From: Alcanivorax limicola
GTDB taxonomy: Bacteria; Pseudomonadota; Gammaproteobacteria; Pseudomonadales; Alcanivoracaceae
Assembly (NCBI RefSeq): GCF_019931215.1
Contig: NZ_JAIOUB010000001.1
Location: 434,001-498,000, forward strand
DNA: 64,000 bases
Reading direction: 5' to 3'
Numbering within the stretch: position 1 is the first letter of the stretch; every line of letters starts with the position of its first letter. Positions 1 to 64,000 of the stretch are shown piece by piece. The notes below the pieces were generated by a model that worked only from the letters and a program-made list of their open reading frames with translations, had not been told where the DNA came from and made no database searches. Made by a program: the position numbers and the translations under genes.

Positions 1-1973
1 AGGTGCTGCGACGTGAGGCGCTGGCCAAGGGGGACGAGTCGCTCGGTACCGAACCCTTCACCATCGGACTGTGGGTGGGCAACAAGGTGACGCCCGGTAC
101 GACTGAGGACAGTCATCGGGCGATTGAGGACATCCGCAACCCTGGTAGGTATAACGCTGGGGCGGCGTCTCCCGCGCAACTGACCAGTTGCCCTTGGTGT
201 GGCTCGGAAGTCGCTCCGGGGCGAGACGTGGAGGTCGACAAGGGGCAAGGGCGCACTCTCGTCTACTGTGGTGACAAGAAAGGCCGTTGTGACTTCTCGA
301 AGGGCAAGTCCAGCAAGCTCCCTCACCCGGGCATCCCGGTGTTAGTCGTGGACGAGGAGATCTACCACCGTCCCCCGACGATGATGATCGCCACCGTGGA
401 CAAGTTCGCCATGATGGCGTGGCGGGGCCAAGTGCGTACTCTGTTCGGTCGGGTCGGCCAGGAATGCGAGCGGCACGGCCTGTTATGGCCAGGCGCGGAC
501 TGTAATGGCAATCACCAAGCTGGCAGGGGACTCGGTGCCGCCAAGGTCAAGAATATCAGCCCGATCCGACCGCCGGATCTGATCATCCAGGACGAGTTCC
601 ACCTGATCAGTGGGCCGCTCGGCACCATGGTTGGCCTGTACGAGACGGCCGTGGACGAACTGTGCGGCTGGAAGTTTGGCGAACGTATGGTGAAGTCGAA
701 GATCATCGCGTCGACCGCCACGGTGCGTAAGGCCCGCGAGCAAGTGAACAACGTCTTCATGCGCCAAGTGTCGGTGTTCCCGCCGCATGGGCTGGACGTG
801 GAGGACAACTACTTCTCTGTCCAACGCCCCATTGAGGACAAGCCGGGACGGCGCTACCTTGGGATCTGCTCTCCCGGAAGTTCACGACCTGCGATGTTGA
901 TTCGCGTCTACACGGCATTCCTGACTGCTGCTCAGGCGTTGTTCGACCGCTTCGGCGAGCCCGCAGACCCCTACATGACCATGGTCGGCTACTTCAACTC
1001 GCTGCGAGAACTGGGGGGCATGAAGCGCTTGGCCGAGGACGATGTGCAGACGCGTTCCTACCGGGTACAGATGAGCATGGTCGAGCGGCCCGCGCTCGCG
1101 CAACGCAGCGTCAGCAATATTTGCGAGCTGACCTCGCGGGTTTCCAGCCAGGACATCCCGAAGTACCTCGACAACCTCGAGGTGAAGTTCAAGTCCGAGT
1201 TCGATGCCGTAGCCGGCAAATACGTGACCAAGTGGCAAGAGGGCGACACCCGGGCGATCGACGTGGTGCTGGCCACCAACATGCTGTCGGTGGGGGTGGA
1301 CGTCAATCGGCTGGGACTGATGGCGGTCAATGGCCAGCCCAAGGGCACGGCGGAGTACATCCAGGCCACCAGCCGAGTGGGGCGTTCCTTCCCCGGATTG
1401 GTCTGCACCGTGCTCACCTGGGCACGACCACGCGACCTCTCGCACTACGAGACCTTCGAGCACTACCATGCCACCTTCTACAAGCACGTCGAAGCGCAGT
1501 CGGTGACACCCTTCTCGCCGCGCGCGATGGACCGTGGCCTGACCGGCTCGCTGCTGAGCCTGATGCGCCTGGAGAACGATACGTTCAGCCCCAACGAGGG
1601 GGCAGGCAAGTTGGACAAGTCAGATCAGAGCGAGATCACTGAGGCCATCAATGTGCTCGTCAAACGGGCATGGAACGTCAGCGAGCTGTCCAGCACTAAG
1701 AGCCTGGCCGAACAGGAGCTCAAGGAGCGCGCGGACGAGTGGGCGAAGGAAGTGAGCAAGGGCGGCCGGATCTTGGGCTATGAGAAGCGGGGTCCCGAGA
1801 AGGACAAGACGGTTGCATTGATCAAGTCGCCTGGCATCCACGCGTGGGATAACTGGACCGTACCCATGTCAATGCGCGAGGTGGAGCCTGGCGTGCGCCT
1901 TATCATGAACACGAGCCATATCACGGACGATCACGACTGGAGACCTCGTCCAGCGACAAAGGATGAGGATTGA
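1..1973 (+). CDS. drmA: DISARM helicase DrmA, 5'-truncated by window edge
   Basis: The visible 656 residues are the C-terminal part of a superfamily 2 helicase; the reading frame is open to the window edge, so the N-terminus lies upstream. Seen: an early Cys pair (CPWCG) and YCGDKKGRC that look like a zinc-binding insert, a DEAH-like motif II (IIQDEFHL, about residue 196 of the visible part), a STAT motif III about 40 residues later, LATNMLSVGVD (motif V region) and QATSRVGRS (motif VI). Known: DrmA is the helicase of DISARM, a multi-gene restriction-like anti-phage system, and works with DrmB. It is followed directly by drmB and drmC in the canonical order, which supports the call more strongly than the helicase motifs alone. 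The methylase that defines the DISARM class, and drmD or drmE, would have to lie outside the window. Confidence 0.88.
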   Translation, partial: VLRREALAKGDESLGTEPFTIGLWVGNKVTPGTTEDSHRAIEDIRNPGRYNAGAASPAQLTSCPWCGSEVAPGRDVEVDKGQGRTLVYCGDKKGRCDFSKGKSSKLPHPGIPVLVVDEEIYHRPPTMMIATVDKFAMMAWRGQVRTLFGRVGQECERHGLLWPGADCNGNHQAGRGLGAAKVKNISPIRPPDLIIQDEFHLISGPLGTMVGLYETAVDELCGWKFGERMVKSKIIASTATVRKAREQVNNVFMRQVSVFPPHGLDVEDNYFSVQRPIEDKPGRRYLGICSPGSSRPAMLIRVYTAFLTAAQALFDRFGEPADPYMTMVGYFNSLRELGGMKRLAEDDVQTRSYRVQMSMVERPALAQRSVSNICELTSRVSSQDIPKYLDNLEVKFKSEFDAVAGKYVTKWQEGDTRAIDVVLATNMLSVGVDVNRLGLMAVNGQPKGTAEYIQATSRVGRSFPGLVCTVLTWARPRDLSHYETFEHYHATFYKHVEAQSVTPFSPRAMDRGLTGSLLSLMRLENDTFSPNEGAGKLDKSDQSEITEAINVLVKRAWNVSELSSTKSLAEQELKERADEWAKEVSKGGRILGYEKRGPEKDKTVALIKSPGIHAWDNWTVPMSMREVEPGVRLIMNTSHITDDHDWRPRPATKDED

Positions 1974-1975
1974 AT

Positions 1976-3835
1976 ATGACAACGAGCAATAAGACTCCGG
2001 TCGGAGAAGTAAGACCCAGCCAGTTACTCTGGACCTACGGCCCAGGGGCTTTGATCGACCTGCCGAGCCTATCCGTCGTGACGCTCGGCATCGACCGATG
2101 GGAAAAGGACCGTTGCCAGCCGATCCAGGAAGCCAGGCTGTTGGCCGCAATTCGCAAGGTGCTTGGGGCACAGGTCGAGAGCCTGAGGATGCCACCGTTC
2201 CAGAAAAGTGAGCTCTTTGATCCGTGGTCGGCCGAGGCCAACATTGGCGTTCCCGTCCGGCCATTCCCTCGCTGGATGCGCTGCGTCAAATGCGGCCTGC
2301 TGTCTCCTTTCGATGCCGGATTGTTCGAGATCAAGGAGAACCGTTTCAGGTCCGAGCGAACCCGATTCGTCCACAAAGGATGTCGGGGTTCGAAGGGCGA
2401 TCAACCCGCCAAGGACGCCGACGCCGTACCGGCACGTTTCCTGTTGGCTTGCCGCGACGGCCACCTCGACGATTTCCCTTGGCATTACTTCGTCCATGGC
2501 GGCAACAGCTCGTGCAAGGGCACGCTGCGCTTCTTTGAGAGCGGCGCCTCGTTGCAGACCGAGAACCTGTGGGTGAAATGCGATGCTTGTGGTGCCTCAA
2601 GGAGCATGGCACACGCCTTCGGCAAGGCTGGAAAAGAGAATCTGCCGGGATGTCGCGGACGACATCCCCACCTTGATCACTTCGACAACGAATGTGACGA
2701 GGAGGCGCGGGCGGTTCTGTTGGGCGCCACGAACAGTTGGTTCCCGATCACCCTCTCGGCGCTAGCTATTCCCCAGACCAAGGGCCCACTCAGTCAGCTG
2801 ATCCAGGATGGTTGGGAGTTTTTCGAGGAACTGAAAGCTGAAGCCGAAGTGTCGGTGACAGTGAAGATCTTGAAGAAGACCGGGGCGTTGCCAGGGGTCG
2901 ACAAATATCCGGCGGCGTCAATCTGGTCGGCTATTGAGGCGCACCGTAGTGGCGGCGGACAGGAGGTCGTGGGTGAGGCCGACATCAAGGGCCCCGAATG
3001 GGACGTGCTGACAGAGGCGAATCCACCTACGGACTATCCGCACTTCATGAGCAAGAAGGTCGGCACGCCGCCGGCTTTTGCGAAACATATCGGCAGAGTG
3101 CTGCTTCTGGAGCGACTGCGAGAGGTCAATGCCTTGCTCGGTTTTACTCGCGTGGAGGCGCCCGAGGAAACTGGCGACCCGAATGAACGGCCCCAGATGG
3201 CCAGCCTCTCACGAAGCAAACCGGATTGGGTTCCCGCGAATCAGGTGCATGGTGAGGGTATCTTCATCCAGTTCGATGAACCGGCGCTCGTCGCTTGGGA
3301 AGCGCTACCCGCCGTCGTGGAGGTCGACAAGATGCTCCGGGGCGGCCACAGGGGATGGCGCAATTCACGTCATCTCGATCCTGACGAGGGCTACCCTGGC
3401 ATTCGCTACGCCATGCTCCACACGCTCTCGCACCTGCTGATTCGTGAGCTGGCGTTGGAGTGCGGCTACAACGCCGCGAGTATCCGCGAACGAATTTATG
3501 CCGACACCTCGGGCGAGAGCCCGCAGGCCGGCATCCTCATCTACACGGCAGCAGCGGATTCCGATGGAACCCTGGGCGGCCTCGTCGATCTCGGCAAGCC
3601 GGAGAATTTGGGACGCCTATTTGAGCAAGCCTTGAATCGCTCAAAGATCTGCTCCTCTGACCCGCTTTGCTCCGAGCACGATCCCGAGAAGGATCGCTCA
3701 CTTCATGCGGCGGCGTGCCACGCTTGCAGCTTGGTGGCGGAGACCTCCTGCGAGCGTGGTAATCGCTACCTGGATCGGTCATTGCTGGTTCCGACCCTCG
3801 AACGCATCGACGCGGCTTTCTTCAAGGACTTGTGA
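1976..3835 (+). CDS. drmB: DISARM protein DrmB (DUF1998)
   Basis: A 619-aa protein starting at the ATG at 1976, three bases after the drmA stop; GAGG at 1965-1968 is a well-spaced ribosome-binding site. An in-frame TTG at 1970 is a less likely start. Several CxxC pairs are visible (MRCVKCG near residue 90, CDACG near 203, and CHACS...CERGN at the C-terminus), and the region with TLSHLLIREL followed by the Cys cluster is the DUF1998 signature that defines DrmB. In DISARM, DrmB forms a complex with the helicase DrmA. The almost zero spacing from drmA and the following drmC supports a single operon. The catalytic activity of DUF1998, if any, cannot be read from the sequence. Confidence 0.9.
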   Translation: MTTSNKTPVGEVRPSQLLWTYGPGALIDLPSLSVVTLGIDRWEKDRCQPIQEARLLAAIRKVLGAQVESLRMPPFQKSELFDPWSAEANIGVPVRPFPRWMRCVKCGLLSPFDAGLFEIKENRFRSERTRFVHKGCRGSKGDQPAKDADAVPARFLLACRDGHLDDFPWHYFVHGGNSSCKGTLRFFESGASLQTENLWVKCDACGASRSMAHAFGKAGKENLPGCRGRHPHLDHFDNECDEEARAVLLGATNSWFPITLSALAIPQTKGPLSQLIQDGWEFFEELKAEAEVSVTVKILKKTGALPGVDKYPAASIWSAIEAHRSGGGQEVVGEADIKGPEWDVLTEANPPTDYPHFMSKKVGTPPAFAKHIGRVLLLERLREVNALLGFTRVEAPEETGDPNERPQMASLSRSKPDWVPANQVHGEGIFIQFDEPALVAWEALPAVVEVDKMLRGGHRGWRNSRHLDPDEGYPGIRYAMLHTLSHLLIRELALECGYNAASIRERIYADTSGESPQAGILIYTAAADSDGTLGGLVDLGKPENLGRLFEQALNRSKICSSDPLCSEHDPEKDRSLHAAACHACSLVAETSCERGNRYLDRSLLVPTLERIDAAFFKDL

Positions 3836-3836
3836 C

Positions 3837-4607
3837 ATGGAGAAGCTCTTGGATGCCGTTGCAGCACTAGTGTTTCTGGTCTCTCCAGAGAAGGTCCAGG
3901 CCATAGCCGGGCGAATTCGCAGGACTGATCCCGTCAAAGTTCCCGATGCGCTGTCTAGTGCAGTCAGCACCCCCGTTGCTGCTGAGATTGTGGATCAGCT
4001 CATCAATGCATGGCAAAGCACCTCTGTTAGCGCCGAGGAACTCGCATTGATGCTGCTCGCGGCAGGACATGTCATGACCAAGGCAGCCAATCAACAATCC
4101 GTCGAACTCGTGTGGACTGGGCCCACGACCCCCTTCGTCTCTGCGCGACGAACCGAGCAGTCACTACTGCAAGTGATAAATAGCGCTGAACATACTCTTT
4201 TCATTACTAGCTTCGTAGCCTATGACGTGGCGAGCGTTATTAAAGCGTTGAACGCGGCGGCTGGCCGTGGGGTTGCAATTTCTATCCTTCTTGAAAGGTC
4301 TCAAAGCGACGGCGGCAGCATTTCATTCGATGCGATAGCCAAGATGAAAGTTCTTGTACCAGAAGCCAAGATCTTCACTTGGGGGATTAGCTCAGAGCCT
4401 TTCAGCGGCGGTAGCGTCCACGCTAAAATTGCAGTGAGCGACGATCATAGATGCCTTATAACCAGTGCCAACCTTACAGGGCATGCAATGGAAAAAAATA
4501 TGGAAGCGGGCGTTCTTATTTCAGGAGGAATTATTCCCAAGGCGCTATCAAATCATCTTAAATCTCTTGTTGCCATGAAGGTCATTTCTCCAATTTATGA
4601 AATATAG
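3837..4607 (+). CDS. drmC: DISARM phospholipase-D-like protein DrmC
   Basis: A 256-aa protein whose ATG (3837) lies one base after the drmB stop, with AAGGA upstream. The N-terminal ~90 residues are helical. The C-terminal half is a PLD-like domain with one HKD motif, H195-x-K197-x4-D202, followed by TSANLT, the usual Asn-containing strand. With one HKD per chain, an active PLD enzyme would have to dimerise. DrmC is the third core DISARM gene, and in published DISARM work it is less essential than DrmA and DrmB. Base composition drops from about 4150 to the stop (many A/T-rich codons), unlike drmA and drmB, which hints at a separate origin or drift of this gene. Confidence 0.88.
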   Translation: MEKLLDAVAALVFLVSPEKVQAIAGRIRRTDPVKVPDALSSAVSTPVAAEIVDQLINAWQSTSVSAEELALMLLAAGHVMTKAANQQSVELVWTGPTTPFVSARRTEQSLLQVINSAEHTLFITSFVAYDVASVIKALNAAAGRGVAISILLERSQSDGGSISFDAIAKMKVLVPEAKIFTWGISSEPFSGGSVHAKIAVSDDHRCLITSANLTGHAMEKNMEAGVLISGGIIPKALSNHLKSLVAMKVISPIYEI

Positions 4608-4711
4608 AATCTTGACCTTAGCCTTGTCCGAGGATGCGCCGCGGAGTCGCTATGCAAGACCAGAAGCTTTAGCACTATTATAACTGTTCGTGGAAACGGG
4701 GTAGAACAGCA

Positions 4712-5806
4712 ATGCTTTATTACACACTTGATGTTGCTCATACCGGCGGAAGCATCCGGATCCCAGAGATGCCACCCTTCGTACCGCAGCCGGTTCGCTA
4801 TCCCTGCGAGCGCTGTGGAAAGCTTTTCGAGAACAGTGCCGATCTGGCTCAGCATGTTCTGGTGGCGCACCCGTATCATCGCCCGGTGCTATTGCTTCGC
4901 GGCGTAGAGATAGGGGTGTCTCCCGGCCCTATCATTCTACCCAGCAGGCCAGATGACTGGCAGGTAATGCACGCTGAGGTACTACGTCTCAATGGCGACG
5001 AAATTTCCGCAGTCCAGCTCGCCGAGCATCTGGCAGCTGAGCACAGCGGCGTTCACTTTCTGGAGTTGGTCAGTCAAGCCTCGCGTGTAGAGATTCGTCT
5101 CGTATTCGCAATTGCAACACAAGAGCATCTGGAGAGTGTTGAGAGTGCCTTCTGCATGCTGATTGAGGGGCATCTATCTGACGTCTCCCGCGTTACCCAA
5201 TTTATTGATACATGCCAGCCATGGTCAACCGCCAGCCCTTATCTTGAAGGCGTTAGCCAATACCTGTTCGGAGTGCTGGCTAAAGACCAGCGTGGTGACA
5301 CGGGTTTAAGTCACGCTCATCACAAGGAGCGTTTCAACCAGGCTATTGAGGTATTGCGTCATAATGACCGACCACTGGCGAGACTGATTACCTCGGTGAT
5401 CAACTTCAGTTTCAATCATTTTTCTGGGGCTGTGCAAAGCCCTTCGCCTGTACTTAATCAGGCAGCAACGCGCCTTGCAGGCTGGGCGGGTAAGCCGATA
5501 GCAGCGGCCAGTGAAGTACATAACCAGACCACAAAGGCCTTCCCGCTAGACAGCGCTACTGAGCAGCTCACTGGCTGGCTCGCGCTATCTGCTGAGGCAG
5601 CGTTGGAGGAGCTTGATGATATTCGCCACGCCTCCGCCAGCTTGGCATGGACCCCGGAAGATTGCAGCAAGGCCGAGGCCTTGCTGTTAGCATTGCTGCA
5701 GCATCAGGGTGCCAGCGACGAGCTGCGTTGGGTAGCCAGAAACCTGCAGCACCATTCCTTGTTTGCCCCCCTAGCCGCCGGGGTGCTGGAGAACTTGCAT
5801 GACTGA
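4712..5806 (+). CDS. C2H2 zinc-finger protein of the Hsp70 cassette
   Basis: A 364-aa protein that I do not recognise as a named family. Residues 32-53 form a textbook C2H2 finger: C32-x2-C35-x12-H48-x4-H53, with F39 and L45 at the usual hydrophobic core positions. Such fingers are common in eukaryotes and sparse in bacteria. The remaining ~300 residues are mostly helical with no motif I can name. Its last 8 bases overlap the next gene (ATGACTGA), a strong sign of translational coupling with the coiled-coil and Hsp70 genes. A second start at 4769 (residue 20, just ahead of the finger) is possible. The finger could bind nucleic acid or a partner protein; this is inference. Confidence 0.72.
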   Translation: MLYYTLDVAHTGGSIRIPEMPPFVPQPVRYPCERCGKLFENSADLAQHVLVAHPYHRPVLLLRGVEIGVSPGPIILPSRPDDWQVMHAEVLRLNGDEISAVQLAEHLAAEHSGVHFLELVSQASRVEIRLVFAIATQEHLESVESAFCMLIEGHLSDVSRVTQFIDTCQPWSTASPYLEGVSQYLFGVLAKDQRGDTGLSHAHHKERFNQAIEVLRHNDRPLARLITSVINFSFNHFSGAVQSPSPVLNQAATRLAGWAGKPIAAASEVHNQTTKAFPLDSATEQLTGWLALSAEAALEELDDIRHASASLAWTPEDCSKAEALLLALLQHQGASDELRWVARNLQHHSLFAPLAAGVLENLHD

Positions 5807-6836
5807 TGACGGTACGCTGCCGCCAGACAGCAGCAGCGAAAAGCCCCAAGTAAAGACAGTTTCTTCACAGATCGAAACCCTGATGGATTTTCTGCAGTGT
5901 TTCTACGATGGCAAAATCAGATCTCTCAATAACAAGCTGGCGCAGCGTATTGCCCGCCAATCCTCATTGCCGGAAGAGCAGATCTCAAAGCTGCTGAGCA
6001 TGGCAGCGGAATCGGACCCGGCTTTGGATCGAACCCTGAGCCTCTGGTTGGGGGCTCTACCGATTCAGAGTTACCCGGCCGTTCGCGATCAGCAGTTGCG
6101 CTTCGCCGAACGGCTGGTTCGCAATGCGTCTCCTGTGGGGCGTTGGCTTGAGGGCGATGCAGACACCGTCAGCATTCGCACCATGCTGGCCGATTATAAG
6201 CAGCAGCGAGATGTCGCCACTAAGGCGCCTGCCGACCAACGCAAGGTACTCCTGACACGCCTGGATAACGGTATTTTGCTTGCCAGCCTGATCTGGTCGC
6301 AGCGTGGTGTGGCAGACTCGATATTGCTGCAGGAATGGAAGCCGCTACTGTCTGCTGCTTCAGATATAAACGGCTTTGCCGCTCTGGTGCCGCTGATTCA
6401 GAAAATGCCCTTTGGCAAGCTTGCTGGTGTACGCAGCCTGCTGGAGCAGCACGAGCGCCACTCAGCATCCATGGCAGCCAACATCCAGCGTCTGGAACGT
6501 CTTGTTGATAGCCAGAAGCTGCAAATCGCACAGCTTCAGGCAGAGCTTTCCGAAACGCAGCAGCACAATGCTGTATTGGAGAATAATCTGCACACCAGCG
6601 AAGCGGCGCTACAGCAGTATAAGGAGCAGGCCCGGATAAAATCCATCCATCATACCGATGATGTGCATCAGCTGCAGAGTCGGATAAATCGTCTGCTGCA
6701 GGCGGAGTTGCAGTTGCTGCGCGATGCCCTTGTTGCGTTGCAGCGTGATCCGCCCAAAGTGCCGGTGGCGCTGGATTATCTGGATGAAGCAATCACCAAC
6801 ATCGACAAGGAAGCAACCCGCCTCAAGGAGCGATGA
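5799..6836 (+). CDS. Coiled-coil protein between zinc-finger and Hsp70 genes
   Basis: A 345-aa protein of unknown family. The first ~200 residues look globular and helical. From about residue 205 to the end there is a long heptad-rich coiled coil (segments such as RLERLVDSQKLQIAQLQAEL), then a conserved-looking tail with LDYLDEAITNID. The gene starts inside the end of the zinc-finger gene and ends one base before the Hsp70 ATG, so all three should be made from one message. A long coiled coil encoded directly ahead of an Hsp70 could act as a dedicated co-chaperone, nucleotide-exchange factor or scaffold by analogy with GrpE, but no GrpE signature is visible; this is inference. Confidence 0.68.
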   Translation: MTDDGTLPPDSSSEKPQVKTVSSQIETLMDFLQCFYDGKIRSLNNKLAQRIARQSSLPEEQISKLLSMAAESDPALDRTLSLWLGALPIQSYPAVRDQQLRFAERLVRNASPVGRWLEGDADTVSIRTMLADYKQQRDVATKAPADQRKVLLTRLDNGILLASLIWSQRGVADSILLQEWKPLLSAASDINGFAALVPLIQKMPFGKLAGVRSLLEQHERHSASMAANIQRLERLVDSQKLQIAQLQAELSETQQHNAVLENNLHTSEAALQQYKEQARIKSIHHTDDVHQLQSRINRLLQAELQLLRDALVALQRDPPKVPVALDYLDEAITNIDKEATRLKER

Positions 6837-6837
6837 G

Positions 6838-8652
6838 ATGAGCGTTTTCGGTTTTGACTTCGGCACCACCAACAGCCTGATTGCACGGGTTGAGGGTGAG
6901 CGTTGCGTGCTTGCCTTGGATGAGCGCGGGTTACCCCATCCCTCGGTGCTGTGTTACGAAGGTGATCAGGTCCTGGTCGGCCGCGAGGCGCGCGAGCGCA
7001 TGGTGGAGTCCCGCATTGGAGTTAGCGGCAATATTGTCCGCTCGCCGAAAACCTTGCTGGGTCGCCACTCTGTGCATGTCGAAGGCGTGGCACGCAATCC
7101 ACGGGAAATGGTTGGGAGAATTGTACGCTATGTGGCAGAACACGCTAGCCAGTTGCATCCCGGCGACTATCAGCGCGCGGTGGTTACCATTCCCGTAGAC
7201 ATGAATGGCGAGCGGCGTCGCGACTTGCGCGAAGCATTCCGGCTGGCCGGCGTCGCCATTGACCAGTTCGTCCACGAGCCGCTTGCAGCCTTGTACGGTT
7301 ACCTGCGCAGCCAACCGGATTATCGCAGCGAGCTGCGTCGGCTAGATCGCCAGTATATGGTGGTGTTCGATTGGGGTGGTGGCACCCTGGATCTGACCCT
7401 GTGCCAGCTGGTTGATGGCATGCTGGTGCAGACCCGCAACGATGGCTGCAGTCAAATCGGTGGAGACGTGATTGATGAAACCATCCGCAATGAAGTGGTG
7501 CGACGGGTGATCACCGGGCGCGGCATCCAGCAGGAAGTGGAGCCCGTATCCGGTGCCGCAGCGCGTCTGCTGGCGCGGGCCGAACGCGCCAAAATCGAGC
7601 TGTCTAGCAGGGAAAGCTATCGGGTTTACGTGCCCAACTATTTCTACGGTCTGGATGACCCGGATATTGAGCACACCCTGATGCGCGCCGAGCTGGATGC
7701 CATGGTCGGTGACAAGATCCAGTCCGGTATCACCCGCGTCAACGCCTTGCTCAGCGCTGCCGGGCTAGTGCCGGCGGACATTGCCCTATGCCTGGCCACC
7801 GGCGGCATGGTCAACATGCCCCTGATCAAAACCCGCCTGTACGAAATCTTCGGCTCCCAGCGTGTACGGGTATCCGATCGCGGGCAAACCATCATTGCCG
7901 AAGGCGCAGCCTGGATCGCCCACGATCGCGCCAACCTCTGCTTGGCCAAGAACATTGAGGTCGCTCTGGCCCGTGGCGCCCGGCATCCGGTAATCCGCGC
8001 CGGCCTGGACATGCCGCGTCAGGGGATGGCCACCGACAGCGTCCGTCTGCAGCTGTATTGCACCGATCCGCGTGACGGGGTGGCCAAGATCCAGCTGGAA
8101 ACCCCCATCCGCCACGGCCGCCATGTACAGAAAACCGATCCCCGCGACAGTCTTGCGCTGTTGTCGGTTGCGGTGGACGGCCAGGCAAAGGAACTGTTCG
8201 AGCGTGTCGATATGGGCCTGACCATCGATGAAAACCTGATCTTGACCGTGGAGGCCCGCTCGGCCTTGCTGGAGGATAAGGACCGGCAGGAAATCCACAC
8301 CCTCGAATTCGGCCTCCAGGTCGGCAGTGATCAGGCCAGGCGGAAACAGGAGGGCGAATCGGAAAAGCACTCAGCGCAGGGTTCAGGCAAGCAACCGACT
8401 GCCAACGGGCAGGTGATGCTGCGCGCCAATCTAGCCTTGCATCAGGACATGACCCTGATCCCCGGCGACTACTTGCGGGTTGTACGCCCCCGGGCTCTGG
8501 CTCGGGACAGCAACCCGACCGAGCAGCAAATCCGGGAGGACCTCTACTACCGCCCCTGTTCCCTGTGTGGCCGGCGTAGTAACGACCCCTTGTGCCGCTG
8601 CGGCAGTAAGCTGCCGCCAAACCTGCAGTCGGATAGCATCCAACGTCATTAG
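6838..8652 (+). CDS. Hsp70-family ATPase with Cys-rich C-terminus
   Basis: A 604-aa DnaK-like protein; the ATG at 6838 follows the upstream stop by one base. The ATPase domain keeps the Hsp70 landmarks: phosphate-1 loop FDFGTTNS (residues 6-13), SPKTLLGR (equivalent of the DnaK catalytic Lys segment), HEPLAALYGY (connect-1), phosphate-2 FDWGGGTLD (D178, T183) and an adenosine motif LATGGMVNMP near residue 320. A substrate-binding beta-domain-like segment (VDMGLTIDENLILTVEA) is recognisable. The usual helical lid is missing: the protein ends in a linker and a CxxC...CxC cluster (CSLCG...LCRCG, about residues 573-587) that looks like a zinc ribbon. This is not the housekeeping DnaK, which lies beside dnaJ/grpE. 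As the last gene of a three-gene cassette beside DISARM it is a likely defence-associated chaperone; function is inferred. Confidence 0.8.
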   Translation: MSVFGFDFGTTNSLIARVEGERCVLALDERGLPHPSVLCYEGDQVLVGREARERMVESRIGVSGNIVRSPKTLLGRHSVHVEGVARNPREMVGRIVRYVAEHASQLHPGDYQRAVVTIPVDMNGERRRDLREAFRLAGVAIDQFVHEPLAALYGYLRSQPDYRSELRRLDRQYMVVFDWGGGTLDLTLCQLVDGMLVQTRNDGCSQIGGDVIDETIRNEVVRRVITGRGIQQEVEPVSGAAARLLARAERAKIELSSRESYRVYVPNYFYGLDDPDIEHTLMRAELDAMVGDKIQSGITRVNALLSAAGLVPADIALCLATGGMVNMPLIKTRLYEIFGSQRVRVSDRGQTIIAEGAAWIAHDRANLCLAKNIEVALARGARHPVIRAGLDMPRQGMATDSVRLQLYCTDPRDGVAKIQLETPIRHGRHVQKTDPRDSLALLSVAVDGQAKELFERVDMGLTIDENLILTVEARSALLEDKDRQEIHTLEFGLQVGSDQARRKQEGESEKHSAQGSGKQPTANGQVMLRANLALHQDMTLIPGDYLRVVRPRALARDSNPTEQQIREDLYYRPCSLCGRRSNDPLCRCGSKLPPNLQSDSIQRH

Positions 8653-9106
8653 TATCAACGCGGAACCGACGGCATCGGCCCCAGAGAAGCTGAAGACTCG
8701 AATGAAGCTGAGGCCGAGCTTCTGAGAGCTTTCTGCTGGCTGCCGGCCAGACCCTGCAAGGTGCCGCTTTCAGATCGCGACGAGGTTCTCTACATCGGAG
8801 TGGGAGCGCCTCTTGATGGAAGGAAGTACCAAGGCCATGGTATTGGCTCACGCATGCCATCCTACTGCCAGATGGCGCCGGGTCAACACGGGATTGCTGT
8901 CTCGAAAAGACGATATGTTCCGGTGGCACAGTGACAAGAGCGTGACCTGGTTGCAATTGTCACCCTCGGAATGCAGCCTGATCAGGCCATATTTCGCCTA
9001 TGGCCTCGAGGCGTATTTATTGGCTGTACTTCGGATCTCGCATAACTCTTCAAGGCCAGCGAGGCCCAAGCCTATTATGTCGACTTCATGAGGGAAGTAC
9101 TGCTTA
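8653..9106 (+). pseudogene. Decayed coding stretch after the Hsp70 gene
   Basis: About 450 bp without a convincing intact gene. In the same frame as the Hsp70, directly after its TAG, there are 93 further open codons (8653-8931) with no early start codon; they include DEVLYIGVGAPLDGRK. One frame over, from about 8813 to 9091, comes LEAYLLAVLR followed by HNSSRPARP. Read together, the two segments vaguely resemble a GIY-YIG-type nuclease (LYIG... then a C-terminal Leu-Glu-Ala-Tyr and His-Asn region) broken by a frameshift. The pattern suggests either a lost gene or an Hsp70 C-terminal extension cut by a stop. No terminator is obvious. Confidence 0.35.
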
Positions 9107-10246
9107 ATGTTTGTTTTTAGCGATATGGATGGCTGGCCACTCAGTGCAGTGCTTCCGCCGCCCGAGCCTATATTCGATCTTCTGGGACTCCCTGTTTCAC
9201 TGCAGTCGGCGGTAAAGCTCTTGGAGAGCTTCCATCGCTTGGCCGGAGAGCGTCCGTCTGACACCACCATTCATGCCATTGAAAAAGGGAAAGCCAGCAA
9301 GCAATCTGAATTGCAACTCATGAACTACCTCCCAGCTTTCTTTTTGCCGGATGATAAGGAGATCAAGGATGCTCAGCAGTTCGAGAGAACGCCTTTCTCA
9401 CGTCATTCATGGAAGGCCGTCTTGCGTGGCGTTTATCATTGGGCAGTACCCCCTGAGCTTGCTTTACTTGAGGATTTCGTTAAGGATCGCATTGCCAAGG
9501 AAGAGGCGTTGCATAGGGAGCTTTATGGCCCGACCTATCTCAGGTGGCCGCGAGGCGATATCTTCACCTCTATCGGGCGACAGATTGCGTATCCACCATC
9601 CATACTGGACATGCTTGCCGCCGGGGAAGAAGCATTCTGCCTTGCGTTATCTGAAGGTAGAGTTAGTCATGAGGATCAGCTGAAGGTTATACTATTTTTC
9701 GAGCTTGATTTTATATTCGGTGCATTGAAATCCTTGGAAAGGGGAATTATTTCCTATCGAATGCGTATAGATGACAATTTCAAGAGAAGATATCCAAAGA
9801 TGGCCGATTATGTGGCTTTCTCTCATTTTTTTCCTGGATATGAAGATAATGACTTTTATAGCCCTTTCGAGCGGTTCCTTGATCTTGTTCGATGCGGCTT
9901 CTCCAGTGAATATAAAACATGGTCGGCCCTCTCTAATTTCATACCCGTAGAAGGTGAACAACACTTAGATCCTTCTGCTGTGAAGGCAAGAAGAAAAGAT
10001 ATCCTGAAGAAATGGAGGTCGCTCGGAAAGAAAAGAGGGTATATGCCATCGATGGAAGTAATGGTTGGCTTTATTGACAATTTGTCAGCGGACGACGATG
10101 AATATCGGCTGCTTATCATCGTGGCCTGGGCTGCTATGTTTCTGGAGAGGGCCTTCACCAGGCATGTCGAGTTTGCACAAGGCTTGGATCTGCCTTCAGC
10201 GAAGGCTAGCGTCCTCGCTGAGTATCGGCGATACAGAGAGCCATAG
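9107..10246 (+). CDS. Unrecognised 379-aa island protein
   Basis: An intact 379-codon gene with no family I recognise. The first residues are followed by mainly helical sequence; it has aromatic-rich stretches (for example FFELDFIFGALK and FSHFFPGYEDNDFY) and no signal peptide or clear membrane segment. A/T content rises sharply around 9660-10060 compared with the flanking chromosome, with codons rarely used elsewhere in the window, which points to horizontal origin. The ribosome-binding site for the ATG at 9107 is poor (GAGGG about 12 bases away). A later ATG at 9125 is possible. A strong hairpin follows at 10264-10290. It may be island cargo independent of the DISARM/Hsp70 genes. Confidence 0.6.
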   Translation: MFVFSDMDGWPLSAVLPPPEPIFDLLGLPVSLQSAVKLLESFHRLAGERPSDTTIHAIEKGKASKQSELQLMNYLPAFFLPDDKEIKDAQQFERTPFSRHSWKAVLRGVYHWAVPPELALLEDFVKDRIAKEEALHRELYGPTYLRWPRGDIFTSIGRQIAYPPSILDMLAAGEEAFCLALSEGRVSHEDQLKVILFFELDFIFGALKSLERGIISYRMRIDDNFKRRYPKMADYVAFSHFFPGYEDNDFYSPFERFLDLVRCGFSSEYKTWSALSNFIPVEGEQHLDPSAVKARRKDILKKWRSLGKKRGYMPSMEVMVGFIDNLSADDDEYRLLIIVAWAAMFLERAFTRHVEFAQGLDLPSAKASVLAEYRRYREP

Positions 10247-10263
10247 CCCTGATATTACAATCT

Positions 10264-10290
10264 GCGGCACTGGTGGCTAGCCAGTGCCGC
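10264..10290 (+). terminator. Hairpin after the 379-aa gene
   Basis: Perfect 10-bp stem GCGGCACTGG (10264-10273) and CCAGTGCCGC (10281-10290) with a 7-base loop, starting 17 bp after the stop codon at 10246. It lacks a T-run, so it could be a weak or factor-assisted terminator; it also lies between convergent genes and could serve both strands. Confidence 0.55.
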
Positions 10291-10298
10291 TATGTCCA

Positions 10299-10388
10299 TT
10301 AGCGCCGAGGAGGGTTGTTGCCCCTGCCCGGGCCTGACGGGTTGCCGGTCTTGCTGGGTGCGTTTTCAAGCCTTTGTGCGTTTTTCAT
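10299..10388 (-). CDS. 29-aa small basic peptide gene
   Basis: A 29-codon gene on the minus strand: ATG at 10388-10386, stop TAA at 10301-10299, and a perfect AGGAG (10395-10399 on the plus strand as CTCCT) six bases ahead of the start. The peptide is polar and basic, rich in Asn, Gly, Pro and Arg, with PSKTGNPSG followed by GRGNNPP, and has no hydrophobic segment. The non-random composition and ideal ribosome-binding site argue for a real gene. I believe similar short PSKTGNPSG-type peptides occur in other gammaproteobacteria but cannot verify this. Function unknown. It lies convergent to the 379-aa gene, separated by the 10264-10290 hairpin. Confidence 0.6.
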   Translation of the reverse strand: MKNAQRLENAPSKTGNPSGPGRGNNPPRR

Positions 10389-10436
10389 TTTGAGCTCCTT
10401 GCCATGTTTGGCGTTTCAGTTGTGTACCAGGGCAGA

Positions 10437-10849
10437 TTAGCCTCTCGGCATGGTTCGGTGCAGGGGGAGAATGGATTCGAGTGGTATAGCGCTCATGATG
10501 CATGATCGTTGCCCGGGAGTATCCAGCCTGGTCTCCACCGTTCGGCGGAGCACCCCGAATGATAAGTCATGCCGCACATCGCCGGCCTCAAGCATGTCCC
10601 GCGAGACCTTTTTCAGGTGTGGCGTAGTAACGGCGGAGTTGTCACACGGGCTCCTGCCGCCGTTCAAGCTGGTCTCCCAACGGCCTTTGCGGTCCCAGGG
10701 CGTCGGACAATGATCATGCACATCATCAAGCTTGGCCCGGGCAAGCTGCTCGAACCGTTGCCCGCCAGTCAGCAGATAGAGCCGCAGGATCGCAGGCCCC
10801 GCGCCTGCCTGGCCAACAATCCTGCGCCAGAGGTCGCCTAGCTCTTCCT
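10437..10849 (-). pseudogene. Tyrosine integrase remnant (catalytic domain fragment)
   Basis: On the minus strand an open frame from about 10849 to 10437 encodes a fragment of a tyrosine recombinase catalytic domain. It contains LRLYLLTGGQRFEQLARA, matching the box I Arg region of island integrases, then WDRKGRW (the Asp-Lys-Gly beta-turn), and further on LRRTVETRL, the H-x-x-R box II segment typical of this group. The N-terminal arm- and core-binding domains are absent: a stop lies just before the fragment. The final Tyr region is not visible and the frame ends early. The histidine of box II is not where expected. It lies next to the tRNA-Leu fragment, exactly where an island integrase belongs, so the island is probably no longer self-mobile from this gene. 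Confidence 0.7.
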
Positions 10850-11025
10850 TCTACATAACAAGATCACGGGTTTGGCGGGCTCCCTGCGCCACGGCGATGG
10901 TGCCTGGTTGGCGTGAGCTGAGAATATACGCCAGGAGTTGAAATGTGAAAATAAGTAATTGATATAAAAGAATATTTCCATATCTTGAAGAAGTTGTGAG
11001 ACGTTACGAGCTGCTATGGGTTGCG

Positions 11026-11080
11026 CTTAAAATCCCTTGTCCTTCGGGACGTGCCGGTTCAAGTCCGGCCCCGGGCACCA
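11026..11080 (+). repeat. tRNA-Leu(UAA) 3' fragment: island attR site
   Basis: The 55 bases from the anticodon loop (CTTAAAATCCC) through the variable arm (TGTCCTTCGGGACG) and T-arm (GGTTCAAGTCC) to the encoded CCA match the 3' half of a bacterial tRNA-Leu with UAA anticodon. The acceptor 5' strand, D-arm and 5' side of the anticodon stem are absent: the preceding bases (TTGCG) do not pair. Integrases commonly recombine at the anticodon loop and leave such a direct repeat at the distal island end. The intact tRNA and attL are expected to the left, outside the window. The right flank is core chromosome. Confidence 0.88.
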
Positions 11081-11297
11081 TTTTCGCTCCCTGCTGGCAT
11101 TCTGCCATTACTTCCCGTTAATAAAATCCATACAAATCAGCCAGCTAAGCCTCTGTTCTGAGGTATTTTATTGTCCCGGATCAGGATATTCTGCTAGCCT
11201 ACGAACTTCGTCTGACCCGGCGGTATAGCCGGGCGGCACAACTACAACAATGATTTGACCGCATTGCGGTGCAGGCTTGCAGTGTAAGGGGACCTTG
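11081..11297 (+). promoter_or_regulatory. Leader region of the hybrid kinase operon
   Basis: 217 bp between attR and the kinase start. It holds an A/T-rich stretch (about 11108-11175) likely to contain the promoter, and two small inverted repeats close to the start: CCCGGC (11216-11221) with GCCGGG (11228-11233), and ACCGCA with TGCGGT just downstream. These could fold in the mRNA leader. No specific operator can be named. Confidence 0.35.
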
Positions 11298-14200
11298 ATG
11301 AGCTGGTTCAAGAAAGTGTCTATACGGTTCAAGATCGTATCCGTGGCCGCGATGGGCATCCTCGCCTTCCTGGCGTACTTCGTTTACAGCTACTACGCCT
11401 CCGAAGACAACATTCACCAGCTCAGCACCATCGAGCAACAGCATTTCCCCGTGCTTGAGGCCGTCAACCGCAACAACCTGGTTTACGCGAACATGCGTGA
11501 AACGGCCCTGCGGGCGATGTTCATGAATGACCCCGCGCTGTATCTGGAGGCGCAGGATCTCGCTCTCGCTTATTCGGAAGGGCTTCAGGCCATCGCGGCT
11601 GCTGATCCCTCGCTGGCCGAGGAGATCGCGCTGCTGTCTGAAACGCTGGACCGGTATCTGGCAGCCGGTGAGGCGCTGACGCAGTATGCGCTCAACCCTG
11701 ACGTTGATATGAGCCAGATCGGGCCGCGCCGCCAGGGCGTGGTCATGCTGCAACGGGAATACGAGGCGTTGCAGCGTGAGTTCGAGCGCAACCTTTACCA
11801 GCAATTCCACGACAAGCTGAATGTCGCGCGTGAAGACAGCCGCGGGACGCAGCGTTTTGGTCTTGCGGTGAGTATTGCCGCCTTGTTGCTGCTCAGTCTG
11901 CTGGCCTGGGTCATTACCCGCGGCATCACCCGGCGCCTGCTGTATGCGGTGGGTGCCGCCAATACCATCGCCGAGGGCGACTGGGATGCGGAGATCGTCG
12001 CCGACAGCCGTGACGAAACCGGTCGTCTGCTGTATGCCATCCGCTCGATGCGCGACACGCTCAAGACGAATCGGGATCATGATCGCCGCGATGAGCGCCT
12101 GAAGACGCAGCTTGCGGAGCTTAACGACCGTATGCGCGGGGACATGACCCTGCAGCAACTCGGCAATAACATGCTCAACTATCTGGTGCCGACTCTTGAT
12201 GCGCAGGTCGGTGCCTTCTATGTGTTCGATACCGATGCGGAGAAGCTGCAACTGAGCAGCTCTCATGCTATGCAACGGCGCAAGAACCTGGCCAACGAAT
12301 TTGCGCTGGGTGAAGCACTGGTAGGCCAGTGTGCGCTGGAACAGAAACAGATTCTGCTGCAACGGGTGCCGGATGATTATCTGAGTATCTCCTCAGCCAC
12401 CGGTGAAGCGACACCGCGCAATGTCGTCGTGACGCCGATTGTGCACGAAGATGAAATCAAGGGGGTGCTGGAAATCGCGGCTTTCCGCGAGTTCTCTGAA
12501 GACGATCTGACTTTCCTGGAAATGGGGGTGCGCAATATCGCCATCGCCGTCCACACCGCGCAGAGCCGGGTACGGCTGGCGCAGATGCTGGAACAGACCC
12601 GTCTCCAGGCGGAGGAACTCGAGAGCCAGAAGTTCGAACTGAGCAAGGTCAATGAGGACCTTGAACAGCAGGCGATGGACCTGTCCGCGTCCGAGTCACG
12701 CCTGCAGCAGCAACAGGAAGAGTTGAAGGCGATCAACGAAGAGCTGGAGGCTCAGACTCAGGCGTTGCGTGCCTCGGAAGAAAGCTTGCAGGCGCAGCAG
12801 GAAGAGCTGCGGGTCACCAACGAAGAGCTCGAGGCGCAGGCGCGTCTGATGTCCGAGCAGAAGGCGGAAGTGACGAAGAAGAACCGGGAGCTGGAACAGT
12901 TGCGGCTTGAACTGGAAGAAAAGCTGCGCGAGCTGGAAATGTCGTCCCGCTACAAGTCCGAGTTCCTCTCCACCATGTCCCACGAGCTGCGCACGCCGCT
13001 CAACAGTATCCTGATCTTGTCCAATGCCCTGGCCGAGAACAAGCGTGGCAATCTGGACGAGAAGCAGGTTGAGCATGCGTCGGTGATTCATTCTGCCGGT
13101 ACGGATCTGCTGTCGTTGATCAACGACATTCTGGACATCTCGAAGATCGAAGAAGGCAAGATGGAGCTCATCATCGATGATATCCATATGGCGGAGTTCT
13201 CCGAGCATTTCCGCCGCAACTTCAGCCATGTAGCTGAAGATCGGGGGTTGGAATTCAAGGTGGAGCTGGGCGAGACCTTGCCGGAGCGGATGTATACGGA
13301 CCGCCAGCGCGTCGAGCAGGTGCTCAAGAACATGCTTTCCAATGCGATGAAGTTCACCGAGCACGGCAGCGTGACCCTGCGCATGGATATGCCTGACGCG
13401 GATGAGAAGCTGCCCGGTCGCAAGCTGGTGCCGGAACAAACGGTGCGTTTCTCGGTGATTGATACCGGTATCGGTATTGCCCAGGACAAGCAGCGTCTGA
13501 TCTTCGAGGCCTTCCAGCAGGCAGACGGCACTACCAGCCGCAAGTATGGCGGCACCGGACTGGGGCTGACCATTTCCCGTGAGCTGGCACGTTTGCTGGG
13601 TGGCGAGATCGACATCTACAGCGAAGGCGAGGGCATGGGCTGCACCTTCATGCTGTATCTGCCTCTGGGTGACGTGGACACGGTGGAGCGCAGCGAAGAA
13701 GAAGGTATCGCTGAATCCATGCAGGGTTTGCCCCAGGCCCACGATGCTTTCCGGCAGATGGCCGAGCAACAGTCTGATGAAGACGGTTTTACGGTGCGCG
13801 AAAAAAGCGTACTGATCATTGAAGACGATGGCGATTTTGCCCGTGTGCTGGTGGATCTTGCGGCGGACTACGGGCTGGAGGCGCATGTCTGCAATGATGG
13901 CGAGAGTGGCCTGGAGTACGCCCGGCATTACCGGCCCAGCGCGATCATCCTGGATATCGGCCTGCCCGGTATGGACGGCTGGGAAGTGATGGAGCGACTC
14001 AAGGGCGACGCCCGGACCCAGGACATTCCGGTACATTTTCTGTCCGGCAAGGATGAGCGCAAAAAGGCGCTGGATCTGGGCGCCATCGATTTCCTGACCA
14101 AGCCGGTCAACAAGGAGCAGATTCTGGGCGCCTTTGCCAAGATCGAGACGGCTATCTCGAAGAACGTACGGCGCCTGCTGGTGGTGGAAGACAGTGAAAT

Positions 14201-14972
14201 CCAGCACGAGGGCATCCGCGAGCTGTTCGATCAGAAAGGGGTCGAGATCACGGCGGTGGTCAATGGGGCAGAGGCGCTGGCCGCGCTGCGCAGTCAGGTT
14301 TTTGATTGCATGATTCTGGATCTGACACTGCCGGACATGACCGGGTTCGAATTGCTGGAAACGCTGCACAACAGCGATGAGTACGACACAGTGCCGGTGA
14401 TCATCTACACCGGCAAGGATCTGACCCGGGATGAAGAGGCGCAGCTGCGCAAGTACGCAGACCGGATCATTCTCAAGACGGAACGTTCCTCCGAGCGGCT
14501 GCTGAATGAAGCCTCGCTGTTCCTGCATTGGCTCGAATCCACCTTGCCCTCCCATGCGCGCAACGCAGGGCATGCGGTAGAGCATCGCGATGATGTGTTC
14601 GAGGACAAGAAGCTGCTGCTGGTAGACGACGACATGCGCAATATCTACGCCTTGTCCGCGCAGCTGGAAGAGCTCGGTTTCGATATCACCATTGCCAATA
14701 ACGGACGCGAGGCGCTGGAGCAGCTGGAGGCGATGCCGGACACGGATATCGTGCTGATGGATATCATGATGCCGGAAATGGACGGTTATGAGGCCATGGG
14801 GCATATCCGCAGCCAGGAGCGCTTCCGCAAGCTGCCGATTCTGGCGTTGACCGCCAAGGCGATGAAGGATGACCGCGCCAAGTGCATCGACGCCGGCGCC
14901 AATGACTACTGCTCCAAACCCATTGATATGGCCAGGCTGACGTCGCTGATGCGCGTCTGGCTGCACAAGTAG
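11298..14972 (+). CDS. Hybrid sensor histidine kinase with three receivers
   Basis: A 1224-aa membrane sensor kinase; the ATG at 11298 is preceded by AAGGGGA and is preferred over an ATG at 11277. Order: TM helix (about 14-35), a periplasmic helical domain, second TM (about 190-210), HAMP, GAF-like domain, a coiled coil of repeated EELEAQ-type units (about 440-540), HisKA with phospho-acceptor H562 ([12 protein letters not shown]), an HATPase with DTGIGI and GGTGLGL boxes, then three receivers with phospho-Asp D886, D1008 and D1155. The second receiver has ILKTE where KP is usual, so it may be less active. It heads a cluster with CheR, a receiver, CheB and a PilZ protein. The signal is unknown. 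Confidence 0.9.
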
Positions 14973-14983
14973 GGCAGGTCACC

Positions 14984-15853
14984 ATGAAGATGCCGGAAAG
15001 CGTCACCGATGAGCAGGTCAGTATCGAGGATATCGAGATACGCCTGTTGCTGGAGGCGATATATCAGCTCTATGGCTATGATTTTCGCTGTTACAGCAAG
15101 GCATCCCTGCGGCGGCGCGTGCTGCATCGTCTGGGTATGTCGGGAATGCCGTCAATCATGGCCATGACCGAACGGGTGCTGCGGGACCAACAGTTTTTCG
15201 TCACCTTGCTCAACGACCTGACGGTGAACGTGACCGAGATGTTCCGCGATCCCGAGTTTTATCGCGCGTTCCGGGAGGAGGTGATCCCGGTGCTCAAGAC
15301 GTTCCCGTTCATCAAGATCTGGCACGCCGGTTGCGCTACGGGCGAAGAGATATACAGCATGGCGATCATGCTGGAGGAAGAGGGCCTGTATGACCGGGCC
15401 ATGCTCTACGCGACGGATATCGACAAGAACGTGCTCGCGGCCGCGAAGAAGGGCATTTACTCCTACGCCGCCGTGAAACAGTACAGTGAGAACTACCGCC
15501 GCGCCGGCGGCAAGACGTCGCTGGCAGACTATTACACCGCGAAGTACGACGGTGTCATCATGGATCAGCGCCTCAAGCGCAATATCGTGTTCGCAGACCA
15601 CGACCTGGCCACTGACCAGGTGTTTGGCGAAATGAACGTGATCGTGTGCCGAAATGTGCTTATCTACTTTGATCGTGATCTGCAGCAGCGAGTTTTTCGC
15701 CTGTTCCGGGATAGCCTCGACATGGGGGGATACCTGTGTCTGGGCACGAAGGAGAGCCTGCGCTTCTCCGCCTGCGAGGAACATTTCGAGCCGGTGGTGG
15801 CTGATATGCGGATCTTCCGCAAACGACAGTTGATGAAAAGAGAAACACGATGA
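14984..15853 (+). CDS. CheR-type protein-glutamate methyltransferase
   Basis: A 289-aa protein with the CheR N-terminal helical domain (residues ~15-80, including SLRRRVLHRL) and the SAM-binding domain: HAGCATGEE is the SAM loop and VIVCRNVLIYFD is the CheR NPPY-equivalent strand. CheR methylates glutamates of chemoreceptors, but no chemoreceptor gene lies nearby; in clusters like this one the target is probably the sensor kinase or another signalling protein (inference). It starts 11 bp after the kinase stop and overlaps the next receiver gene by 4 bp. The third partner, CheB, is two genes on. Confidence 0.9.
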   Translation: MKMPESVTDEQVSIEDIEIRLLLEAIYQLYGYDFRCYSKASLRRRVLHRLGMSGMPSIMAMTERVLRDQQFFVTLLNDLTVNVTEMFRDPEFYRAFREEVIPVLKTFPFIKIWHAGCATGEEIYSMAIMLEEEGLYDRAMLYATDIDKNVLAAAKKGIYSYAAVKQYSENYRRAGGKTSLADYYTAKYDGVIMDQRLKRNIVFADHDLATDQVFGEMNVIVCRNVLIYFDRDLQQRVFRLFRDSLDMGGYLCLGTKESLRFSACEEHFEPVVADMRIFRKRQLMKRETR

Positions 15854-16314
15854 TCCAGCAGAAGATACTGATGGTCGATGACCAGCCCGCCAATCTGGTC
15901 TCCCTGGATGCGATTCTCGAGGCGCCAAACCGGGAGCTGATCAAGGCGCATTCCGGGCCAGAGGCATTGAAAGTGCTGCTCAAGGAGGATGTGTCACTGG
16001 TGTTGCTGGATGTGCAGATGCCGGGCATGGACGGTTTCGAGGTGGCGGAGCTGATGCGTCAGCGCAAGGATACGCAGAATATCCCGATTATTTTTGTCAC
16101 GGCGATCAGCAAGGAACAGAAGTATGTGTTCAAGGGCTACCAGTCCGGTGCGGTGGATTATCTCTTCAAGCCACTGGATCCCCTGATCCTGCAAAGCAAG
16201 GTAAACTTCTTTCTGCAGCTGGACCAACAGCGCCGGGAGCTTCAGGCCAAACTCAAGGAAGCGCAAGCGTATCGTGCTGCCTATGAAGCGGAGAAACACC
16301 GCGGCGACAAGTAG
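15850..16314 (+). CDS. Single-domain response regulator
   Basis: A 154-aa protein with one receiver domain (ILMVDDQPANL acidic pocket; phospho-Asp in LLDVQMPGMDG; conserved Thr and Lys in FVTAIS and LFKPLDP) and a charged C-terminal helix of ~25 residues. It has no output domain. It is very similar to the receiver of the REC-PAS-PilZ protein two genes downstream, so the two probably arose by duplication and may compete for phosphate from the same kinase. It starts inside the end of cheR. Confidence 0.9.
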   Translation: MIQQKILMVDDQPANLVSLDAILEAPNRELIKAHSGPEALKVLLKEDVSLVLLDVQMPGMDGFEVAELMRQRKDTQNIPIIFVTAISKEQKYVFKGYQSGAVDYLFKPLDPLILQSKVNFFLQLDQQRRELQAKLKEAQAYRAAYEAEKHRGDK

Positions 16315-16348
16315 CCGGACGTAATGCAGGCAATGATGGCAGGGTGTA

Positions 16349-16930
16349 ATGCGGCAACGGATCAGCGCGGTGGTAATCGGAGCCTCTTGGGGAGGGCTCG
16401 ACGCCTACAGCCGGGTACTTGGCAAGTTGCCTGCCAACTTGCCGGTGCCGGTGCTGGTGGTGCAACACCAGCATCCTTCTGGCGGGGACAAATTGCCCTG
16501 GATACTGGATACGCGCACGGCGATGCATGTGGTGGCACCGATGGAAAAGGAGCCGATCGAGGCGGGTTGTGTCTATGTCGCGCCGCCTGGTTATCACATG
16601 TTGGTAGATGTTGACCATACAGTATGTTATTCACTTGCGGCGCCGGTAAATTATTCCCGGCCTTCTATTGACGAACTTTTTTTCTCCGCCGGGCATGTTT
16701 ATGGTCCGGGTTTGCTGGGGGTTATCCTCACCGGCGCCAATGATGACGGGGCTGCCGGTATAACGTATATAAAACAACGAGGAGGAATCACCATGGCTCA
16801 ATCTCCGGTTACCGCGGAAGCGCGGACCATGCCAGAGGCAGCCATCGCCACCGGGTGTATAGACCAGATTCATGATCTGGATGACATCGGTACTGTGATT
16901 TCCGAACTTGTCTTCGGGTTGGGTGCATGA
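16349..16930 (+). CDS. CheB-type methylesterase domain protein
   Basis: A 193-aa stand-alone CheB catalytic domain without a receiver. The triad is visible: S13 in VIGASWGG, H40 in VVQHQH, and the Asp in LTGANDDGA near residue 137. It would remove or deamidate the groups added by the CheR encoded just upstream. Regulation must come in trans because the inhibitory receiver is absent; the separate receiver protein encoded directly upstream is the natural candidate (inference). It overlaps the next gene by 4 bp. GC content dips briefly around 16610-16770. Confidence 0.88.
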   Translation: MRQRISAVVIGASWGGLDAYSRVLGKLPANLPVPVLVVQHQHPSGGDKLPWILDTRTAMHVVAPMEKEPIEAGCVYVAPPGYHMLVDVDHTVCYSLAAPVNYSRPSIDELFFSAGHVYGPGLLGVILTGANDDGAAGITYIKQRGGITMAQSPVTAEARTMPEAAIATGCIDQIHDLDDIGTVISELVFGLGA

Positions 16931-18075
16931 TCAGGCAGAATATTCTCATCGTTGATGACCACAAGGAAAACCTCATTGCACTGGAAGCGATTCTGGAGGC
17001 GCCGAATCGCAATCTGGTCATGGCGACGTCGGGCAATGAGGCATTGCAACTGGCATTGAAGCAGGACTTTTCGCTGGTGCTGCTGGATGTGCAGATGCCA
17101 GAGATGGACGGCTTCGAAGTGGCAGAACTGATGCGCCAGAGCCGTCGGACACGCAGCATCCCGATCATATTTGTCACGGCGATCAGCAAGGAACAGAGTT
17201 ACGTCTTCAAGGGTTACGAAGCGGGCGCTGTGGATTACCTGTTCAAGCCGATTGACAAACAGGTGCTGGAAGCCAAGGTCAATGTGTTTCTGGATCTCGA
17301 TATGCAGAAACGCAAGCTGCAGCAGGCCGTGGTCCAGATGAAGCGCCTCAAGGACGAAAACGAGCGCTTGCTCCAGGCGCTGGGTGAGGGCGTGCTGGGC
17401 ACCGACGCGGAAGGGCGTATTTCGTTCTGTAATGATGCTGCGTGCACACTGCTTGGCTGCAAGCGGGATGATCTGGTCGGGGCCCATCTCAGCGGCATCC
17501 TGTTCGAGGATGCGGAGGGCAAGACGGCCTGGCAGTGGGAAGGTTCGGCGCTGCTCGAGCGCTGTAGCGACGGCGCCTCCTGGCGTAACGAGCAACCCTT
17601 GTTTGCCCGCCCGATGGACAGCGCGGGGCGGGGCATTGATATCAGTGCCAGCCCGATCAATCAGCGCGGTGATGCCTTCAGCGGTTGCGTGGTGCTGTTC
17701 CGGGAGTTCTCCGCAGACGAGCTGTCCAGCGCCGAGCGTCAGGTGCGCGATGCCCGACGCTACCCCCGCAAGAAGGTATTCCGGGAGATGGTATTGTTCG
17801 ATCGTACGACTGGTGGCAATGTAGGGCGGCTGCTCAACGTCAGCATCGACGGCTTCAAGCTGTCTACCCGCAAGGCCATCGATGAAGGCCAGCGTATGGC
17901 GCTGAGCGTCGTGCTGCCGGAGCAGATCAACGGGCTCAACACCATGAGCTTCGATGCCCGGGTGGTCTGGTGCCGCGATGAAGAGGCCGGAGATGGTTGT
18001 CTGGCCGGCTTTCAGTTTCTGGATATGACGGAGACGGGGCGCGGTATTGTCGAGGCACTGATGGAACGGTACTGA
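16927..18075 (+). CDS. REC-PAS-PilZ regulator
   Basis: A 382-aa protein. Receiver at residues ~5-120 (phospho-Asp in LLDVQMPEMDG), a short coiled coil, a PAS-like domain at ~140-255 (ALGEGVLGTDAEGRISFCND), and a PilZ domain at ~270-380. The PilZ shows a basic N-terminal motif (YPRKKVFRE) and NVSIDGFKL, the N-x-S-x-x-G motif, so c-di-GMP binding is likely. It is the last gene of the signalling operon and lies 79 bp ahead of gspE. That position suggests, but does not prove, a link between the kinase/Che module, c-di-GMP and secretion or pilus-like assembly. Confidence 0.85.
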   Translation: MIRQNILIVDDHKENLIALEAILEAPNRNLVMATSGNEALQLALKQDFSLVLLDVQMPEMDGFEVAELMRQSRRTRSIPIIFVTAISKEQSYVFKGYEAGAVDYLFKPIDKQVLEAKVNVFLDLDMQKRKLQQAVVQMKRLKDENERLLQALGEGVLGTDAEGRISFCNDAACTLLGCKRDDLVGAHLSGILFEDAEGKTAWQWEGSALLERCSDGASWRNEQPLFARPMDSAGRGIDISASPINQRGDAFSGCVVLFREFSADELSSAERQVRDARRYPRKKVFREMVLFDRTTGGNVGRLLNVSIDGFKLSTRKAIDEGQRMALSVVLPEQINGLNTMSFDARVVWCRDEEAGDGCLAGFQFLDMTETGRGIVEALMERY

Positions 18076-18154
18076 TTGCGGGACTGTCCGCTGGAGCGGG
18101 CAGATATGAGACTGATAATGAGACAAGGACAGGGACAGGAGACACAGCAGGCGC

Positions 18155-19675
18155 ATGTCGGAAGCTGAGATCGGTTCAGAAATCGAAGACGACATCATCC
18201 CGGCGGTGGCATCCCGCGAGATGCTGCCCTACAGCTATGCCCGTCGTCACAAGGTGCTGCTGCGCGGCAGTGGCGCCGCACGGGAGTTGTGCTGTGTGCC
18301 GCCGGTGGATATCCAGGTATTTGCGGAAGTGCGCCGCTGGCTCGGCGATCTGCCAAAAGTCGTCGCGCTGGACGAAGGCGGGTTTGCCGGGGCAATGGCC
18401 ATCGCTTATGAACAGCAGCGAGGCGCCGCAGCCGAAGCGGCGGATAACTTGGAAGGTATCGACCTGGCCAGTCTTGCCGAAGCCCTGCCGGAAACCTCGG
18501 ATTTGCTGGAGCAGGAGGATGATGCACCGATCATCCGCCTGATCAACGCCCTGTTACAGGAAGCCATTCGCGAAAACGCGTCCGACATCCATATTGAAAC
18601 CTTCGAGCGGCGCCTGCTGGTGCGCATGCGCGTAGACGGTGTGCTGCGTGAGGTGTTGTCACCCCGACGCGAGCTGGCGCCGTTGCTGGTGTCACGGATC
18701 AAGGTCATGGCGCGCATGGATATCGCTGAAAAACGGGTGCCGCAGGATGGTCGTATTTCCCTGCGCATCGGCGGACGTGATGTGGACGTGCGGGTCTCGA
18801 CCATGCCAGCCAGCAACGGCGAGCGGGTAGTGCTGCGTTTGCTGGACAAGCAAGCGGGGCGCCTGCAGCTGGGCCATCTGGGCATGGGGGATGTGTGCTA
18901 TCAGGAGATGATGGCGCAGATTCACAAACCCCACGGCATCATTCTCGTCACTGGCCCGACCGGGTCGGGGAAAACGACAACGCTCTACGCCAGCCTGACC
19001 GAACTCAATGATTCATCCCGCAACATCCTGACTGTCGAAGACCCGGTGGAATACCAGCTTGAGGGTATTGGCCAGACCCAGGTCTCCAACAAGGTGGACA
19101 TGACCTTTGCCCGGGGCTTGCGCGCCATCCTGCGTCAGGATCCGGATGTCGTCATGATCGGTGAGATCCGGGATCTGGAAACCGCCGAGATCGCGGTGCA
19201 GGCGAGTTTGACCGGTCACCTCGTGCTGTCCACCTTGCATACCAACACCGCGGTTGGTGCCGTGACCCGGCTTCAGGATATGGGCATCGAGCCGTTCCTG
19301 TTGTCGTCGAGCCTGCTGGGCGTCATGGCACAGCGGCTGGTGCGCGTGCTCTGTGACAACTGCAAGGAACCTTACCAGGCCTCACCGGGCGAGCTCGCCC
19401 TGATGGGGTACGCGGAGGGCGAAGCCGTCACGCTACATCGCCACAAGGGCTGTGAAGAGTGCAACAACCTGGGCTATCGCGGCCGCACCGGGATCTATGA
19501 ACTGGTGGTGGTGGACGACGAGATGCGTGAGCTGATCCACGACAAGGCCAGTGAGCAGCATCTCGAGCGTCATGCCCGCAAGCGCACGCCCGGCATCCGT
19601 ACCGACGGCTGGCGCAAGGTGCTGGCCGGCGATACGACCGTGGAGGAAGTGCTGCGTGTTACCCGTGAGAGCTGA
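18155..19675 (+). CDS. gspE: Type II secretion ATPase GspE
   Basis: A 506-aa cytoplasmic assembly ATPase of the type II secretion system. Seen: an N-terminal GspE domain, Walker [11 protein letters not shown], an Asp box/Walker B region ([12 protein letters not shown]), a His box (VLSTLHTN) and the Cys4 zinc site (CDNCK...CEECN). It powers pseudopilus assembly through GspL and GspF. The start has GGAG about 15 bases away within a small repeat of GACAGG hexamers. It is the first gene of an E-F-G-H-I-J-K-L-M run. PilB is excluded by the pseudopilin genes downstream. Confidence 0.95.
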
Positions 19676-19695
19676 GCCGAAAGGGGAGCCGCAGC

Positions 19696-20919
19696 ATGTC
19701 GGCGTTTGAATACCGGTCCCTGGATGCCCGGGGCAAAGTCCGCAAGGGCATGGTGGAGGCCGACAGCGCTCGCCAGGTGCGCCAGCAGCTGCGTGAAAAG
19801 GGCTGGGTGCCACTCGAAGTGCGCGAGACCCGGGATAACAAGAGCGGCGGCAAATTGTTTGCCAGCTTCTCTCGTTCAGGGCGCCTGAACACGGCTGAGC
19901 AGGCTTTGATTACCCGTCAGTTGTCCACCCTGATCCGCTCCGGGATGCCCGTGGAGCAGGCCCTGTCTGCTGTAGCCCGCCAGGCTGGGCGGCCACATAT
20001 CGAACGTATCATGCTGGCAGTGCGGGCCAAGGTTACCGAGGGCTACGGCCTGGCTCGCAGCATGGCGGAGTTTCCCCGGGCCTTCCCGGAGATGTACCGC
20101 GCCACGGTAGCCGCGGGCGAGCAGAGTGGCCATCTGGAACAGGTGCTGGAGCAGCTTTCGGAGTATCTGGAGAATCGCCACGATACCGGCCGCTCGGTCA
20201 TGCAGTCCCTGATCTATCCGGCGTTCATCATGGTGTTCTCGATTCTTATCATTACGCTGATGATGACCTATGTCGTACCGCGCATGGTGGAGGTTTTTGC
20301 CCGTAATGAAGAAGGGCTGCCTACGCTCACCCGGGTGATGATCAGCGTCAGCGACTTTTTCCGCGATTGGCTCTGGTTGGCGGTGGTGTTGATCGTGACA
20401 GGCGGCTTTGCCTTTGCCCGGGCCATGCGCTCACCGGCGTTCCGTATGCGGGTGCATCAGCGTCTGGCGCGCATGCCGGTGTTCGGCAAGCTGATCTGTA
20501 CCGCCGACAGCTCGCGGCTGGCAAGCACCCTGGGTATCCTTTCGCGCAGTGGCGTGCCCCTGGTGGAAGCCCTGGCGATTTCCAGTCAGGTGGTAGGGAA
20601 CCTGGCTGTCCGTGAAGCGGTAAAGAAGGCGGCCGGCAAGGTGCGCGAAGGCGGCAGTCTGAGCCGGGCGCTCGAGGTCAGCGGTTACTTCCCGCCCATG
20701 CTGGTGCAGATGATTGCCAGTGGCGAGGCCAGTGGCGAGCTGGATCGCATGCTCAATCGGGCCGCCGAGTATCAGGAACGGGAACTCACGGGCGTGGTCA
20801 ATACGGTGGTGGGGCTGCTGGGCCCGGCCATGCTGCTGGTGATGGCCTCACTGGTGGCGCTGATCGTGATTGCCATGATGCAGCCGATCATGCAGATGAA
20901 CGCGCTCTTCGGGATTTGA
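19696..20919 (+). CDS. gspF: Type II secretion inner-membrane protein GspF
   Basis: A 407-aa polytopic protein with two duplicated T2SSF cytoplasmic domains (about 70-190 and 270-395) and three membrane helices (about 170-195, 220-240 and 375-400). It is the inner-membrane platform protein that contacts GspE and GspL. RBS AGGGGA precedes the ATG, and length matches the family (~400 aa). It lies 20 bp after gspE. Confidence 0.95.
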   Translation: MSAFEYRSLDARGKVRKGMVEADSARQVRQQLREKGWVPLEVRETRDNKSGGKLFASFSRSGRLNTAEQALITRQLSTLIRSGMPVEQALSAVARQAGRPHIERIMLAVRAKVTEGYGLARSMAEFPRAFPEMYRATVAAGEQSGHLEQVLEQLSEYLENRHDTGRSVMQSLIYPAFIMVFSILIITLMMTYVVPRMVEVFARNEEGLPTLTRVMISVSDFFRDWLWLAVVLIVTGGFAFARAMRSPAFRMRVHQRLARMPVFGKLICTADSSRLASTLGILSRSGVPLVEALAISSQVVGNLAVREAVKKAAGKVREGGSLSRALEVSGYFPPMLVQMIASGEASGELDRMLNRAAEYQERELTGVVNTVVGLLGPAMLLVMASLVALIVIAMMQPIMQMNALFGI

Positions 20920-21025
20920 TGCAATACTTGCAGGATTGAATTACGGGGTTGGCATACGGTCAGCGACATCCCGGCTTTCGGGTGTGGACCGGTAACATAG
21001 AACGGACAACATGGCGGAGAAAGTG

Positions 21026-21469
21026 ATGAATATTCAGGCGCGGCGCAAGGCCCAGAAAGGCCTCACGCTGATTGAAATCATGGTGGTGGTGGCCATTCTG
21101 GGGCTTCTGGCTGCAATGATCGTGCCCAATGTGATCGGTCAGGGGGAGCAGGCCCGGGTGGACCTGGCCAAGTCCAATATGGCCAGTATTGCCTCGGCAC
21201 TGGACATGTTCCGGCTTCACAACAGCCGCTATCCGACAACAGAAGAAGGGCTGCGTGGACTGGTGGAGCGGCCTTCCAATGCCCGCAGCTGGCCCGAGGG
21301 CGGCTACCTCTCGCGCATCCCCGAGGATCCCTGGGGCAATCAATACGTCTATATCAGCCCCGGTTCGTCCGGGCCCTATGATCTGATTTCCCTGGGCGCT
21401 GACGGCGTCGAAGGCGGCGAGGGCGTCAATGCCGATCTCAACTACCGTGAGCTCCAGCGTCGGGACTGA
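21026..21469 (+). CDS. gspG: Major pseudopilin GspG
   Basis: A 147-aa type IV pilin-like protein. The prepilin peptidase site is KG|LTLIEIMVVVAILGLLAA, with the conserved Glu at +5. The C-terminal part carries the GspG signature TTEEGLRGLV and the calcium-site region (DPWGNQYVYISPG). I choose the ATG at 21026 (GGAGA five bases upstream) over the one at 21011. It is the main subunit of the pseudopilus that pushes exoproteins through the secretin. Confidence 0.95.
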   Translation: MNIQARRKAQKGLTLIEIMVVVAILGLLAAMIVPNVIGQGEQARVDLAKSNMASIASALDMFRLHNSRYPTTEEGLRGLVERPSNARSWPEGGYLSRIPEDPWGNQYVYISPGSSGPYDLISLGADGVEGGEGVNADLNYRELQRRD

Positions 21470-22034
21470 GCGCGGCTTCACGCTGATTGAGGTCCTCATC
21501 GTTGTTGTATTGATAGGACTGTTTGCCGCGCTGCTGGTGCCCAACATGATCGTCGGCAACGAGCGTGATCTTGATCAGGGAGCACTGCGCTTGCAGGACG
21601 TGCTCGCCTCCGTTGGCGAGCACAGTGTCTTCAGTGGTGAGCTGCTGGGCGTGCGCCTGGAGGAAGACCGCGTCGTGCCGATGCGCTTCGATCCGGTCGA
21701 GCAGAAGTTCGTGGTGTTCGGGGGGCAGTCCCGGGTCGGACTGGACACCTGGCGCCTCGATGAAGACCTGCGGCTGGCATGGGATCTGGGCAACCCCGAG
21801 GAGGATGCCGCCGACAGCCACGGTGGCGTTACCATTGCCCAGGCAGCGGAAGCGCGATTGATCGCAGGGGAGGACGAGGACGACCGGGACAAGCGGCCGC
21901 AGCTGTTTTTCTTTCCCAGTGGCGAAGCAACGCCTGCCAGGCTGAGCCTCGAACTGATCGGCTCCCGGCGCATGCCGGTAGTGCTGAACCTGAGTGCCTT
22001 TTCCCGCGTTACCATCGAGGATGACACGCTATGA
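21429..22034 (+). CDS. gspH: Minor pseudopilin GspH
   Basis: A 201-aa minor pseudopilin with cleavage site RG|FTLIEVLIVVVLIGLFAA. It overlaps the end of gspG by 41 bases in another frame; a GTG shortly downstream could be the true start, which would shorten the leader but not change the mature protein. An acidic insert (EDEDDRDKR) lies near residue 150. Part of the pseudopilus tip or shaft complex. Confidence 0.88.
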   Translation: MPISTTVSSSVGTERGFTLIEVLIVVVLIGLFAALLVPNMIVGNERDLDQGALRLQDVLASVGEHSVFSGELLGVRLEEDRVVPMRFDPVEQKFVVFGGQSRVGLDTWRLDEDLRLAWDLGNPEEDAADSHGGVTIAQAAEARLIAGEDEDDRDKRPQLFFFPSGEATPARLSLELIGSRRMPVVLNLSAFSRVTIEDDTL

Positions 22035-22453
22035 AGCGCGCGCGTGGCTTCACGCTGCTCGAAGTGCTTGTTGCGCTGGGGATTCTCGTATTCGCCATTA
22101 TGGCACTGATGCAAAGCATGGGCACCGCGGCCGTGAATACCAGCATGCTGGATGACCGCACCCAGGCTTATATGGTTGCCACCAACAAACTGGTTGAATT
22201 GCAGGTTTACCAGGAGTGGCCAGAGACCGGCACCCAGGATGAGAAACTCGAGCGTGACGAACGAACCTGGCAAGTGCGTACCCGCGTCAGCAATGGCCCC
22301 TATCCTGATACCCGGCGCGTGGATATTGAAGTCGGCCCCGAAGTAACGGGGGGGCGTGAGCGCTCAGTGCTTTATGTGCTGACCAGCCTGCTTGGCAAAC
22401 CCGCTGCCGAAGTGCTTGAGGCTGATCCGGGTGATGCTGGAGAAGGGACATGA
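22031..22453 (+). CDS. gspI: Minor pseudopilin GspI
   Basis: A 140-aa minor pseudopilin with cleavage site RG|FTLLEVLVALGILVFAI after a very short basic leader. Length and position (H-I-J-K) match GspI, the nucleator of the pseudopilus tip with GspJ and GspK. Overlaps gspH by 4 bp and gspJ by 4 bp. Confidence 0.93.
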   Translation: MKRARGFTLLEVLVALGILVFAIMALMQSMGTAAVNTSMLDDRTQAYMVATNKLVELQVYQEWPETGTQDEKLERDERTWQVRTRVSNGPYPDTRRVDIEVGPEVTGGRERSVLYVLTSLLGKPAAEVLEADPGDAGEGT

Positions 22454-23109
22454 CACGCACTGCAGCAACCGCAACAGGGTATCAGTCGGGTTTCACATTG
22501 CTGGAAGTCGTCATCGCCATCGCGCTGTTTGCGTTCATGTACATGGCGGCGCAGCTCGCGTTCAGTACTGCACTGGACAACCGCGATATTCTGGCCCGGC
22601 ACGCAGCCAGTCAGGAAGAGCGCCAGCGCGCGCTGATCTTTCTGGCGCAGGATATCGAGCAACTGGTGGCCCGCCCGGCCCGCGACGCCTTTGGTGATAC
22701 TCAGCCGGCGATACGGGGCACGCTTGAGCAATTCGAATTTACCCGTCTTGGCTGGGCCAATCCGTTCGACCTGCGTCAGCGCAGCCAGATGCAGCGGGTG
22801 GCTTACTTTGTTGACGACGAGCAGCAGCTGATCCGCCGCCACTGGGCTGCGGTGGACCAGAACCAGGGCACCGAGGCGGTGGACACGGTCATCCTGGGCG
22901 GTGTGGAGGAAGTGCGCTTCCGCTTTCTGGATCAGGGACCGCAAGGCGAGTGGGTCTGGCGCGACGAGTGGCCAGACGTGGATCTGGCTCAGACGCCCCC
23001 TCTGTTCCAGCGCCTGCCGCGCAGCATTGATATGGAGCTGACCTTTCAGGACGAGACCAGTATCCAGCGCTTCTATCGCACCGTCATCAATCCCTGGAGT
23101 CAGCCATGA
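22450..23109 (+). CDS. gspJ: Minor pseudopilin GspJ
   Basis: A 219-aa minor pseudopilin, cleavage site SG|FTLLEVVIAIALFAFMY. It forms the tip complex with GspI and GspK. The leader (MTRTAATATGYQS) is less basic than usual. Coupled by 4-bp overlaps on both sides. Confidence 0.93.
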   Translation: MTRTAATATGYQSGFTLLEVVIAIALFAFMYMAAQLAFSTALDNRDILARHAASQEERQRALIFLAQDIEQLVARPARDAFGDTQPAIRGTLEQFEFTRLGWANPFDLRQRSQMQRVAYFVDDEQQLIRRHWAAVDQNQGTEAVDTVILGGVEEVRFRFLDQGPQGEWVWRDEWPDVDLAQTPPLFQRLPRSIDMELTFQDETSIQRFYRTVINPWSQP

Positions 23110-24173
23110 GATCGATGACAAAACCGGTTCCCCGGCAACGGGGCATGGCGCTGATCGTGGTGCTCATGATTGTCTCCCTGATGACTGTCATTGCGACCGA
23201 AGTCATGTTCCGGCAAGACCGTTTCCGTGCCCGTACCGAGAACCTGACAGACTGGGACCAGCGCTATCAGTACGCCATTGCTGCTGAAACCGTGGCCATT
23301 CAGGGCCTGATCGATGACCTGGAAGATGACCGAAACAATAATGCTCTGGTGGACGATTGTGTTGAGGAGCAGTGGCCGGTCAATCTGCCGCCAACCCCCT
23401 ATGAAGACGCGGTGCTCAGTGCCACGGTGCAGGACCTGCAGGGCCGCTTCAATCTGAACTGGCTGGTGACACAGCAGGGCACAGAGTTTATCCGGGACGA
23501 AATCTGGCGTGAGCGTCTGGCATCGCTGTTGCAGGCTACCCTGACCGAACCGGGCAAGGCCGAGCGGCTGTCCCACGAAATGGTTGACTGGATTGATTCC
23601 AATAACATCGTTGATGGTATCGAGGGCGCGGAAGATCCGGACTACCGCTGGCGCCGCACCCCTAACGCCCCGGCCATGCATGAAAGCGAATTGCGTGCAT
23701 TGCGCAGTATGACGGCAGGGGATATTCCGGACCCCTTGTTCTGGGGGCTGTTCAGCGCGTTACCGCTGGATGCCCGGCTCAACGTCAATACCGCCCCGCA
23801 ACCGGTGCTTGACGCCGTTTTTGCTGATAATGTGGGCTCTGCCGGCAGGCAGCAGATTGTCGCCATGCGCGAGGAGGGCCCCATCAGCAGCATTGATGAG
23901 TTGATGGCACAGGCACCATTCAGCGCCATGGAGGCCGATGCCCGCCAGGCACTGCAAGAAAAACTCGATGTGCGCTCCAGTTATTTTCAGGTCATGGTGG
24001 ATGTGCGGCGCAACGACCAGCGCAGCCGGCTGGTAACGCGCATCAGGCGCCTTGAACAAGGCCCTACCGAGGTATTCAGCCGCCAGCTGGTCCCGATACT
24101 CGGGCCGCTTGAGCCGCCATGCAATCCTTTTTACAGTGAGCCCCTGGCAGACGGAATAAACAGCGATGGATGA
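23106..24173 (+). CDS. gspK: Minor pseudopilin GspK
   Basis: A 355-aa protein, the large tip pseudopilin. Cleavage site RG|MALIVVLMIVSL lacks the +5 Glu, as is normal for GspK. The large soluble domain contains the helix-hairpin-helix-like segment (LNVNTAPQPVLDAVF) characteristic of the family. Overlaps gspL by 8 bp. Confidence 0.94.
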   Translation: MRSMTKPVPRQRGMALIVVLMIVSLMTVIATEVMFRQDRFRARTENLTDWDQRYQYAIAAETVAIQGLIDDLEDDRNNNALVDDCVEEQWPVNLPPTPYEDAVLSATVQDLQGRFNLNWLVTQQGTEFIRDEIWRERLASLLQATLTEPGKAERLSHEMVDWIDSNNIVDGIEGAEDPDYRWRRTPNAPAMHESELRALRSMTAGDIPDPLFWGLFSALPLDARLNVNTAPQPVLDAVFADNVGSAGRQQIVAMREEGPISSIDELMAQAPFSAMEADARQALQEKLDVRSSYFQVMVDVRRNDQRSRLVTRIRRLEQGPTEVFSRQLVPILGPLEPPCNPFYSEPLADGINSDG

Positions 24174-25338
24174 ACGCAGACTGATCTACCTTGCCGCCGG
24201 TGCATTACGCGCAGAGCAGGCCGCTGACGTTGCCGCCTGCTGGCGCAGCGCGGAAGGCGATACGGCTCGGGGCACACTGGAAGATGCGTTGGCGCAGGCG
24301 CGCGGCGATGTGCACCTGGTGCTTTCGGCTGGCGACGCGCTGCTGACCCGCGTGGCGCTGAGCAAGCGGCAGGGCCGACATATCCAGAAGGTGCTGCCGT
24401 ACCTGCTGGAAGAGTCCGTACTGGGCCGTAATGAGGAGCTGTGGTACGCCCACGGGAAGCCGCTGGATGATCAGTATCCGGTTGTCGCCTGCGAGCAGGA
24501 TGGTCTGACGCAGTTGCTCGACTGGTGCAGTGAGGCTGCTCATGTGCGCATTGCCGGTGCCTGGATCGATGCTGACCTGTTGCGCGATCAGGCGCCGTGC
24601 ATGGTGCCTCAGCAAGTGCTGCACGGGGATATGCTCGACATACTCTGTGTTCCCGCGCCGGGCCAGGCGCTGGTGCTGCCGGTTGCTGAGGCGGCGGCCT
24701 TGCCTACCATGATGGGGCTGGGTGAGGCCGATTTTCAGCACCTTGATGATCCCGCGCAGCTCTTCAGCCATTTCGCCCGGGCGATTTCCGCAGGTGACCG
24801 GATCGTGTTACTGCACGGTGCGCTGCGTCCGAACAAGGGCTCAGCAGGCATGCCGCAGACAATGCTGGCGCCCTGGCTGCCGGTGGCAAGGCTCTCCGTG
24901 GTCGTGCTCGTGTGCATCTGGGGCTTGCTGCTGGTGCAGAAGTGGCAGTATGAAGCGGCGGCGCAGGAAGCCGCACAGGCGTCCGTAGCGCTGTATCAGG
25001 AGCTGTTCCCGAGCGCGAGTCGTCCGCAAATGATCATCACGGAGTTCGAGACCCAGATCAATCGTCTTGCCGGCGGCGCGGGCGGCAGCGGCTTTCTGGC
25101 ACTGATGGGGCCCACCGGCGAAATCATTGGCGCGGCAGCTGACCAGGGGGTGGTGCCGCGACGATTACAGTACGACGAGCGTGACAGCGTGTTATTGCTG
25201 GATCTCAATGCACAGGATTTTTCGGTGCTGGAATCGTTGCGTGAGCAGTTGCAGTCGGCCGGCCTGAGTGCCGAGATCGGCACTGCGCGCAGCCAGGCCA
25301 GCGGCGTAACCGCACGTATGCGAGTGGGGCAGGGCTGA
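24166..25338 (+). CDS. gspL: Type II secretion protein GspL
   Basis: A 390-aa bitopic inner-membrane protein. The N-terminal ~225 residues form the actin-like cytoplasmic domain that recruits GspE; one TM helix follows at about 243-262 (VARLSVVVLVCIWGLLLV), then a periplasmic ferredoxin-like domain. Its last base is the first of the gspM start (ATG at 25338). Confidence 0.92.
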   Translation: MDERRLIYLAAGALRAEQAADVAACWRSAEGDTARGTLEDALAQARGDVHLVLSAGDALLTRVALSKRQGRHIQKVLPYLLEESVLGRNEELWYAHGKPLDDQYPVVACEQDGLTQLLDWCSEAAHVRIAGAWIDADLLRDQAPCMVPQQVLHGDMLDILCVPAPGQALVLPVAEAAALPTMMGLGEADFQHLDDPAQLFSHFARAISAGDRIVLLHGALRPNKGSAGMPQTMLAPWLPVARLSVVVLVCIWGLLLVQKWQYEAAAQEAAQASVALYQELFPSASRPQMIITEFETQINRLAGGAGGSGFLALMGPTGEIIGAAADQGVVPRRLQYDERDSVLLLDLNAQDFSVLESLREQLQSAGLSAEIGTARSQASGVTARMRVGQG

Positions 25339-25880
25339 TGCAACAATTACAACAACAGCTACAGCAATGGCGACAGCAATTCATGACAGCCAGCGAACCG
25401 GCGCGGGTCTGGTATCGCTCATTGGCGGAACGCGAGCAGATTGCCGTCAGCGTGCTGGCAGTGGTGCTGGGGTTAATGCTGATCTATCTGCTGATGTGGG
25501 CGCCAGTGCTGAATGGGCGCGAAGCGGCGATCAACAATTACCTGGCACGGGAGCGCGTGCTCAGCTGGATACAGGATAATGCGGACGCAGTGCGCGACGC
25601 CCGGGCAAGCAGCCAGGACCGCCCGCAAACACATCGCGGCGACTGGATTTCGGTGATCAATGCCAGCGCATCCGAAGCAGGCCTGAGCCTGCGCGGCTTC
25701 ACGCCCGAGGGCAATGATGCCGCACGGGTCCAGCTGGAGCAGCAGGAGTTTGCCAAGGTGATCGTCTGGCTGCAGGCGCTGGAACAGAATATGGGCATTC
25801 GCGCGTCGGCGGTGGAGATTTCAGACAGCCAGACGCCCGGGACGGTGAACGTCAGAGCCACTCTCCGCCGGGGGGCATGA
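25338..25880 (+). CDS. gspM: Type II secretion protein GspM
   Basis: A 180-aa protein with a Gln-rich cytoplasmic N-terminus, one TM helix (about 35-55, IAVSVLAVVLGLMLIYLLM) and a periplasmic domain. Partner of GspL in the inner-membrane platform. Overlaps the next gene by 4 bp. The E-M run ends here; gspC and gspD are not in the window. Confidence 0.92.
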   Translation: MQQLQQQLQQWRQQFMTASEPARVWYRSLAEREQIAVSVLAVVLGLMLIYLLMWAPVLNGREAAINNYLARERVLSWIQDNADAVRDARASSQDRPQTHRGDWISVINASASEAGLSLRGFTPEGNDAARVQLEQQEFAKVIVWLQALEQNMGIRASAVEISDSQTPGTVNVRATLRRGA

Positions 25881-27217
25881 TGTCACAGTCTTGTTTCCCG
25901 GTTCGGGGCGTCATCGCCCTGACCGCTGCGCTGTTTTGCGCCGTTGCCGTGGCAGAGGTGCCCGGTGATTTCCGCATTCTGGACTACCGGGCCAGTGAAC
26001 TGGGTGCGGCGGCAGGCCGTCCGGTTGCCTCGCTGTCTGTTCTCAGCTGGCAAGATGGTGCTCTGCAGCCCATCAGCTTCCAGATTGATAGCATCGGCGA
26101 GGCCGACCTGGTCTGGTTTCCCGAATCCGGTCTGACGCGTGAGGGGGACCCCGAACGGTTTCTTGCCGATGATCGATTGCTGATCCGTGCGGCGGATATC
26201 GGGCCGCGGGCGCCAAAGGATGTGGCGTTGCCGGACGGGGTAACGCCGCTGGCAGAACTGGCCATCGAGGACGTTACCGGCGGGCCCGGTTATGTCTATC
26301 TGGTGGAAGGCGACAACCGGCGCAACCCGGCGCGCTACATTGACCACGACATCGAGAGCGGCATAACGCGCACACACCGTTATCAACTGCATGTGGACCC
26401 GGAAAACGAACTGAACTGGCGCCATCTCGGTTATGCCGGTTACGAGGGCGACGGCTCGATCATCGATACACTCAAGATGCGGATGAGCGGTGGCTTCCTG
26501 AGTCGGCGCGCACGAATGACGCTGGACAACACCAATCTGCGCCCGCAACTGGCAGGCAGTAAAGTCGGACCATTGCGTTCAGTGATGCATCTGGAAACCC
26601 GTGTGGTACTAGGTGGCATTCCGGTGATGCGACTTCAGGTTCAGGCCTACCGTTATCCGGATCACTACGAAGCCCACAGCTATGCGCGCATACCGGCGCT
26701 GTATCGCAACACGCTGCGCGACCCGGAAGTGGCGGTGTCCATCGACGGCAATGCCCAGTACGGTGCCACCGTGCAGACAGCCCGCGGGAAAGAATTGCGC
26801 GGGCTGGTGGATGGACGCATGGATGATGAGGAACAGCAGCTGATCGAGCGTGGCCTGACCACCACCGACAGCTGGATACTGTTTGATTCCCGGCGCAATT
26901 TCATTTTGCTGGCTGATCTGGATGTGCCGGCGTCGCTTCAGGATATTCCGTTGACGCTGGTGTACCAGGATGACAACCAGCTGGAGATTACACCGGAGCA
27001 GTTCCCCGGACAGCTGCCGAATATCGGTTATGCCCTGCGGGGCTGGCCGCCGGAGCGGGAACTGCGTTTCGCGGTACGGTTGCTGTTCGGCAATGCCATC
27101 GCAGATGACTACTCGCCGGAGGATTATGTGGCCGCGCGCATGGCGCGGCCGTCTCTCAGTGTGACGCCCTGGTCTCCCAGCTATTCGTCACAATCGGTAA
27201 CGCAACCTCACCATTGA
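25877..27217 (+). CDS. Uncharacterised secreted protein at the end of the gsp operon
   Basis: A 446-aa protein with a Sec signal peptide (hydrophobic segment ALTAALFCAVAVA, likely cleaved near residue 26) and no further clear membrane segment. I do not recognise the family; it is almost twice the length of GspN and does not look like it. It overlaps gspM by 4 bp, so it is probably co-expressed with the secretion system; it could be a periplasmic accessory factor or simply a passenger. Its last 62 bases overlap the convergent hydrolase gene. Confidence 0.6.
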   Translation: MMSQSCFPVRGVIALTAALFCAVAVAEVPGDFRILDYRASELGAAAGRPVASLSVLSWQDGALQPISFQIDSIGEADLVWFPESGLTREGDPERFLADDRLLIRAADIGPRAPKDVALPDGVTPLAELAIEDVTGGPGYVYLVEGDNRRNPARYIDHDIESGITRTHRYQLHVDPENELNWRHLGYAGYEGDGSIIDTLKMRMSGGFLSRRARMTLDNTNLRPQLAGSKVGPLRSVMHLETRVVLGGIPVMRLQVQAYRYPDHYEAHSYARIPALYRNTLRDPEVAVSIDGNAQYGATVQTARGKELRGLVDGRMDDEEQQLIERGLTTTDSWILFDSRRNFILLADLDVPASLQDIPLTLVYQDDNQLEITPEQFPGQLPNIGYALRGWPPERELRFAVRLLFGNAIADDYSPEDYVAARMARPSLSVTPWSPSYSSQSVTQPHH

Positions 27218-28820
27218 AGTGCGCGCGGCTCCACCAGAAAGACGGGTTGAAGGCGTACTGCCAGCTGTAGCCGTACACCACCAGGCCAACGCGATCGCCG
27301 GCTTTCAGCGGTACTGACACGGGCGTCAGCGGCTGACGATACAAGCCCTTGCCCGGCAAGGGCGTCAGTTGCTCGCTGGCGACGCGCACACGCCGTTGGT
27401 TGGCATGCTGTACACCAATACCGATGAACACCCGCGTGCTGCGCAGACTTGCCGTACCGGCGAGTTGCAGATCAATCTCCGGGATGCCCAGCAGCAATTC
27501 ATCATCGCGCTCCACCACATGCAGCGGGATAAAGCGCGGCCGTCCCAGGCCGCCATTGGGCGACAATTCGCGACGGTCTGCGTTGCGCCAGAGGCCACGG
27601 ACCATGTCATAACCGGTATCGACCGGAATCATGAAGCCTTCGAACAGGCCGGCAATCGGGATGTGGACCTGCTCCCGGGAAATTCTGAAGGGCGTGGTAT
27701 CAGTGGGGAAGTTCTCGGGTGTTATCGCGTCATCATAATCCAGCGCCAGACACAGCTCGGGAACCTGCGGTGCTGCGCCACGCAGCTTCTCATCCCACCA
27801 TGCCAGAATCATGTCTTCCAGGGGTTGAGTATGGCCATTGCAGTTGATCTGTCGATCGGTATTGAACAGGGGCTTGCCGGACCAGCTCTGCACCGGCCAG
27901 GGCAGAATATGGCCACCCTGAATGCCGAGCAGACGCACATCGCGCCCCCCCTCAAGGAAACAGGCCCGGTTGTCGAGGGCCTGATCCATGGTCATCAGGC
28001 TGTCGCGGAAGCCCTGCACCAGCAACGCGTCAGCCTGCGGGTGCTGGCCATTGGCGCACAGGGACGCCGGGCTGCGCGCCGTCAATATATTACGCACTTC
28101 CCCGTTCATGCTGCCGGTCATCATGCTGCGCCAGGGTCGGCTGAGCCCCTGGGTTGAAAAGCCGCTCGTGACCGGCGGCACTGTCAGCAACGCGCCGCCC
28201 CAACTGGTCCGCATATGGCCGTTGGGTGCCAGCGCTTCCGCAAAGTTATGCCAGCCTGCCACCGGCACCAGTGCTTGCAGACGCGGTTCATGAAACGACG
28301 CGAGAATTTGTGCGCCAGCGCCGTAACTTTCACCGATCATGCCGATCGCGGGCTGGCCATCGGCCAGTGTCTCGATGCCGGGCAGGTGCGCCAGCGACCA
28401 GTCGATCACGGTAGATACATCGCGGACTTCTTTTTGCAGGTCCATCATGTTCACCTTGTCACCGCTGCCACCAAAGCCACGCTGGTCGTAAAACACAACC
28501 CAGTAGCCTGCACGCCAGGCGCGTATTGCCGCCTGACCGGTAATCATGGTTTTGCCATAGATGGAGAGGGGTCGCTTGGCGCGAAAACCACCGTAACCGT
28601 GTGTCGCGATAATGAGCGGTGCGGTGTCGCCGACAGCCAATTCAGGCTGGTAGACTGTGGCGGTCAAGATGACGCCGTCATGGGTGGGGATCTTGACCTG
28701 ATAGCGCTGCGCTTCACGGTGTACTGTCACCGGACCGCTGTCTGCAGGGGGCAATCGGGTTGTTGTGGTACAGCCCGTCAACACAAGAATGACCCAAAGC
28801 AGGGCAAATGCACTACGCAT
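27156..28820 (-). CDS. Lipoprotein hydrolase, S15/CocE-like
   Basis: A 554-aa predicted lipoprotein: signal peptide with lipobox LTGC (Cys17). The N-terminal half is an alpha/beta hydrolase with the nucleophile elbow GESYGAG and a plausible catalytic His in GIQGGHILPWP. The C-terminal part resembles the jelly-roll domain of X-Pro dipeptidyl-peptidase/cocaine-esterase enzymes (WRSRAHFN-type end, here WWSRAHFNGE). Likely a membrane-anchored peptidase or esterase; the substrate is unknown. GAGG precedes the ATG. Convergent with the gene ending at 27217, with 62 bp overlap, and divergent from the next membrane protein with a 52-bp gap. Confidence 0.78.
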   Translation of the reverse strand: MRSAFALLWVILVLTGCTTTTRLPPADSGPVTVHREAQRYQVKIPTHDGVILTATVYQPELAVGDTAPLIIATHGYGGFRAKRPLSIYGKTMITGQAAIRAWRAGYWVVFYDQRGFGGSGDKVNMMDLQKEVRDVSTVIDWSLAHLPGIETLADGQPAIGMIGESYGAGAQILASFHEPRLQALVPVAGWHNFAEALAPNGHMRTSWGGALLTVPPVTSGFSTQGLSRPWRSMMTGSMNGEVRNILTARSPASLCANGQHPQADALLVQGFRDSLMTMDQALDNRACFLEGGRDVRLLGIQGGHILPWPVQSWSGKPLFNTDRQINCNGHTQPLEDMILAWWDEKLRGAAPQVPELCLALDYDDAITPENFPTDTTPFRISREQVHIPIAGLFEGFMIPVDTGYDMVRGLWRNADRRELSPNGGLGRPRFIPLHVVERDDELLLGIPEIDLQLAGTASLRSTRVFIGIGVQHANQRRVRVASEQLTPLPGKGLYRQPLTPVSVPLKAGDRVGLVVYGYSWQYAFNPSFWWSRAHFNGEVALPIVTNSWETRASH

Positions 28821-28872
28821 GGCGGGAAAACCTCGCTTTATTATTTGTTATTTTTTTCAGGCGAGCCTGATT

Positions 28873-29640
28873 ATGCGCATTAACGCCTCGCTTCACCAGA
28901 GCAAACGTGGACTTCTGTGGCTCGGCTACGCCCTGACCTGTGTCTGGCTCGCGCTGGCACTGAGCTGGTGGTTGCTGTCTCGGCTGGATTACGGCTATCC
29001 GCTCTGGTACAGCGTGCTGAATATCGAGCAGCATATCGCTACCTATGCTCCGGAGAATGCGGCGAAGCCTGGCTTTGAGGCCTTGTCGGCGACGCAACAT
29101 GCGGAGGCCTTCAGCGCCATACGGCGTGCCGTCCATGATGGGGGCAGAGGCCTCGCAGCCATTCAGTATACCGGCCCGGATGGCAGGGAGTTGCCACTGC
29201 TGATCCGCGCAGAGGTGGTGCATTTGCAGGACGTTGCCGATCTGTTGGCACGCGCCACACTGGCCAGCGGGGTACTGTGCCTGCTCTGGTTACCGCTGGC
29301 CTGGGGTTCCCGCCGCAGCGGCCTGCCTGGTTGGCGGGCTCGCAGCCTGAGTGCGCTCGTGCTGGCCGTGCCGATGCTGTTCTGGTTGTTGATTGCCGGG
29401 CCCAAGGCGGTCTTCTATCAATTGCATATCTGGCTTTTCCCACCTGAGAATCCCTGGTTTTTTTACTGGGAAGAATCCCTGATGAGCACCTTGATGAAGG
29501 CGCCGTACCTTTTCGGCGCCATAGCGCTGGTGCTTGCCATCGGCGCGCTGATCCTGACCCCCGCTTTTTATAGCGCAGGTTATCGTATTACTGACAGGCT
29601 TGGCCGTTATCTGGCAGAACAAGACAAGGAAACACAATGA
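28873..29640 (+). CDS. Four-helix membrane protein of unknown function
   Basis: A 255-aa protein. I choose the ATG at 28873 because the upstream part of the open frame runs antisense through the hydrolase gene. Four membrane helices are predicted: about 12-36, 117-140, 152-172 and 218-240. Between helices 1 and 2 lies a ~75-residue soluble loop. No motif recognised. It overlaps the start of the PEP-utilising enzyme by 4 bp (ATGA), so the two are translationally coupled and probably act together. Confidence 0.7.
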   Translation: MRINASLHQSKRGLLWLGYALTCVWLALALSWWLLSRLDYGYPLWYSVLNIEQHIATYAPENAAKPGFEALSATQHAEAFSAIRRAVHDGGRGLAAIQYTGPDGRELPLLIRAEVVHLQDVADLLARATLASGVLCLLWLPLAWGSRRSGLPGWRARSLSALVLAVPMLFWLLIAGPKAVFYQLHIWLFPPENPWFFYWEESLMSTLMKAPYLFGAIALVLAIGALILTPAFYSAGYRITDRLGRYLAEQDKETQ

Positions 29641-31724
29641 TCATAGACGCTCTGTCGAAGAGCCGTGCGCACGCCGCCGAGCGGCTGCAGCAATGGGCTG
29701 CGCTGGACTTGCCGGTGCCGCCAACCTGGTGCGTCAGTCGGGGGCCTGATGTGCCGGTAGCCTTCGACGTTGCCGCGATACTGGAAGCACTGGCGGGGAA
29801 ACCCGGCGCCGGCGATCACTACTGGATCCTGCATCAGGGCCCGGCAACGCCCGGATCGCAACGCCAGTCACTGGTAAACCTGGATTCGGATACGGCCTTG
29901 TCTGCGGCGCTGGTGCAGCTGTTCTCCAAGGCGGATGCTCCCGACCAGGTGATCATTCAGGCGCTGCCCCGGCGTCATGCTGCAGGGGTGTTGTTCACCC
30001 GTCACCCGGTACGCCAGGATCTGGAACACGTGATTGTGGAAGGCGTGGTGGAGCAGGGCGTGGTAGCGCAACCCGGCACGCCAGAGAGTGTGCAGGAAAG
30101 ACTCATCCTGCATCGCGACGGGCTGGTAGCCTACAGCAGCCAGCCTGAGAGCGCTTTGATTGCGGCGATTGGCGCGCGGCCGTTCAAGGCACTGGCCGAT
30201 CAGCTGCGCCGGCATTTCGAGCGCCCCCAGGCCTGTGAGTGGGTGCACGATGGCGAGCAGCTGTGGCTGATCCAGACGCTCCCGGTCGGGTCATTACCGC
30301 GGCCGGAGGAAGCCTGGTCCCGTCGTGCGGGCTCGGGCATCTGGCAGCAGGCTGTGTCACCCCTGTGGTACACCCTTGCCGGGCGCTGGCTCAAGACCGG
30401 CTTCTGGCGCCCGCTCGGCGAGCGTCTGGGCTGGCATGATCTGGCCAATATCGAGCCATATCGTCGCCAGCACAGCCATATCTATACCAACAGCCGCTTC
30501 TTTCTGCGCCTGTACGAGCAGGGCGGCCCTGCGCGACTGACCGGCGGCCTGCCGCCGGCCTGGCAGCCGCGGGAAACGCCAACGGCAAAGCCCTGGCAGT
30601 GGCGCCGCGACGGCCTGCGCCGACTTACCACCGGGCTGGCACTGGCCAGTCTGGCTCGCGAGCTGCAGCAAGCCAATGCAGTGACCCCCGCGCTGGGGGA
30701 TCTGGAAGGGCAGTGGCGCCAGCTGATGCGCTACGACCGGGCAGGCGAGCGCCTGGCGGCTATCGATGGCTGGTTGGCCTACTGCGCCCCTGAGGCGCCC
30801 GCCGAGGCGGCGGCTCCCACTGGTGATGCGGTGGCAGCAGTGCAACTGGCGCAGGCGTTGCCGCCCGCGCATCTCGCCAATCTGCAGCGTCTTGGCCTCG
30901 GCCGGGAGGCAACCCTGGCACCGCATACCGGGTTTGGCGTGGACCCGGTGTTGCCACGCTTCAGTGCTGCGCTGCCCGAACTGGCGGCACTGGCCAGCGT
31001 GAGCCCTGAACGTCGTCATGCGCTCGCGCGGCTCGCCGATGCCGAAGCAGGCAACATCGAGCGTCATGTGCGCTGGCGCAGACAGGCCGCCGCGCTACGT
31101 GAGCAGCTCGGCAGCCAGTTGCGCAGTATTCTGGCGACGATGGGGCAGGTGTTGGTGGCACGGCAGTTGTTGCGTCGCGCCGAGGACATTCATTTTGTCT
31201 ATTTCGATGAGCTGTGGTCGCTCTGGCAGCGCCAGGGCCAGGTGCAGGACCAGCGCCGTCTGACGCCGGAAAAGATCGGCGAGCGGAAAGTGCGCTACCT
31301 GACCTCGGCCTATCAGGGCGCGCCGGACTGGATGCTGGATCAGGTTGCCTATGGCGTGAAGCTGGACCAGCAGGAAAAGCCCGTGCTCAAGGGGCGTGCG
31401 TTGGTGCCCGAAACGGCCAGTGGCCCAGCGCGCATGATTCATTCAGGCTGGGCCCTGTCCGGGCTTGAACCCGGCGATATCGTGGTGCTCGACCAGTGTG
31501 AGCCTGGTTGGCTGCCCTGGTTGGCGCTGGCCGAGGGCCTGGTGCTGGCAAGTCACGATCCGCTGCACCCGGCAGCGTTGTTTGCCAGAGCGCTGGGCAT
31601 TCCCTGCGTTGCGGGCGTCGATGACGCCATGCACTGTCTTGTGGATGGCGCCCCGGTGCGCATCAATACCCCGGAGGGCAGTGTGCTCGCCGATGACGGA
31701 CAGGCGCCCCGTCAGGCGTTATAG
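29637..31724 (+). CDS. PEP-utilising enzyme / PEP synthase-like protein
   Basis: A 695-aa protein related to PEP synthase and pyruvate phosphate dikinase. The N-terminal ~230 residues resemble a reduced ATP-grasp lobe ([20 protein letters not shown], matching the family's AxGVxFT segment). The C-terminal ~90 residues are the mobile His-phosphorylated domain ([12 protein letters not shown] at its start; [19 protein letters not shown] carries the likely catalytic His). The middle ~300 residues do not match the PEP/pyruvate TIM barrel. Such mid-length proteins often phosphorylate or modify small molecules or antibiotics (for example rifampin phosphotransferase); the substrate is unknown. Its end overlaps metH by 13 bp, convergently. 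Confidence 0.75.
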
Positions 31725-34700
31725 CCAAGCAGGTGCGGGATGGTGCGCTCGATCTCTTTGACCGTATGCCCGGTCCGGCGCGCGTAGTCTTCCATCTGGT
31801 CGCGGCCGATCTTGCCGGTGCCGAAGTAGCGGGCCTCCGGATGGGAGAAATACCAGCCGGACACAGAGGACGCCGGGTACATCGCATAGCTTTCCGTCAG
31901 GGAAATGCCGATGGTGTCATCCGGCTGCAACAGCTCCCATAGCAGGGTCTTCTCGGTGTGGTCAGGGCAGGCCGGGTAGCCGGGGGCAGGGCGGATGCCC
32001 CGATAACGCTCACGAATCAGATCGTCGTTGCTGAAATTCTCATCGTTCGCGTAACCCCAGAATTCACGCCGCACCCGCTCATGCAGACGCTCGGCAAAGG
32101 CCTCCGCCAGACGATCGGCCAACGCCTTGAGCATGATGCTGCTGTAATCGTCGTGATCCGCCTCAAAGCGGGCCAGATGCTCCTCGATGCCCACCCCGGT
32201 CGTAACCGCAAAGGCGCCGAGCCAGTCCTGAACGCCACTGTCGGCAGGGGCCACATAGTCGCTCAAGCACAGATTCGGCTTGTCTTTCTTACGTGCCACA
32301 TCGGTCTGCTGGCGCAGGTGATGCAGGGTCATCAATGGCTCGCCACCGGGTGTCTTGAGCAGCTCGATGTCATCGCCGATGCTCTGGGCAGGGAAGAAAC
32401 CTATTACGCCACGGGCAGTTAGCCACTTTTCTTTAACTATTTTCTCAAACATGGCTTTGGCGTCCCGGTAGAGCCGGGTGGCCTCAACACCCACCACCTC
32501 GTCCTCGAGAATGTCCGGAAACTTGCCCGCGAGCTCCCAGGAGCGGAAGAAAGGGGTCCAGTCGATACGGCGCACCAGCTCGTCCAGCGGGTAGTCGTCC
32601 AGCACTCGGGTGCCGGAGAAGGTTGGCACTGGCGGCGTGTACTGCTGCCAGTCCCAGGTGAACGGATTGCCGCGTGCCTGCCCCAGGCTGGCGAGCTTGC
32701 GCTCCTGCTGCTGGCTGGCGCGGCGTTCGCGCAGGACCTGATATTCCGAGCGAATACTACTGACATACTCGTCGTGCTGCGTTTCGCTGAGCAGGTTACT
32801 GGCCACGCCGACTGCCCGGGAGGCATCGTTCACATGAATCACCGGGCCGTGGTACTGCGGCTCGATCTTGACGGCGGTGTGGATGCGGCTGGTGGTGGCC
32901 CCACCGATCATCAACGGGATATTGAAGCCAAGGCGTTCCATCTCGCTGGCCACATTGACCATCTCATCCAGTGACGGCGTAATCAGCCCGGACAGGCCAA
33001 TGATGTCGACGTTTTCCTTGCGCGCTACATCCAGAATCTTTTCGCAGGGCACCATGACGCCCATATCGATGACGTCGTAGCCGTTGCACTGCAGCACCAC
33101 GCCCACAATATTCTTGCCGATGTCGTGCACATCGCCTTTGACCGTGGCCATCAGGATGCGCCCGTTGCTCTCGTCCACGGTGCCGAGCTCTTCCCGTTCC
33201 TTTTCCATGTAGGGCAGGAGATAGGCGACGGCTTTCTTCATGACGCGCGCGGATTTGACCACCTGGGGCAGGAACATCTTGCCGTCCCCGAACAGATCGC
33301 CGACCACATTCATGCCCGACATCAGCGGGCCTTCAATCACATGCAATGGGCGAGCGGCCTTGAGACGCGCCTCTTCCGTATCTTCCTCGATATAGTCGGC
33401 CACGCCTTTGACGAGGGCATGCTCCAGGCGTTTCTCGACCTCCCATTCCCGCCACGTCAGGTCTTCCTGCCGCACGCTGCCGGCGCCGGTGCCGCGATAT
33501 TTCTCAGCCAGCTCCAGCAGACGATCTGTGCCGTTCTCGGTGCGGTTGAGCACCACGTCCTCAACGGCCAGCTTCAGGTCTGCCGGGATATCCGCGTAAA
33601 TGCCCAACTGGCCCGCATTGACGATGCCCATGTCCATGCCGGCCGCGATAGCGTGATAGAGAAACACGGCATGGATCGCTTCCCGCACGGGCTCGTTGCC
33701 CCGGAACGAGAAAGAGACGTTAGAGACGCCACCGGAAATCAGTGCATGGGGGAGGGTGCGCTTGATATCCCGCACCGACTCGATGAAATCCACCGCGTAG
33801 TTGTTGTGTTCTTCGATGCCGGTGGCAATAGCGAAGATATTCGGGTCGAAAATGATGTCTTCTGCCGGGAAACCGACCTCGTCCACCAGCAGGCGGTAGG
33901 CGCGGGTGCAGATCTCGGTCTTGCGCTCGCGTGTATCCGCCTGACCGTCCTCATCAAACGCCATGACAATCACGGCGGCGCCGTAGCGGCGCAGCAGGCG
34001 TGCCTGCTCGATGAACGCCGCTTCGCCTTCTTTCATGGAGATCGAGTTGACGATGCCCTTGCCCTGGATGCACTTCAGCCCGGCCTCGATCACCTCCCAC
34101 TTGGAGGAATCGATCATGATCGGGACTTTTGAAATCTCCGGCTCGGCGGCCACCAGATTCAGGAAGCGCACCATGGCATCCCGGGATTCGAGCATGCCCT
34201 CATCCATATTGATATCGATGATCTGGGCACCCGCTTCCACCTGCTGGCGTGCGACTTCCAGCGCGGTATCGTAATCGCCTTCCTTGATCAGGCGCAGAAA
34301 CCGTTTGGAGCCGGTCACATTGGTGCGTTCGCCAACATTGATGAACAGGGACTCGGCGGTAATGTTGAGGGGTTCCAGGCCGGACAGACGACAGCCCGGC
34401 TCCCGCTCAGGCAGCACGCGGGGCGGGTAGGGCGCCACCGCCTCGGCAATTGCCCGGATATGCTCCGGCGTGGTGCCGCAGCAACCGCCAATCAGGTTGA
34501 GAAAGCCCTTCTTGGCCCAGTCCGCGATTTCGGCGGCCATGACCTCGGGGGACTGATCATACTCGCCCATTTCGTTGGGCAGCCCGGCATTCGGGTGGGC
34601 AGAAACGGGGCCCTCCGCAATGCGTGACAATTCGGCCATGTAAGGCCGCAGCTCCTGGGCACCGAGTGCGCAGTTCAGGCCGATGGTCAGCGGCTGCGCA

Positions 34701-35413
34701 TGACGCAGGGAGTTATAGAAGGCTTCCGTCGTCTGGCCAGTCAGGGTACGCCCGGAGGCGTCGGTGATGGTGCCGGAGATCATGACCGGCACGTCGCGCT
34801 GATGAGTGGCTTTCCAGGTCTCCACCGCAAACACGGCGGCTTTGGCGTTGAGCGTATCGAATACCGTCTCGATCAGCAGCAGGTGCGCGCCACCTTCAAT
34901 CAGACCCTCAATGGATTCGATGTAGGCCTCGACCAGCTGGTCAAAGCTGACATTACGGTAACCGGGATCGTTGACGTCTGGGCTGATGCTGGCCGTACGG
35001 TTGGTCGGGCCCAGCACGCCAGCCACATAACGCGGTTTGTCCGGTGTGAGGGCGGTATATTCATCCGCAGCCTGGCGCGCCAGTCGGGCAGCGGCGACAT
35101 TGATCTCCCGGGAGAGATCCTCCATGTCGTAATCCGCCATGGCGATACGGGTGGAGTTGAAGGAGTTGGTCTCCAGGATATCCGCGCCAGCCTCGAGATA
35201 GTCCCGATGCAGCTGCAGAATAGCCTCGGGCTGTGTGATGCTCAGCAGATCGTTATTGCCCTTGAGGTCGCTGGGCCAGTCGGCAAAGCGCTCACCCCGA
35301 TAAGCCTGCTCATCAAAGCCCAGCCCCTGGATCATGGTCCCCATGCCGCCATCGAGGATCATGATACGTCGTGCCAGTTGCTCTTCGAGCTGTTGGCGCA
35401 GGCTGTCTGACAT
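31712..35413 (-). CDS. metH: Cobalamin-dependent methionine synthase MetH
   Basis: A 1233-aa enzyme that transfers the methyl group of methyltetrahydrofolate to homocysteine. The frame is open further upstream, but the ATG at 35413 ([16 protein letters not shown]) matches the family N-terminus. Order: homocysteine-binding domain (residues 1-~330; zinc ligands including [10 protein letters not shown]), pterin-binding domain ([12 protein letters not shown]), cobalamin-binding domain with [11 protein letters not shown] (the DxHxxG cobalt-ligand His) and a C-terminal SAM-dependent reactivation domain ending [11 protein letters not shown]. Full length matches E. coli MetH. No cobalamin riboswitch is visible in the 201-bp gap upstream. 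Confidence 0.97.
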
Positions 35414-35614
35414 GCTGAACTCCGGGATGAACTGGGTAGGGGCGGCATTATACCGGCCCCGGGGCGGAATACCCAAAGCCGTGAGCGGTAAAAGTACCGG
35501 ATTATGCACTGACGTGCGTCGCGGTTTTGTAAATGCCATCACAGCGCGGGGCCGATGGACTCCCAAGGCCAGGAATGCTCTGGCATACTGGCCAGCATCA
35601 TAATCGAGAGGGAA

Positions 35615-36445
35615 ATGAGCATGGATGAGGTGGCGGCGTTGTCAACGGAGTTTGTCGAACAGAATCTGATGCCCTACGCGTTCAATCTGCTTACCGCAGT
35701 ATTGATCTTCATTATCGGCAAGTGGGTGGTGGGGCGCCTTGCCAGCTTCATGGAAGGGGTCTTCAAGCGCAAGCTCGATCCTACCGTATCCAGCTTTCTG
35801 GCCCGCCTGGCGCATATCGCCATGCTCGGCTTCGTCATCATCGCGGCTATCGACCGCCTCGGTGTGCAGACCACATCCCTGATCGCCATCTTCGGTGCCG
35901 CCGGCCTCGCCGTAGGTCTTGCCCTGAAGGACTCCCTCGGCAACTTTGCCTCCGGCGTCATGATCCTGATGTTCCGGCCTTTCAAGATTGGTGACTATGT
36001 GGAAGCTGCTGGCACCGCAGGCACCATCAAGGAAATCCGCATTTTTGCTACGCTGATGACATCACCGGACAACAAAGTGATCATGGTGCCCAACGGCAGC
36101 ATCATGTCCGGCAACATCGTCAACTATTCCACCATGGCCACGCGCCGGGTGGATCTGAAATTCGGTGTCAGCTACAGCGCAGACCTGTCCAAGGTCAAAG
36201 CGGCCATTCTGGCTGTGCTGGAAGCGGATGAGCGGATTCTCAAGGATCCCGCTCCCAACATTGCGGTGGCGGAGCTGGCGGACAGTTCGGTCAACCTGAT
36301 TGTACGTCCCTGGGTCAACACACCGGATTACTGGGCTGTGTACTGGGGCACCATTGAAGCCGTGAAACGTCGCTTTGATGACGAGGGTATTGCCATTCCG
36401 TTCCCGCAAATGGATGTGCATCTCGACAAGGTCGATATGACCTGA
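35615..36445 (+). CDS. mscS: Small-conductance mechanosensitive channel MscS
   Basis: A 276-aa protein with three N-terminal TM helices (about 20-40, 62-84 and 88-112). TM3 holds the Gly/Ala-rich pore helix ([24 protein letters not shown]) and is followed by a beta domain ([12 protein letters not shown]) and the C-terminal alpha-beta domain. It opens on membrane tension during osmotic downshock. Start ATG at 35615 with GAGAGGG close by; the ATG at 35621 has better spacing and is equally likely. Followed by a good terminator. Confidence 0.94.
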
Positions 36446-36472
36446 TTTCACGGAAAATTGATACGTCATCGC

Positions 36473-36503
36473 TTGGCAGCCTGTAGGCTGCCAATGTTTT
36501 TTT
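36473..36503 (+). terminator. Rho-independent terminator after mscS
   Basis: Stem TTGGCAGCC (36473-36481), loop TGTA, GGCTGCCAA (36486-36494), then a run of seven T from 36497. Located 28 bp after the mscS stop. Confidence 0.9.
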
Positions 36504-36573
36504 GTGGCCTGTCGCGTACAGGTCAGTACCAGTTAACACGTGCCAGGCACCAGAATGAGTAGCAGGAGTAGAT

Positions 36574-37335
36574 GTGATGATGGGCAAGAAAAAACTGATC
36601 GCGGCCGCCTGTGCCGCAGCGCTGACGCCGGGGCTGGCCTTCAGCCAGGCCGAGGATATCCAGAATGAGTGGACCGGCGATGTCGAGCTGGCGTATCTCC
36701 TGAAGCGGGGGAATACCCGTTCAGACACCATTAACGCGCGCAGCGAAGCGCAACGGGAATCTCTGGACTGGCGTCACCTCGCCAGACTGGAAGCTGCAAA
36801 TGCAGAACAGCGCAACAATACAACCGGTGAGGACGAGCGTTCTGCAGAACGCTACTTCGGTTCTTACAAGCTGGACCGCAAGCTGGATGAAGCCAACTAT
36901 CTGTTCAACCTGCTAACAGCGGAAAAAGACCGCTTTACCGGTTACGAGTATGAGGCGACCTACGCAATCGGTCTGGGTCGACGGCTCTTTGACAATGATC
37001 TGCACCGCCTTGATCTGGAAGCGGGTCCGGGTTATCGGACACGCCGTCTGGATCAGGAGCCGCCGACGGGCAGCCGTACGGAAGAAGATGTGGTCGGCCG
37101 TGTGGGGCTGCGTTATCTGTTGAACCTGTCCGAGAACGCCCAGTTCCGTGAAGACCTGAGCACAGAGTTCGAAGATGACTCCACGCTGACCCGTGCGACT
37201 ACCAGTGTTACCAGCAAGATCAACAGCCGGCTTTCCCTGCGTGTCAGCCACGTGCTGCGGCACAACAGCGACCCTGCACCCGGGGCGCGCAAGACGGACC
37301 AGGAAATTACCGTTGGCCTCGTTTACGGTTTCTGA
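36574..37335 (+). CDS. DUF481 outer-membrane protein
   Basis: A 253-aa protein with a signal peptide (KKKLIAAACAAALTPGLAFS) and the DUF481 (YdiY-like) pattern: alternating beta strands beginning with WTGDVELAYLLKRGNT and ending with an aromatic C-terminal residue (VYGF), as expected for an outer-membrane beta-barrel. AGGAG lies nine bases ahead of the first of two adjacent ATGs. Function of the family is poorly known; some members respond to acid or salt. Confidence 0.87.
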   Translation: MMMGKKKLIAAACAAALTPGLAFSQAEDIQNEWTGDVELAYLLKRGNTRSDTINARSEAQRESLDWRHLARLEAANAEQRNNTTGEDERSAERYFGSYKLDRKLDEANYLFNLLTAEKDRFTGYEYEATYAIGLGRRLFDNDLHRLDLEAGPGYRTRRLDQEPPTGSRTEEDVVGRVGLRYLLNLSENAQFREDLSTEFEDDSTLTRATTSVTSKINSRLSLRVSHVLRHNSDPAPGARKTDQEITVGLVYGF

Positions 37336-37347
37336 TTCCCGGGACAC

Positions 37348-37380
37348 AAAAAAAGGAGAGCGATGCTCTCCTTTTTTTTT
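37348..37380. terminator. Bidirectional terminator between DUF481 gene and pntB
   Basis: GGAGAGC (37355-37361), loop GAT, GCTCTCC (37365-37371), flanked by seven A on the left and nine T on the right. It works for both convergent transcription units. Confidence 0.93.
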
Positions 37381-37412
37381 CGTCGACTTTCCCCGCGATG
37401 GGGAAGGCTGAA

Positions 37413-38795
37413 TCAGCCTTCCTTCAACGCATTGGTGGTGTCGATGATCGCCTGCTTGCCGTCGCCGAACAACATCAGGGTGTTGTCCTTGGCAAACAGC
37501 GGGTTAGGCAACCCGGCAAAGCCAGGGCTCAGCGAGCGTTTGACCACGACCACGGTGCGTGCCTTGTCCACGTTCAGAATCGGCATGCCATAGATGGGGC
37601 TGCCTTTGTCTTCACGGGCCAGCGGGTTGGTCACGTCGTTGGCGCCGATGACAATCGCCACGTCAGTCTGCTCGAAGGTCGGATTGATGGTGTCCATGTC
37701 CTTGAGCTTGTCGTAAGAGACTTCCGCTTCCGCCAACAGCACGTTCATGTGGCCGGGCATACGGCCGGCTACAGGATGGATGGCATATTCCACCACCGTG
37801 CCGCGCGCTTCGAGAGTGTCCGCCAGGTCACGCACTGCGTGCTGTGCTTGCGCCATGGCGAGACCGAAGCCGGGCACGATGACCACACGTTGGGCTGTCT
37901 CAAGGATCATGGCCACTTCTTCGGCAGAGGAAGACTTGATCTTGCCCTGGTACACCTCATCAGCGTCCATGGCTTCACCGGCTTCCGCCATGACACCGAA
38001 CAGCACATTGGTCAGCGAGCGATTCATGGCCTTGCACATGATCTGTGTCAGGATCAGACCAGAGGCACCGACCAGTGAACCGGTGATGATCAGCGCGCTG
38101 TTGCCCATGACGAAACCGGCAGCCGATGCAGCAATACCGGAATAGGAGTTCAGCAGGGCGATCACCACCGGCATATCCGCGCCACCGATGGGCATGACCA
38201 GCATGATGCCCAGCAGGGCGGCAGCGGCCACGACAGCCCAGAACAGGGTGTCATTGGGTTGGCCCGTCCAGGTCATGTAACCGATAGCGCCGAGCGAGAA
38301 CACCAGCAATACCAGGTTGACCAGTTTCATGCCCGGGAAGCCTTTCGGCTGGCCGTCAATCAGTTCCTGCAGCTTGGCAAACGCCACGAAGGAGCCGGTG
38401 AGTGTGACCGCACCAATGAGAACTGCGGCGCCAGATGCTGCCATGGCCACTGTGGTGTCCACGCCTTTGAAGTACTCGGCCGCTGCCAGCGCAAACGAGG
38501 CGCCGCCACCGAAGCCGTTGAGCAGCGCGATCAGCTGCGGCATGGAGGTCATCTGCACGCGGATGGCCAGCACGGCGCCAATGACGGCGCCAACAATCAG
38601 ACCGGCAATAATGACTTCATAAGAGACGATATCGTGGTGCAGCAGCGTGACTACGGCTGCAATGCCCATACCGGTAGCCGCAAGCAGGTTACCGCGTACT
38701 GCGGTTTTCGGCTTGGAAAGGCCCTTGATGCCGAGAATAAAGAGTGCGGCGGCGATCAGGTAGGCGATGTCGATCCAGTGTTGCGCTATCTGCAT
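37413..38795 (-). CDS. pntB: NAD(P) transhydrogenase subunit beta PntB
   Basis: A 460-aa protein. The N-terminal ~260 residues hold about eight to nine membrane helices forming half of the proton channel; the C-terminal ~180 residues are the NADP(H)-binding dIII domain with VIVPGFGLAMAQAQ (GxGxxxA) and a C-terminal GDGK motif. The complex uses the proton gradient to make NADPH from NADH. Last gene of pntAA-pntAB-pntB. Confidence 0.97.
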   Translation of the reverse strand: MQIAQHWIDIAYLIAAALFILGIKGLSKPKTAVRGNLLAATGMGIAAVVTLLHHDIVSYEVIIAGLIVGAVIGAVLAIRVQMTSMPQLIALLNGFGGGASFALAAAEYFKGVDTTVAMAASGAAVLIGAVTLTGSFVAFAKLQELIDGQPKGFPGMKLVNLVLLVFSLGAIGYMTWTGQPNDTLFWAVVAAAALLGIMLVMPIGGADMPVVIALLNSYSGIAASAAGFVMGNSALIITGSLVGASGLILTQIMCKAMNRSLTNVLFGVMAEAGEAMDADEVYQGKIKSSSAEEVAMILETAQRVVIVPGFGLAMAQAQHAVRDLADTLEARGTVVEYAIHPVAGRMPGHMNVLLAEAEVSYDKLKDMDTINPTFEQTDVAIVIGANDVTNPLAREDKGSPIYGMPILNVDKARTVVVVKRSLSPGFAGLPNPLFAKDNTLMLFGDGKQAIIDTTNALKEG

Positions 38796-38798
38796 GGG

Positions 38799-39074
38799 TT
38801 ACTTCCTCTTGAACATCGCCAGCATGCGATTGGTGACCATGAAGCCGCCAATCACGTTGATGGTCGCCAGCACGACCGCGACAAAACCGAGCACACTGAT
38901 CAGCGTGCTACCACCGTGACCGGCGGCAAGCAATGCACCAACGAGTGTGATACCGGAGATGGCATTGGAGCCTGACATCAGCGGTGTGTGCAGGGTGGGC
39001 GGTACCTTGGTGATCAGTTCGAAGCCAAGAAAAATGGCCAGTACGAACAGGGTCAACTGGGCAACGAAATCCAT
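38799..39074 (-). CDS. pntAB: NAD(P) transhydrogenase subunit alpha-2 PntAB
   Basis: A 91-aa membrane protein with three helices and TPLMSGSNAISG, the conserved dII segment. In enterobacteria this domain is fused to PntA; here the alpha subunit is split, as in Pseudomonas, Alcanivorax and alphaproteobacteria. Overlaps pntAA by 1 bp. Confidence 0.95.
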   Translation of the reverse strand: MDFVAQLTLFVLAIFLGFELITKVPPTLHTPLMSGSNAISGITLVGALLAAGHGGSTLISVLGFVAVVLATINVIGGFMVTNRMLAMFKRK

Positions 39075-40309
39075 TATTTCTTCTCCTCTGCAGGCGCATC
39101 CTGTGTATCGGGCTGCTCTGGCTCAGGCTTTTCCAGGGCCGGCAGCTCCAGCAATTCACGCATGCGTGTCTGCGGGACATCGCCGTCGTGGGCAATGACC
39201 GTGTCCTGGACAATCTGATCCTCGAAATCGAGCGTAATCTCGCCATCCTTGCCAATCAGCAGGTTGAGGAGGTTCTCGATGTTCTTGCCAAACATCTGGC
39301 TGGCGTGGTGCGCGACAGTGGAAGGCACATTGACTGGCCCGATGATGGTGACGCCATGCTTCTCCACGGTCTTGCCCATCTCGGTCAGATCACAGTTGCC
39401 ACCGCGCTCGGCGGCCAGGTCAACGATAACGCTGCCTTGCTTCATCGCCTTGACCATGTCCTCGGTGACCAGAATCGGTGATTTTGCCCCCGGTACGGCC
39501 GCAGTGGTAATGACCACATCCATCTGCGCGATCACGTCGGTCATCAGCTCGCGCTGACGCTTGAGGAAGTCTTCGCCCTGGGCCTTGGCGTAACCACCGG
39601 AGCCTTCTGCTGCGCCGGTGTCGAGGTCCAGCTCCACCGGCTTGGCGCCGACGGACAGGATCTGCTCACGGGCGGCCGGGCGCACGTCATAGGCTTCAAC
39701 CACGGCGCCGAGGCGCTTGGCGGTAGCACAGGCCTGCAGGCCTGCAACGCCAGCGCCCATGACGAAAACACGGGAGGCGTTCAGGGTGCCTGCGGCCGTC
39801 ATGTTCATCGGGAACATGCGATTGGCCTCCGTGGCAGCCAGCAACACGGCTTTATAGCCTGCCAGCATGCCCATGGAAGACAGGACATCCATAGCCTGGG
39901 CGCGAGTGATGCGCGGCACCAGTTCCAGGGCGATCCCGGTCACCTTGTTATCCGCCAGTGTGCGGGCAAATGCGGGATTTGCCAGCGGGTCCATCATCCC
40001 GATCACGATCTGGCCGGCTTTCAGGGCTGCGAGGTCTTCATCGCCGTTGCTCTGGTTGCTGCCAGGTGTCTGGACCTGAAGGATGACCTGGGCCTTGCTG
40101 AAGATACTGGCGCGGTCGGCGAATGAGGCACCGGCGGCTTCGTATTCTGCGTCCGTAAAGCCCGCTGCGAGACCGGCTTCTGGCTCAATCAGCACCTCGA
40201 TGCTGTGCTTTTTCAGCAGACTTGCGATATTTGCCGGGGCCAGCGCGACGCGCTTTTCTCCGGGGCAGATTTCCCTGGGTACACCGATAATCACCTGCGT
40301 TACCCCCAT
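39074..40309 (-). CDS. pntAA: NAD(P) transhydrogenase subunit alpha-1 PntAA
   Basis: A 411-aa soluble NAD(H)-binding (dI) subunit. Start taken as the ATG at 40309 (MGVTQVIIGVPREICPGE), which matches the family N-terminus; the longer open frame upstream has no such match. Seen: alanine dehydrogenase/PntA domains with the Rossmann loop VMGAGVAGLQA, EAYDVRPAAREQ, and a Glu/Pro-rich C-terminal tail that stands for the linker to the membrane part. Confidence 0.95.
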   Translation of the reverse strand: MGVTQVIIGVPREICPGEKRVALAPANIASLLKKHSIEVLIEPEAGLAAGFTDAEYEAAGASFADRASIFSKAQVILQVQTPGSNQSNGDEDLAALKAGQIVIGMMDPLANPAFARTLADNKVTGIALELVPRITRAQAMDVLSSMGMLAGYKAVLLAATEANRMFPMNMTAAGTLNASRVFVMGAGVAGLQACATAKRLGAVVEAYDVRPAAREQILSVGAKPVELDLDTGAAEGSGGYAKAQGEDFLKRQRELMTDVIAQMDVVITTAAVPGAKSPILVTEDMVKAMKQGSVIVDLAAERGGNCDLTEMGKTVEKHGVTIIGPVNVPSTVAHHASQMFGKNIENLLNLLIGKDGEITLDFEDQIVQDTVIAHDGDVPQTRMRELLELPALEKPEPEQPDTQDAPAEEKK

Positions 40310-40426
40310 GTGATGGTTCGCTGGATGGAAATGCCCGTCTCGAGGGGAGGCGGGCACTGATGTCTGATACTTGTAGCCACAAAATCCGGCCACGAACACT
40401 GGCCGTTAACGCCAGCCACTACCAGA

Positions 40427-40454
40427 ACCGGCCGGTTCCAGGGAACCGGCCGGT
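40427..40454. repeat. 13-bp perfect hairpin between pntAA and the ABC1 kinase
   Basis: ACCGGCCGGTTCC (40427-40439) and GGAACCGGCCGGT (40442-40454) separated by two bases, in the 234-bp gap between two minus-strand genes. No T-run follows on either strand. It could be a structured terminator of the kinase gene or a cruciform; the rest of the gap shows nothing I can name apart from a probable pnt promoter. Confidence 0.6.
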
Positions 40455-40543
40455 CGGCAGGGTGCTAACCTTATTGCGACATCCGTTTGAAGGCAAACAC
40501 GAAACGCGATGATAGCGCCCAACCGATCAAATTGTGAGCAAAA

Positions 40544-41980
40544 TCAGTCATTGACGGACCTCTTCTCAGTATATATTCGGTCTACCAGCGCCTTGTCGGC
40601 CTCCTCATGCATGCTGATGAAGGGTCTCAGGATGGTGTCGCCGCGCACTTCCGCCTCAATAACATGGAGGAAGGTGTAGGCGCCGAGCAGTTTGCGCGCC
40701 AGGAAGATGAATTCCTTGGGCGGCACGTCAAAATGCACGGAAAAGGCATTGCGGCCGGCGCGTGCCATGATACGCGAGGGCAGATCGCTGTTGCCCCACA
40801 GGTACTCACCGCGTTCATTGATAACGCTGGCCGGCGGCGGATAACGCTCGGGGTCCTGGAGCACCTCGATGGCCTCGAAACACAAGGCGGCAAAGTCATC
40901 CAGCACCCGCTTTGGCGCCGTATTGGCCAGGAAATCCAGGGCATGCAGTGCCCGGATCAGTCGCTGTGCGTCATGATGCCAGGCGCCGCGGATCATTTCC
41001 CGGCCCGGGCCCAGTGTCGCATCTTCAAAATCCCGGATGGCGCCAAAATCCAGCAGGACGATCTGGTCTTCTTCGGGCTTGTCACCGACACGCAGCAGAT
41101 AATTCCCGAAGTTCGGGTCTGTCTGCATCTTGTTCCACTCAAACACCTCGTGGCAGCACAGCTCCATGATGGCCCGACCGATGAAGTTACGGCGCGTTTG
41201 GGACAGCTCCAGCACCGCAGGATCATTTACGCTGATGCCGTGCTCGTAGGACAGGCAGAGGATATTGTGGGTGGAGTAGGCGCTGAAGACCTCCGGCACC
41301 ACAAAGCGCGGGTCATCTGCCAGCAGTTTGCGGAAATGCATGGTGGTATAGGCTTCGAGATCATAATCCACCTCGCGGCCCAGCATCGCCCGGACTTCGT
41401 CCAGCCACTGATTGAACTGTTCCGTGATCGAGACCATGCGGCTCAGGCGTAGCAACTGCACCACGGCGCGCATATCCGAGTCGATGGCGTCAGCGACACC
41501 CGGGTACTGGATCTTGAGCACCAGCTCGCGGCCATCGGATTTGCGTACAGCACGGTGGACCTGGCCCAGCGACGCAGCGCCCAGCGGCTCCTGGTCGATA
41601 TCCAGCTCGGCCATCTTCAGCTCGCCCAGCTCCTTGCGCAACTGGCGCTCGATGGCCGACCATTCCAGTGCAGTAGTGCTGTTTTCCAGCGTGTGCAAGG
41701 CTTCGGTGACTTCTTCGGGCAGAAAATGCTCGCCGAACAGCGCCATCATCTGGCCGATCTTGACCACGGAGCCCTTGAGCTGGCCCAGTTCTCGTACCAG
41801 TTCCTGTGCCTGACTGGAGAGAATCGCCTTGCGCCGCCCCTCGCGCTGGCTCCTGGGAGCAAGATAGGTGCCGGCAGTGAGCGTCGCATAGCGGGCGCCA
41901 GCCAGAAAGCCGGCCTTGGCCATGGAGAAGCGGCGCTCAAAAGCACCTGTTTTTACACGCTTTACGGTTTTGCGGGCCAT
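40544..41980 (-). CDS. ABC1/UbiB-family atypical kinase
   Basis: A 478-aa protein of the ABC1/ADCK/UbiB family of protein-kinase-like ATPases. The diagnostic KxGQ-type motif is visible as VVKIGQMMAL near residue 75, followed by LGAASLGQVHRA (Ala-rich nucleotide loop), ELVLKIQYPG (catalytic Lys), and LLDFGAIRDF (DFG). UbiB proteins support ubiquinone biosynthesis; there are no C-terminal TM helices, so this is a paralogue of the AarF/ABC1 type rather than canonical UbiB. ATG at 41980 preferred over TTG at 41998. Confidence 0.85.
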   Translation of the reverse strand: MARKTVKRVKTGAFERRFSMAKAGFLAGARYATLTAGTYLAPRSQREGRRKAILSSQAQELVRELGQLKGSVVKIGQMMALFGEHFLPEEVTEALHTLENSTTALEWSAIERQLRKELGELKMAELDIDQEPLGAASLGQVHRAVRKSDGRELVLKIQYPGVADAIDSDMRAVVQLLRLSRMVSITEQFNQWLDEVRAMLGREVDYDLEAYTTMHFRKLLADDPRFVVPEVFSAYSTHNILCLSYEHGISVNDPAVLELSQTRRNFIGRAIMELCCHEVFEWNKMQTDPNFGNYLLRVGDKPEEDQIVLLDFGAIRDFEDATLGPGREMIRGAWHHDAQRLIRALHALDFLANTAPKRVLDDFAALCFEAIEVLQDPERYPPPASVINERGEYLWGNSDLPSRIMARAGRNAFSVHFDVPPKEFIFLARKLLGAYTFLHVIEAEVRGDTILRPFISMHEEADKALVDRIYTEKRSVND

Positions 41981-42055
41981 CTGCTGGGTAAACTCCAATT
42001 GCCTGGTGAATTCGCGCCGGGCATTCTAGCGCAAATCAGGGAGCGAGACTGTTCA

Positions 42056-42838
42056 ATGGATGAAACCTGGGTGTTACTGCGCGGCCTGGTCCGCGAAGCA
42101 CGGCATTGGGAGGGCTTGCCGGCGTTGCTGAGCCAGCATCGGCCCGGCGCCCGAGTGGTGACCCCGGATCTGCCGGGGAATGGTCGATACTGGCAGACCC
42201 GCAGCCCGGATACCATTGCCGATATGGTGGAAAGCCTGCGCGCAGATTTGTCGGAACAGGGCGTGAAACCCCCGTGGCATATCATGGCGCTCTCCCTGGG
42301 CGGCATGATGGCGGTGGAATGGATGAAGCGCTATCCCGATGAGCTCGCTTCCGTCACCGTCATCAATAGCAGCGCTGCCGGATTCAACAATTTCTGGCAG
42401 CGTGTGCGGCCAACGGCCTATCTGTCGATTCTGCGCTTTATCCTGTTACGTCGCGACGCCCTGGCGCGGGAAACGCTGGTTCTGAAGCTCACCAGCAATA
42501 TGACCGACAGCGCGGAGCGGGCGAGGCTGGCTCGACGTTGGGCGGATTATGCCGCGCAGCAACCTGTCAGCATCAACAATGCACTGCGCCAGCTGCGGGC
42601 CGGCCTGACCTTCAACGCACCCCGGGAGTTGCCCGGGAGCGTGCCATTGCTGCTGATCAGCGGGGCGGGGGACCGCATGGTGAACCCGATATGCTCAGTG
42701 ACCCTGGCGGCGGCATGGCATTGTGCTTTGCGCGTGCACCCGCATGCCGGCCACGACCTGCCAATAGATGCGCCACGCTGGCTGATTGATACGCTGAATG
42801 ACTGGCTCCCCTTGCCGTCGGGCGGCAAGGGGCCGTAG
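42056..42838 (+). CDS. Alpha/beta hydrolase
   Basis: A 260-aa hydrolase. The frame is open far upstream but antisense to the kinase gene; the ATG at 42056 with GGGAG upstream gives MDETWVLLRGLVREARHW, a typical start of the fold. Nucleophile elbow MALSLGGMMA (Ser in SLGG, a variant of GxSxG with Ala in the first position), Asp in GAGDRMVNP, His in HAGHDLPIDAP. Substrate unknown. Confidence 0.82.
   Translation: MDETWVLLRGLVREARHWEGLPALLSQHRPGARVVTPDLPGNGRYWQTRSPDTIADMVESLRADLSEQGVKPPWHIMALSLGGMMAVEWMKRYPDELASVTVINSSAAGFNNFWQRVRPTAYLSILRFILLRRDALARETLVLKLTSNMTDSAERARLARRWADYAAQQPVSINNALRQLRAGLTFNAPRELPGSVPLLLISGAGDRMVNPICSVTLAAAWHCALRVHPHAGHDLPIDAPRWLIDTLNDWLPLPSGGKGP
42808..42832. terminator. 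Hairpin across the end of the hydrolase gene
   Basis: CCCCTTGCCG (42808-42817), loop TCGGG, CGGCAAGGGG (42823-42832): a 10-bp perfect stem inside the last codons of the hydrolase gene, with only 3 bp between it and the convergent protease gene beyond the stop. No T-run. Probably a shared terminator or transcription barrier. Confidence 0.5.
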
Positions 42839-42841
42839 ACG

Positions 42842-44977
42842 TCACTTGCTGGCGCTGATGGCGACCTGCTTTTCCTGCAGCAGATGAATCAGGTCGCCGA
42901 GGATGTAGCCCGCTTCGTCGAGGTAGGCATCCGGGCGATCCGAGTCATCATTGTCCGGGTCCAGCGCGCGCTGCTCCTCCAGCGCTCTGAGTTCGGCAAA
43001 GTCCTTGATCACCTCTTCGCCCTGCGCCTTGCGCCGGGCATTCTCGATCACCAGGCTGCGGCGTTCCACATCGCTCTGCTGAGTACGACGCTGGCCTTCG
43101 TTCAGGCTTACCGTCTGACGTTTGCGTTGCTCGTTCACGAGATCGCGCTGGTCAAGCACATAGACAAACTCGGGATTCACCTTGATCCGCTCGGCATGGC
43201 GGGCGCGCAAGGTATCGAAGAATGGCGACAGGTCAAACACCTGCTGATAACGGGTCGGCTGGATCTGATCCCAGGGCAGGGCATTGGGCAGGGCGCTCTC
43301 ACCGATCTCTTCCTTGTCCACCAGCCAGGGCAGTTCGATGTCCGGAACGATGCCCAGATTCTGGTTGCTGGAGCCGGACACACGATAGAACTTCGCCTGG
43401 GTGATCTTCAGCTGGCCGTGATTCAGCGGCAACAAGGTCTGTACAGTGCCCTTGCCGAAGGTGTGGTCGCCGATAATCAGGGCACGGCCGTAGTCCTGCA
43501 TGGCGCCGGCAAAAATTTCCGAGGCGGAGGCCGAGAAACGGTTGACCAGCACCGCCATCGGGCCTGCGTAAAGAATGCCGGGGTACTGGTCCTGTTCAAC
43601 CTGAACGCGACCACGGGCATCACGGACCTGCACGGTGGGGCCACGGGTAATGAAGAGCGATACCAGTTGGGTCGCCTCGTGCAGTGAGCCGCCGCCGTTG
43701 TTGCGCAGATCGATGATCAGGCCATCAATACCTTCTTCATCTTCTTCAAGCGCCTGCAGCAAGCGTGCGACGTCGCGGGTGGTGCTGGTGTAATCCTCGT
43801 CGCCGCGATTGTAGGCGTCAAAATCAAGATAGAACGCGGGCAGGGTGATCACACCCAGGCGTTGCGTCTGGCCGGCTTCCTCGCCGGGGACCTCGATGAT
43901 TTTCTTCTTGGCGGCCTGTTCTTCAAGAACCACCTTGTTGCGCTCGATGGCGATTTCCCGGGTGGTGTGCTCACTGGCGCTGCCAGCCGGAATGACTTCA
44001 AGACGCACTCTCGAGCCCTTGGGCCCGCGCACCAGATTGACCACCTCGTCGAGGCGCCAGCCAATCACGTTGATCATGCTGCCGTCTTCCTGGCCGACCG
44101 CGACGATGCGGTCCGCAGGCTGCAACTGACCAGCCTTGGCGGCAGGGCCGCCGGGAATCAGGCGTACCACGCGGGTGTACTCGTCTTCGGCTTGCAACAC
44201 CGCGCCAATACCTTCAAGGGACCGGCTCATGCTGATATTGAAGTTCTCGGAGGTGTGCGGCGTGAAGTAGGACGTATGCGGATCAAATGTCTGCGTCAGC
44301 GCATTGATGTAGACCTGGAATACATCTTCCGGCCCGTTCTGGCTGATACGTGTCTGCTGGCTGCGATAGCGGCGTTCAAGCCGTTCGACGATTTCATCGT
44401 CTTCCACGTCGTCCAGGCGCATGGACAACACGGCATGCTTCAGGCGCCGTTGCCAGAGGTCATCCATGGCGTCAACGTCTGCCGCCCAGGCAGCTTCGGA
44501 GCGATCCAGTTTGACACTGGTATCATCCGAAAAATCCAGCTCGTCCAGACCCTGGGCGAGTTGCCCAAGCATATATTCCAGGCGCTCGTTCACCCGCAGC
44601 TGATACAGATTGAACATATCGAAACCGGCGCTGAGGTCACCGCGCCGCAGCTGGTCGTCCAGCACCTTGCGGTAGCGCTCGAAGTTCTCGATGTCGCCGG
44701 CGAAGAAATAGATGCGATTGGGGTCCAGATCGCGCAGATAGCGTTCGAAGACCTTTTCTGAAAGCGCATCATCAAAGCGCATCTGGCGATAATGCCCCTG
44801 CAGCCGCTCGACGATATGTCTCGCCGTGCGGGCATGCACATCTTCCGGTGCCAGGCCTGCGTTCACCAGGGGCATGGGCTGGTTCGCGGATGTCAGCGCA
44901 CCATTCACCTGGAATGCCGCGGTGGCGAGCAGCAGCATGATCAACAGGCTGCGCAGGATAGTACTGGGTCGAATCAT
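42842..44977 (-). CDS. prc: Carboxy-terminal processing protease Prc (Tsp)
   Basis: A 711-aa periplasmic protease. Start at 44977 chosen from the good GAGG six bases ahead; it yields a signal peptide (ILRSLLIMLLLATAAFQV). Seen: N-terminal helical region typical of Tsp, a PDZ domain (residues ~235-320, including LQPADRIVAVGQ), and the S41 catalytic core with IIDLRNNGGGSLHEA, NRFSASASEI (catalytic Ser) and GDHTFGKGTVQ (catalytic Lys). It degrades or trims proteins from the C-terminus, including cell-wall enzymes. Confidence 0.95.
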   Translation of the reverse strand: MIRPSTILRSLLIMLLLATAAFQVNGALTSANQPMPLVNAGLAPEDVHARTARHIVERLQGHYRQMRFDDALSEKVFERYLRDLDPNRIYFFAGDIENFERYRKVLDDQLRRGDLSAGFDMFNLYQLRVNERLEYMLGQLAQGLDELDFSDDTSVKLDRSEAAWAADVDAMDDLWQRRLKHAVLSMRLDDVEDDEIVERLERRYRSQQTRISQNGPEDVFQVYINALTQTFDPHTSYFTPHTSENFNISMSRSLEGIGAVLQAEDEYTRVVRLIPGGPAAKAGQLQPADRIVAVGQEDGSMINVIGWRLDEVVNLVRGPKGSRVRLEVIPAGSASEHTTREIAIERNKVVLEEQAAKKKIIEVPGEEAGQTQRLGVITLPAFYLDFDAYNRGDEDYTSTTRDVARLLQALEEDEEGIDGLIIDLRNNGGGSLHEATQLVSLFITRGPTVQVRDARGRVQVEQDQYPGILYAGPMAVLVNRFSASASEIFAGAMQDYGRALIIGDHTFGKGTVQTLLPLNHGQLKITQAKFYRVSGSSNQNLGIVPDIELPWLVDKEEIGESALPNALPWDQIQPTRYQQVFDLSPFFDTLRARHAERIKVNPEFVYVLDQRDLVNEQRKRQTVSLNEGQRRTQQSDVERRSLVIENARRKAQGEEVIKDFAELRALEEQRALDPDNDDSDRPDAYLDEAGYILGDLIHLLQEKQVAISASK

Positions 44978-45196
44978 TTCGGGCCTCATCGTGCTGCGTT
45001 TGCGCAGGGTCGTATTTGCATCAGCGCCGTCCTGGCACCCGGCGGCAATAACCGGCGCGCAATGTCTGCCTTTCGCTGGCAGAATGCTCACACAGGTGGA
45101 CAACCGTCCTGAGCATTGGTTGCGCGGTGCAAAACGAGAGCTCCACACTGTGCCAACAGTATAAGGTAATGACACATCGTGTACACGAGGCCGTGA

Positions 45197-46438
45197 ATGC
45201 ACTACTTATTTATCGGTTTTTTGCTGCTGGGCATCGCCGCAGCGGTGATTCGGGCCATATTCGGCACGCCTGAAGCACTCTCCGGGACCATGGAGGCGAT
45301 GTTCAGCGCAGCCGATCTGGCAGTGCAGGTCAGCATCGGGCTGATCGGTGTACTGACCCTGTGGACCGGGCTGTTCCGCCTCGCCGAGAAAAGCGGGCTG
45401 GCCGAGTGGGTCGCGCAACGGGTGACGCCCCTGCTGGGACGGCTGATGCCGGAAGCCCGGCAGAGCACCGGTGCCGACAAGGATGGCGGGCCGATGGCGC
45501 CGGTTACCATGAACCTGTCCGCCAACATGCTCGGGCTGGATAATGCGGCCACGCCCCTGGGCCTCAAGGCCATGGAAGCCCTGCAGGCGCAAAACCCCGA
45601 GCCGGATACCGCCACCAACAGCCAGATCATGTTTCTGGTGCTGAATACGTCATCCGTGACGCTGGTTCCGGTCACCGTGTTGATGTACCGCGCCCAGCAG
45701 GGCGCTGCTGATCCCGCCGATATCTATCTGCCCATGCTGATGGCCACCACAGCCTCGACCTTTATTGGCGTCTGGTTCACCGCACGCCTGCAGGGCATTC
45801 GCCTGCTGGACCCGGTGATCATGGCGGCGGCCGGCATCTGGCTGGCCTTGCTGATGGCCCTGGGCGCGCTGGCCTGGGCCCTGCCAGCCGAGGCTGCAGC
45901 AACGCTCTCCAGCAGCATCGGCAACGGTATTCTGCTGGGTGTCATCGCCCTGTTCCTGATCATGGCGCATCGCGCCCGGCTAGATGCCTACAGCACGTTT
46001 ATCGAGGGTGCCAAGGAGGGCTTCCACCTGGCGGTCAGGCTGATTCCCTTTCTGGTCGCCATGCTGGTGGCGATCGCCGTGCTGCGCGAGGGCGGAGTGC
46101 TGGATCTGATTCTGGGCGGCATTCGCTATATCGCCGTGGTTGCAGGCTTCGACACGCGCTTTGTGGATGCGCTGCCGGTGGCGATGCTCAAACCCCTGTC
46201 CGGCAGCGGCGCTCGCGCCATGATGCTGGAGGTGATGCAGACCCACGGTGTCGATTCCCTGGCCGGGCGCATGGCCGCGATCATGCAGGGCAGTACCGAA
46301 ACCACCTTCTATGTGCTGGCCGTCTACTTCGGCAGTGTTGGTGTGGTCAAACTGCGCTATGCACTGCTGTGCGGCATTGTCGCCGACATGGCGGGGCTGA
46401 TTACCGCGATATTCGTGACCTATCTGTTTTTTGGATGA
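45197..46438 (+). CDS. Membrane protein with two nucleoside-recognition (Gate) domains
   Basis: A 413-aa polytopic protein that joins two Gate domains, corresponding to a fusion of spore-maturation proteins SpmA and SpmB. The first Gate shows NLSANMLGLDNAATPLGLKAM; the second SGSGARAMMLE and GSTETTFYVLAVYFG. About 8-9 membrane helices. These proteins occur in non-spore formers, where the substrate is unknown, so nucleoside transport should not be assumed. Confidence 0.87.
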   Translation: MHYLFIGFLLLGIAAAVIRAIFGTPEALSGTMEAMFSAADLAVQVSIGLIGVLTLWTGLFRLAEKSGLAEWVAQRVTPLLGRLMPEARQSTGADKDGGPMAPVTMNLSANMLGLDNAATPLGLKAMEALQAQNPEPDTATNSQIMFLVLNTSSVTLVPVTVLMYRAQQGAADPADIYLPMLMATTASTFIGVWFTARLQGIRLLDPVIMAAAGIWLALLMALGALAWALPAEAAATLSSSIGNGILLGVIALFLIMAHRARLDAYSTFIEGAKEGFHLAVRLIPFLVAMLVAIAVLREGGVLDLILGGIRYIAVVAGFDTRFVDALPVAMLKPLSGSGARAMMLEVMQTHGVDSLAGRMAAIMQGSTETTFYVLAVYFGSVGVVKLRYALLCGIVADMAGLITAIFVTYLFFG

Positions 46439-46466
46439 TTATAAAACCTTTTAAATCATCAGGTTG

Positions 46467-47060
46467 CTATCCATATATAAAGCGAAACGTGAGGTTTATT
46501 CGCGGCGCCAGCACCCGTGCCCGGCGCGGCAATGCGTGCTCCCAGTGCTGTTGCATGGCCGGCGGCATCAGCAGTAGCTGATCGTGCGCCAGCGCGATCC
46601 TGTCTCCGATGCGGGTGGTGCCGCGGCGCCGCAGCGTGAAATCCCGGGTCGCCCCCAGTGAATAGGAGGCAATCCAGGGTGCAGGACCCAGTTCTCTTTC
46701 ATCGTCGGTATGCCAGCCCATGGTGTCGTGGCCGTCGCGATAGAGATTGGCCAGCACACTGTTGAAGCGGTGCCCGGTCGCGCTCTGTACGACGTCCAGA
46801 ATATGGCGCAGCCCCGGCGTCCAGGGGGTGGGGGGCAGGGGCAGGCCGGAGTAGGCGTAGCGCGCCTCAGGCTCCCCATGCCAGCTTTGCAGGCGCGGCA
46901 CCGGCGCGGTGCGACCAAACAGGGTAATAGCCGGTTGTTCCCAGGGAATTTCGTCCAGCAGCTGCTGCATCAGCGCCTGGGCTGGCGCCGCGCCCAGCAG
47001 TGTGGGCCAGCATTGCAGTCCGGGGGTGTGCGGCAGGGGCCTGAGGAGAGGCTCTGTCAC
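46467..47060 (-). CDS. alkB: AlkB-type 2-oxoglutarate/Fe(II) dioxygenase
   Basis: A 197-aa DNA/RNA repair demethylase of the AlkB family, closest in layout to ALKBH2/3-type proteins. Iron ligands: H and D in GWHTDDE, distal His in HWEHALP; 2-oxoglutarate Arg in RINLTFR; NLYRDGHDTMGWH is the family signature. It reverses N1-methyladenine and N3-methylcytosine. Not to be confused with alkane hydroxylase AlkB. Three bp downstream of the MBL hydrolase gene. Confidence 0.93.
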   Translation of the reverse strand: MTEPLLRPLPHTPGLQCWPTLLGAAPAQALMQQLLDEIPWEQPAITLFGRTAPVPRLQSWHGEPEARYAYSGLPLPPTPWTPGLRHILDVVQSATGHRFNSVLANLYRDGHDTMGWHTDDERELGPAPWIASYSLGATRDFTLRRRGTTRIGDRIALAHDQLLLMPPAMQQHWEHALPRRARVLAPRINLTFRFIYG

Positions 47061-47063
47061 AGG

Positions 47064-47915
47064 TCAGGACGCGAGCATGGCCCAGCGCTCGTTGTCCTGC
47101 GCTGCCAGCCCTTCCTCTTCCAGTTTCAGCAGGTGCGCCATCAGCGACATGGTCGCGACGCCATGGAGAAATACCGGCACATCATCATAAACGGTGCCGA
47201 CCAGATCACTGGCCGTGCTGTCCGGATGCAGGCGCAAGGCGCGAACCACTTTCTCTTCCCGGCGCAGGCGGTGGCCGATGGTGTGCGCGATATAGGCCTG
47301 GGGATCTTCGATCAGATCACCGTGGCCCGGGGCCAGACGGGTGATGGGTTCGCCCTGCAGTTTTTCCAGTGACGCCAGATAATCCCGCATGGAACCGGCG
47401 GGGGGCACGATCACCACGGTAGAGCCCTGAATCAGATGATCCCCACTGAACAGAACGCCGCTCTCCTCGTGCAGGTAGCACAGATGATTGCTGACGTGCC
47501 CCGGAGTGGCGATGACCCGAAGCCGCTTCTCATTGCCGAGGTCGACGACATCGCCATCTCGCAGAATCTGGTCCGGCACCCAGGCATCGTCCTGAAGGCC
47601 GTCGTCTGGCGCTTCGGGGCCAAGCCGGCGCAGTGCCAGTTCAGCCACCAGTGCCTCGGCGGCGGGGGAGTGGTCCCGGTGGGTGTGGGTCACCAGCACG
47701 GCCTGCAACGGCAAGCCGATCTCCGACGCTGCGGCGCGGATGTTGTCGACGTGCTGACTGTCTGCCGGGCCCGGGTCGAGCACCATCAAACCGTCACCTG
47801 CCTGGAGCAGATAGGTGTTGGTGCCGGGGCCCGTCATCATGCCGGGATTAAGCGCCAGCAGGCGCCAGATACCGGGCACAAGGGGGGTCACCTGGCCGGG
47901 AACAAGACCGCTCAT
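47064..47915 (-). CDS. MBL-fold metallo-hydrolase (LACTB2-like)
   Basis: A 283-aa metallo-beta-lactamase fold enzyme with the binuclear site HTHRDH, a downstream metal-ligand His in ATPGHVSNH, Asp in FSGDHL and APGHGD. A C-terminal winged-helix-like domain (VVRALRLHPDSTASDLV) makes it similar to the human LACTB2/bacterial hydrolase group; some are endoribonucleases, others thioesterases. Probably co-transcribed with alkB. Confidence 0.87.
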   Translation of the reverse strand: MSGLVPGQVTPLVPGIWRLLALNPGMMTGPGTNTYLLQAGDGLMVLDPGPADSQHVDNIRAAASEIGLPLQAVLVTHTHRDHSPAAEALVAELALRRLGPEAPDDGLQDDAWVPDQILRDGDVVDLGNEKRLRVIATPGHVSNHLCYLHEESGVLFSGDHLIQGSTVVIVPPAGSMRDYLASLEKLQGEPITRLAPGHGDLIEDPQAYIAHTIGHRLRREEKVVRALRLHPDSTASDLVGTVYDDVPVFLHGVATMSLMAHLLKLEEEGLAAQDNERWAMLAS

Positions 47916-47994
47916 GCATACCTCGGGCTGTATTTCGGGACCGGCATTGTGAACCTTTCGGTGACTGGCGGCAAAGTGCCATCACTGTCGCCGC

Positions 47995-49125
47995 TCAGGC
48001 TGCCGCTTCAGTCATCAGGCGGTCCAGGCGGCGCAGGTGCCAGTCCTCGTTGCCCAGCAGCTCCTGGATCAGCGTGAGACGCTTGAAGTAATGACCGACC
48101 CGCAATTCCTCGGTCACCCCCATGCCGCCATGCAGCTGCACGGCCTGTTGCCCCACGTAGCGTGCGGCAGAGCCCAGCCAGGCCTTGAGCGAGGATAGCG
48201 CTTCGCGGGCTTCCGCCGGCGCGGCGTTATCCGCCTGAATTGCGGCCATCTCCAGCAGGGCCCGGGACTGCTCCGTGCGCATGAACATGTCCACCATGCG
48301 GTGCTGCAATACCTGAAAGGTGGAAATCGGCGTGCCAAACTGCTTGCGGGTCTTGCAGTACTCCACGGTATCGCTGACCAGCGCCGCCATGATGCCGACG
48401 GCTTCGGCACACAAGCCGAGAAGCGCCTTGTCCAGCGCCACTTCGATGGCGGCGCTCTGGTCCTGTTCATCACCCAGCAGTGCAGAAGCGGGCAGGGTGA
48501 CGCCGTCGAAATGCAGATCGGCAGCACTGCCACCGTCCACGGTCGGATAATCACGCCGACTCAGGCCTTTGGCATCCGCCGGCACCACGAATAACAGGGT
48601 CGCCTCACCCAACCGTGCAGACACCACCAGCTGCTGCGCCTTATCCCCGTTCAACACCACGGCCTTGTCGCCGCTGAGGCGGTACTGATCGCCGTCGCGG
48701 GCAGCGGTCAGCAGACGGGCATCCAGGGCAAAACGGCGTCCCGGCTCATCGTGGGCAAAGGCAAGCTGCATGTCGCCGGTCAGCATGGGCGACAGCAGTG
48801 CGGCCTGCTGTTCAGGGCTGCCGAGTGCCGAAATCAGCTGCCCGGCGAGCAGGACATTGGCACTGTAGGGTTCGACCGTCAGCCCCTCACCAAAACAGCT
48901 CATCAGCTGCACCAGATCGCGGTGGCTGCCATCCAGCCCGCCCTGATCTTCCGGGTAGGGCAGGGCCAGCCAGCCCATCTCGGCAAACGTCTGCCACAAC
49001 GCGGCGTGCAGGCCGGCGCCTTCCTTGAGGAGGGCGCGGCGCTGCTCAAAGCCGTGTTGCTGACGCATGAAGCGCTGGGCGCTGTCCTGCAGCATCTGCT
49101 GCGATTCGGTGAGTTGAAAATCCAT
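47995..49125 (-). CDS. Acyl-CoA dehydrogenase family protein
   Basis: A 376-aa flavoprotein of the acyl-CoA dehydrogenase fold (N-terminal helical domain MDFQLTESQQ..., middle beta domain, C-terminal helical domain with QLHGGMGVTEEL). It resembles the small-subunit-like members that pair with a larger paralogue in degradation of dicarboxylic or branched acids; no partner lies next to it. GGAG precedes the ATG. Substrate not predictable. Confidence 0.85.
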   Translation of the reverse strand: MDFQLTESQQMLQDSAQRFMRQQHGFEQRRALLKEGAGLHAALWQTFAEMGWLALPYPEDQGGLDGSHRDLVQLMSCFGEGLTVEPYSANVLLAGQLISALGSPEQQAALLSPMLTGDMQLAFAHDEPGRRFALDARLLTAARDGDQYRLSGDKAVVLNGDKAQQLVVSARLGEATLLFVVPADAKGLSRRDYPTVDGGSAADLHFDGVTLPASALLGDEQDQSAAIEVALDKALLGLCAEAVGIMAALVSDTVEYCKTRKQFGTPISTFQVLQHRMVDMFMRTEQSRALLEMAAIQADNAAPAEAREALSSLKAWLGSAARYVGQQAVQLHGGMGVTEELRVGHYFKRLTLIQELLGNEDWHLRRLDRLMTEAAA

Positions 49126-49227
49126 GGGGGCTCCGGAAGCTGAGTGCGCGTGTCAGGGGGCCGTAAATCGAACCCATGACTCACGGGTCATATGTCCGCT
49201 CACACGATAATCGCTGCACAGCTACTG

Positions 49228-49773
49228 TCAATGACGCGTGCGTTCCGTTATGGCATATCCGATCACGGAAAGTGGTTCAACCTGCCATTGCGTCGTGCCG
49301 TCGAGCAGGTCAGCGGAGAGATTGACCATCGTGGAGTACGGGTAGTCGGCGCCTGCAGGGACGTGTTGGCGAAGATCGATGGTGTCTTTTCCCACTGCTT
49401 CGCAATGGGTTGCATCGGTGCTATCGGCGTCAGTGCTATCAGCGTCAGTGCCATCCAGATCAGCGCACTGCAGCAGGGTGACCCGCGCCTTGACCCGGGC
49501 CAGCGCATGCTCGCTGTGATTGGTAACACGGCCCCGGATGCGAATGCCGATCTCCATACCCCGGGATTGCGACAGCGAGAGGCTGACGGCGTCGGCAGGT
49601 AATACGACCTGCGCCTGGCCACGGCTGTGCCAGAACCCCAGCGCAAACATCAGGGCACCAATCAACACCGCCACCAGTGTTCCGGCAAACAGGCGGCGAT
49701 CGATACGCCAGCTCGCCCACAGTACGACGGCGATGGCGAGGAGGCCGGCAAGAACGAGAAGCACGCGTAACAT
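49228..49773 (-). CDS. Membrane-anchored protein with FxLYD-like domain
   Basis: A 181-aa protein; ATG at 49773 with GGGAACC upstream is preferred over a start at 49878, whose extra residues are encoded by a 12-bp repeat. Two membrane helices (about 3-22 and 28-46), then a beta domain (GRVTNHSEHALARVKARVTL) of the kind used for periplasmic binding. Residues ~105-122 are a Thr-Asp-Ala-Asp-Ser repeat encoded by a 15-bp tandem repeat (49418-49447), so its length may vary between strains. Function unknown. Confidence 0.7.
   Translation of the reverse strand: MLRVLLVLAGLLAIAVVLWASWRIDRRLFAGTLVAVLIGALMFALGFWHSRGQAQVVLPADAVSLSLSQSRGMEIGIRIRGRVTNHSEHALARVKARVTLLQCADLDGTDADSTDADSTDATHCEAVGKDTIDLRQHVPAGADYPYSTMVNLSADLLDGTTQWQVEPLSVIGYAITERTRH
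49418..49456. repeat. 15-bp tandem repeat inside the FxLYD-like gene
   Basis: Two and a half copies of GTGCTATCGGCGTCA (49418-49432, 49433-49447, then a partial copy) in frame, giving a repeated acidic Asp-Ala-Asp-Ser-Thr segment in the protein. Confidence 0.85.
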
Positions 49774-49791
49774 AAGGGTTCCCTGGTTGGT

Positions 49792-49827
49792 TGTCTGGTC
49801 TGCTGTCTGGACTGCTGTCTGGACTGC
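49792..49827. repeat. 12-bp tandem repeat, three copies
   Basis: TGTCTGG(T/A)CTGC repeated at 49792-49803, 49804-49815 and 49816-49827, between the divergent FxLYD-like and yaaA genes, 19 bp ahead of the former's start. Confidence 0.9.
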
Positions 49828-49929
49828 TGCGTGATGCGGGCGGCGACAACGATCACTGCCATCGACAAAACCTGTCACCGCCCCTGCTATACTGCCGCGC
49901 TGTCATTGTCACGCTGCGTGAGGTCAATA

Positions 49930-50709
49930 ATGCTGATTGTCGTTTCCCCTGCCAAGACACTGGACTACACGTCACCACTGCCGAACGTGAAGACCACGCG
50001 GCCCAGGATGTTGGCGGACAGCGCCGAGCTGGTGGCGCAACTGCGCGATCTCACCCCGGGGGACATTGGCACGCTGATGGGCGTCAGCGACAAGATTGCG
50101 GCGCTGAACGCCACGCGTTTCGCCAGCTGGCAGCCTGCTGCGACGAAAGACAGCGCCAGACCCGCCGTATTTGCCTTCAAGGGCGATGTCTATACCGGGC
50201 TGGATGTGACCGGATTCGATGCTGACAGTCTGGCGCGGGCGCAATCCCGCCTGCGCATTCTCTCTGGACTATACGGGTTGCTGCGGCCGCTGGATATGAT
50301 GCGCCCCTATCGCCTGGAGATGGGCACGCGTCTTGCCAACGAACGCGGCAAGGACCTGTATCAGTTCTGGGATGATCGCATTACCGACATGCTGGCAGCG
50401 GACATGAAAGCGGCCGACACGGATGTGCTGATCAATCTCGCATCCAACGAGTATTTTCGTGCCGTGCGCCCGAAACGTCTCAAGGCACGGATTATCACGC
50501 CGGTGTTCGAGGACGAGAAGAACGGCCAGTACAAGGTGATCAGTTTTTATGCAAAAAAAGCCCGCGGCCTCATGGCTGCCTGGATACTGCAGCATGATGT
50601 CCGCGAGCCGGAGCGGCTGACTGGCTTCGATGTGGCGGGATATCGTTTCCACGCGGCGGATTCTGATGCCGACAGGCTGGTATTCCGCCGCCGTGAAAAG
50701 GATCAGTGA
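49930..50709 (+). CDS. yaaA: Peroxide stress protein YaaA
   Basis: A 259-aa protein of the YaaA (DUF328) family, which lowers intracellular free iron during peroxide stress and has a DNA-binding fold. Start at 49930 (MLIVVSPAKTLDY) is the family's N-terminus; the longer frame upstream is spurious. Also seen: GLYGLLRPLDMMRPYRLEMG and NLASNEYFRAV, both family hallmarks. A plausible -10 (TATACT) lies about 30 bases ahead. Confidence 0.95.
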   Translation: MLIVVSPAKTLDYTSPLPNVKTTRPRMLADSAELVAQLRDLTPGDIGTLMGVSDKIAALNATRFASWQPAATKDSARPAVFAFKGDVYTGLDVTGFDADSLARAQSRLRILSGLYGLLRPLDMMRPYRLEMGTRLANERGKDLYQFWDDRITDMLAADMKAADTDVLINLASNEYFRAVRPKRLKARIITPVFEDEKNGQYKVISFYAKKARGLMAAWILQHDVREPERLTGFDVAGYRFHAADSDADRLVFRRREKDQ

Positions 50710-50722
50710 GGGCTGGTCGGCA

Positions 50723-51022
50723 TCAATCCTCCTTGGCTTCAAACTCTGCGCGGGCGGTGAGCAGGCCAAGGTGCAGCCCGTCCCAGGCAAGCTCCAGCCC
50801 ATCACGAATGTCTTCCAGGGCCTGCTCACCCTGACCTTCCAGATGCGCCAGTTTGTCTTTCAGTTCATTGCGCAGGGCCTGCAGCTCCGCCACCTGTTGG
50901 TCGGCGCGAGCCCGGGCCTGGTCGCCGAGATCAGCAACACGGTGCTGAAAGCGGTCAAGCTGGTATTCCCATTCTTCAATACGTTGGCCAAGGGACTGCA
51001 AATATTCGCTGGGGCGTTTCAT
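50723..51022 (-). CDS. Small coiled-coil protein
   Basis: A 99-aa protein (ATG at 51022 with GAGAG upstream) made almost entirely of helical heptads (for example AELQALRNELKDKLAHLEG). No signal or membrane segment. Resembles short hypothetical coiled-coil proteins of the sll1863-stress type, but I cannot assign it. Convergent with yaaA, 13 bp apart. Confidence 0.65.
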   Translation of the reverse strand: MKRPSEYLQSLGQRIEEWEYQLDRFQHRVADLGDQARARADQQVAELQALRNELKDKLAHLEGQGEQALEDIRDGLELAWDGLHLGLLTARAEFEAKED

Positions 51023-51055
51023 GGAAGCTCTCCTCACTTACGGTCTGGTATTTTT

Positions 51056-51107
51056 CAGGCTACCGTCTCAGGCTGCCATCTCAGGCTACTTTCCCAAGGC
51101 TACCCCC
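51056..51107. repeat. 13-bp tandem repeat, about four copies
   Basis: CAGGCTACCGTCT and variants at 51056-51068, 51069-51081, 51082-51094 and 51095-51107 in the 234-bp gap between the divergent coiled-coil gene and the crotonase. The rest of the gap must hold both promoters; none can be named. Confidence 0.85.
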
Positions 51108-51256
51108 GAAACGCAGACATGCTATTGACGCATGTCAGCATCCCGTTCTCTGCGGCACCTGACATAAAGACAAGCGGCGCTGTCGGATCAGGACAAGGGC
51201 GTTGCAGACTGGCGGTGCTAGGCTGCATGAAGTTGCCCCTTGTTGGAGATGCGCTT

Positions 51257-52138
51257 ATGTCAGCCCCCCGGCCACAATTCGAGACCCTGTTGTACGAGGT
51301 TGCCGATGGCATCCTGACGTTGACGCTGAACCGCCCTGATCGCCTGAATGCCTTCACCGATGTCATGGCCGAAGAGCTGATCAGTGCGATGGACGCCGCC
51401 GATGCCGATGACGCAGTGCGTGTCATCATTGTGACGGGCGCGGGGCGGGCTTTCTGCGCGGGGGCCGATCTGGGCAAGGGCGCGGATACGTTCAATTATG
51501 ACGCTACCGGCGACGCGCCCCGGAACGAGAAAGACGAACCGGATTGGGAGCTGGTGCGCGACACTGGCGGCCGGGTCACCCTGCGCATGTTCGAAAGCAT
51601 CAAGCCGATGATTGCCGCCATCAACGGCCCGGCGGTCGGCGTCGGCGCCACCATGACGCTGCCGATGGATATTCGTATCGCCAGCCGGGACGCGCGCATG
51701 GGTTTCGTATTCTGTCGGCGCGGTATTGTGCCTGACGGCGCTGCCAGCTGGCTGCTGCCGAAAGTGGTCGGCTTGCCGCAAAGCCTGGAATGGGTACTCA
51801 GCGGTCGCGTTTTTGATGCGGAAGAGGGGCAACGCGGCGGCTTGTTACGCTCACTGCATGAAGGTGATGCGCTGATGGCTGAGGCCCGGCGTTTGGCCAG
51901 AGAGATTGCGGATAACACGTCGGCGGTGTCGGTCGCCTTGTCACGGCAGATGCTCTGGCGTATGGCCGGTGAGCCACACCCGCAACGCGCCCACGAGATC
52001 GAGAGCCGGGCCATTTACTGGACCGGGCGCTCGGACGATGCGAAGGAGGGCGTGTTGTCGTTTATCGAGAAGCGCCCGGCGAGATTCTCGCTGTCGCCGG
52101 TGCGCGATATGCCGCCGGGCTATCCATGGTGGGACTGA
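51257..52138 (+). CDS. Enoyl-CoA hydratase/crotonase family protein
   Basis: A 293-aa crotonase-fold enzyme. The ATG at 51257 (GGAG nine bases ahead) is chosen; an open frame runs 600 bp further upstream without support. Seen: oxyanion-hole segments GAGRAFCAGADL and INGPAVGVGATMTL, and CRRGIVPDGAASWLLP, where Asp replaces the second catalytic Glu region of hydratases, so the reaction may be isomerase- or hydratase-type. Its stop codon lies in a 17-bp duplication. Confidence 0.88.
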   Translation: MSAPRPQFETLLYEVADGILTLTLNRPDRLNAFTDVMAEELISAMDAADADDAVRVIIVTGAGRAFCAGADLGKGADTFNYDATGDAPRNEKDEPDWELVRDTGGRVTLRMFESIKPMIAAINGPAVGVGATMTLPMDIRIASRDARMGFVFCRRGIVPDGAASWLLPKVVGLPQSLEWVLSGRVFDAEEGQRGGLLRSLHEGDALMAEARRLAREIADNTSAVSVALSRQMLWRMAGEPHPQRAHEIESRAIYWTGRSDDAKEGVLSFIEKRPARFSLSPVRDMPPGYPWWD

Positions 52139-52167
52139 AACCGTGGTGGGACTGAGGCCGTGGTGGA
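52127..52167. repeat. 17-bp duplication spanning the crotonase stop codon
   Basis: TGGTGGGACTGAAACCG (52127-52143) is followed by a near copy (52144-52160) and a partial third. The first copy encodes the C-terminal Trp-Trp-Asp-stop; the second copy repeats it downstream of the stop. Confidence 0.9.
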
Positions 52168-52174
52168 AAGAGCC

Positions 52175-53113
52175 TTATTCCCAGGGGCTGTCGAAATCGC
52201 TGTCCTTGACGACCAGCAGATCACCGCGGGCGCTGCCGGCAATTTTTTCCGCTGTGCTGCCCAGCAACATGCGCCGTACGGGGCCACGATGCACGGTCCC
52301 CAGAACGAGCAACAAGGGCCCCTGACGCTGCTGGTATTCGGCCAGCGCGTCCGCCGGGCGACCCTCCAGCAGCACGCGGGCCTGTTCGTCCAGCCCTGCA
52401 TTGCGACACAGCTCGCCCAACTTCCCTGAGTAGTAATCACGCAATGAATCCGGATTGCTGATGTAGCTGGGAATCGCTTCACCGGCAATCAGCACCAGAC
52501 TTTCGTCCGGGTGTTCCACCACATAACTCAGACGCAGATCGCTATCGAGCGCATCGCTGTACTGCCGCGCCTTGCGCACAATCATGGCGTTCAAGCCAAG
52601 CAGCTCGCCACCGTCATGGTCCGGGTCCACCGCAGCGAGTACCGGCAGCTCGTTCGGCCAGGCCACTTCATCGACGCACAACACATCACAGGGCGCCTTG
52701 CGCAGCAACTGCCAGTGGCGCGGGGTGAGTACCAGACCCTTGATACCACGATCGCGCCCGTCGGAATGGATCACCACCAGCTGCGGGTCAGCGGCAAGAA
52801 TCGATGTGCGCATGGCGGCTTCGGCATCCTGCTCCCAGACGATATCGCTGTGCAGCGTGATGTCGTCAACAGGCAGCCCCGGAACATCCCTCAGCAACGC
52901 ATCAATGCGCGCCTGCCAGGCGTGCCGCACTGCATACCGGGCACCCGCCAGGCGGCTTTCATCACTGCCAATGCTGCGCACCAGCGCGGCGGAATAGCCG
53001 TTGACAAACACGGTGACAGGGGCGCCAAGACCCTGAGCGATGCGCAGGCCTTTTTCCAGCGCGGGCTGGCTGGCTTTGAGTTGCGCATCAAGAATAATAA
53101 AAACAGGTTGCAT
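52175..53113 (-). CDS. Tandem universal stress protein (UspE-like)
   Basis: A 312-aa protein with two Usp domains. The C-terminal repeat ends with the nucleotide-binding signature LLVLGTVHRGPVRRMLLGSTAEKI (G-x2-G-x9-G-S/T type). Start ATG at 53113 with GGAG upstream. It begins 30 bp after the anr/fnr stop on the same strand, so it is probably co-transcribed with it and induced under low oxygen, as several usp genes of pseudomonads are (inference). Confidence 0.87.
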   Translation of the reverse strand: MQPVFIILDAQLKASQPALEKGLRIAQGLGAPVTVFVNGYSAALVRSIGSDESRLAGARYAVRHAWQARIDALLRDVPGLPVDDITLHSDIVWEQDAEAAMRTSILAADPQLVVIHSDGRDRGIKGLVLTPRHWQLLRKAPCDVLCVDEVAWPNELPVLAAVDPDHDGGELLGLNAMIVRKARQYSDALDSDLRLSYVVEHPDESLVLIAGEAIPSYISNPDSLRDYYSGKLGELCRNAGLDEQARVLLEGRPADALAEYQQRQGPLLLVLGTVHRGPVRRMLLGSTAEKIAGSARGDLLVVKDSDFDSPWE

Positions 53114-53143
53114 GGAATCTCCGGAGGGCAAGACGACGGGCTG

Positions 53144-53863
53144 TCAGCAGGGCTGGTCAAGAATTTCCTGGGGCGCGGCACCGCAGAGTGCACCGCGATT
53201 CAGAATTTCAACCTCGCGCCCTTCAACCCGCAAAATGTGCTGCTGCTGGAAACGGGTGAAAGTGCGGCTGACGGTTTCCACAGCCAGCCCGAGATAGTTG
53301 GCAATGTCGTAGCGGGACATCGGCAGGCGAAAGGTGGATGCGGACAAACCGCGCAGCTTGTGCCGTGCAGAGATGGAGAGCAGCAACGCCGCAATCCGGT
53401 CGTCGGCAGATTTCTTGCTGACCAGCAGATGCAATTCACGGTCCGCCTGAATTTCGCGGCTCATCAAGCTGAAAAAGTGATGCTGCAAGCTGGGAATGCG
53501 CGTGGAAAGAAACTCAAGGCGGTCAAAGGGAATCTCGCAGACGGTGGCGGTTTCAAGCGCCTTCGCGGACGACACATGATGCGCCGTACTGATGCCGTCC
53601 ATGCCGACAATTTCGCCGGGCAGGTAAAAGCCGGTGACCTGTTCCTCACCATCCTCTGACACGGAATAGGTTTTCAGGGCGCCGCTGCGCACCGCGTAGA
53701 CGGAATCAAACGGATCTGCTGCGCGGTAAAGGTGCTCACCGCGCTTCATGGCGCGCCCGCGGCGAATGATACTATCGAGCTGTTCCAGCTCATCGGCCCG
53801 TACCGCCAGGGGCAAGCAGATGGGGCTCAGGGAGCAATCATTGCAGGACACACGACTGGTCAT
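53144..53863 (-). CDS. anr: FNR/Anr-type oxygen-sensing regulator
   Basis: A 239-aa Crp/Fnr regulator. The start at 53863 gives an N-terminus with C7-x2-C10-x5-C16 and a distal C109 (ATVCEIPF), the four ligands of the FNR [4Fe-4S] cluster. The C-terminal winged helix contains LGLAVETVSRTFTRF: the E-x2-S-R recognition residues that read TTGAT half-sites. It therefore activates or represses genes when oxygen is low. It sits between usp and hemN, beside the cbb3 oxidase genes, all of which are classical Anr/FNR targets. Confidence 0.94.
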   Translation of the reverse strand: MTSRVSCNDCSLSPICLPLAVRADELEQLDSIIRRGRAMKRGEHLYRAADPFDSVYAVRSGALKTYSVSEDGEEQVTGFYLPGEIVGMDGISTAHHVSSAKALETATVCEIPFDRLEFLSTRIPSLQHHFFSLMSREIQADRELHLLVSKKSADDRIAALLLSISARHKLRGLSASTFRLPMSRYDIANYLGLAVETVSRTFTRFQQQHILRVEGREVEILNRGALCGAAPQEILDQPC

Positions 53864-53965
53864 TGAGTCAACTCTCTCTGGCGTACAACGCCTTTCAGCA
53901 ACTGGAACGATATCGATACTGTAACCCTCCTTCATGTGCAATGCATCCGGGAAAAGGGGCAAGAT

Positions 53966-55342
53966 TCAAAGAATGCGGCTGTAACGATGCTGCTCCGGTG
54001 TCTGGCCGGAATACAGGTCGAAATGCATGGCCACTGCCCGGGCAAACAGACGGCCGCGCGGCGTAATGAGAAGCCTTTCGCTATGCCGCTGCACCAGCCC
54101 GTCCTGTTCCATCGGCGCCAGCGCTGCCAGTTCCCGGGTAAAGTATTCCGGTATCGGTACCGACCATTTTTCGCCAAGCGCGGCGTAATCCAGCGCCATA
54201 TCACACAATAATGTCATGATGACATCACGGCGGATCAGATCATCCCGATTGAGCACAAAGCCGCGCTCGATGGGCAATTCGCCTGCCTGTACGCTTGCCT
54301 GCCAACGATCATGCTGTTTGAAATTCTGGGCGTAGAGACCGCCGATCTGGCTGATGGCCGAGACCCCCATGCCCAGCAAGTCCGCATCGCCATGCAGGGA
54401 ATAACCCTGGAAGTTGCGGTGCAAACGGCCGGCCTGCTGGGCCTTGGCCAGCGCATCATGGGGGCGGGCGAAGTGATCCATGCCGATCAGTTGATACCCC
54501 GCCTGTTCGAACATGCTGCCGGCCCGGGCCAGCATGCGCAGCTTTTCCGAAGGGGCCGGCAGTGCGGCTTCCTCGATCTGCTTCTGCACCTTGAAACGGG
54601 CGGGCAGATGCGCGTAGTTATACAGGGAGACGCGGTCCGGGTTCAGTGCCACCAGCTGCTCGACCGTCCGTGCCAGGCTCGATTCGGACTGCCAGGGCAG
54701 GCCGTAAATCAGATCCACACTCACCGAGTGGAAACCGAACTCACGCAGGGCATCCATCGAGTCGGTGATCAACTGCAATGGCTGCACGCGGTTCACCGCC
54801 TGCTGGACCCGCGGGTCCAGGTCCTGCACGCCGAGACTGGCCCGATTGAAACCGAGCCCCCGGAGCAGGCCGATGCGTGCCCGGTCCACAGTGCGCGGGT
54901 CCAGCTCAATGCCGTAGTCGCCACGATCATCTTCCAGCAGCCGGAACAGACGCCCGGTGTGATGCATCAGACGCGTCAGCTGGCCGTCATCGAGAAAGGT
55001 CGGGGTGCCGCCGCCCCAGTGCAGCTGGGTGACCGGGCGCTGGCTATCTAGCGATGCGGCCCTGAAGCGCATTTCGCTGAGCAGGTCATCGAGGTACACG
55101 GCGCCACGCTGCCGGTTGGCGGTGACAATGCGATTACAGGCGCAGTAGTAGCACACCGACTGACAGAACGGGATATGGCTGTACAGCGACAGCGGGCGCC
55201 GCGCCGCATTGCCTTCCTCTATCGCTGCAAGATAATCCGTCTCGGCAATTTCCTCATGGAAAGCGAGGGCAGGGGGGTAGGAGGTATAGCGCGGCCCCTT
55301 GCCGTCGTATCGACGGATCAGATCTGTATTCCATTCGCTCAT
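53966..55342 (-). CDS. hemN: Oxygen-independent coproporphyrinogen III oxidase HemN
   Basis: A 458-aa radical-SAM enzyme that converts coproporphyrinogen III to protoporphyrinogen IX without oxygen. The cluster motif C-x3-C-x2-C-x-C is visible (FCQSVCYYCACN), followed by WGGGTPTFL (SAM contact) and the HemN C-terminal domain. Length equals E. coli HemN, which separates it from HemW-like homologues (~380 aa). Preceded by an Anr box and a 15-bp triple repeat. Confidence 0.95.
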   Translation of the reverse strand: MSEWNTDLIRRYDGKGPRYTSYPPALAFHEEIAETDYLAAIEEGNAARRPLSLYSHIPFCQSVCYYCACNRIVTANRQRGAVYLDDLLSEMRFRAASLDSQRPVTQLHWGGGTPTFLDDGQLTRLMHHTGRLFRLLEDDRGDYGIELDPRTVDRARIGLLRGLGFNRASLGVQDLDPRVQQAVNRVQPLQLITDSMDALREFGFHSVSVDLIYGLPWQSESSLARTVEQLVALNPDRVSLYNYAHLPARFKVQKQIEEAALPAPSEKLRMLARAGSMFEQAGYQLIGMDHFARPHDALAKAQQAGRLHRNFQGYSLHGDADLLGMGVSAISQIGGLYAQNFKQHDRWQASVQAGELPIERGFVLNRDDLIRRDVIMTLLCDMALDYAALGEKWSVPIPEYFTRELAALAPMEQDGLVQRHSERLLITPRGRLFARAVAMHFDLYSGQTPEQHRYSRIL

Positions 55343-55377
55343 GGCGCCTCCGTCTCCTGCTACTGCGGGCCGTTGCC

Positions 55378-55422
55378 TGTCACGTTGCTATTTGTCACGT
55401 TGCTATCTGTCACGTCGCTATC
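55378..55422. repeat. 15-bp tandem repeat upstream of hemN
   Basis: TGTCACGTTGCTATT at 55378-55392, then 55393-55407 and 55408-55422 with one or two substitutions. It lies 36-80 bp upstream of the hemN start, between it and the Anr box, where the promoter and leader are expected. Confidence 0.92.
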
Positions 55423-55446
55423 ATGGCGGGGCCGGAAAATGCTGCG

Positions 55447-55460
55447 TTGATATGCGTCAA
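55447..55460 (-). promoter_or_regulatory. Anr/FNR box upstream of hemN
   Basis: TTGATATGCGTCAA matches the FNR/Anr consensus TTGAT-N4-ATCAA at nine of ten defined positions, and is nearly palindromic. It is about 105-118 bp ahead of the hemN ATG; with a leader of ~65 bases this is the -41.5 position typical for activation. Regulation of hemN by Anr is known in Pseudomonas. Confidence 0.82.
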
Positions 55461-55477
55461 TGAAGCACTGACATTAC

Positions 55478-55522
55478 GTGCTGGAATGAAGTGCTGGAAT
55501 GAAGCGCTGACGCTGAAATGAA
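55478..55522. repeat. 13-bp tandem repeat upstream of the hemN promoter
   Basis: GTGCTGGAATGAA at 55478-55490 and 55491-55503, followed by a degenerate third copy to about 55522, between the end of the TauE-like gene and hemN. Confidence 0.85.
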
Positions 55523-55540
55523 CACTGAAACCCGCCGCTG

Positions 55541-56266
55541 TTAATGGTGATGATGATGCTCATGCGGCACGTCCTTGCCGTGCGCATGATCGTGACCGCC
55601 TGCCACAACCTGCCAGACCAGCAATCCGGCCATGATCAGTGCCAGCGCCGCCGCCACTCGCCGACCACGAGGGCCACGCAAGGCCGCCATGGAGCCGCCC
55701 ACCACCCCGGCCGCCGCCACCGGCGGCACAGTCACCGCACCGAAGACCAGCATCAGCGCCGCCCCCGTCAGCGGCGACGCGGCACCGACGGCCAGCGCCA
55801 GCGCGGCGTAAACCAGTCCGCACGGCAGCAGGCCCCAGCCCATGCCCAGGGCCAGCGCGCGCCCCGGGCTGGTCACTGGCATCAGTCTGCGCAGGGCGGG
55901 GCTGACGCGCCGCCAGAGGTGCCCACCCAGTTGCTCGACCAGGCGAATACCGGCGGTGCGGCCAACAAGATACAGGGCCAGCAATACCATAATCACCGCA
56001 GAGAGCAGCAGCGGTGCGCCTTGCAACGCCGGTGGCAACGACATCACCGCACCCAGTGCGCCCATCACCGCGCCCAGCAGCATATAAGTGAGGACGCGGC
56101 CGCAGCCGAACAGGATCTGCCAGCGCCACAGGGCCGGCCCCTGACGCTGGCCCTCGGGCACGGCAAAAGTGGCCGCCATCGCCATGCCGCCGCACATGGC
56201 AATGCAATGCACACTGCCGGCAAACGCCATCAACAGCATGCTGGCAAACAGCAATCCATCACTCAT
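55541..56266 (-). CDS. Sulfite exporter TauE/SafE-like protein (cbb3 cluster)
   Basis: A 241-aa polytopic protein with about six membrane helices and the N-terminal motif SVHCIAMCGGMA, as in the DsbD/UreH-like proteins regularly found after ccoS. The C-terminus is a His-rich tail (GHDHAHGKDVPHEHHHHH), a probable metal-binding site. With CcoI upstream, a role in copper handling for cbb3 oxidase is plausible; the family name does not imply sulfite export. Overlaps ccoS by 8 bp. Confidence 0.85.
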   Translation of the reverse strand: MSDGLLFASMLLMAFAGSVHCIAMCGGMAMAATFAVPEGQRQGPALWRWQILFGCGRVLTYMLLGAVMGALGAVMSLPPALQGAPLLLSAVIMVLLALYLVGRTAGIRLVEQLGGHLWRRVSPALRRLMPVTSPGRALALGMGWGLLPCGLVYAALALAVGAASPLTGAALMLVFGAVTVPPVAAAGVVGGSMAALRGPRGRRVAAALALIMAGLLVWQVVAGGHDHAHGKDVPHEHHHHH

Positions 56267-56483
56267 CAGCAGGGGGCTCTTTTGTCAGAGGGTCGGCATC
56301 CGCAGGCGCGCCGTGCGGGTCACGCTTTTCCGGTTTGGGGGGCGTTTTGTCATCAAACAGCACGCGCCACGCCGGTGAATCCAGATCGTCAAACTGATCC
56401 CGGCTGACGGCCCAGAAGAACGCCGCTATCGCAAGTCCCAGGACGACCAGGGCCAGGGGGATCAGAAGAATGACTATTTCCAT
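56259..56483 (-). CDS. ccoS: cbb3 oxidase assembly protein CcoS
   Basis: A 74-aa protein with one membrane helix (MEIVILLIPLALVVLGLAIAA) followed by FFWAVSRDQFDDLDSPAWRVL, the CcoS signature. Needed for cofactor insertion into cbb3 oxidase. ATG at 56483 chosen over 56516. It overlaps the downstream TauE-like gene by 8 bp. Confidence 0.93.
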   Translation of the reverse strand: MEIVILLIPLALVVLGLAIAAFFWAVSRDQFDDLDSPAWRVLFDDKTPPKPEKRDPHGAPADADPLTKEPPADE

Positions 56484-56487
56484 ATGA

Positions 56488-58911
56488 CTATTTCCACGAA
56501 CGCAATCTCCCCGCATTCCAGGACACCAGCAGAGAACTGGCAGACATGCCGATGGCGGCCAGCCAGGGCGGGATCAGGCCCGCTACGGCGAAGGGAATCG
56601 CCAGCAAATTGTAGCCCAGCGCCCAGGCAATATTGACGCGCAGCGTGCGGTGGGTGGCGCAGGACAGACGCTGAAGCCAGGGCAGGGCAAGCAGGTTTTG
56701 TCGCAGCAGGTAGATGCCCGCCGCATCCCGGGCCAGCGCGCTACTGTCCGCCATGGCAATGGCGCAATCTGCGGCGGCGAGGCTGCGGGCATCGTTGATG
56801 CCATCGCCGGTCATCAGCACGCGGTGCCCGAGCCGTTGCAGTTCGGTGATCCAGGCCAGTTTTTGCTCCGGGGTCTGTGCGCCGCGGGCATCGCTGATGG
56901 GCAACTGAGCGGCCACATGCTGTACCGCAGCGTCCCGGTCGCCGGATGCGAGCATCGTGGTAATGCCTTGCTGATGGAGCTTCTGCAGCGCCTCTGCGGC
57001 GTCGGGGCGCAGGCAGTCTGCCAGAAAAAACAGCATCACCGGCGTCTCGGATGCATCGGCATTCTGTCGGTACAGCGCGACGGCGGTGCCTGCGGGGTCC
57101 TGCTCGCTCAGCAGTGCTGCCGACGCGGCACGCAGGGCCCAGGTCTCACCGGCGGCGATGCCGCTGACCCCCTGACGCACCTGGGTGAAGGCGTCCACGG
57201 GCACGGGGGGTGCCAGTGCGGCAATAGCTTTTGCCAGGGGATGACTGGCATGTCGCTCCAGGCCGGCGGCGACACCCAGTAGTGTGTGCTCGGGCCAACG
57301 CTCATCCAGGTGGCGAACCGCCTGCACACTGAAACGCCCTTCGGTCAGGGTCCCGGTCTTGTCGAATACCGCACGATCAACCTCTGCCAGTGCCAGCAGC
57401 TGCATGGGGCGGGCAATCAGCACGCCTTCTGCCAGCGCCCGGCTGCGCGCCGCACTGACGGCCAGCGGCGCGGCCAGTGCCAGCGCGCAAGGGCAGGTGA
57501 CCACCAGCACCGCCAGGGCGTACTGCAGCCCCAGGTCCAGACCTGCATCCCGGTGCCACCAGAGGGTGAATACCGCCAGGCCCAGCACCCCGCCAATAAA
57601 CCACGGCACGATATGGCGCGCATACAGATGCAGACGGGACTCTTCGGCCTCGCTGATATCCAGTAGCTGACCAAGGCGTGCGACCATGCTGTCGCGCACA
57701 CTGCCTTGCGCCTGCATGACAAGATGGCCTTCCAGCACTCTCGCGCCGGCAAGCACCGCTTCGCCGGCGACGCGTTTCACCGGCACGGCCTCACCGGTGA
57801 GCAAGGCTTCTTCCACCAACGCCTCGCCATCGGTCACCGTGGCATCGACAGGAATCAGTTCGCCTTGCTGCACGCTCAGACAATCACCCGGGTTGATCAG
57901 GTGGCTGGCAATGGTTTGCCAGGTGTCGGTGTCTGCGATTTTTCGGCGGGCGACGGCTGGCAGGCTGTCCGAGAGCTGGCTGTGCGCTTCTGCCGAACGC
58001 AGTTTCTGGCGTTGCTCCAGCCAGCGGCTGATCAACAGGAAGAACACGAACATGGCGAGGGATTCGAAATAGATATGCCCGACGCCGCGCACCAGTGCCA
58101 CCACAGAGCCGGTCCAGGCCAGTGCCAGCGCCAGCGCAACGGGCACATCCATGGTCAGGGTGCGCGCCCGCAGGGCATACCAGGCGCCACTGAAAAAGGG
58201 CCAGCCACTGTAGAAAATCGCCGGCGTGGCAACAATGAAACTGGTCAGACGAAACAGCTGCGCGTAAACCGCTTCCACATCGTCAAAAGTACCCACGTAC
58301 AGCGCGGTGGAATACATCATTGCCTGCATGCTGCAAAGCCCGGCCACCAGCAACCGGCGCAGCATCTGGCGATAGGCCGCGCGGGCTTGCAGCACGCGGC
58401 CTTCCCGGGTCGGCAGGCAGGCGCGATAACCCAACTGCCGCAAGCGGCGGGCAAGCGTCAGCGGCGTCACCTGCTGCGCATCATAGGTCACGGTCAGGCG
58501 GGCACTGGCCAGATTCAGACGGACCGCCTCGACCCCGGGCAACGCGGTAAGCCCATGCTCGATCAGCCAGACGCAAGCCGCGCAATGCAGCCCCTCGATG
58601 CGCAACGTCAATCGGGTCTGGCCGTTCTCCTGTGTCTCGATGAAACCGGCCAGCAACTCCGGCACGGTAAACGGTGCCAGCGCCTGATCATCGCGTGCCT
58701 CCGTGTCCGGCGGACGCCCGGCATCGGTGCGGAAACGGTAGTAATCACCGAGACCCAACTGATGAATGCCTTCAATCGCGGCAGCGCAGCCGTGGCAGCA
58801 GGCCGGTTGAGGCCCTTCCGGTGTCTTCGCCGGCACGGGCTGCGCGCCCACGGGTGTGCCGCAATGCCAGCAGGGCGCGTCCGTCGTGAACAGTGCGTCC
58901 GGTGCATTCAT
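56488..58911 (-). CDS. ccoI: Copper P1B-type ATPase CcoI/FixI
   Basis: An 807-aa copper-exporting ATPase for cbb3 oxidase assembly. Order: N-terminal Cys-rich zinc/copper region (CWHCGTPV...CCHGCAAA), an HMA domain with GLHCAACVWLIE, eight TM helices with the CPC motif (VTCPCALALAAPLA), TGEAVPV actuator loop, phosphorylation site DKTGTLT, HASHPLAKA (HP motif) and MTGDGINDA. The fused N-terminal metal region separates CcoI from general CopA. Confidence 0.95.
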   Translation of the reverse strand: MNAPDALFTTDAPCWHCGTPVGAQPVPAKTPEGPQPACCHGCAAAIEGIHQLGLGDYYRFRTDAGRPPDTEARDDQALAPFTVPELLAGFIETQENGQTRLTLRIEGLHCAACVWLIEHGLTALPGVEAVRLNLASARLTVTYDAQQVTPLTLARRLRQLGYRACLPTREGRVLQARAAYRQMLRRLLVAGLCSMQAMMYSTALYVGTFDDVEAVYAQLFRLTSFIVATPAIFYSGWPFFSGAWYALRARTLTMDVPVALALALAWTGSVVALVRGVGHIYFESLAMFVFFLLISRWLEQRQKLRSAEAHSQLSDSLPAVARRKIADTDTWQTIASHLINPGDCLSVQQGELIPVDATVTDGEALVEEALLTGEAVPVKRVAGEAVLAGARVLEGHLVMQAQGSVRDSMVARLGQLLDISEAEESRLHLYARHIVPWFIGGVLGLAVFTLWWHRDAGLDLGLQYALAVLVVTCPCALALAAPLAVSAARSRALAEGVLIARPMQLLALAEVDRAVFDKTGTLTEGRFSVQAVRHLDERWPEHTLLGVAAGLERHASHPLAKAIAALAPPVPVDAFTQVRQGVSGIAAGETWALRAASAALLSEQDPAGTAVALYRQNADASETPVMLFFLADCLRPDAAEALQKLHQQGITTMLASGDRDAAVQHVAAQLPISDARGAQTPEQKLAWITELQRLGHRVLMTGDGINDARSLAAADCAIAMADSSALARDAAGIYLLRQNLLALPWLQRLSCATHRTLRVNIAWALGYNLLAIPFAVAGLIPPWLAAIGMSASSLLVSWNAGRLRSWK

Positions 58912-59432
58912 GCATCCGGGCCTAACAGCAAGGGTTGCGCAGTGCTGGAGACACGATATTGGTGCAAGCGCCAGTTACCCTCTGAGGGCGTCAGCGTCAA
59001 CGACCATCTTCCCTGAGGCAGTGGCGTCTCGGTGGCATATTCGCCACCCCCCTGATGGGTAAAGGCCAGTACCTGATCGCGGGCCGCAATGGTGGGGTGG
59101 CGCAGCGCCAGTTCCAGCTGTGGCGGCATGGGCAGAGCGGCGTCGCTGCTGAGTTGCAGTGCGCTGCCTTGCACCACGACACGAATACCCAGTGCCACAG
59201 CCATATTGTCTGCGGCGATATCGCGATTGATGCCGCGTCCATCGCGATACCAGGTATCACTGACGACGTCATCTGCATTGAGCACTGCAACCACCAGCAA
59301 CGTCAGTCCTGTCACCACAGACCAGGCCAGAATGCCGATGATCAACCACACGAACCGGTAGCGGTACCAGGGTTGTGTGTCAGTGCGCCGGGGCGATAAA
59401 CCGGGATTCTCGACGGAGCTGATATCTGACAT
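58908..59432 (-). CDS. ccoH: FixH/CcoH protein
   Basis: A 174-aa FixH-family protein with one N-terminal membrane helix (about 28-50) and a periplasmic beta domain. Needed for cbb3 oxidase assembly. A later ATG is possible because the first ~25 residues overlap the end of ccoG by 53 bp. Overlaps ccoI by 4 bp. Confidence 0.88.
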   Translation of the reverse strand: MSDISSVENPGLSPRRTDTQPWYRYRFVWLIIGILAWSVVTGLTLLVVAVLNADDVVSDTWYRDGRGINRDIAADNMAVALGIRVVVQGSALQLSSDAALPMPPQLELALRHPTIAARDQVLAFTHQGGGEYATETPLPQGRWSLTLTPSEGNWRLHQYRVSSTAQPLLLGPDA

Positions 59433-60789
59433 TGTCCTGGTCCTCCAGAATAAACCACACCGGGCCGGTGCGGACCTCGTCGGTGTAAGGGTCGTAAGCG
59501 AGTGTTACAGGTAGCGTGCGTGTCGTGCCCGCGGGCAGTTGTATGCGTTGCTCACCGTGCTGCCAGCGCAAACCGTCGGCCGCTTTCAGGGAAAGCCGGA
59601 TATCACGGGTCTGCTGGCTGCGATTCATTACTACCAGCTGGTAGCTGTTTTCGATCATGCCGCCACTGGCGGTGCGATAGAGCTGGCCCCGGTCCCGCAT
59701 CACATCAATGCCCAGCGGCACGCGGGTCGCCAGGGCATAGCCCAGCACGCTAACCATGATCAGCAGCATCGCGGCGTAGGAGAGCAGCCTCGGCCGGAAC
59801 CAGTCCGTCGCGCGACCCTGCTGCGCATTTTCAGTGGTATAGCGAATCAGGCCGATGGGCAGGTTGACCTGTTTCATCACCGCATCGCAGGCATCCACAC
59901 AGGCCGCACAACCGATGCATTCGTATTGCAGACCGTCACGAATATCGATACCGGTGGGGCACACCTGCACGCACAGCTCGCAATCAATGCAATCGCCGAC
60001 ATCCGTCTCTGTGGGTTTGCGCCGCCCGCGTTTGCGCGGCTCACCCCGTTCTGTGTCGTAGGACACGATCAGCGTGTTGCGATCAAACATCACACTCTGG
60101 AAGCGCGCGTAGGGGCACATATAGATGCACACCTGCTCGCGCAGCCAGCCCGCATTGACATAGGTGGCGCCGGTAAAAAAGGCAATCCAGATCATTTCCC
60201 AGTGCCCGAGTTCCCAGGTAAAGGCGCGTAACAGCAAATCGCCTATCGGCGTAAAGTAGCCCACGAAGGTAATGCCGGTCAGTGAGGCCAGCATCCACCA
60301 GAGAATGTGTTTGCTGCCGCGCCGCATCACCTTGTTGCGATCCCAGGGGGACTTGTCCAGCCGGATGCGCGCATGGCGATCCCCCTCGGTCATCTTCTCG
60401 ATCCAGGTGAAGAAGCGGGTCCAGGTCGTCTGCGGGCAGACATAACCGCAGTAAACCCGGCCTGCCAGGACGGTGACGACAAACAGGGCGAACGCCAGTG
60501 ATATCAGCAACCAGGACAACAGAATGAAATCCTGGGGCCAGAAGGTCACGCCGAAGATATGAAACTGGCGTTCAGGCAGATCAAACAGCACCGCCTGACG
60601 CCAGCCGCCATCGCCGTCGGGCCAGCGCAACCAGGGCAACAACAGATAGCCACCGAGCGTGGCCCACACGGTCACATCCCGCAGCCGCTGGAAGCGACCG
60701 TGCACCGCCCGCGGATGTATCGCGTCGCGTTTGCTGTACAGGCTGATCCACTCGGGATCTTCCTGCATCGGGATGCGGGGTTCGTTCAT
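59380..60789 (-). CDS. ccoG: cbb3 oxidase accessory ferredoxin CcoG
   Basis: A 469-aa membrane protein with about five TM helices, CGYVCPQTTWTRFF, and two [4Fe-4S] sites (CIDCELCVQVCP and CIGCAACVDACD). The C-terminus is an Ig-like FixG domain. CcoG reduces Cu(II) to Cu(I) for insertion into the oxidase. Starts 6 bp after ccoP. Confidence 0.95.
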   Translation of the reverse strand: MNEPRIPMQEDPEWISLYSKRDAIHPRAVHGRFQRLRDVTVWATLGGYLLLPWLRWPDGDGGWRQAVLFDLPERQFHIFGVTFWPQDFILLSWLLISLAFALFVVTVLAGRVYCGYVCPQTTWTRFFTWIEKMTEGDRHARIRLDKSPWDRNKVMRRGSKHILWWMLASLTGITFVGYFTPIGDLLLRAFTWELGHWEMIWIAFFTGATYVNAGWLREQVCIYMCPYARFQSVMFDRNTLIVSYDTERGEPRKRGRRKPTETDVGDCIDCELCVQVCPTGIDIRDGLQYECIGCAACVDACDAVMKQVNLPIGLIRYTTENAQQGRATDWFRPRLLSYAAMLLIMVSVLGYALATRVPLGIDVMRDRGQLYRTASGGMIENSYQLVVMNRSQQTRDIRLSLKAADGLRWQHGEQRIQLPAGTTRTLPVTLAYDPYTDEVRTGPVWFILEDQDNVRYQLRRESRFIAPAH

Positions 60790-60795
60790 AGCCGG

Positions 60796-61698
60796 TCACT
60801 CATCATCAGAACGGAGCCCGTAGATATAGGCGGTCAGCACATGGATACGCTCAGCCGAGAGAATGCTCTCGTGGGCAGGCATCTTTCCCATACGCCCCTG
60901 ACGCAACGTCTGTTCGATATCTGCGATCCGGCCGCCGTACACCCATTTGCCGTCAGTCAGGTCCGGGCCACCGAAGGTGGTGTTGCCGGTGCCGTCCGCG
61001 CCGTGGCAGGCCGTACACATGGCAAAGAGGGGCGCGGCGCGCTCGATTCGTTCCGCCACATCCTCGCGCTCGGCCAATTCCGGCTTGCTGAGGCTGGCCA
61101 CATACCAGGCCATATCAGTGGTGCCTTCTTCGCCCAGCGCCGCAGCCAACGCCGGCATATTGGCGTCACGGCCTTTGGTTATCGTGTGCTTGATGGCTTC
61201 CGGTGTGCCGCCCCATTGCCAGGAACCGTCCATGAGGCTCGGGTACCCGCGCGCACCACGTGCGTCGGAGCCGTGGCACATGGCACAGTTCTGCATATAA
61301 AGACGCGCGCCGACTTCTCTGACTTCCGGGTACTGGTACAGCTCTTCCACCGGGACTTTCGCGTATTCCGCAAACAGGGGCGCCGTCTGCCGTTCGACAA
61401 ACGCCACTTCCTCTTCCCACTGGCCCTGGGATGTCCAGCCCAGCAGCCCGGCGTACTTGCCCATACCGGGATACAGCGCCAGATAGGCGGCGGAAAATAT
61501 CAGCGTGCCGACAAACAGCCAGAGCCACCAGCGCGGCAACGGCTCGTTCAGTTCTTCGATGCCGTCAAACACATGCCCTGTGGTGCGGCGCTTGGCTTCC
61601 TCGGCGCTCATGCGGCTGTTCCAGAACAGCAACACTGCGCAGCCAAGCAGATTGAGCAGCACCAGTACAATGATGTAACCGCTCCAGAAATTACTCAT
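60796..61698 (-). CDS. ccoP: cbb3 oxidase dihaem subunit CcoP
   Basis: A 300-aa subunit with two TM helices (about 7-25 and 58-77) and two c-type haem sites (CAMCH and CTACH), each with a downstream Met ligand. It passes electrons to CcoO. Start at 61698 (GAGGAG upstream) overlaps the end of ccoQ by 8 bp. Confidence 0.95.
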   Translation of the reverse strand: MSNFWSGYIIVLVLLNLLGCAVLLFWNSRMSAEEAKRRTTGHVFDGIEELNEPLPRWWLWLFVGTLIFSAAYLALYPGMGKYAGLLGWTSQGQWEEEVAFVERQTAPLFAEYAKVPVEELYQYPEVREVGARLYMQNCAMCHGSDARGARGYPSLMDGSWQWGGTPEAIKHTITKGRDANMPALAAALGEEGTTDMAWYVASLSKPELAEREDVAERIERAAPLFAMCTACHGADGTGNTTFGGPDLTDGKWVYGGRIADIEQTLRQGRMGKMPAHESILSAERIHVLTAYIYGLRSDDE

Positions 61699-61855
61699 CG
61701 TCTTTTTTCTCCTCGGCATGCCGGTCCTGCAAGATGCGCCGGGCGATATCCTGGTAATGCGGACGACGGGAGGGCCAGAACACCCAGGCTGTCATTGCCG
61801 CAAAGGCCACCACCAGCAGCACGGTCAACACGACGTGATAATTGATCAGTGTCAT
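61691..61855 (-). CDS. ccoQ: cbb3 oxidase small subunit CcoQ
   Basis: A 54-aa gene: ATG at 61855, TAA at 61693-61691. The product has one membrane helix ([20 protein letters not shown]) followed by the CcoQ tail with a P-S-R-R stretch and a charged C-terminus. Position between ccoO and ccoP is canonical. Overlaps ccoO by 4 bp and ccoP by 8 bp. Confidence 0.93.
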
Positions 61856-62487
61856 GGCGCGCTCCTCCCGGTCATGACGGTGCCCAGTTGTTGCAGGTAA
61901 GCCACCAGTGCATCTTCTTCCGTCTTCTCGGCCCAGTCCTCAGCAACACGCTGCAGCTGCGCCTGAATATCTTCTTCGCTGTAGGGCACACCCAGCATGC
62001 GCATGGCATTGAGCTTGCGTTCCGTGTGCCGCCAGTTGACCGTGCGATAGCGCAACCAGGGATAGGCGGGCATGTTGGACTCCGGCACCAGATCGCGCGG
62101 TGCGTACAGGTGATCGCGGTGCCATTCATCCGAGTAGCGTCCGCCGACACGGGCCAGATCCGGTCCGGTGCGCTTGGAGCCCCACAGGAACGGAAACTCC
62201 CAGACATCCTCGCCAGCCACCGAGTAAGGGCCATAACGCTCGGTCTCGGCACGCAGTGGCCGGACCATCTGGGTGTGACACACATGGCAGCCTTCGCGGA
62301 TATAAACGTCCCGGCCTTCCAGCTCCAGTGCGGTATAAGGCTTGAGTCCTTTTACCGGCTGGGTGGTATCGTCGTCCCAGAGCAGCGGTACGATTTCTGC
62401 GAGGCCACCGAAGCTGACCGCAACCAGCACCAGTGCAATCAGCAGACCGACATTCTTTTCAACTTTTTCGTGTGCAGAACCGGCCAT
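61852..62487 (-). CDS. ccoO: cbb3 oxidase monohaem subunit CcoO
   Basis: A 211-aa c-type cytochrome with an N-terminal membrane anchor ([20 protein letters not shown]) and the haem site CHVCHTQM; the distal Met is in SNMPAYPWL. Starts 2 bp after ccoN. Confidence 0.96.
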
Positions 62488-62489
62488 GA

Positions 62490-63941
62490 TTACGCTCCTC
62501 CCGGCAGTGCGGCTGCGTCGCTATCCAGGCGGTTGTCCGCCCCCTCATCGTTGTCCGTCTCGCGAATCGTTTTCCAGACATTCCAGGCCATCAGCACCAT
62601 ACCGGCGAAGAAGATCACACCGCCGATCAGACGCACCACGTAGTAGGGGAAGCGATATTCCATTTCCTGAATGAAGGAGTAGGCGAGGGTGCCGTCTGCA
62701 TTCACGGCCCGCCACATGAGGCCCTGCATCAGGCCGGAGATCCACATGGATGCGATGTACAACACCGTGCCCACGGTGGAGAGCCAGAAGTGCGTGAAGA
62801 TCCAGTTGATGCTGTACATGGCGCGACGATTGAAGACCCGCGGGATCAGCACATACATAACGCCCATGGTGATCATGGCAACCCAACCCAGGGCGCCGGC
62901 ATGCACGTGCGCGACGGTCCAGTCGGTGTTGTGCGACAGGGCATTGACGGTCTTGATGGACATCATCGGCCCTTCAAAGGTGGCCATGCCATAGAACGCC
63001 AGCGCGACAATCATGAAGCGGATAATCGGATCGGTGCGCAGCTTGTCCCAGGCGCCGGACAGGGTCATGACCCCGTTGATCATGCCGCCCCAGCTGGGTG
63101 CGAGCAGCACAATGGAAAACACCATGCCCAGTGACTGGGTCCAGTCCGGCAATGAGCTGTAATGCAGGTGGTGCGGGCCCGCCCACATGTAGATGGCAAT
63201 CAGCGACCAGAAATGCACGATCGACAGGCGATAGGAATAGATCGGGCGCTGCGCCTGCACCGGCACGAAGTAATACATCATCGCCAGGAAACCGGCGGTC
63301 AGGAAAAAGCCCACCGCATTGTGGCCGTACCACCACTGCACCATCGCATCCACGGTGCCTGAGAACACGGAATAGGAATTCCACATGGACACCGGAATGG
63401 CCAGGTTATTGATCACATGCAGCAGGGCGATGGTGAGAATGAAGGCCCCGTAGAACCAGTTGGCCACATAAATATGCGAGGTCTTGCGCTTCGCGATGGT
63501 GGCAAAGAACACCACGGCATAGCTGATCCAGACCACGGCAATCAGGATGTTGATCGGCCATTCCAGCTCGGCATATTCCTTGCTGGTGGTGAGGCCCAGG
63601 GGCAGGGTGATGGCAGCCAGCACGATGACCGCCGTCCAGCCCCAGAAGGTAAAGGCGGCCAGCCGCGGGAACGCCAGTGGCGTCTCGCAGGTGCGCTGCA
63701 CGACATAATAGGACGAACCGATCAGTGCCGATCCACCAAAGGCGAAGATCACGGCATTGGTATGCAAGGGCCGCAACCGGCCGAAGCTGGTCCAGGGCAA
63801 ATCGAAATTGAGGACCGGCCAGGCCATCTGTGCGGCGATCCAGACGCCGACAAACATCCCGACAAGCCCCCAGACGATGGTCATGATGGCAAATTGTCGA
63901 ACTACCCGGTAATGGTAGGGCGAGGGTGTGGCAGCGTGCAT
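62490..63941 (-). CDS. ccoN: cbb3 oxidase catalytic subunit CcoN
   Basis: A 483-aa haem-copper oxidase subunit I with ~12 membrane helices. Metal-ligand histidines are visible in LHTNAVIF (low-spin haem), [10 protein letters not shown] (CuB and cross-linked Tyr region), [13 protein letters not shown] (CuB His pair) and HVHAGALGW (haem ligands). cbb3 oxidases have high oxygen affinity and serve microaerobic respiration. ATG at 63941; promoter and any Anr box lie in or beyond the last 59 bases, where I see none. Confidence 0.96.
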
Positions 63942-64000
63942 GGCAGTATCCCCAGACTGGCGTGACAGGCAAGACGCGCCCATTCTCACTGCGTTGCAGG

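Follow-up and report, generated by a model that had tools for sequence, protein, structure and literature searches.

In the CoCoNuT type IV restriction systems, as presented in PMC11090510, an Hsp70-like protein, CnuD, accompanies McrB-like GTPases and CnuC; its Walker A-like motifs are described there as degenerate, and CoCoNuT superoperons are reported to include BREX and type I restriction-modification (RM) systems. The GAP1-N2 conflict systems are centred on a GTPase and have HSP70, GrpE, FNIII or DnaJ partners (PMC7159879). BREX operons, for their part, reportedly harbour embedded suicidal effectors that serve as a backup, in an account whose main text holds no occurrence of 'hsp70' (PMC12839542).

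The window analysed here, a stretch of 64,000 nucleotides from Alcanivorax limicola, carries a three-gene cassette that shares with CoCoNuT an Hsp70-like protein, coiled coils and a defence setting, and with the GAP1-N2 systems, as outlined in the source cited above, an HSP70 in a predicted conflict operon. Among 15 genes scanned in the window (to position 10246) and in L002, a region covering the part upstream of it, there was neither an McrB-like GTPase or CnuC/McrC, nor a GAP1-N2 GTPase, GrpE, FNIII or DnaJ partner, and we assign the locus to neither system. The features that concern us are the following.

1..1973, plus strand: 3' part of drmA (PADLOC DrmA, E=0); the gene begins upstream of the window
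1970..3835, plus strand: drmB (PADLOC DrmB, 4.7e-82; Pfam MZB, 3.9e-11)
3840..4607 (best reading), plus strand: drmC, phospholipase-D family (PADLOC DrmC, 8.8e-111; PLDc_2, 1.7e-18)
4712..5806, plus strand: cassette zinc-finger protein, 364 aa (homologues in 56 of 57 loci)
4799..4870, plus strand: C2H2 finger, residues 30-53 (Pfam zf-C2H2, 0.0027, below the curated cut-off)
5799..6836, plus strand: cassette coiled-coil protein, 345 aa (homologues in 57 of 57 loci; model pLDDT 86.5, pTM 0.56)
6420..6743, plus strand: predicted helix of about 108 residues (208-315) in the coiled-coil protein (structure model)
6838..8652, plus strand: cassette Hsp70, 604 aa (Pfam HSP70, 1.7e-42)
8557..8601, plus strand: C-terminal cysteine knuckle of the Hsp70, C574, C577, C586 and C588 (58-sequence alignment)

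The coordinates bear out the layout given in the preliminary description, with the end of drmA, drmB and drmC followed on one strand by the finger, coiled-coil and Hsp70 genes, as well as the 8-bp overlap and 1-bp gap that it reported among the latter three. The drmB start at 1970 is that of the longest frame and uses TTG, and codon scoring suggests that the true start may lie near 2051; the longer Hsp70 frame listed from 6724 reflects a mechanically chosen start. The neighbouring operon is class-1 DISARM: PADLOC identifies drmA, drmB and drmC together with drmD and drmMI across the window and L002, where the full-length drmA encodes 1341 aa, and the operon is extended upstream of the window by drmMII, drmD, drmMI and a GHKL-ATPase gene. 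Between drmC and the cassette lie 104 bp (4608-4711) in which a consensus scan found no terminator-like site; the same type of scan found no plus-strand promoter-like site within 3700-9200.

The third cassette protein belongs to the Hsp70 family by its ATPase signature residues and the beta part of its substrate-binding domain, which follows the nucleotide-binding domain; the profile alignment spans DnaK positions 3-491 of 593. Residues G5, D7, G9-N12, K71, E147, D178, G180-T183 and D185, which by their roles in DnaK form the ATPase signature, are invariant in 58 Hsp70 sequences, and this invariance sets the protein apart from CnuD as the latter is described. In DnaK-DnaJ-GrpE, grpE often precedes dnaK, and in the cassette a coiled-coil gene likewise precedes that of a protein with a nucleotide-binding domain and a beta substrate part. 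Unlike DnaK, however, the cassette Hsp70 lacks a canonical hydrophobic linker of the VLLLD type, the linker columns differing in the DnaK profile alignment, and the region where the helical lid would be expected contains a cysteine knuckle in which C574, C577 and C586 are invariant and C588 is conserved in at least 90% of the 58 sequences. The best DnaK profile match stops at 491, before the lid, and the knuckle comes after this point, but some chains align further.

The zinc-finger protein is predicted to comprise one C2H2 finger, a small alpha/beta part and a helical C-terminal half (model pLDDT 90.7, pTM 0.81). Ligands and fold place the finger among C2H2 zinc fingers: C32, C35, H48 and H53, spaced C-x2-C-x12-H-x4-H, do not vary in any of the 53 aligned sequences; the family profile matches the PDB zinc-finger chains 1mey (1.2e-7) and the six-finger 2i13 (9.1e-16), E-values that sum several fingers per chain; and the finger model superposes on 2drp at 0.6 A over 28 columns (E 1.8). 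The remaining fold matches of this protein include weak ones of TPR type, none at E<=0.001, which we record as a lead. The coiled-coil protein is most conserved at residues 281-320; its family diverges rapidly, homologues being 15-29% identical to the window protein; as sole query against the genome contigs it retrieved no relatives, and an alignment of the Hsp70 succeeded in its place. No PDB fold match reached E<=0.001 for either of the two proteins. Whether they might be GrpE-like or J-domain proteins was considered and set aside, as family scans including Pfam, fold searches and PDB sequence searches gave no support for it, and the coiled-coil protein matched generic coiled coils. None of the three proteins belongs to a PADLOC-DB 2.0.0 family: the zinc-finger protein and the Hsp70 match no family up to E=1, and the coiled-coil protein has six weak matches to coiled-coil-rich models (best 3e-4). 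Family scans including Pfam and PADLOC recognised no nuclease or toxin in the cassette; its Hsp70 is the sole recognised enzyme, so an effector is missing. Most anti-phage modules characterised to date, as far as we know, act in the end through an effector such as a nuclease, an NADase or a membrane toxin.

A search with the Hsp70 alone recovered 57 further loci from eight phyla, according to the sequence records. The coiled-coil gene is present at all 57 and the finger gene at 56, the lone exception being truncated by a contig end, and gene order and strand are kept; the possibility raised in the preliminary description, that the three proteins do not co-occur in other genomes, is thus excluded. 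The tight spacing recurs as well, with the coiled-coil and Hsp70 genes -20 to +12 bp apart at 57 of 57 loci and the finger and coiled-coil genes -52 to +50 bp apart at 53 of 57 (the window included in both counts), the four outlying distances being probably start-codon miscalls by the script. Across 52 loci, the sequence distances of the three proteins show mutual correlations of 0.79-0.82. In a test of the family boundary that scored three candidates per genome, two of 398 phylum genomes passed 1e-70, and both carry the cassette. Some carriers hold it on conjugative plasmids, and a nucleotide search did not find it in E. coli genomes. All five IMG/VR matches contain the three genes, though in two the coiled-coil score is weak. 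The idea that the cassette comes from phages was set aside: the finger protein has no match in 50,697 phage records, and one of the five IMG/VR loci (L089) is not clearly viral because it is a BREX operon.

Inspection of the neighbourhoods, using context labels of our own drawn from scanned cluster representatives, places 39 of the 57 loci in a defence context and leaves 18 with no labelled defence neighbour. Ten are BREX loci, in nine of which the cassette sits between pglX and pglZ, to which the IMG/VR locus L089 is added. In L062 and L063 it lies between hsdS and hsdR of type I RM systems, in L023 between hmaA and hmaB of Hma, and in L024 close to type III CRISPR genes; at 34 of 56 loci a same-strand gene lies within 100 bp on one side or both. 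Matches to N6-methyltransferase families within 12 kb, read by hand as the PF02384 and PF07669 matches listed, occur in at least 20 of 50 genomes, whereas 2.3 would be expected; the 50 are the window's own genome and those of 49 of the 57 loci (seven on short contigs and L060 fall outside the count). The claim that the cassette always stands beside a methyltransferase was rejected on that same count. Housekeeping contexts, the other outcome that the preliminary description had anticipated, are not what these defence contexts and the methyltransferase enrichment indicate.

The cassette is therefore probably an undescribed chaperone-driven defence module that is not part of DISARM. We put at roughly 55% the reading that it is a self-contained, horizontally mobile Hsp70 machine, carried as interchangeable cargo by defence operons that are often methylation-based (BREX, DISARM, Hma, type I and III RM) and most likely forming an anti-phage layer of its own. 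What the data show is a nearly strict three-gene unit with conserved metal ligands and ATPase residues that nests repeatedly in defence operons and is bound to no single host system; the defence function and the mechanism are inferred. The finger/helical protein would recognise a target, such as a phage nucleoprotein or a DNA-bound protein; the elongated coiled-coil protein would link this target to the Hsp70, standing in for a J-domain or exchange partner; and the Hsp70, clamping at the expense of ATP, would remodel or sequester it, so that phage replication is blocked or anti-restriction proteins are removed, with no nuclease step assumed. The chaperone may, as the preliminary description proposed, be a putative sensor of phage proteins. 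More tentatively, the cassette might be a nuclease-free immune module whose finger and coiled-coil adaptors deliver a zinc-knuckled Hsp70 without a lid to nucleoprotein complexes of phages or to anti-restriction proteins, and which is plugged into many defence operons so that the host system stays active or whatever escapes it is dealt with.

Alternatively, the cassette could have no defence activity of its own and help its host system, assembling, stabilising or restraining methyltransferase or restriction complexes, for example by favouring methylation before restriction after transfer. Same-strand nesting in operons could mean such dependence, and the close same-strand neighbours and methyltransferase enrichment point the same way, as does a partial co-inheritance with PglZ. 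The PglZ proteins were sought with PADLOC PDLC02566; with Pfam PF08665, most of the BREX operons of interest yielded a weak match or none, because the PglZ that they carry is of a divergent type. Within BREX loci, distances correlate with those of PglZ at 0.50 for the Hsp70 and 0.66 for the finger protein, and at 0.55 for BrxL; the cassette thus tracks PglZ about as well as BrxL does, and these correlations do not show independence from BREX. On the Hsp70 tree, the BREX label, present on 10 rows, requires 8 changes (as low in 49 of 500 shuffles), which speaks for mobility of the cassette. All context labels together require 20, against a shuffled mean of 28.4 (0 of 200 as low), a clustering that indicates that context is partly inherited. 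A helper role is nonetheless unlikely, as the hosts are diverse, one cassette lies near CRISPR type III genes, 30 of the 50 genomes show no PF02384 or PF07669 match within 12 kb among the matches listed, and the finger gene is absent from all eight sampled genomes with the matching BREX (PglZ) type. Examination of the pglX-pglZ junction in nine related BREX loci shows it empty in three (L079-L081) and filled by GmrSD in one (L085) and by Schlafen-type genes in four, the last locus being too short. The cassette thus resembles these BREX auxiliaries in being an optional occupant of the junction; they are, as far as the BREX source covers them, nucleases, whereas the enzyme recognised in the cassette is an Hsp70 ATPase and not a nuclease.

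By analogy with PrrC, which acts as a guard from within type I RM operons, the cassette might instead sense phage inhibition of a methyltransferase or restriction complex and trigger arrest. Its position between hsdS and hsdR in two loci would suit this, as would the embedded suicidal effectors reported for BREX (PMC12839542), but the lack of a recognised toxin or nuclease in the three proteins and the common trigger that such varied hosts would require make a guard rather improbable. A role in general stress or in mobile-element maintenance, with residence in islands owed merely to their mobility, is in keeping with plasmid and IMG/VR carriage and with the 18 loci that have no labelled defence neighbour, but is very unlikely given the enrichment for methyltransferases and the fact that the cassette can lie amid the core genes of BREX, Hma and type I RM operons. 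That the cassette works as a component of DISARM, an add-on arm offered by the preliminary description alongside the independent system sharing the island that we favour, is extremely improbable: the strand, the short gap and its lack of a terminator-like site speak for it, but DISARM was recognised at only two of the 58 loci, the window and L048, which leaves recurrence with DISARM wanting and the reading unsupported, the drm genes of L048 (identified because they cluster with drmA and drmB of the window) lie on the opposite strand, and the closest relatives of the window's Hsp70 are in a BREX (L013) and a type III RM (L014) locus.

The literature searched, which covered few subscription papers and preprints, yielded no description of this cassette, and there is a minor chance that one exists elsewhere; its newness is judged from its composition and from that incomplete search, and would be lesser if it were only a helper of known systems. 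If our preferred reading of a mobile defence module is correct, ATP-driven protein remodelling would be an immune mechanism; otherwise, the cassette may be a general helper of methylation-based defence. Core defence operons hold internal cargo sites that are worth mining.

The first base of the window falls within drmA. Extension of the contig upstream (locus L002) supplies the 5' part of this gene and shows, in order on one strand, drmMII, drmD, drmMI, a gene for a 626-aa GHKL protein, drmA, drmB and drmC (PADLOC and Pfam assignments); the drm genes of the window and L002 are a class-1 DISARM operon. The preliminary description placed three tightly packed same-strand genes behind drmC, encoding a zinc finger, a coiled-coil and an Hsp70 protein, and the coordinates bear this out:

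L002:14056-15936, just upstream of the window: 626-aa protein, between drmMI and drmA, inside the DISARM operon
4712-5806, same strand as drmC: C2H2-finger protein, 364 aa
5799-6836, same strand as drmC: coiled-coil protein, 345 aa
6838-8652, same strand as drmC: Hsp70, 604 aa
9107-10246, same strand as the cassette: 379-aa protein

No terminator-like site was found in the 104-bp gap between drmC and the cassette, so that transcriptional read-through from drmC is plausible from the sequence. The 626-aa protein carries an N-terminal GHKL ATPase domain (Pfam), is BbrUII/HgiDII-like but below that model's cut-off, and matches the PADLOC SpbK model at residues 145-247, a region that we take to be a TIR domain. 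Between the Hsp70 gene and the next one, open frames are broken (8653-9106); this stretch, for which the neighbouring genes gathered at the loci offered no convincing counterpart, may be a decayed gene. The 379-aa protein matched no family in Pfam, PADLOC or NCBIfam.

An alignment of four Hsp70 sequences was used as the query against the genome_contigs collection; as the search patterns derived from Hsp70 alone, partner genes could not bias the choice of loci. Upstream of Hsp70 and on its strand, profile searches detected the coiled-coil gene in all of the 57 distinct loci recovered and the finger gene in 56, the exception (L068) ending at a contig edge. This co-occurrence, which the preliminary description had left to be scored, establishes the cassette as a real three-gene unit, and the three proteins' pairwise distances, taken over 52 loci, show correlations of 0.79-0.82. 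By record title the loci span eight phyla (Pseudomonadota, Actinomycetota, Acidobacteriota, Gemmatimonadota, Nitrospirota, Cyanobacteriota, Binatota and Latescibacterota), several of the records being metagenome bins, and two lie on conjugative Paenarthrobacter plasmids. All five IMG/VR matches hold the three genes, with weak coiled-coil scores in L091 (33 bits) and L092 (26 bits); the two genes before the L091 cassette (2339-5661) resemble, by eye and from known motifs, McrB and McrC. An IS3 element interrupts the finger gene of L011, and in the annotation of L012 the same transposase adjoins the partial match. The family is rare: with the window's own genome counted each time, the finger gene occurs in 2 of 369 class genomes, the coiled-coil gene in 2 of 244 order genomes, and an Hsp70 past 1e-70 in 2 of 398 phylum genomes (three candidates scored per genome).

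Homologues in mostly housekeeping surroundings would have spoken against a defence role; at 39 of the 57 loci at least one neighbour was counted as defence-related, the other 18 being unlabelled, truncated or scanned only in part. Cluster representatives were scanned and remaining members labelled by cluster.

Defence-related context of the cassette (number of the 57 loci)
BREX: 10
Type I RM genes: 8
Dynamin/PLD gene (not an established defence gene, yet counted): 4
Type III RM: 2
Hma: 2
Hhe/PDC-S37 helicase: 2
LeoA-like: 2
MkoA-like: 2
DISARM: 1
Type IIG RM: 1
DruE-like helicase locus: 1
Septu-type PtuA: 1
GmrSD without BREX: 1
CRISPR type III: 1
PbeC/DndD-like: 1

The cassette is tied to no single host system. 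Of the two readings offered earlier, an add-on arm of DISARM is not supported, one of the 57 loci being at DISARM, and an independent system on the same island is favoured.

Within these operons the cassette lies between pglX and pglZ in nine BREX loci (L013, L016, L020, L021, L022, L025, L029, L030 and L043) and in the IMG/VR locus L089, after brxL in L034, between hsdS and hsdR in L062 and L063, and between hmaA and hmaB in L023; in L014 it follows a type III res gene at a distance of 27 bp. At 34 of 56 loci the cassette has a same-strand neighbour no more than 100 bp away on one side or both. The pglX-pglZ interval is sometimes shared with other genes, including a PtuA-type pair in L021; pglX is in fragments in L020 and truncated in L022. 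At L020:1704-7561 other genes separate the two pglX fragments, and the adjoining cassette appears intact.

The matching PglZ type (model PDLC02566) occurs in 8 genomes of the 369-genome class sample, none of them among its two finger-gene carriers. In the nine BREX loci fetched from these genomes (L079-L087), the same interval is empty in L079, L080 and L081, where pglX directly adjoins pglZ; GmrSD occupies it in L085, and Schlafen-type genes in L082, L083, L084 and L086, while the L087 sequence does not reach far enough for a reading. The cassette thus behaves as cargo of host operons. An Hsp70 tree of 58 rows, built by a quick method and with several long branches, shows hardly any clustering of the BREX label: its 10 rows need 8 changes, against a shuffled mean of 9.4 (49 of 500 shuffles needed no more). 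When all context labels are scored jointly, 20 changes suffice where shuffled labels average 28.4 (0 of 200 shuffles reached so few), indicating that context is partly inherited; the rows closest to the window's Hsp70 are L013 (BREX) and L014 (type III RM). Across BREX loci, PglZ distances correlate with those of Hsp70 at 0.50 and with those of the finger protein at 0.66, similar to PglZ against BrxL (0.55), so cargo and core are not told apart by this test.

Of 50 genomes (49 reached via the loci, plus the window's own), at least 20 have the finger gene within 12 kb of a match to PF02384 or PF07669, read by hand among the matches listed, against 2.3 expected from genome-wide counts; the Poisson-binomial P of ~3e-16 is only indicative, because the genomes do not form independent samples and the counts cover only the matches listed.

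Some lineages add a fourth gene. Directly 3' of Hsp70, 1-9 bp behind it, 13 loci, all actinobacterial, carry a ~445-aa coiled-coil gene (L041:11766-13109 and 12 others, including L011), of which the one member scanned had no Pfam match; in L045 it is called as overlapping Hsp70. Directly 5' of the finger gene, six loci (L032:4648-7572; L033, L034, L044, L047, L049) carry a dynamin-like GTPase with a PLD-like (MIT_C) C-terminal domain, which resembles one BrxL model; in L029 and L043 such a GTPase lies elsewhere in the BREX operon.

C32, C35, H48 and H53 of the finger protein are invariant in the family alignment. In its model (pLDDT 90.7) the finger is joined by a small alpha/beta part, and the C-terminal half is helical; the fold search gave no PDB fold at E<=0.001, and weak TPR-type matches. 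The coiled-coil protein is modelled as an N-terminal helical domain, a single helix of ~108 residues and a C-terminal helix; conservation peaks at residues 281-320, and its fold search likewise returned nothing at E<=0.001. The Hsp70 ATPase residues, whose roles are taken from DnaK, are invariant. Against the best-matching DnaK chain the Hsp70 profile aligns over positions 3-491; its linker columns lack the DnaK-type motif. The C-terminal end bears three invariant cysteines and one nearly invariant, and, judged from sequence, the protein may lack a lid.

CoCoNuT CnuD is also Hsp70-like, with McrB as partner (PMC11090510); GAP1-N2 systems likewise contain an Hsp70-like protein but GTPase partners (PMC7159879). 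The main text of a 2026 BREX survey describes embedded nucleases including GmrSD and Schlafen proteins and does not contain 'hsp70' (PMC12839542), nor does that of a YprA/DISARM helicase preprint (PMC12458937); our literature search found no paper joining hsp70, DISARM, BREX and zinc finger. Phage sensing by bNACHT25 requires host DnaJ and its interaction with DnaK (PMC12169576), indicating that an immune system can take its input from a chaperone.

The cassette is thus a three-gene unit with intact ATPase and metal sites, nested in defence operons, for which we infer a physical complex, adaptor roles, a target and an effect on phage. The main rival readings cast it as a helper or as a guard of the host system. 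Most likely, the Hsp70 would be a remodelling machine with private adaptors, and the cassette would act as a defence layer of its own.
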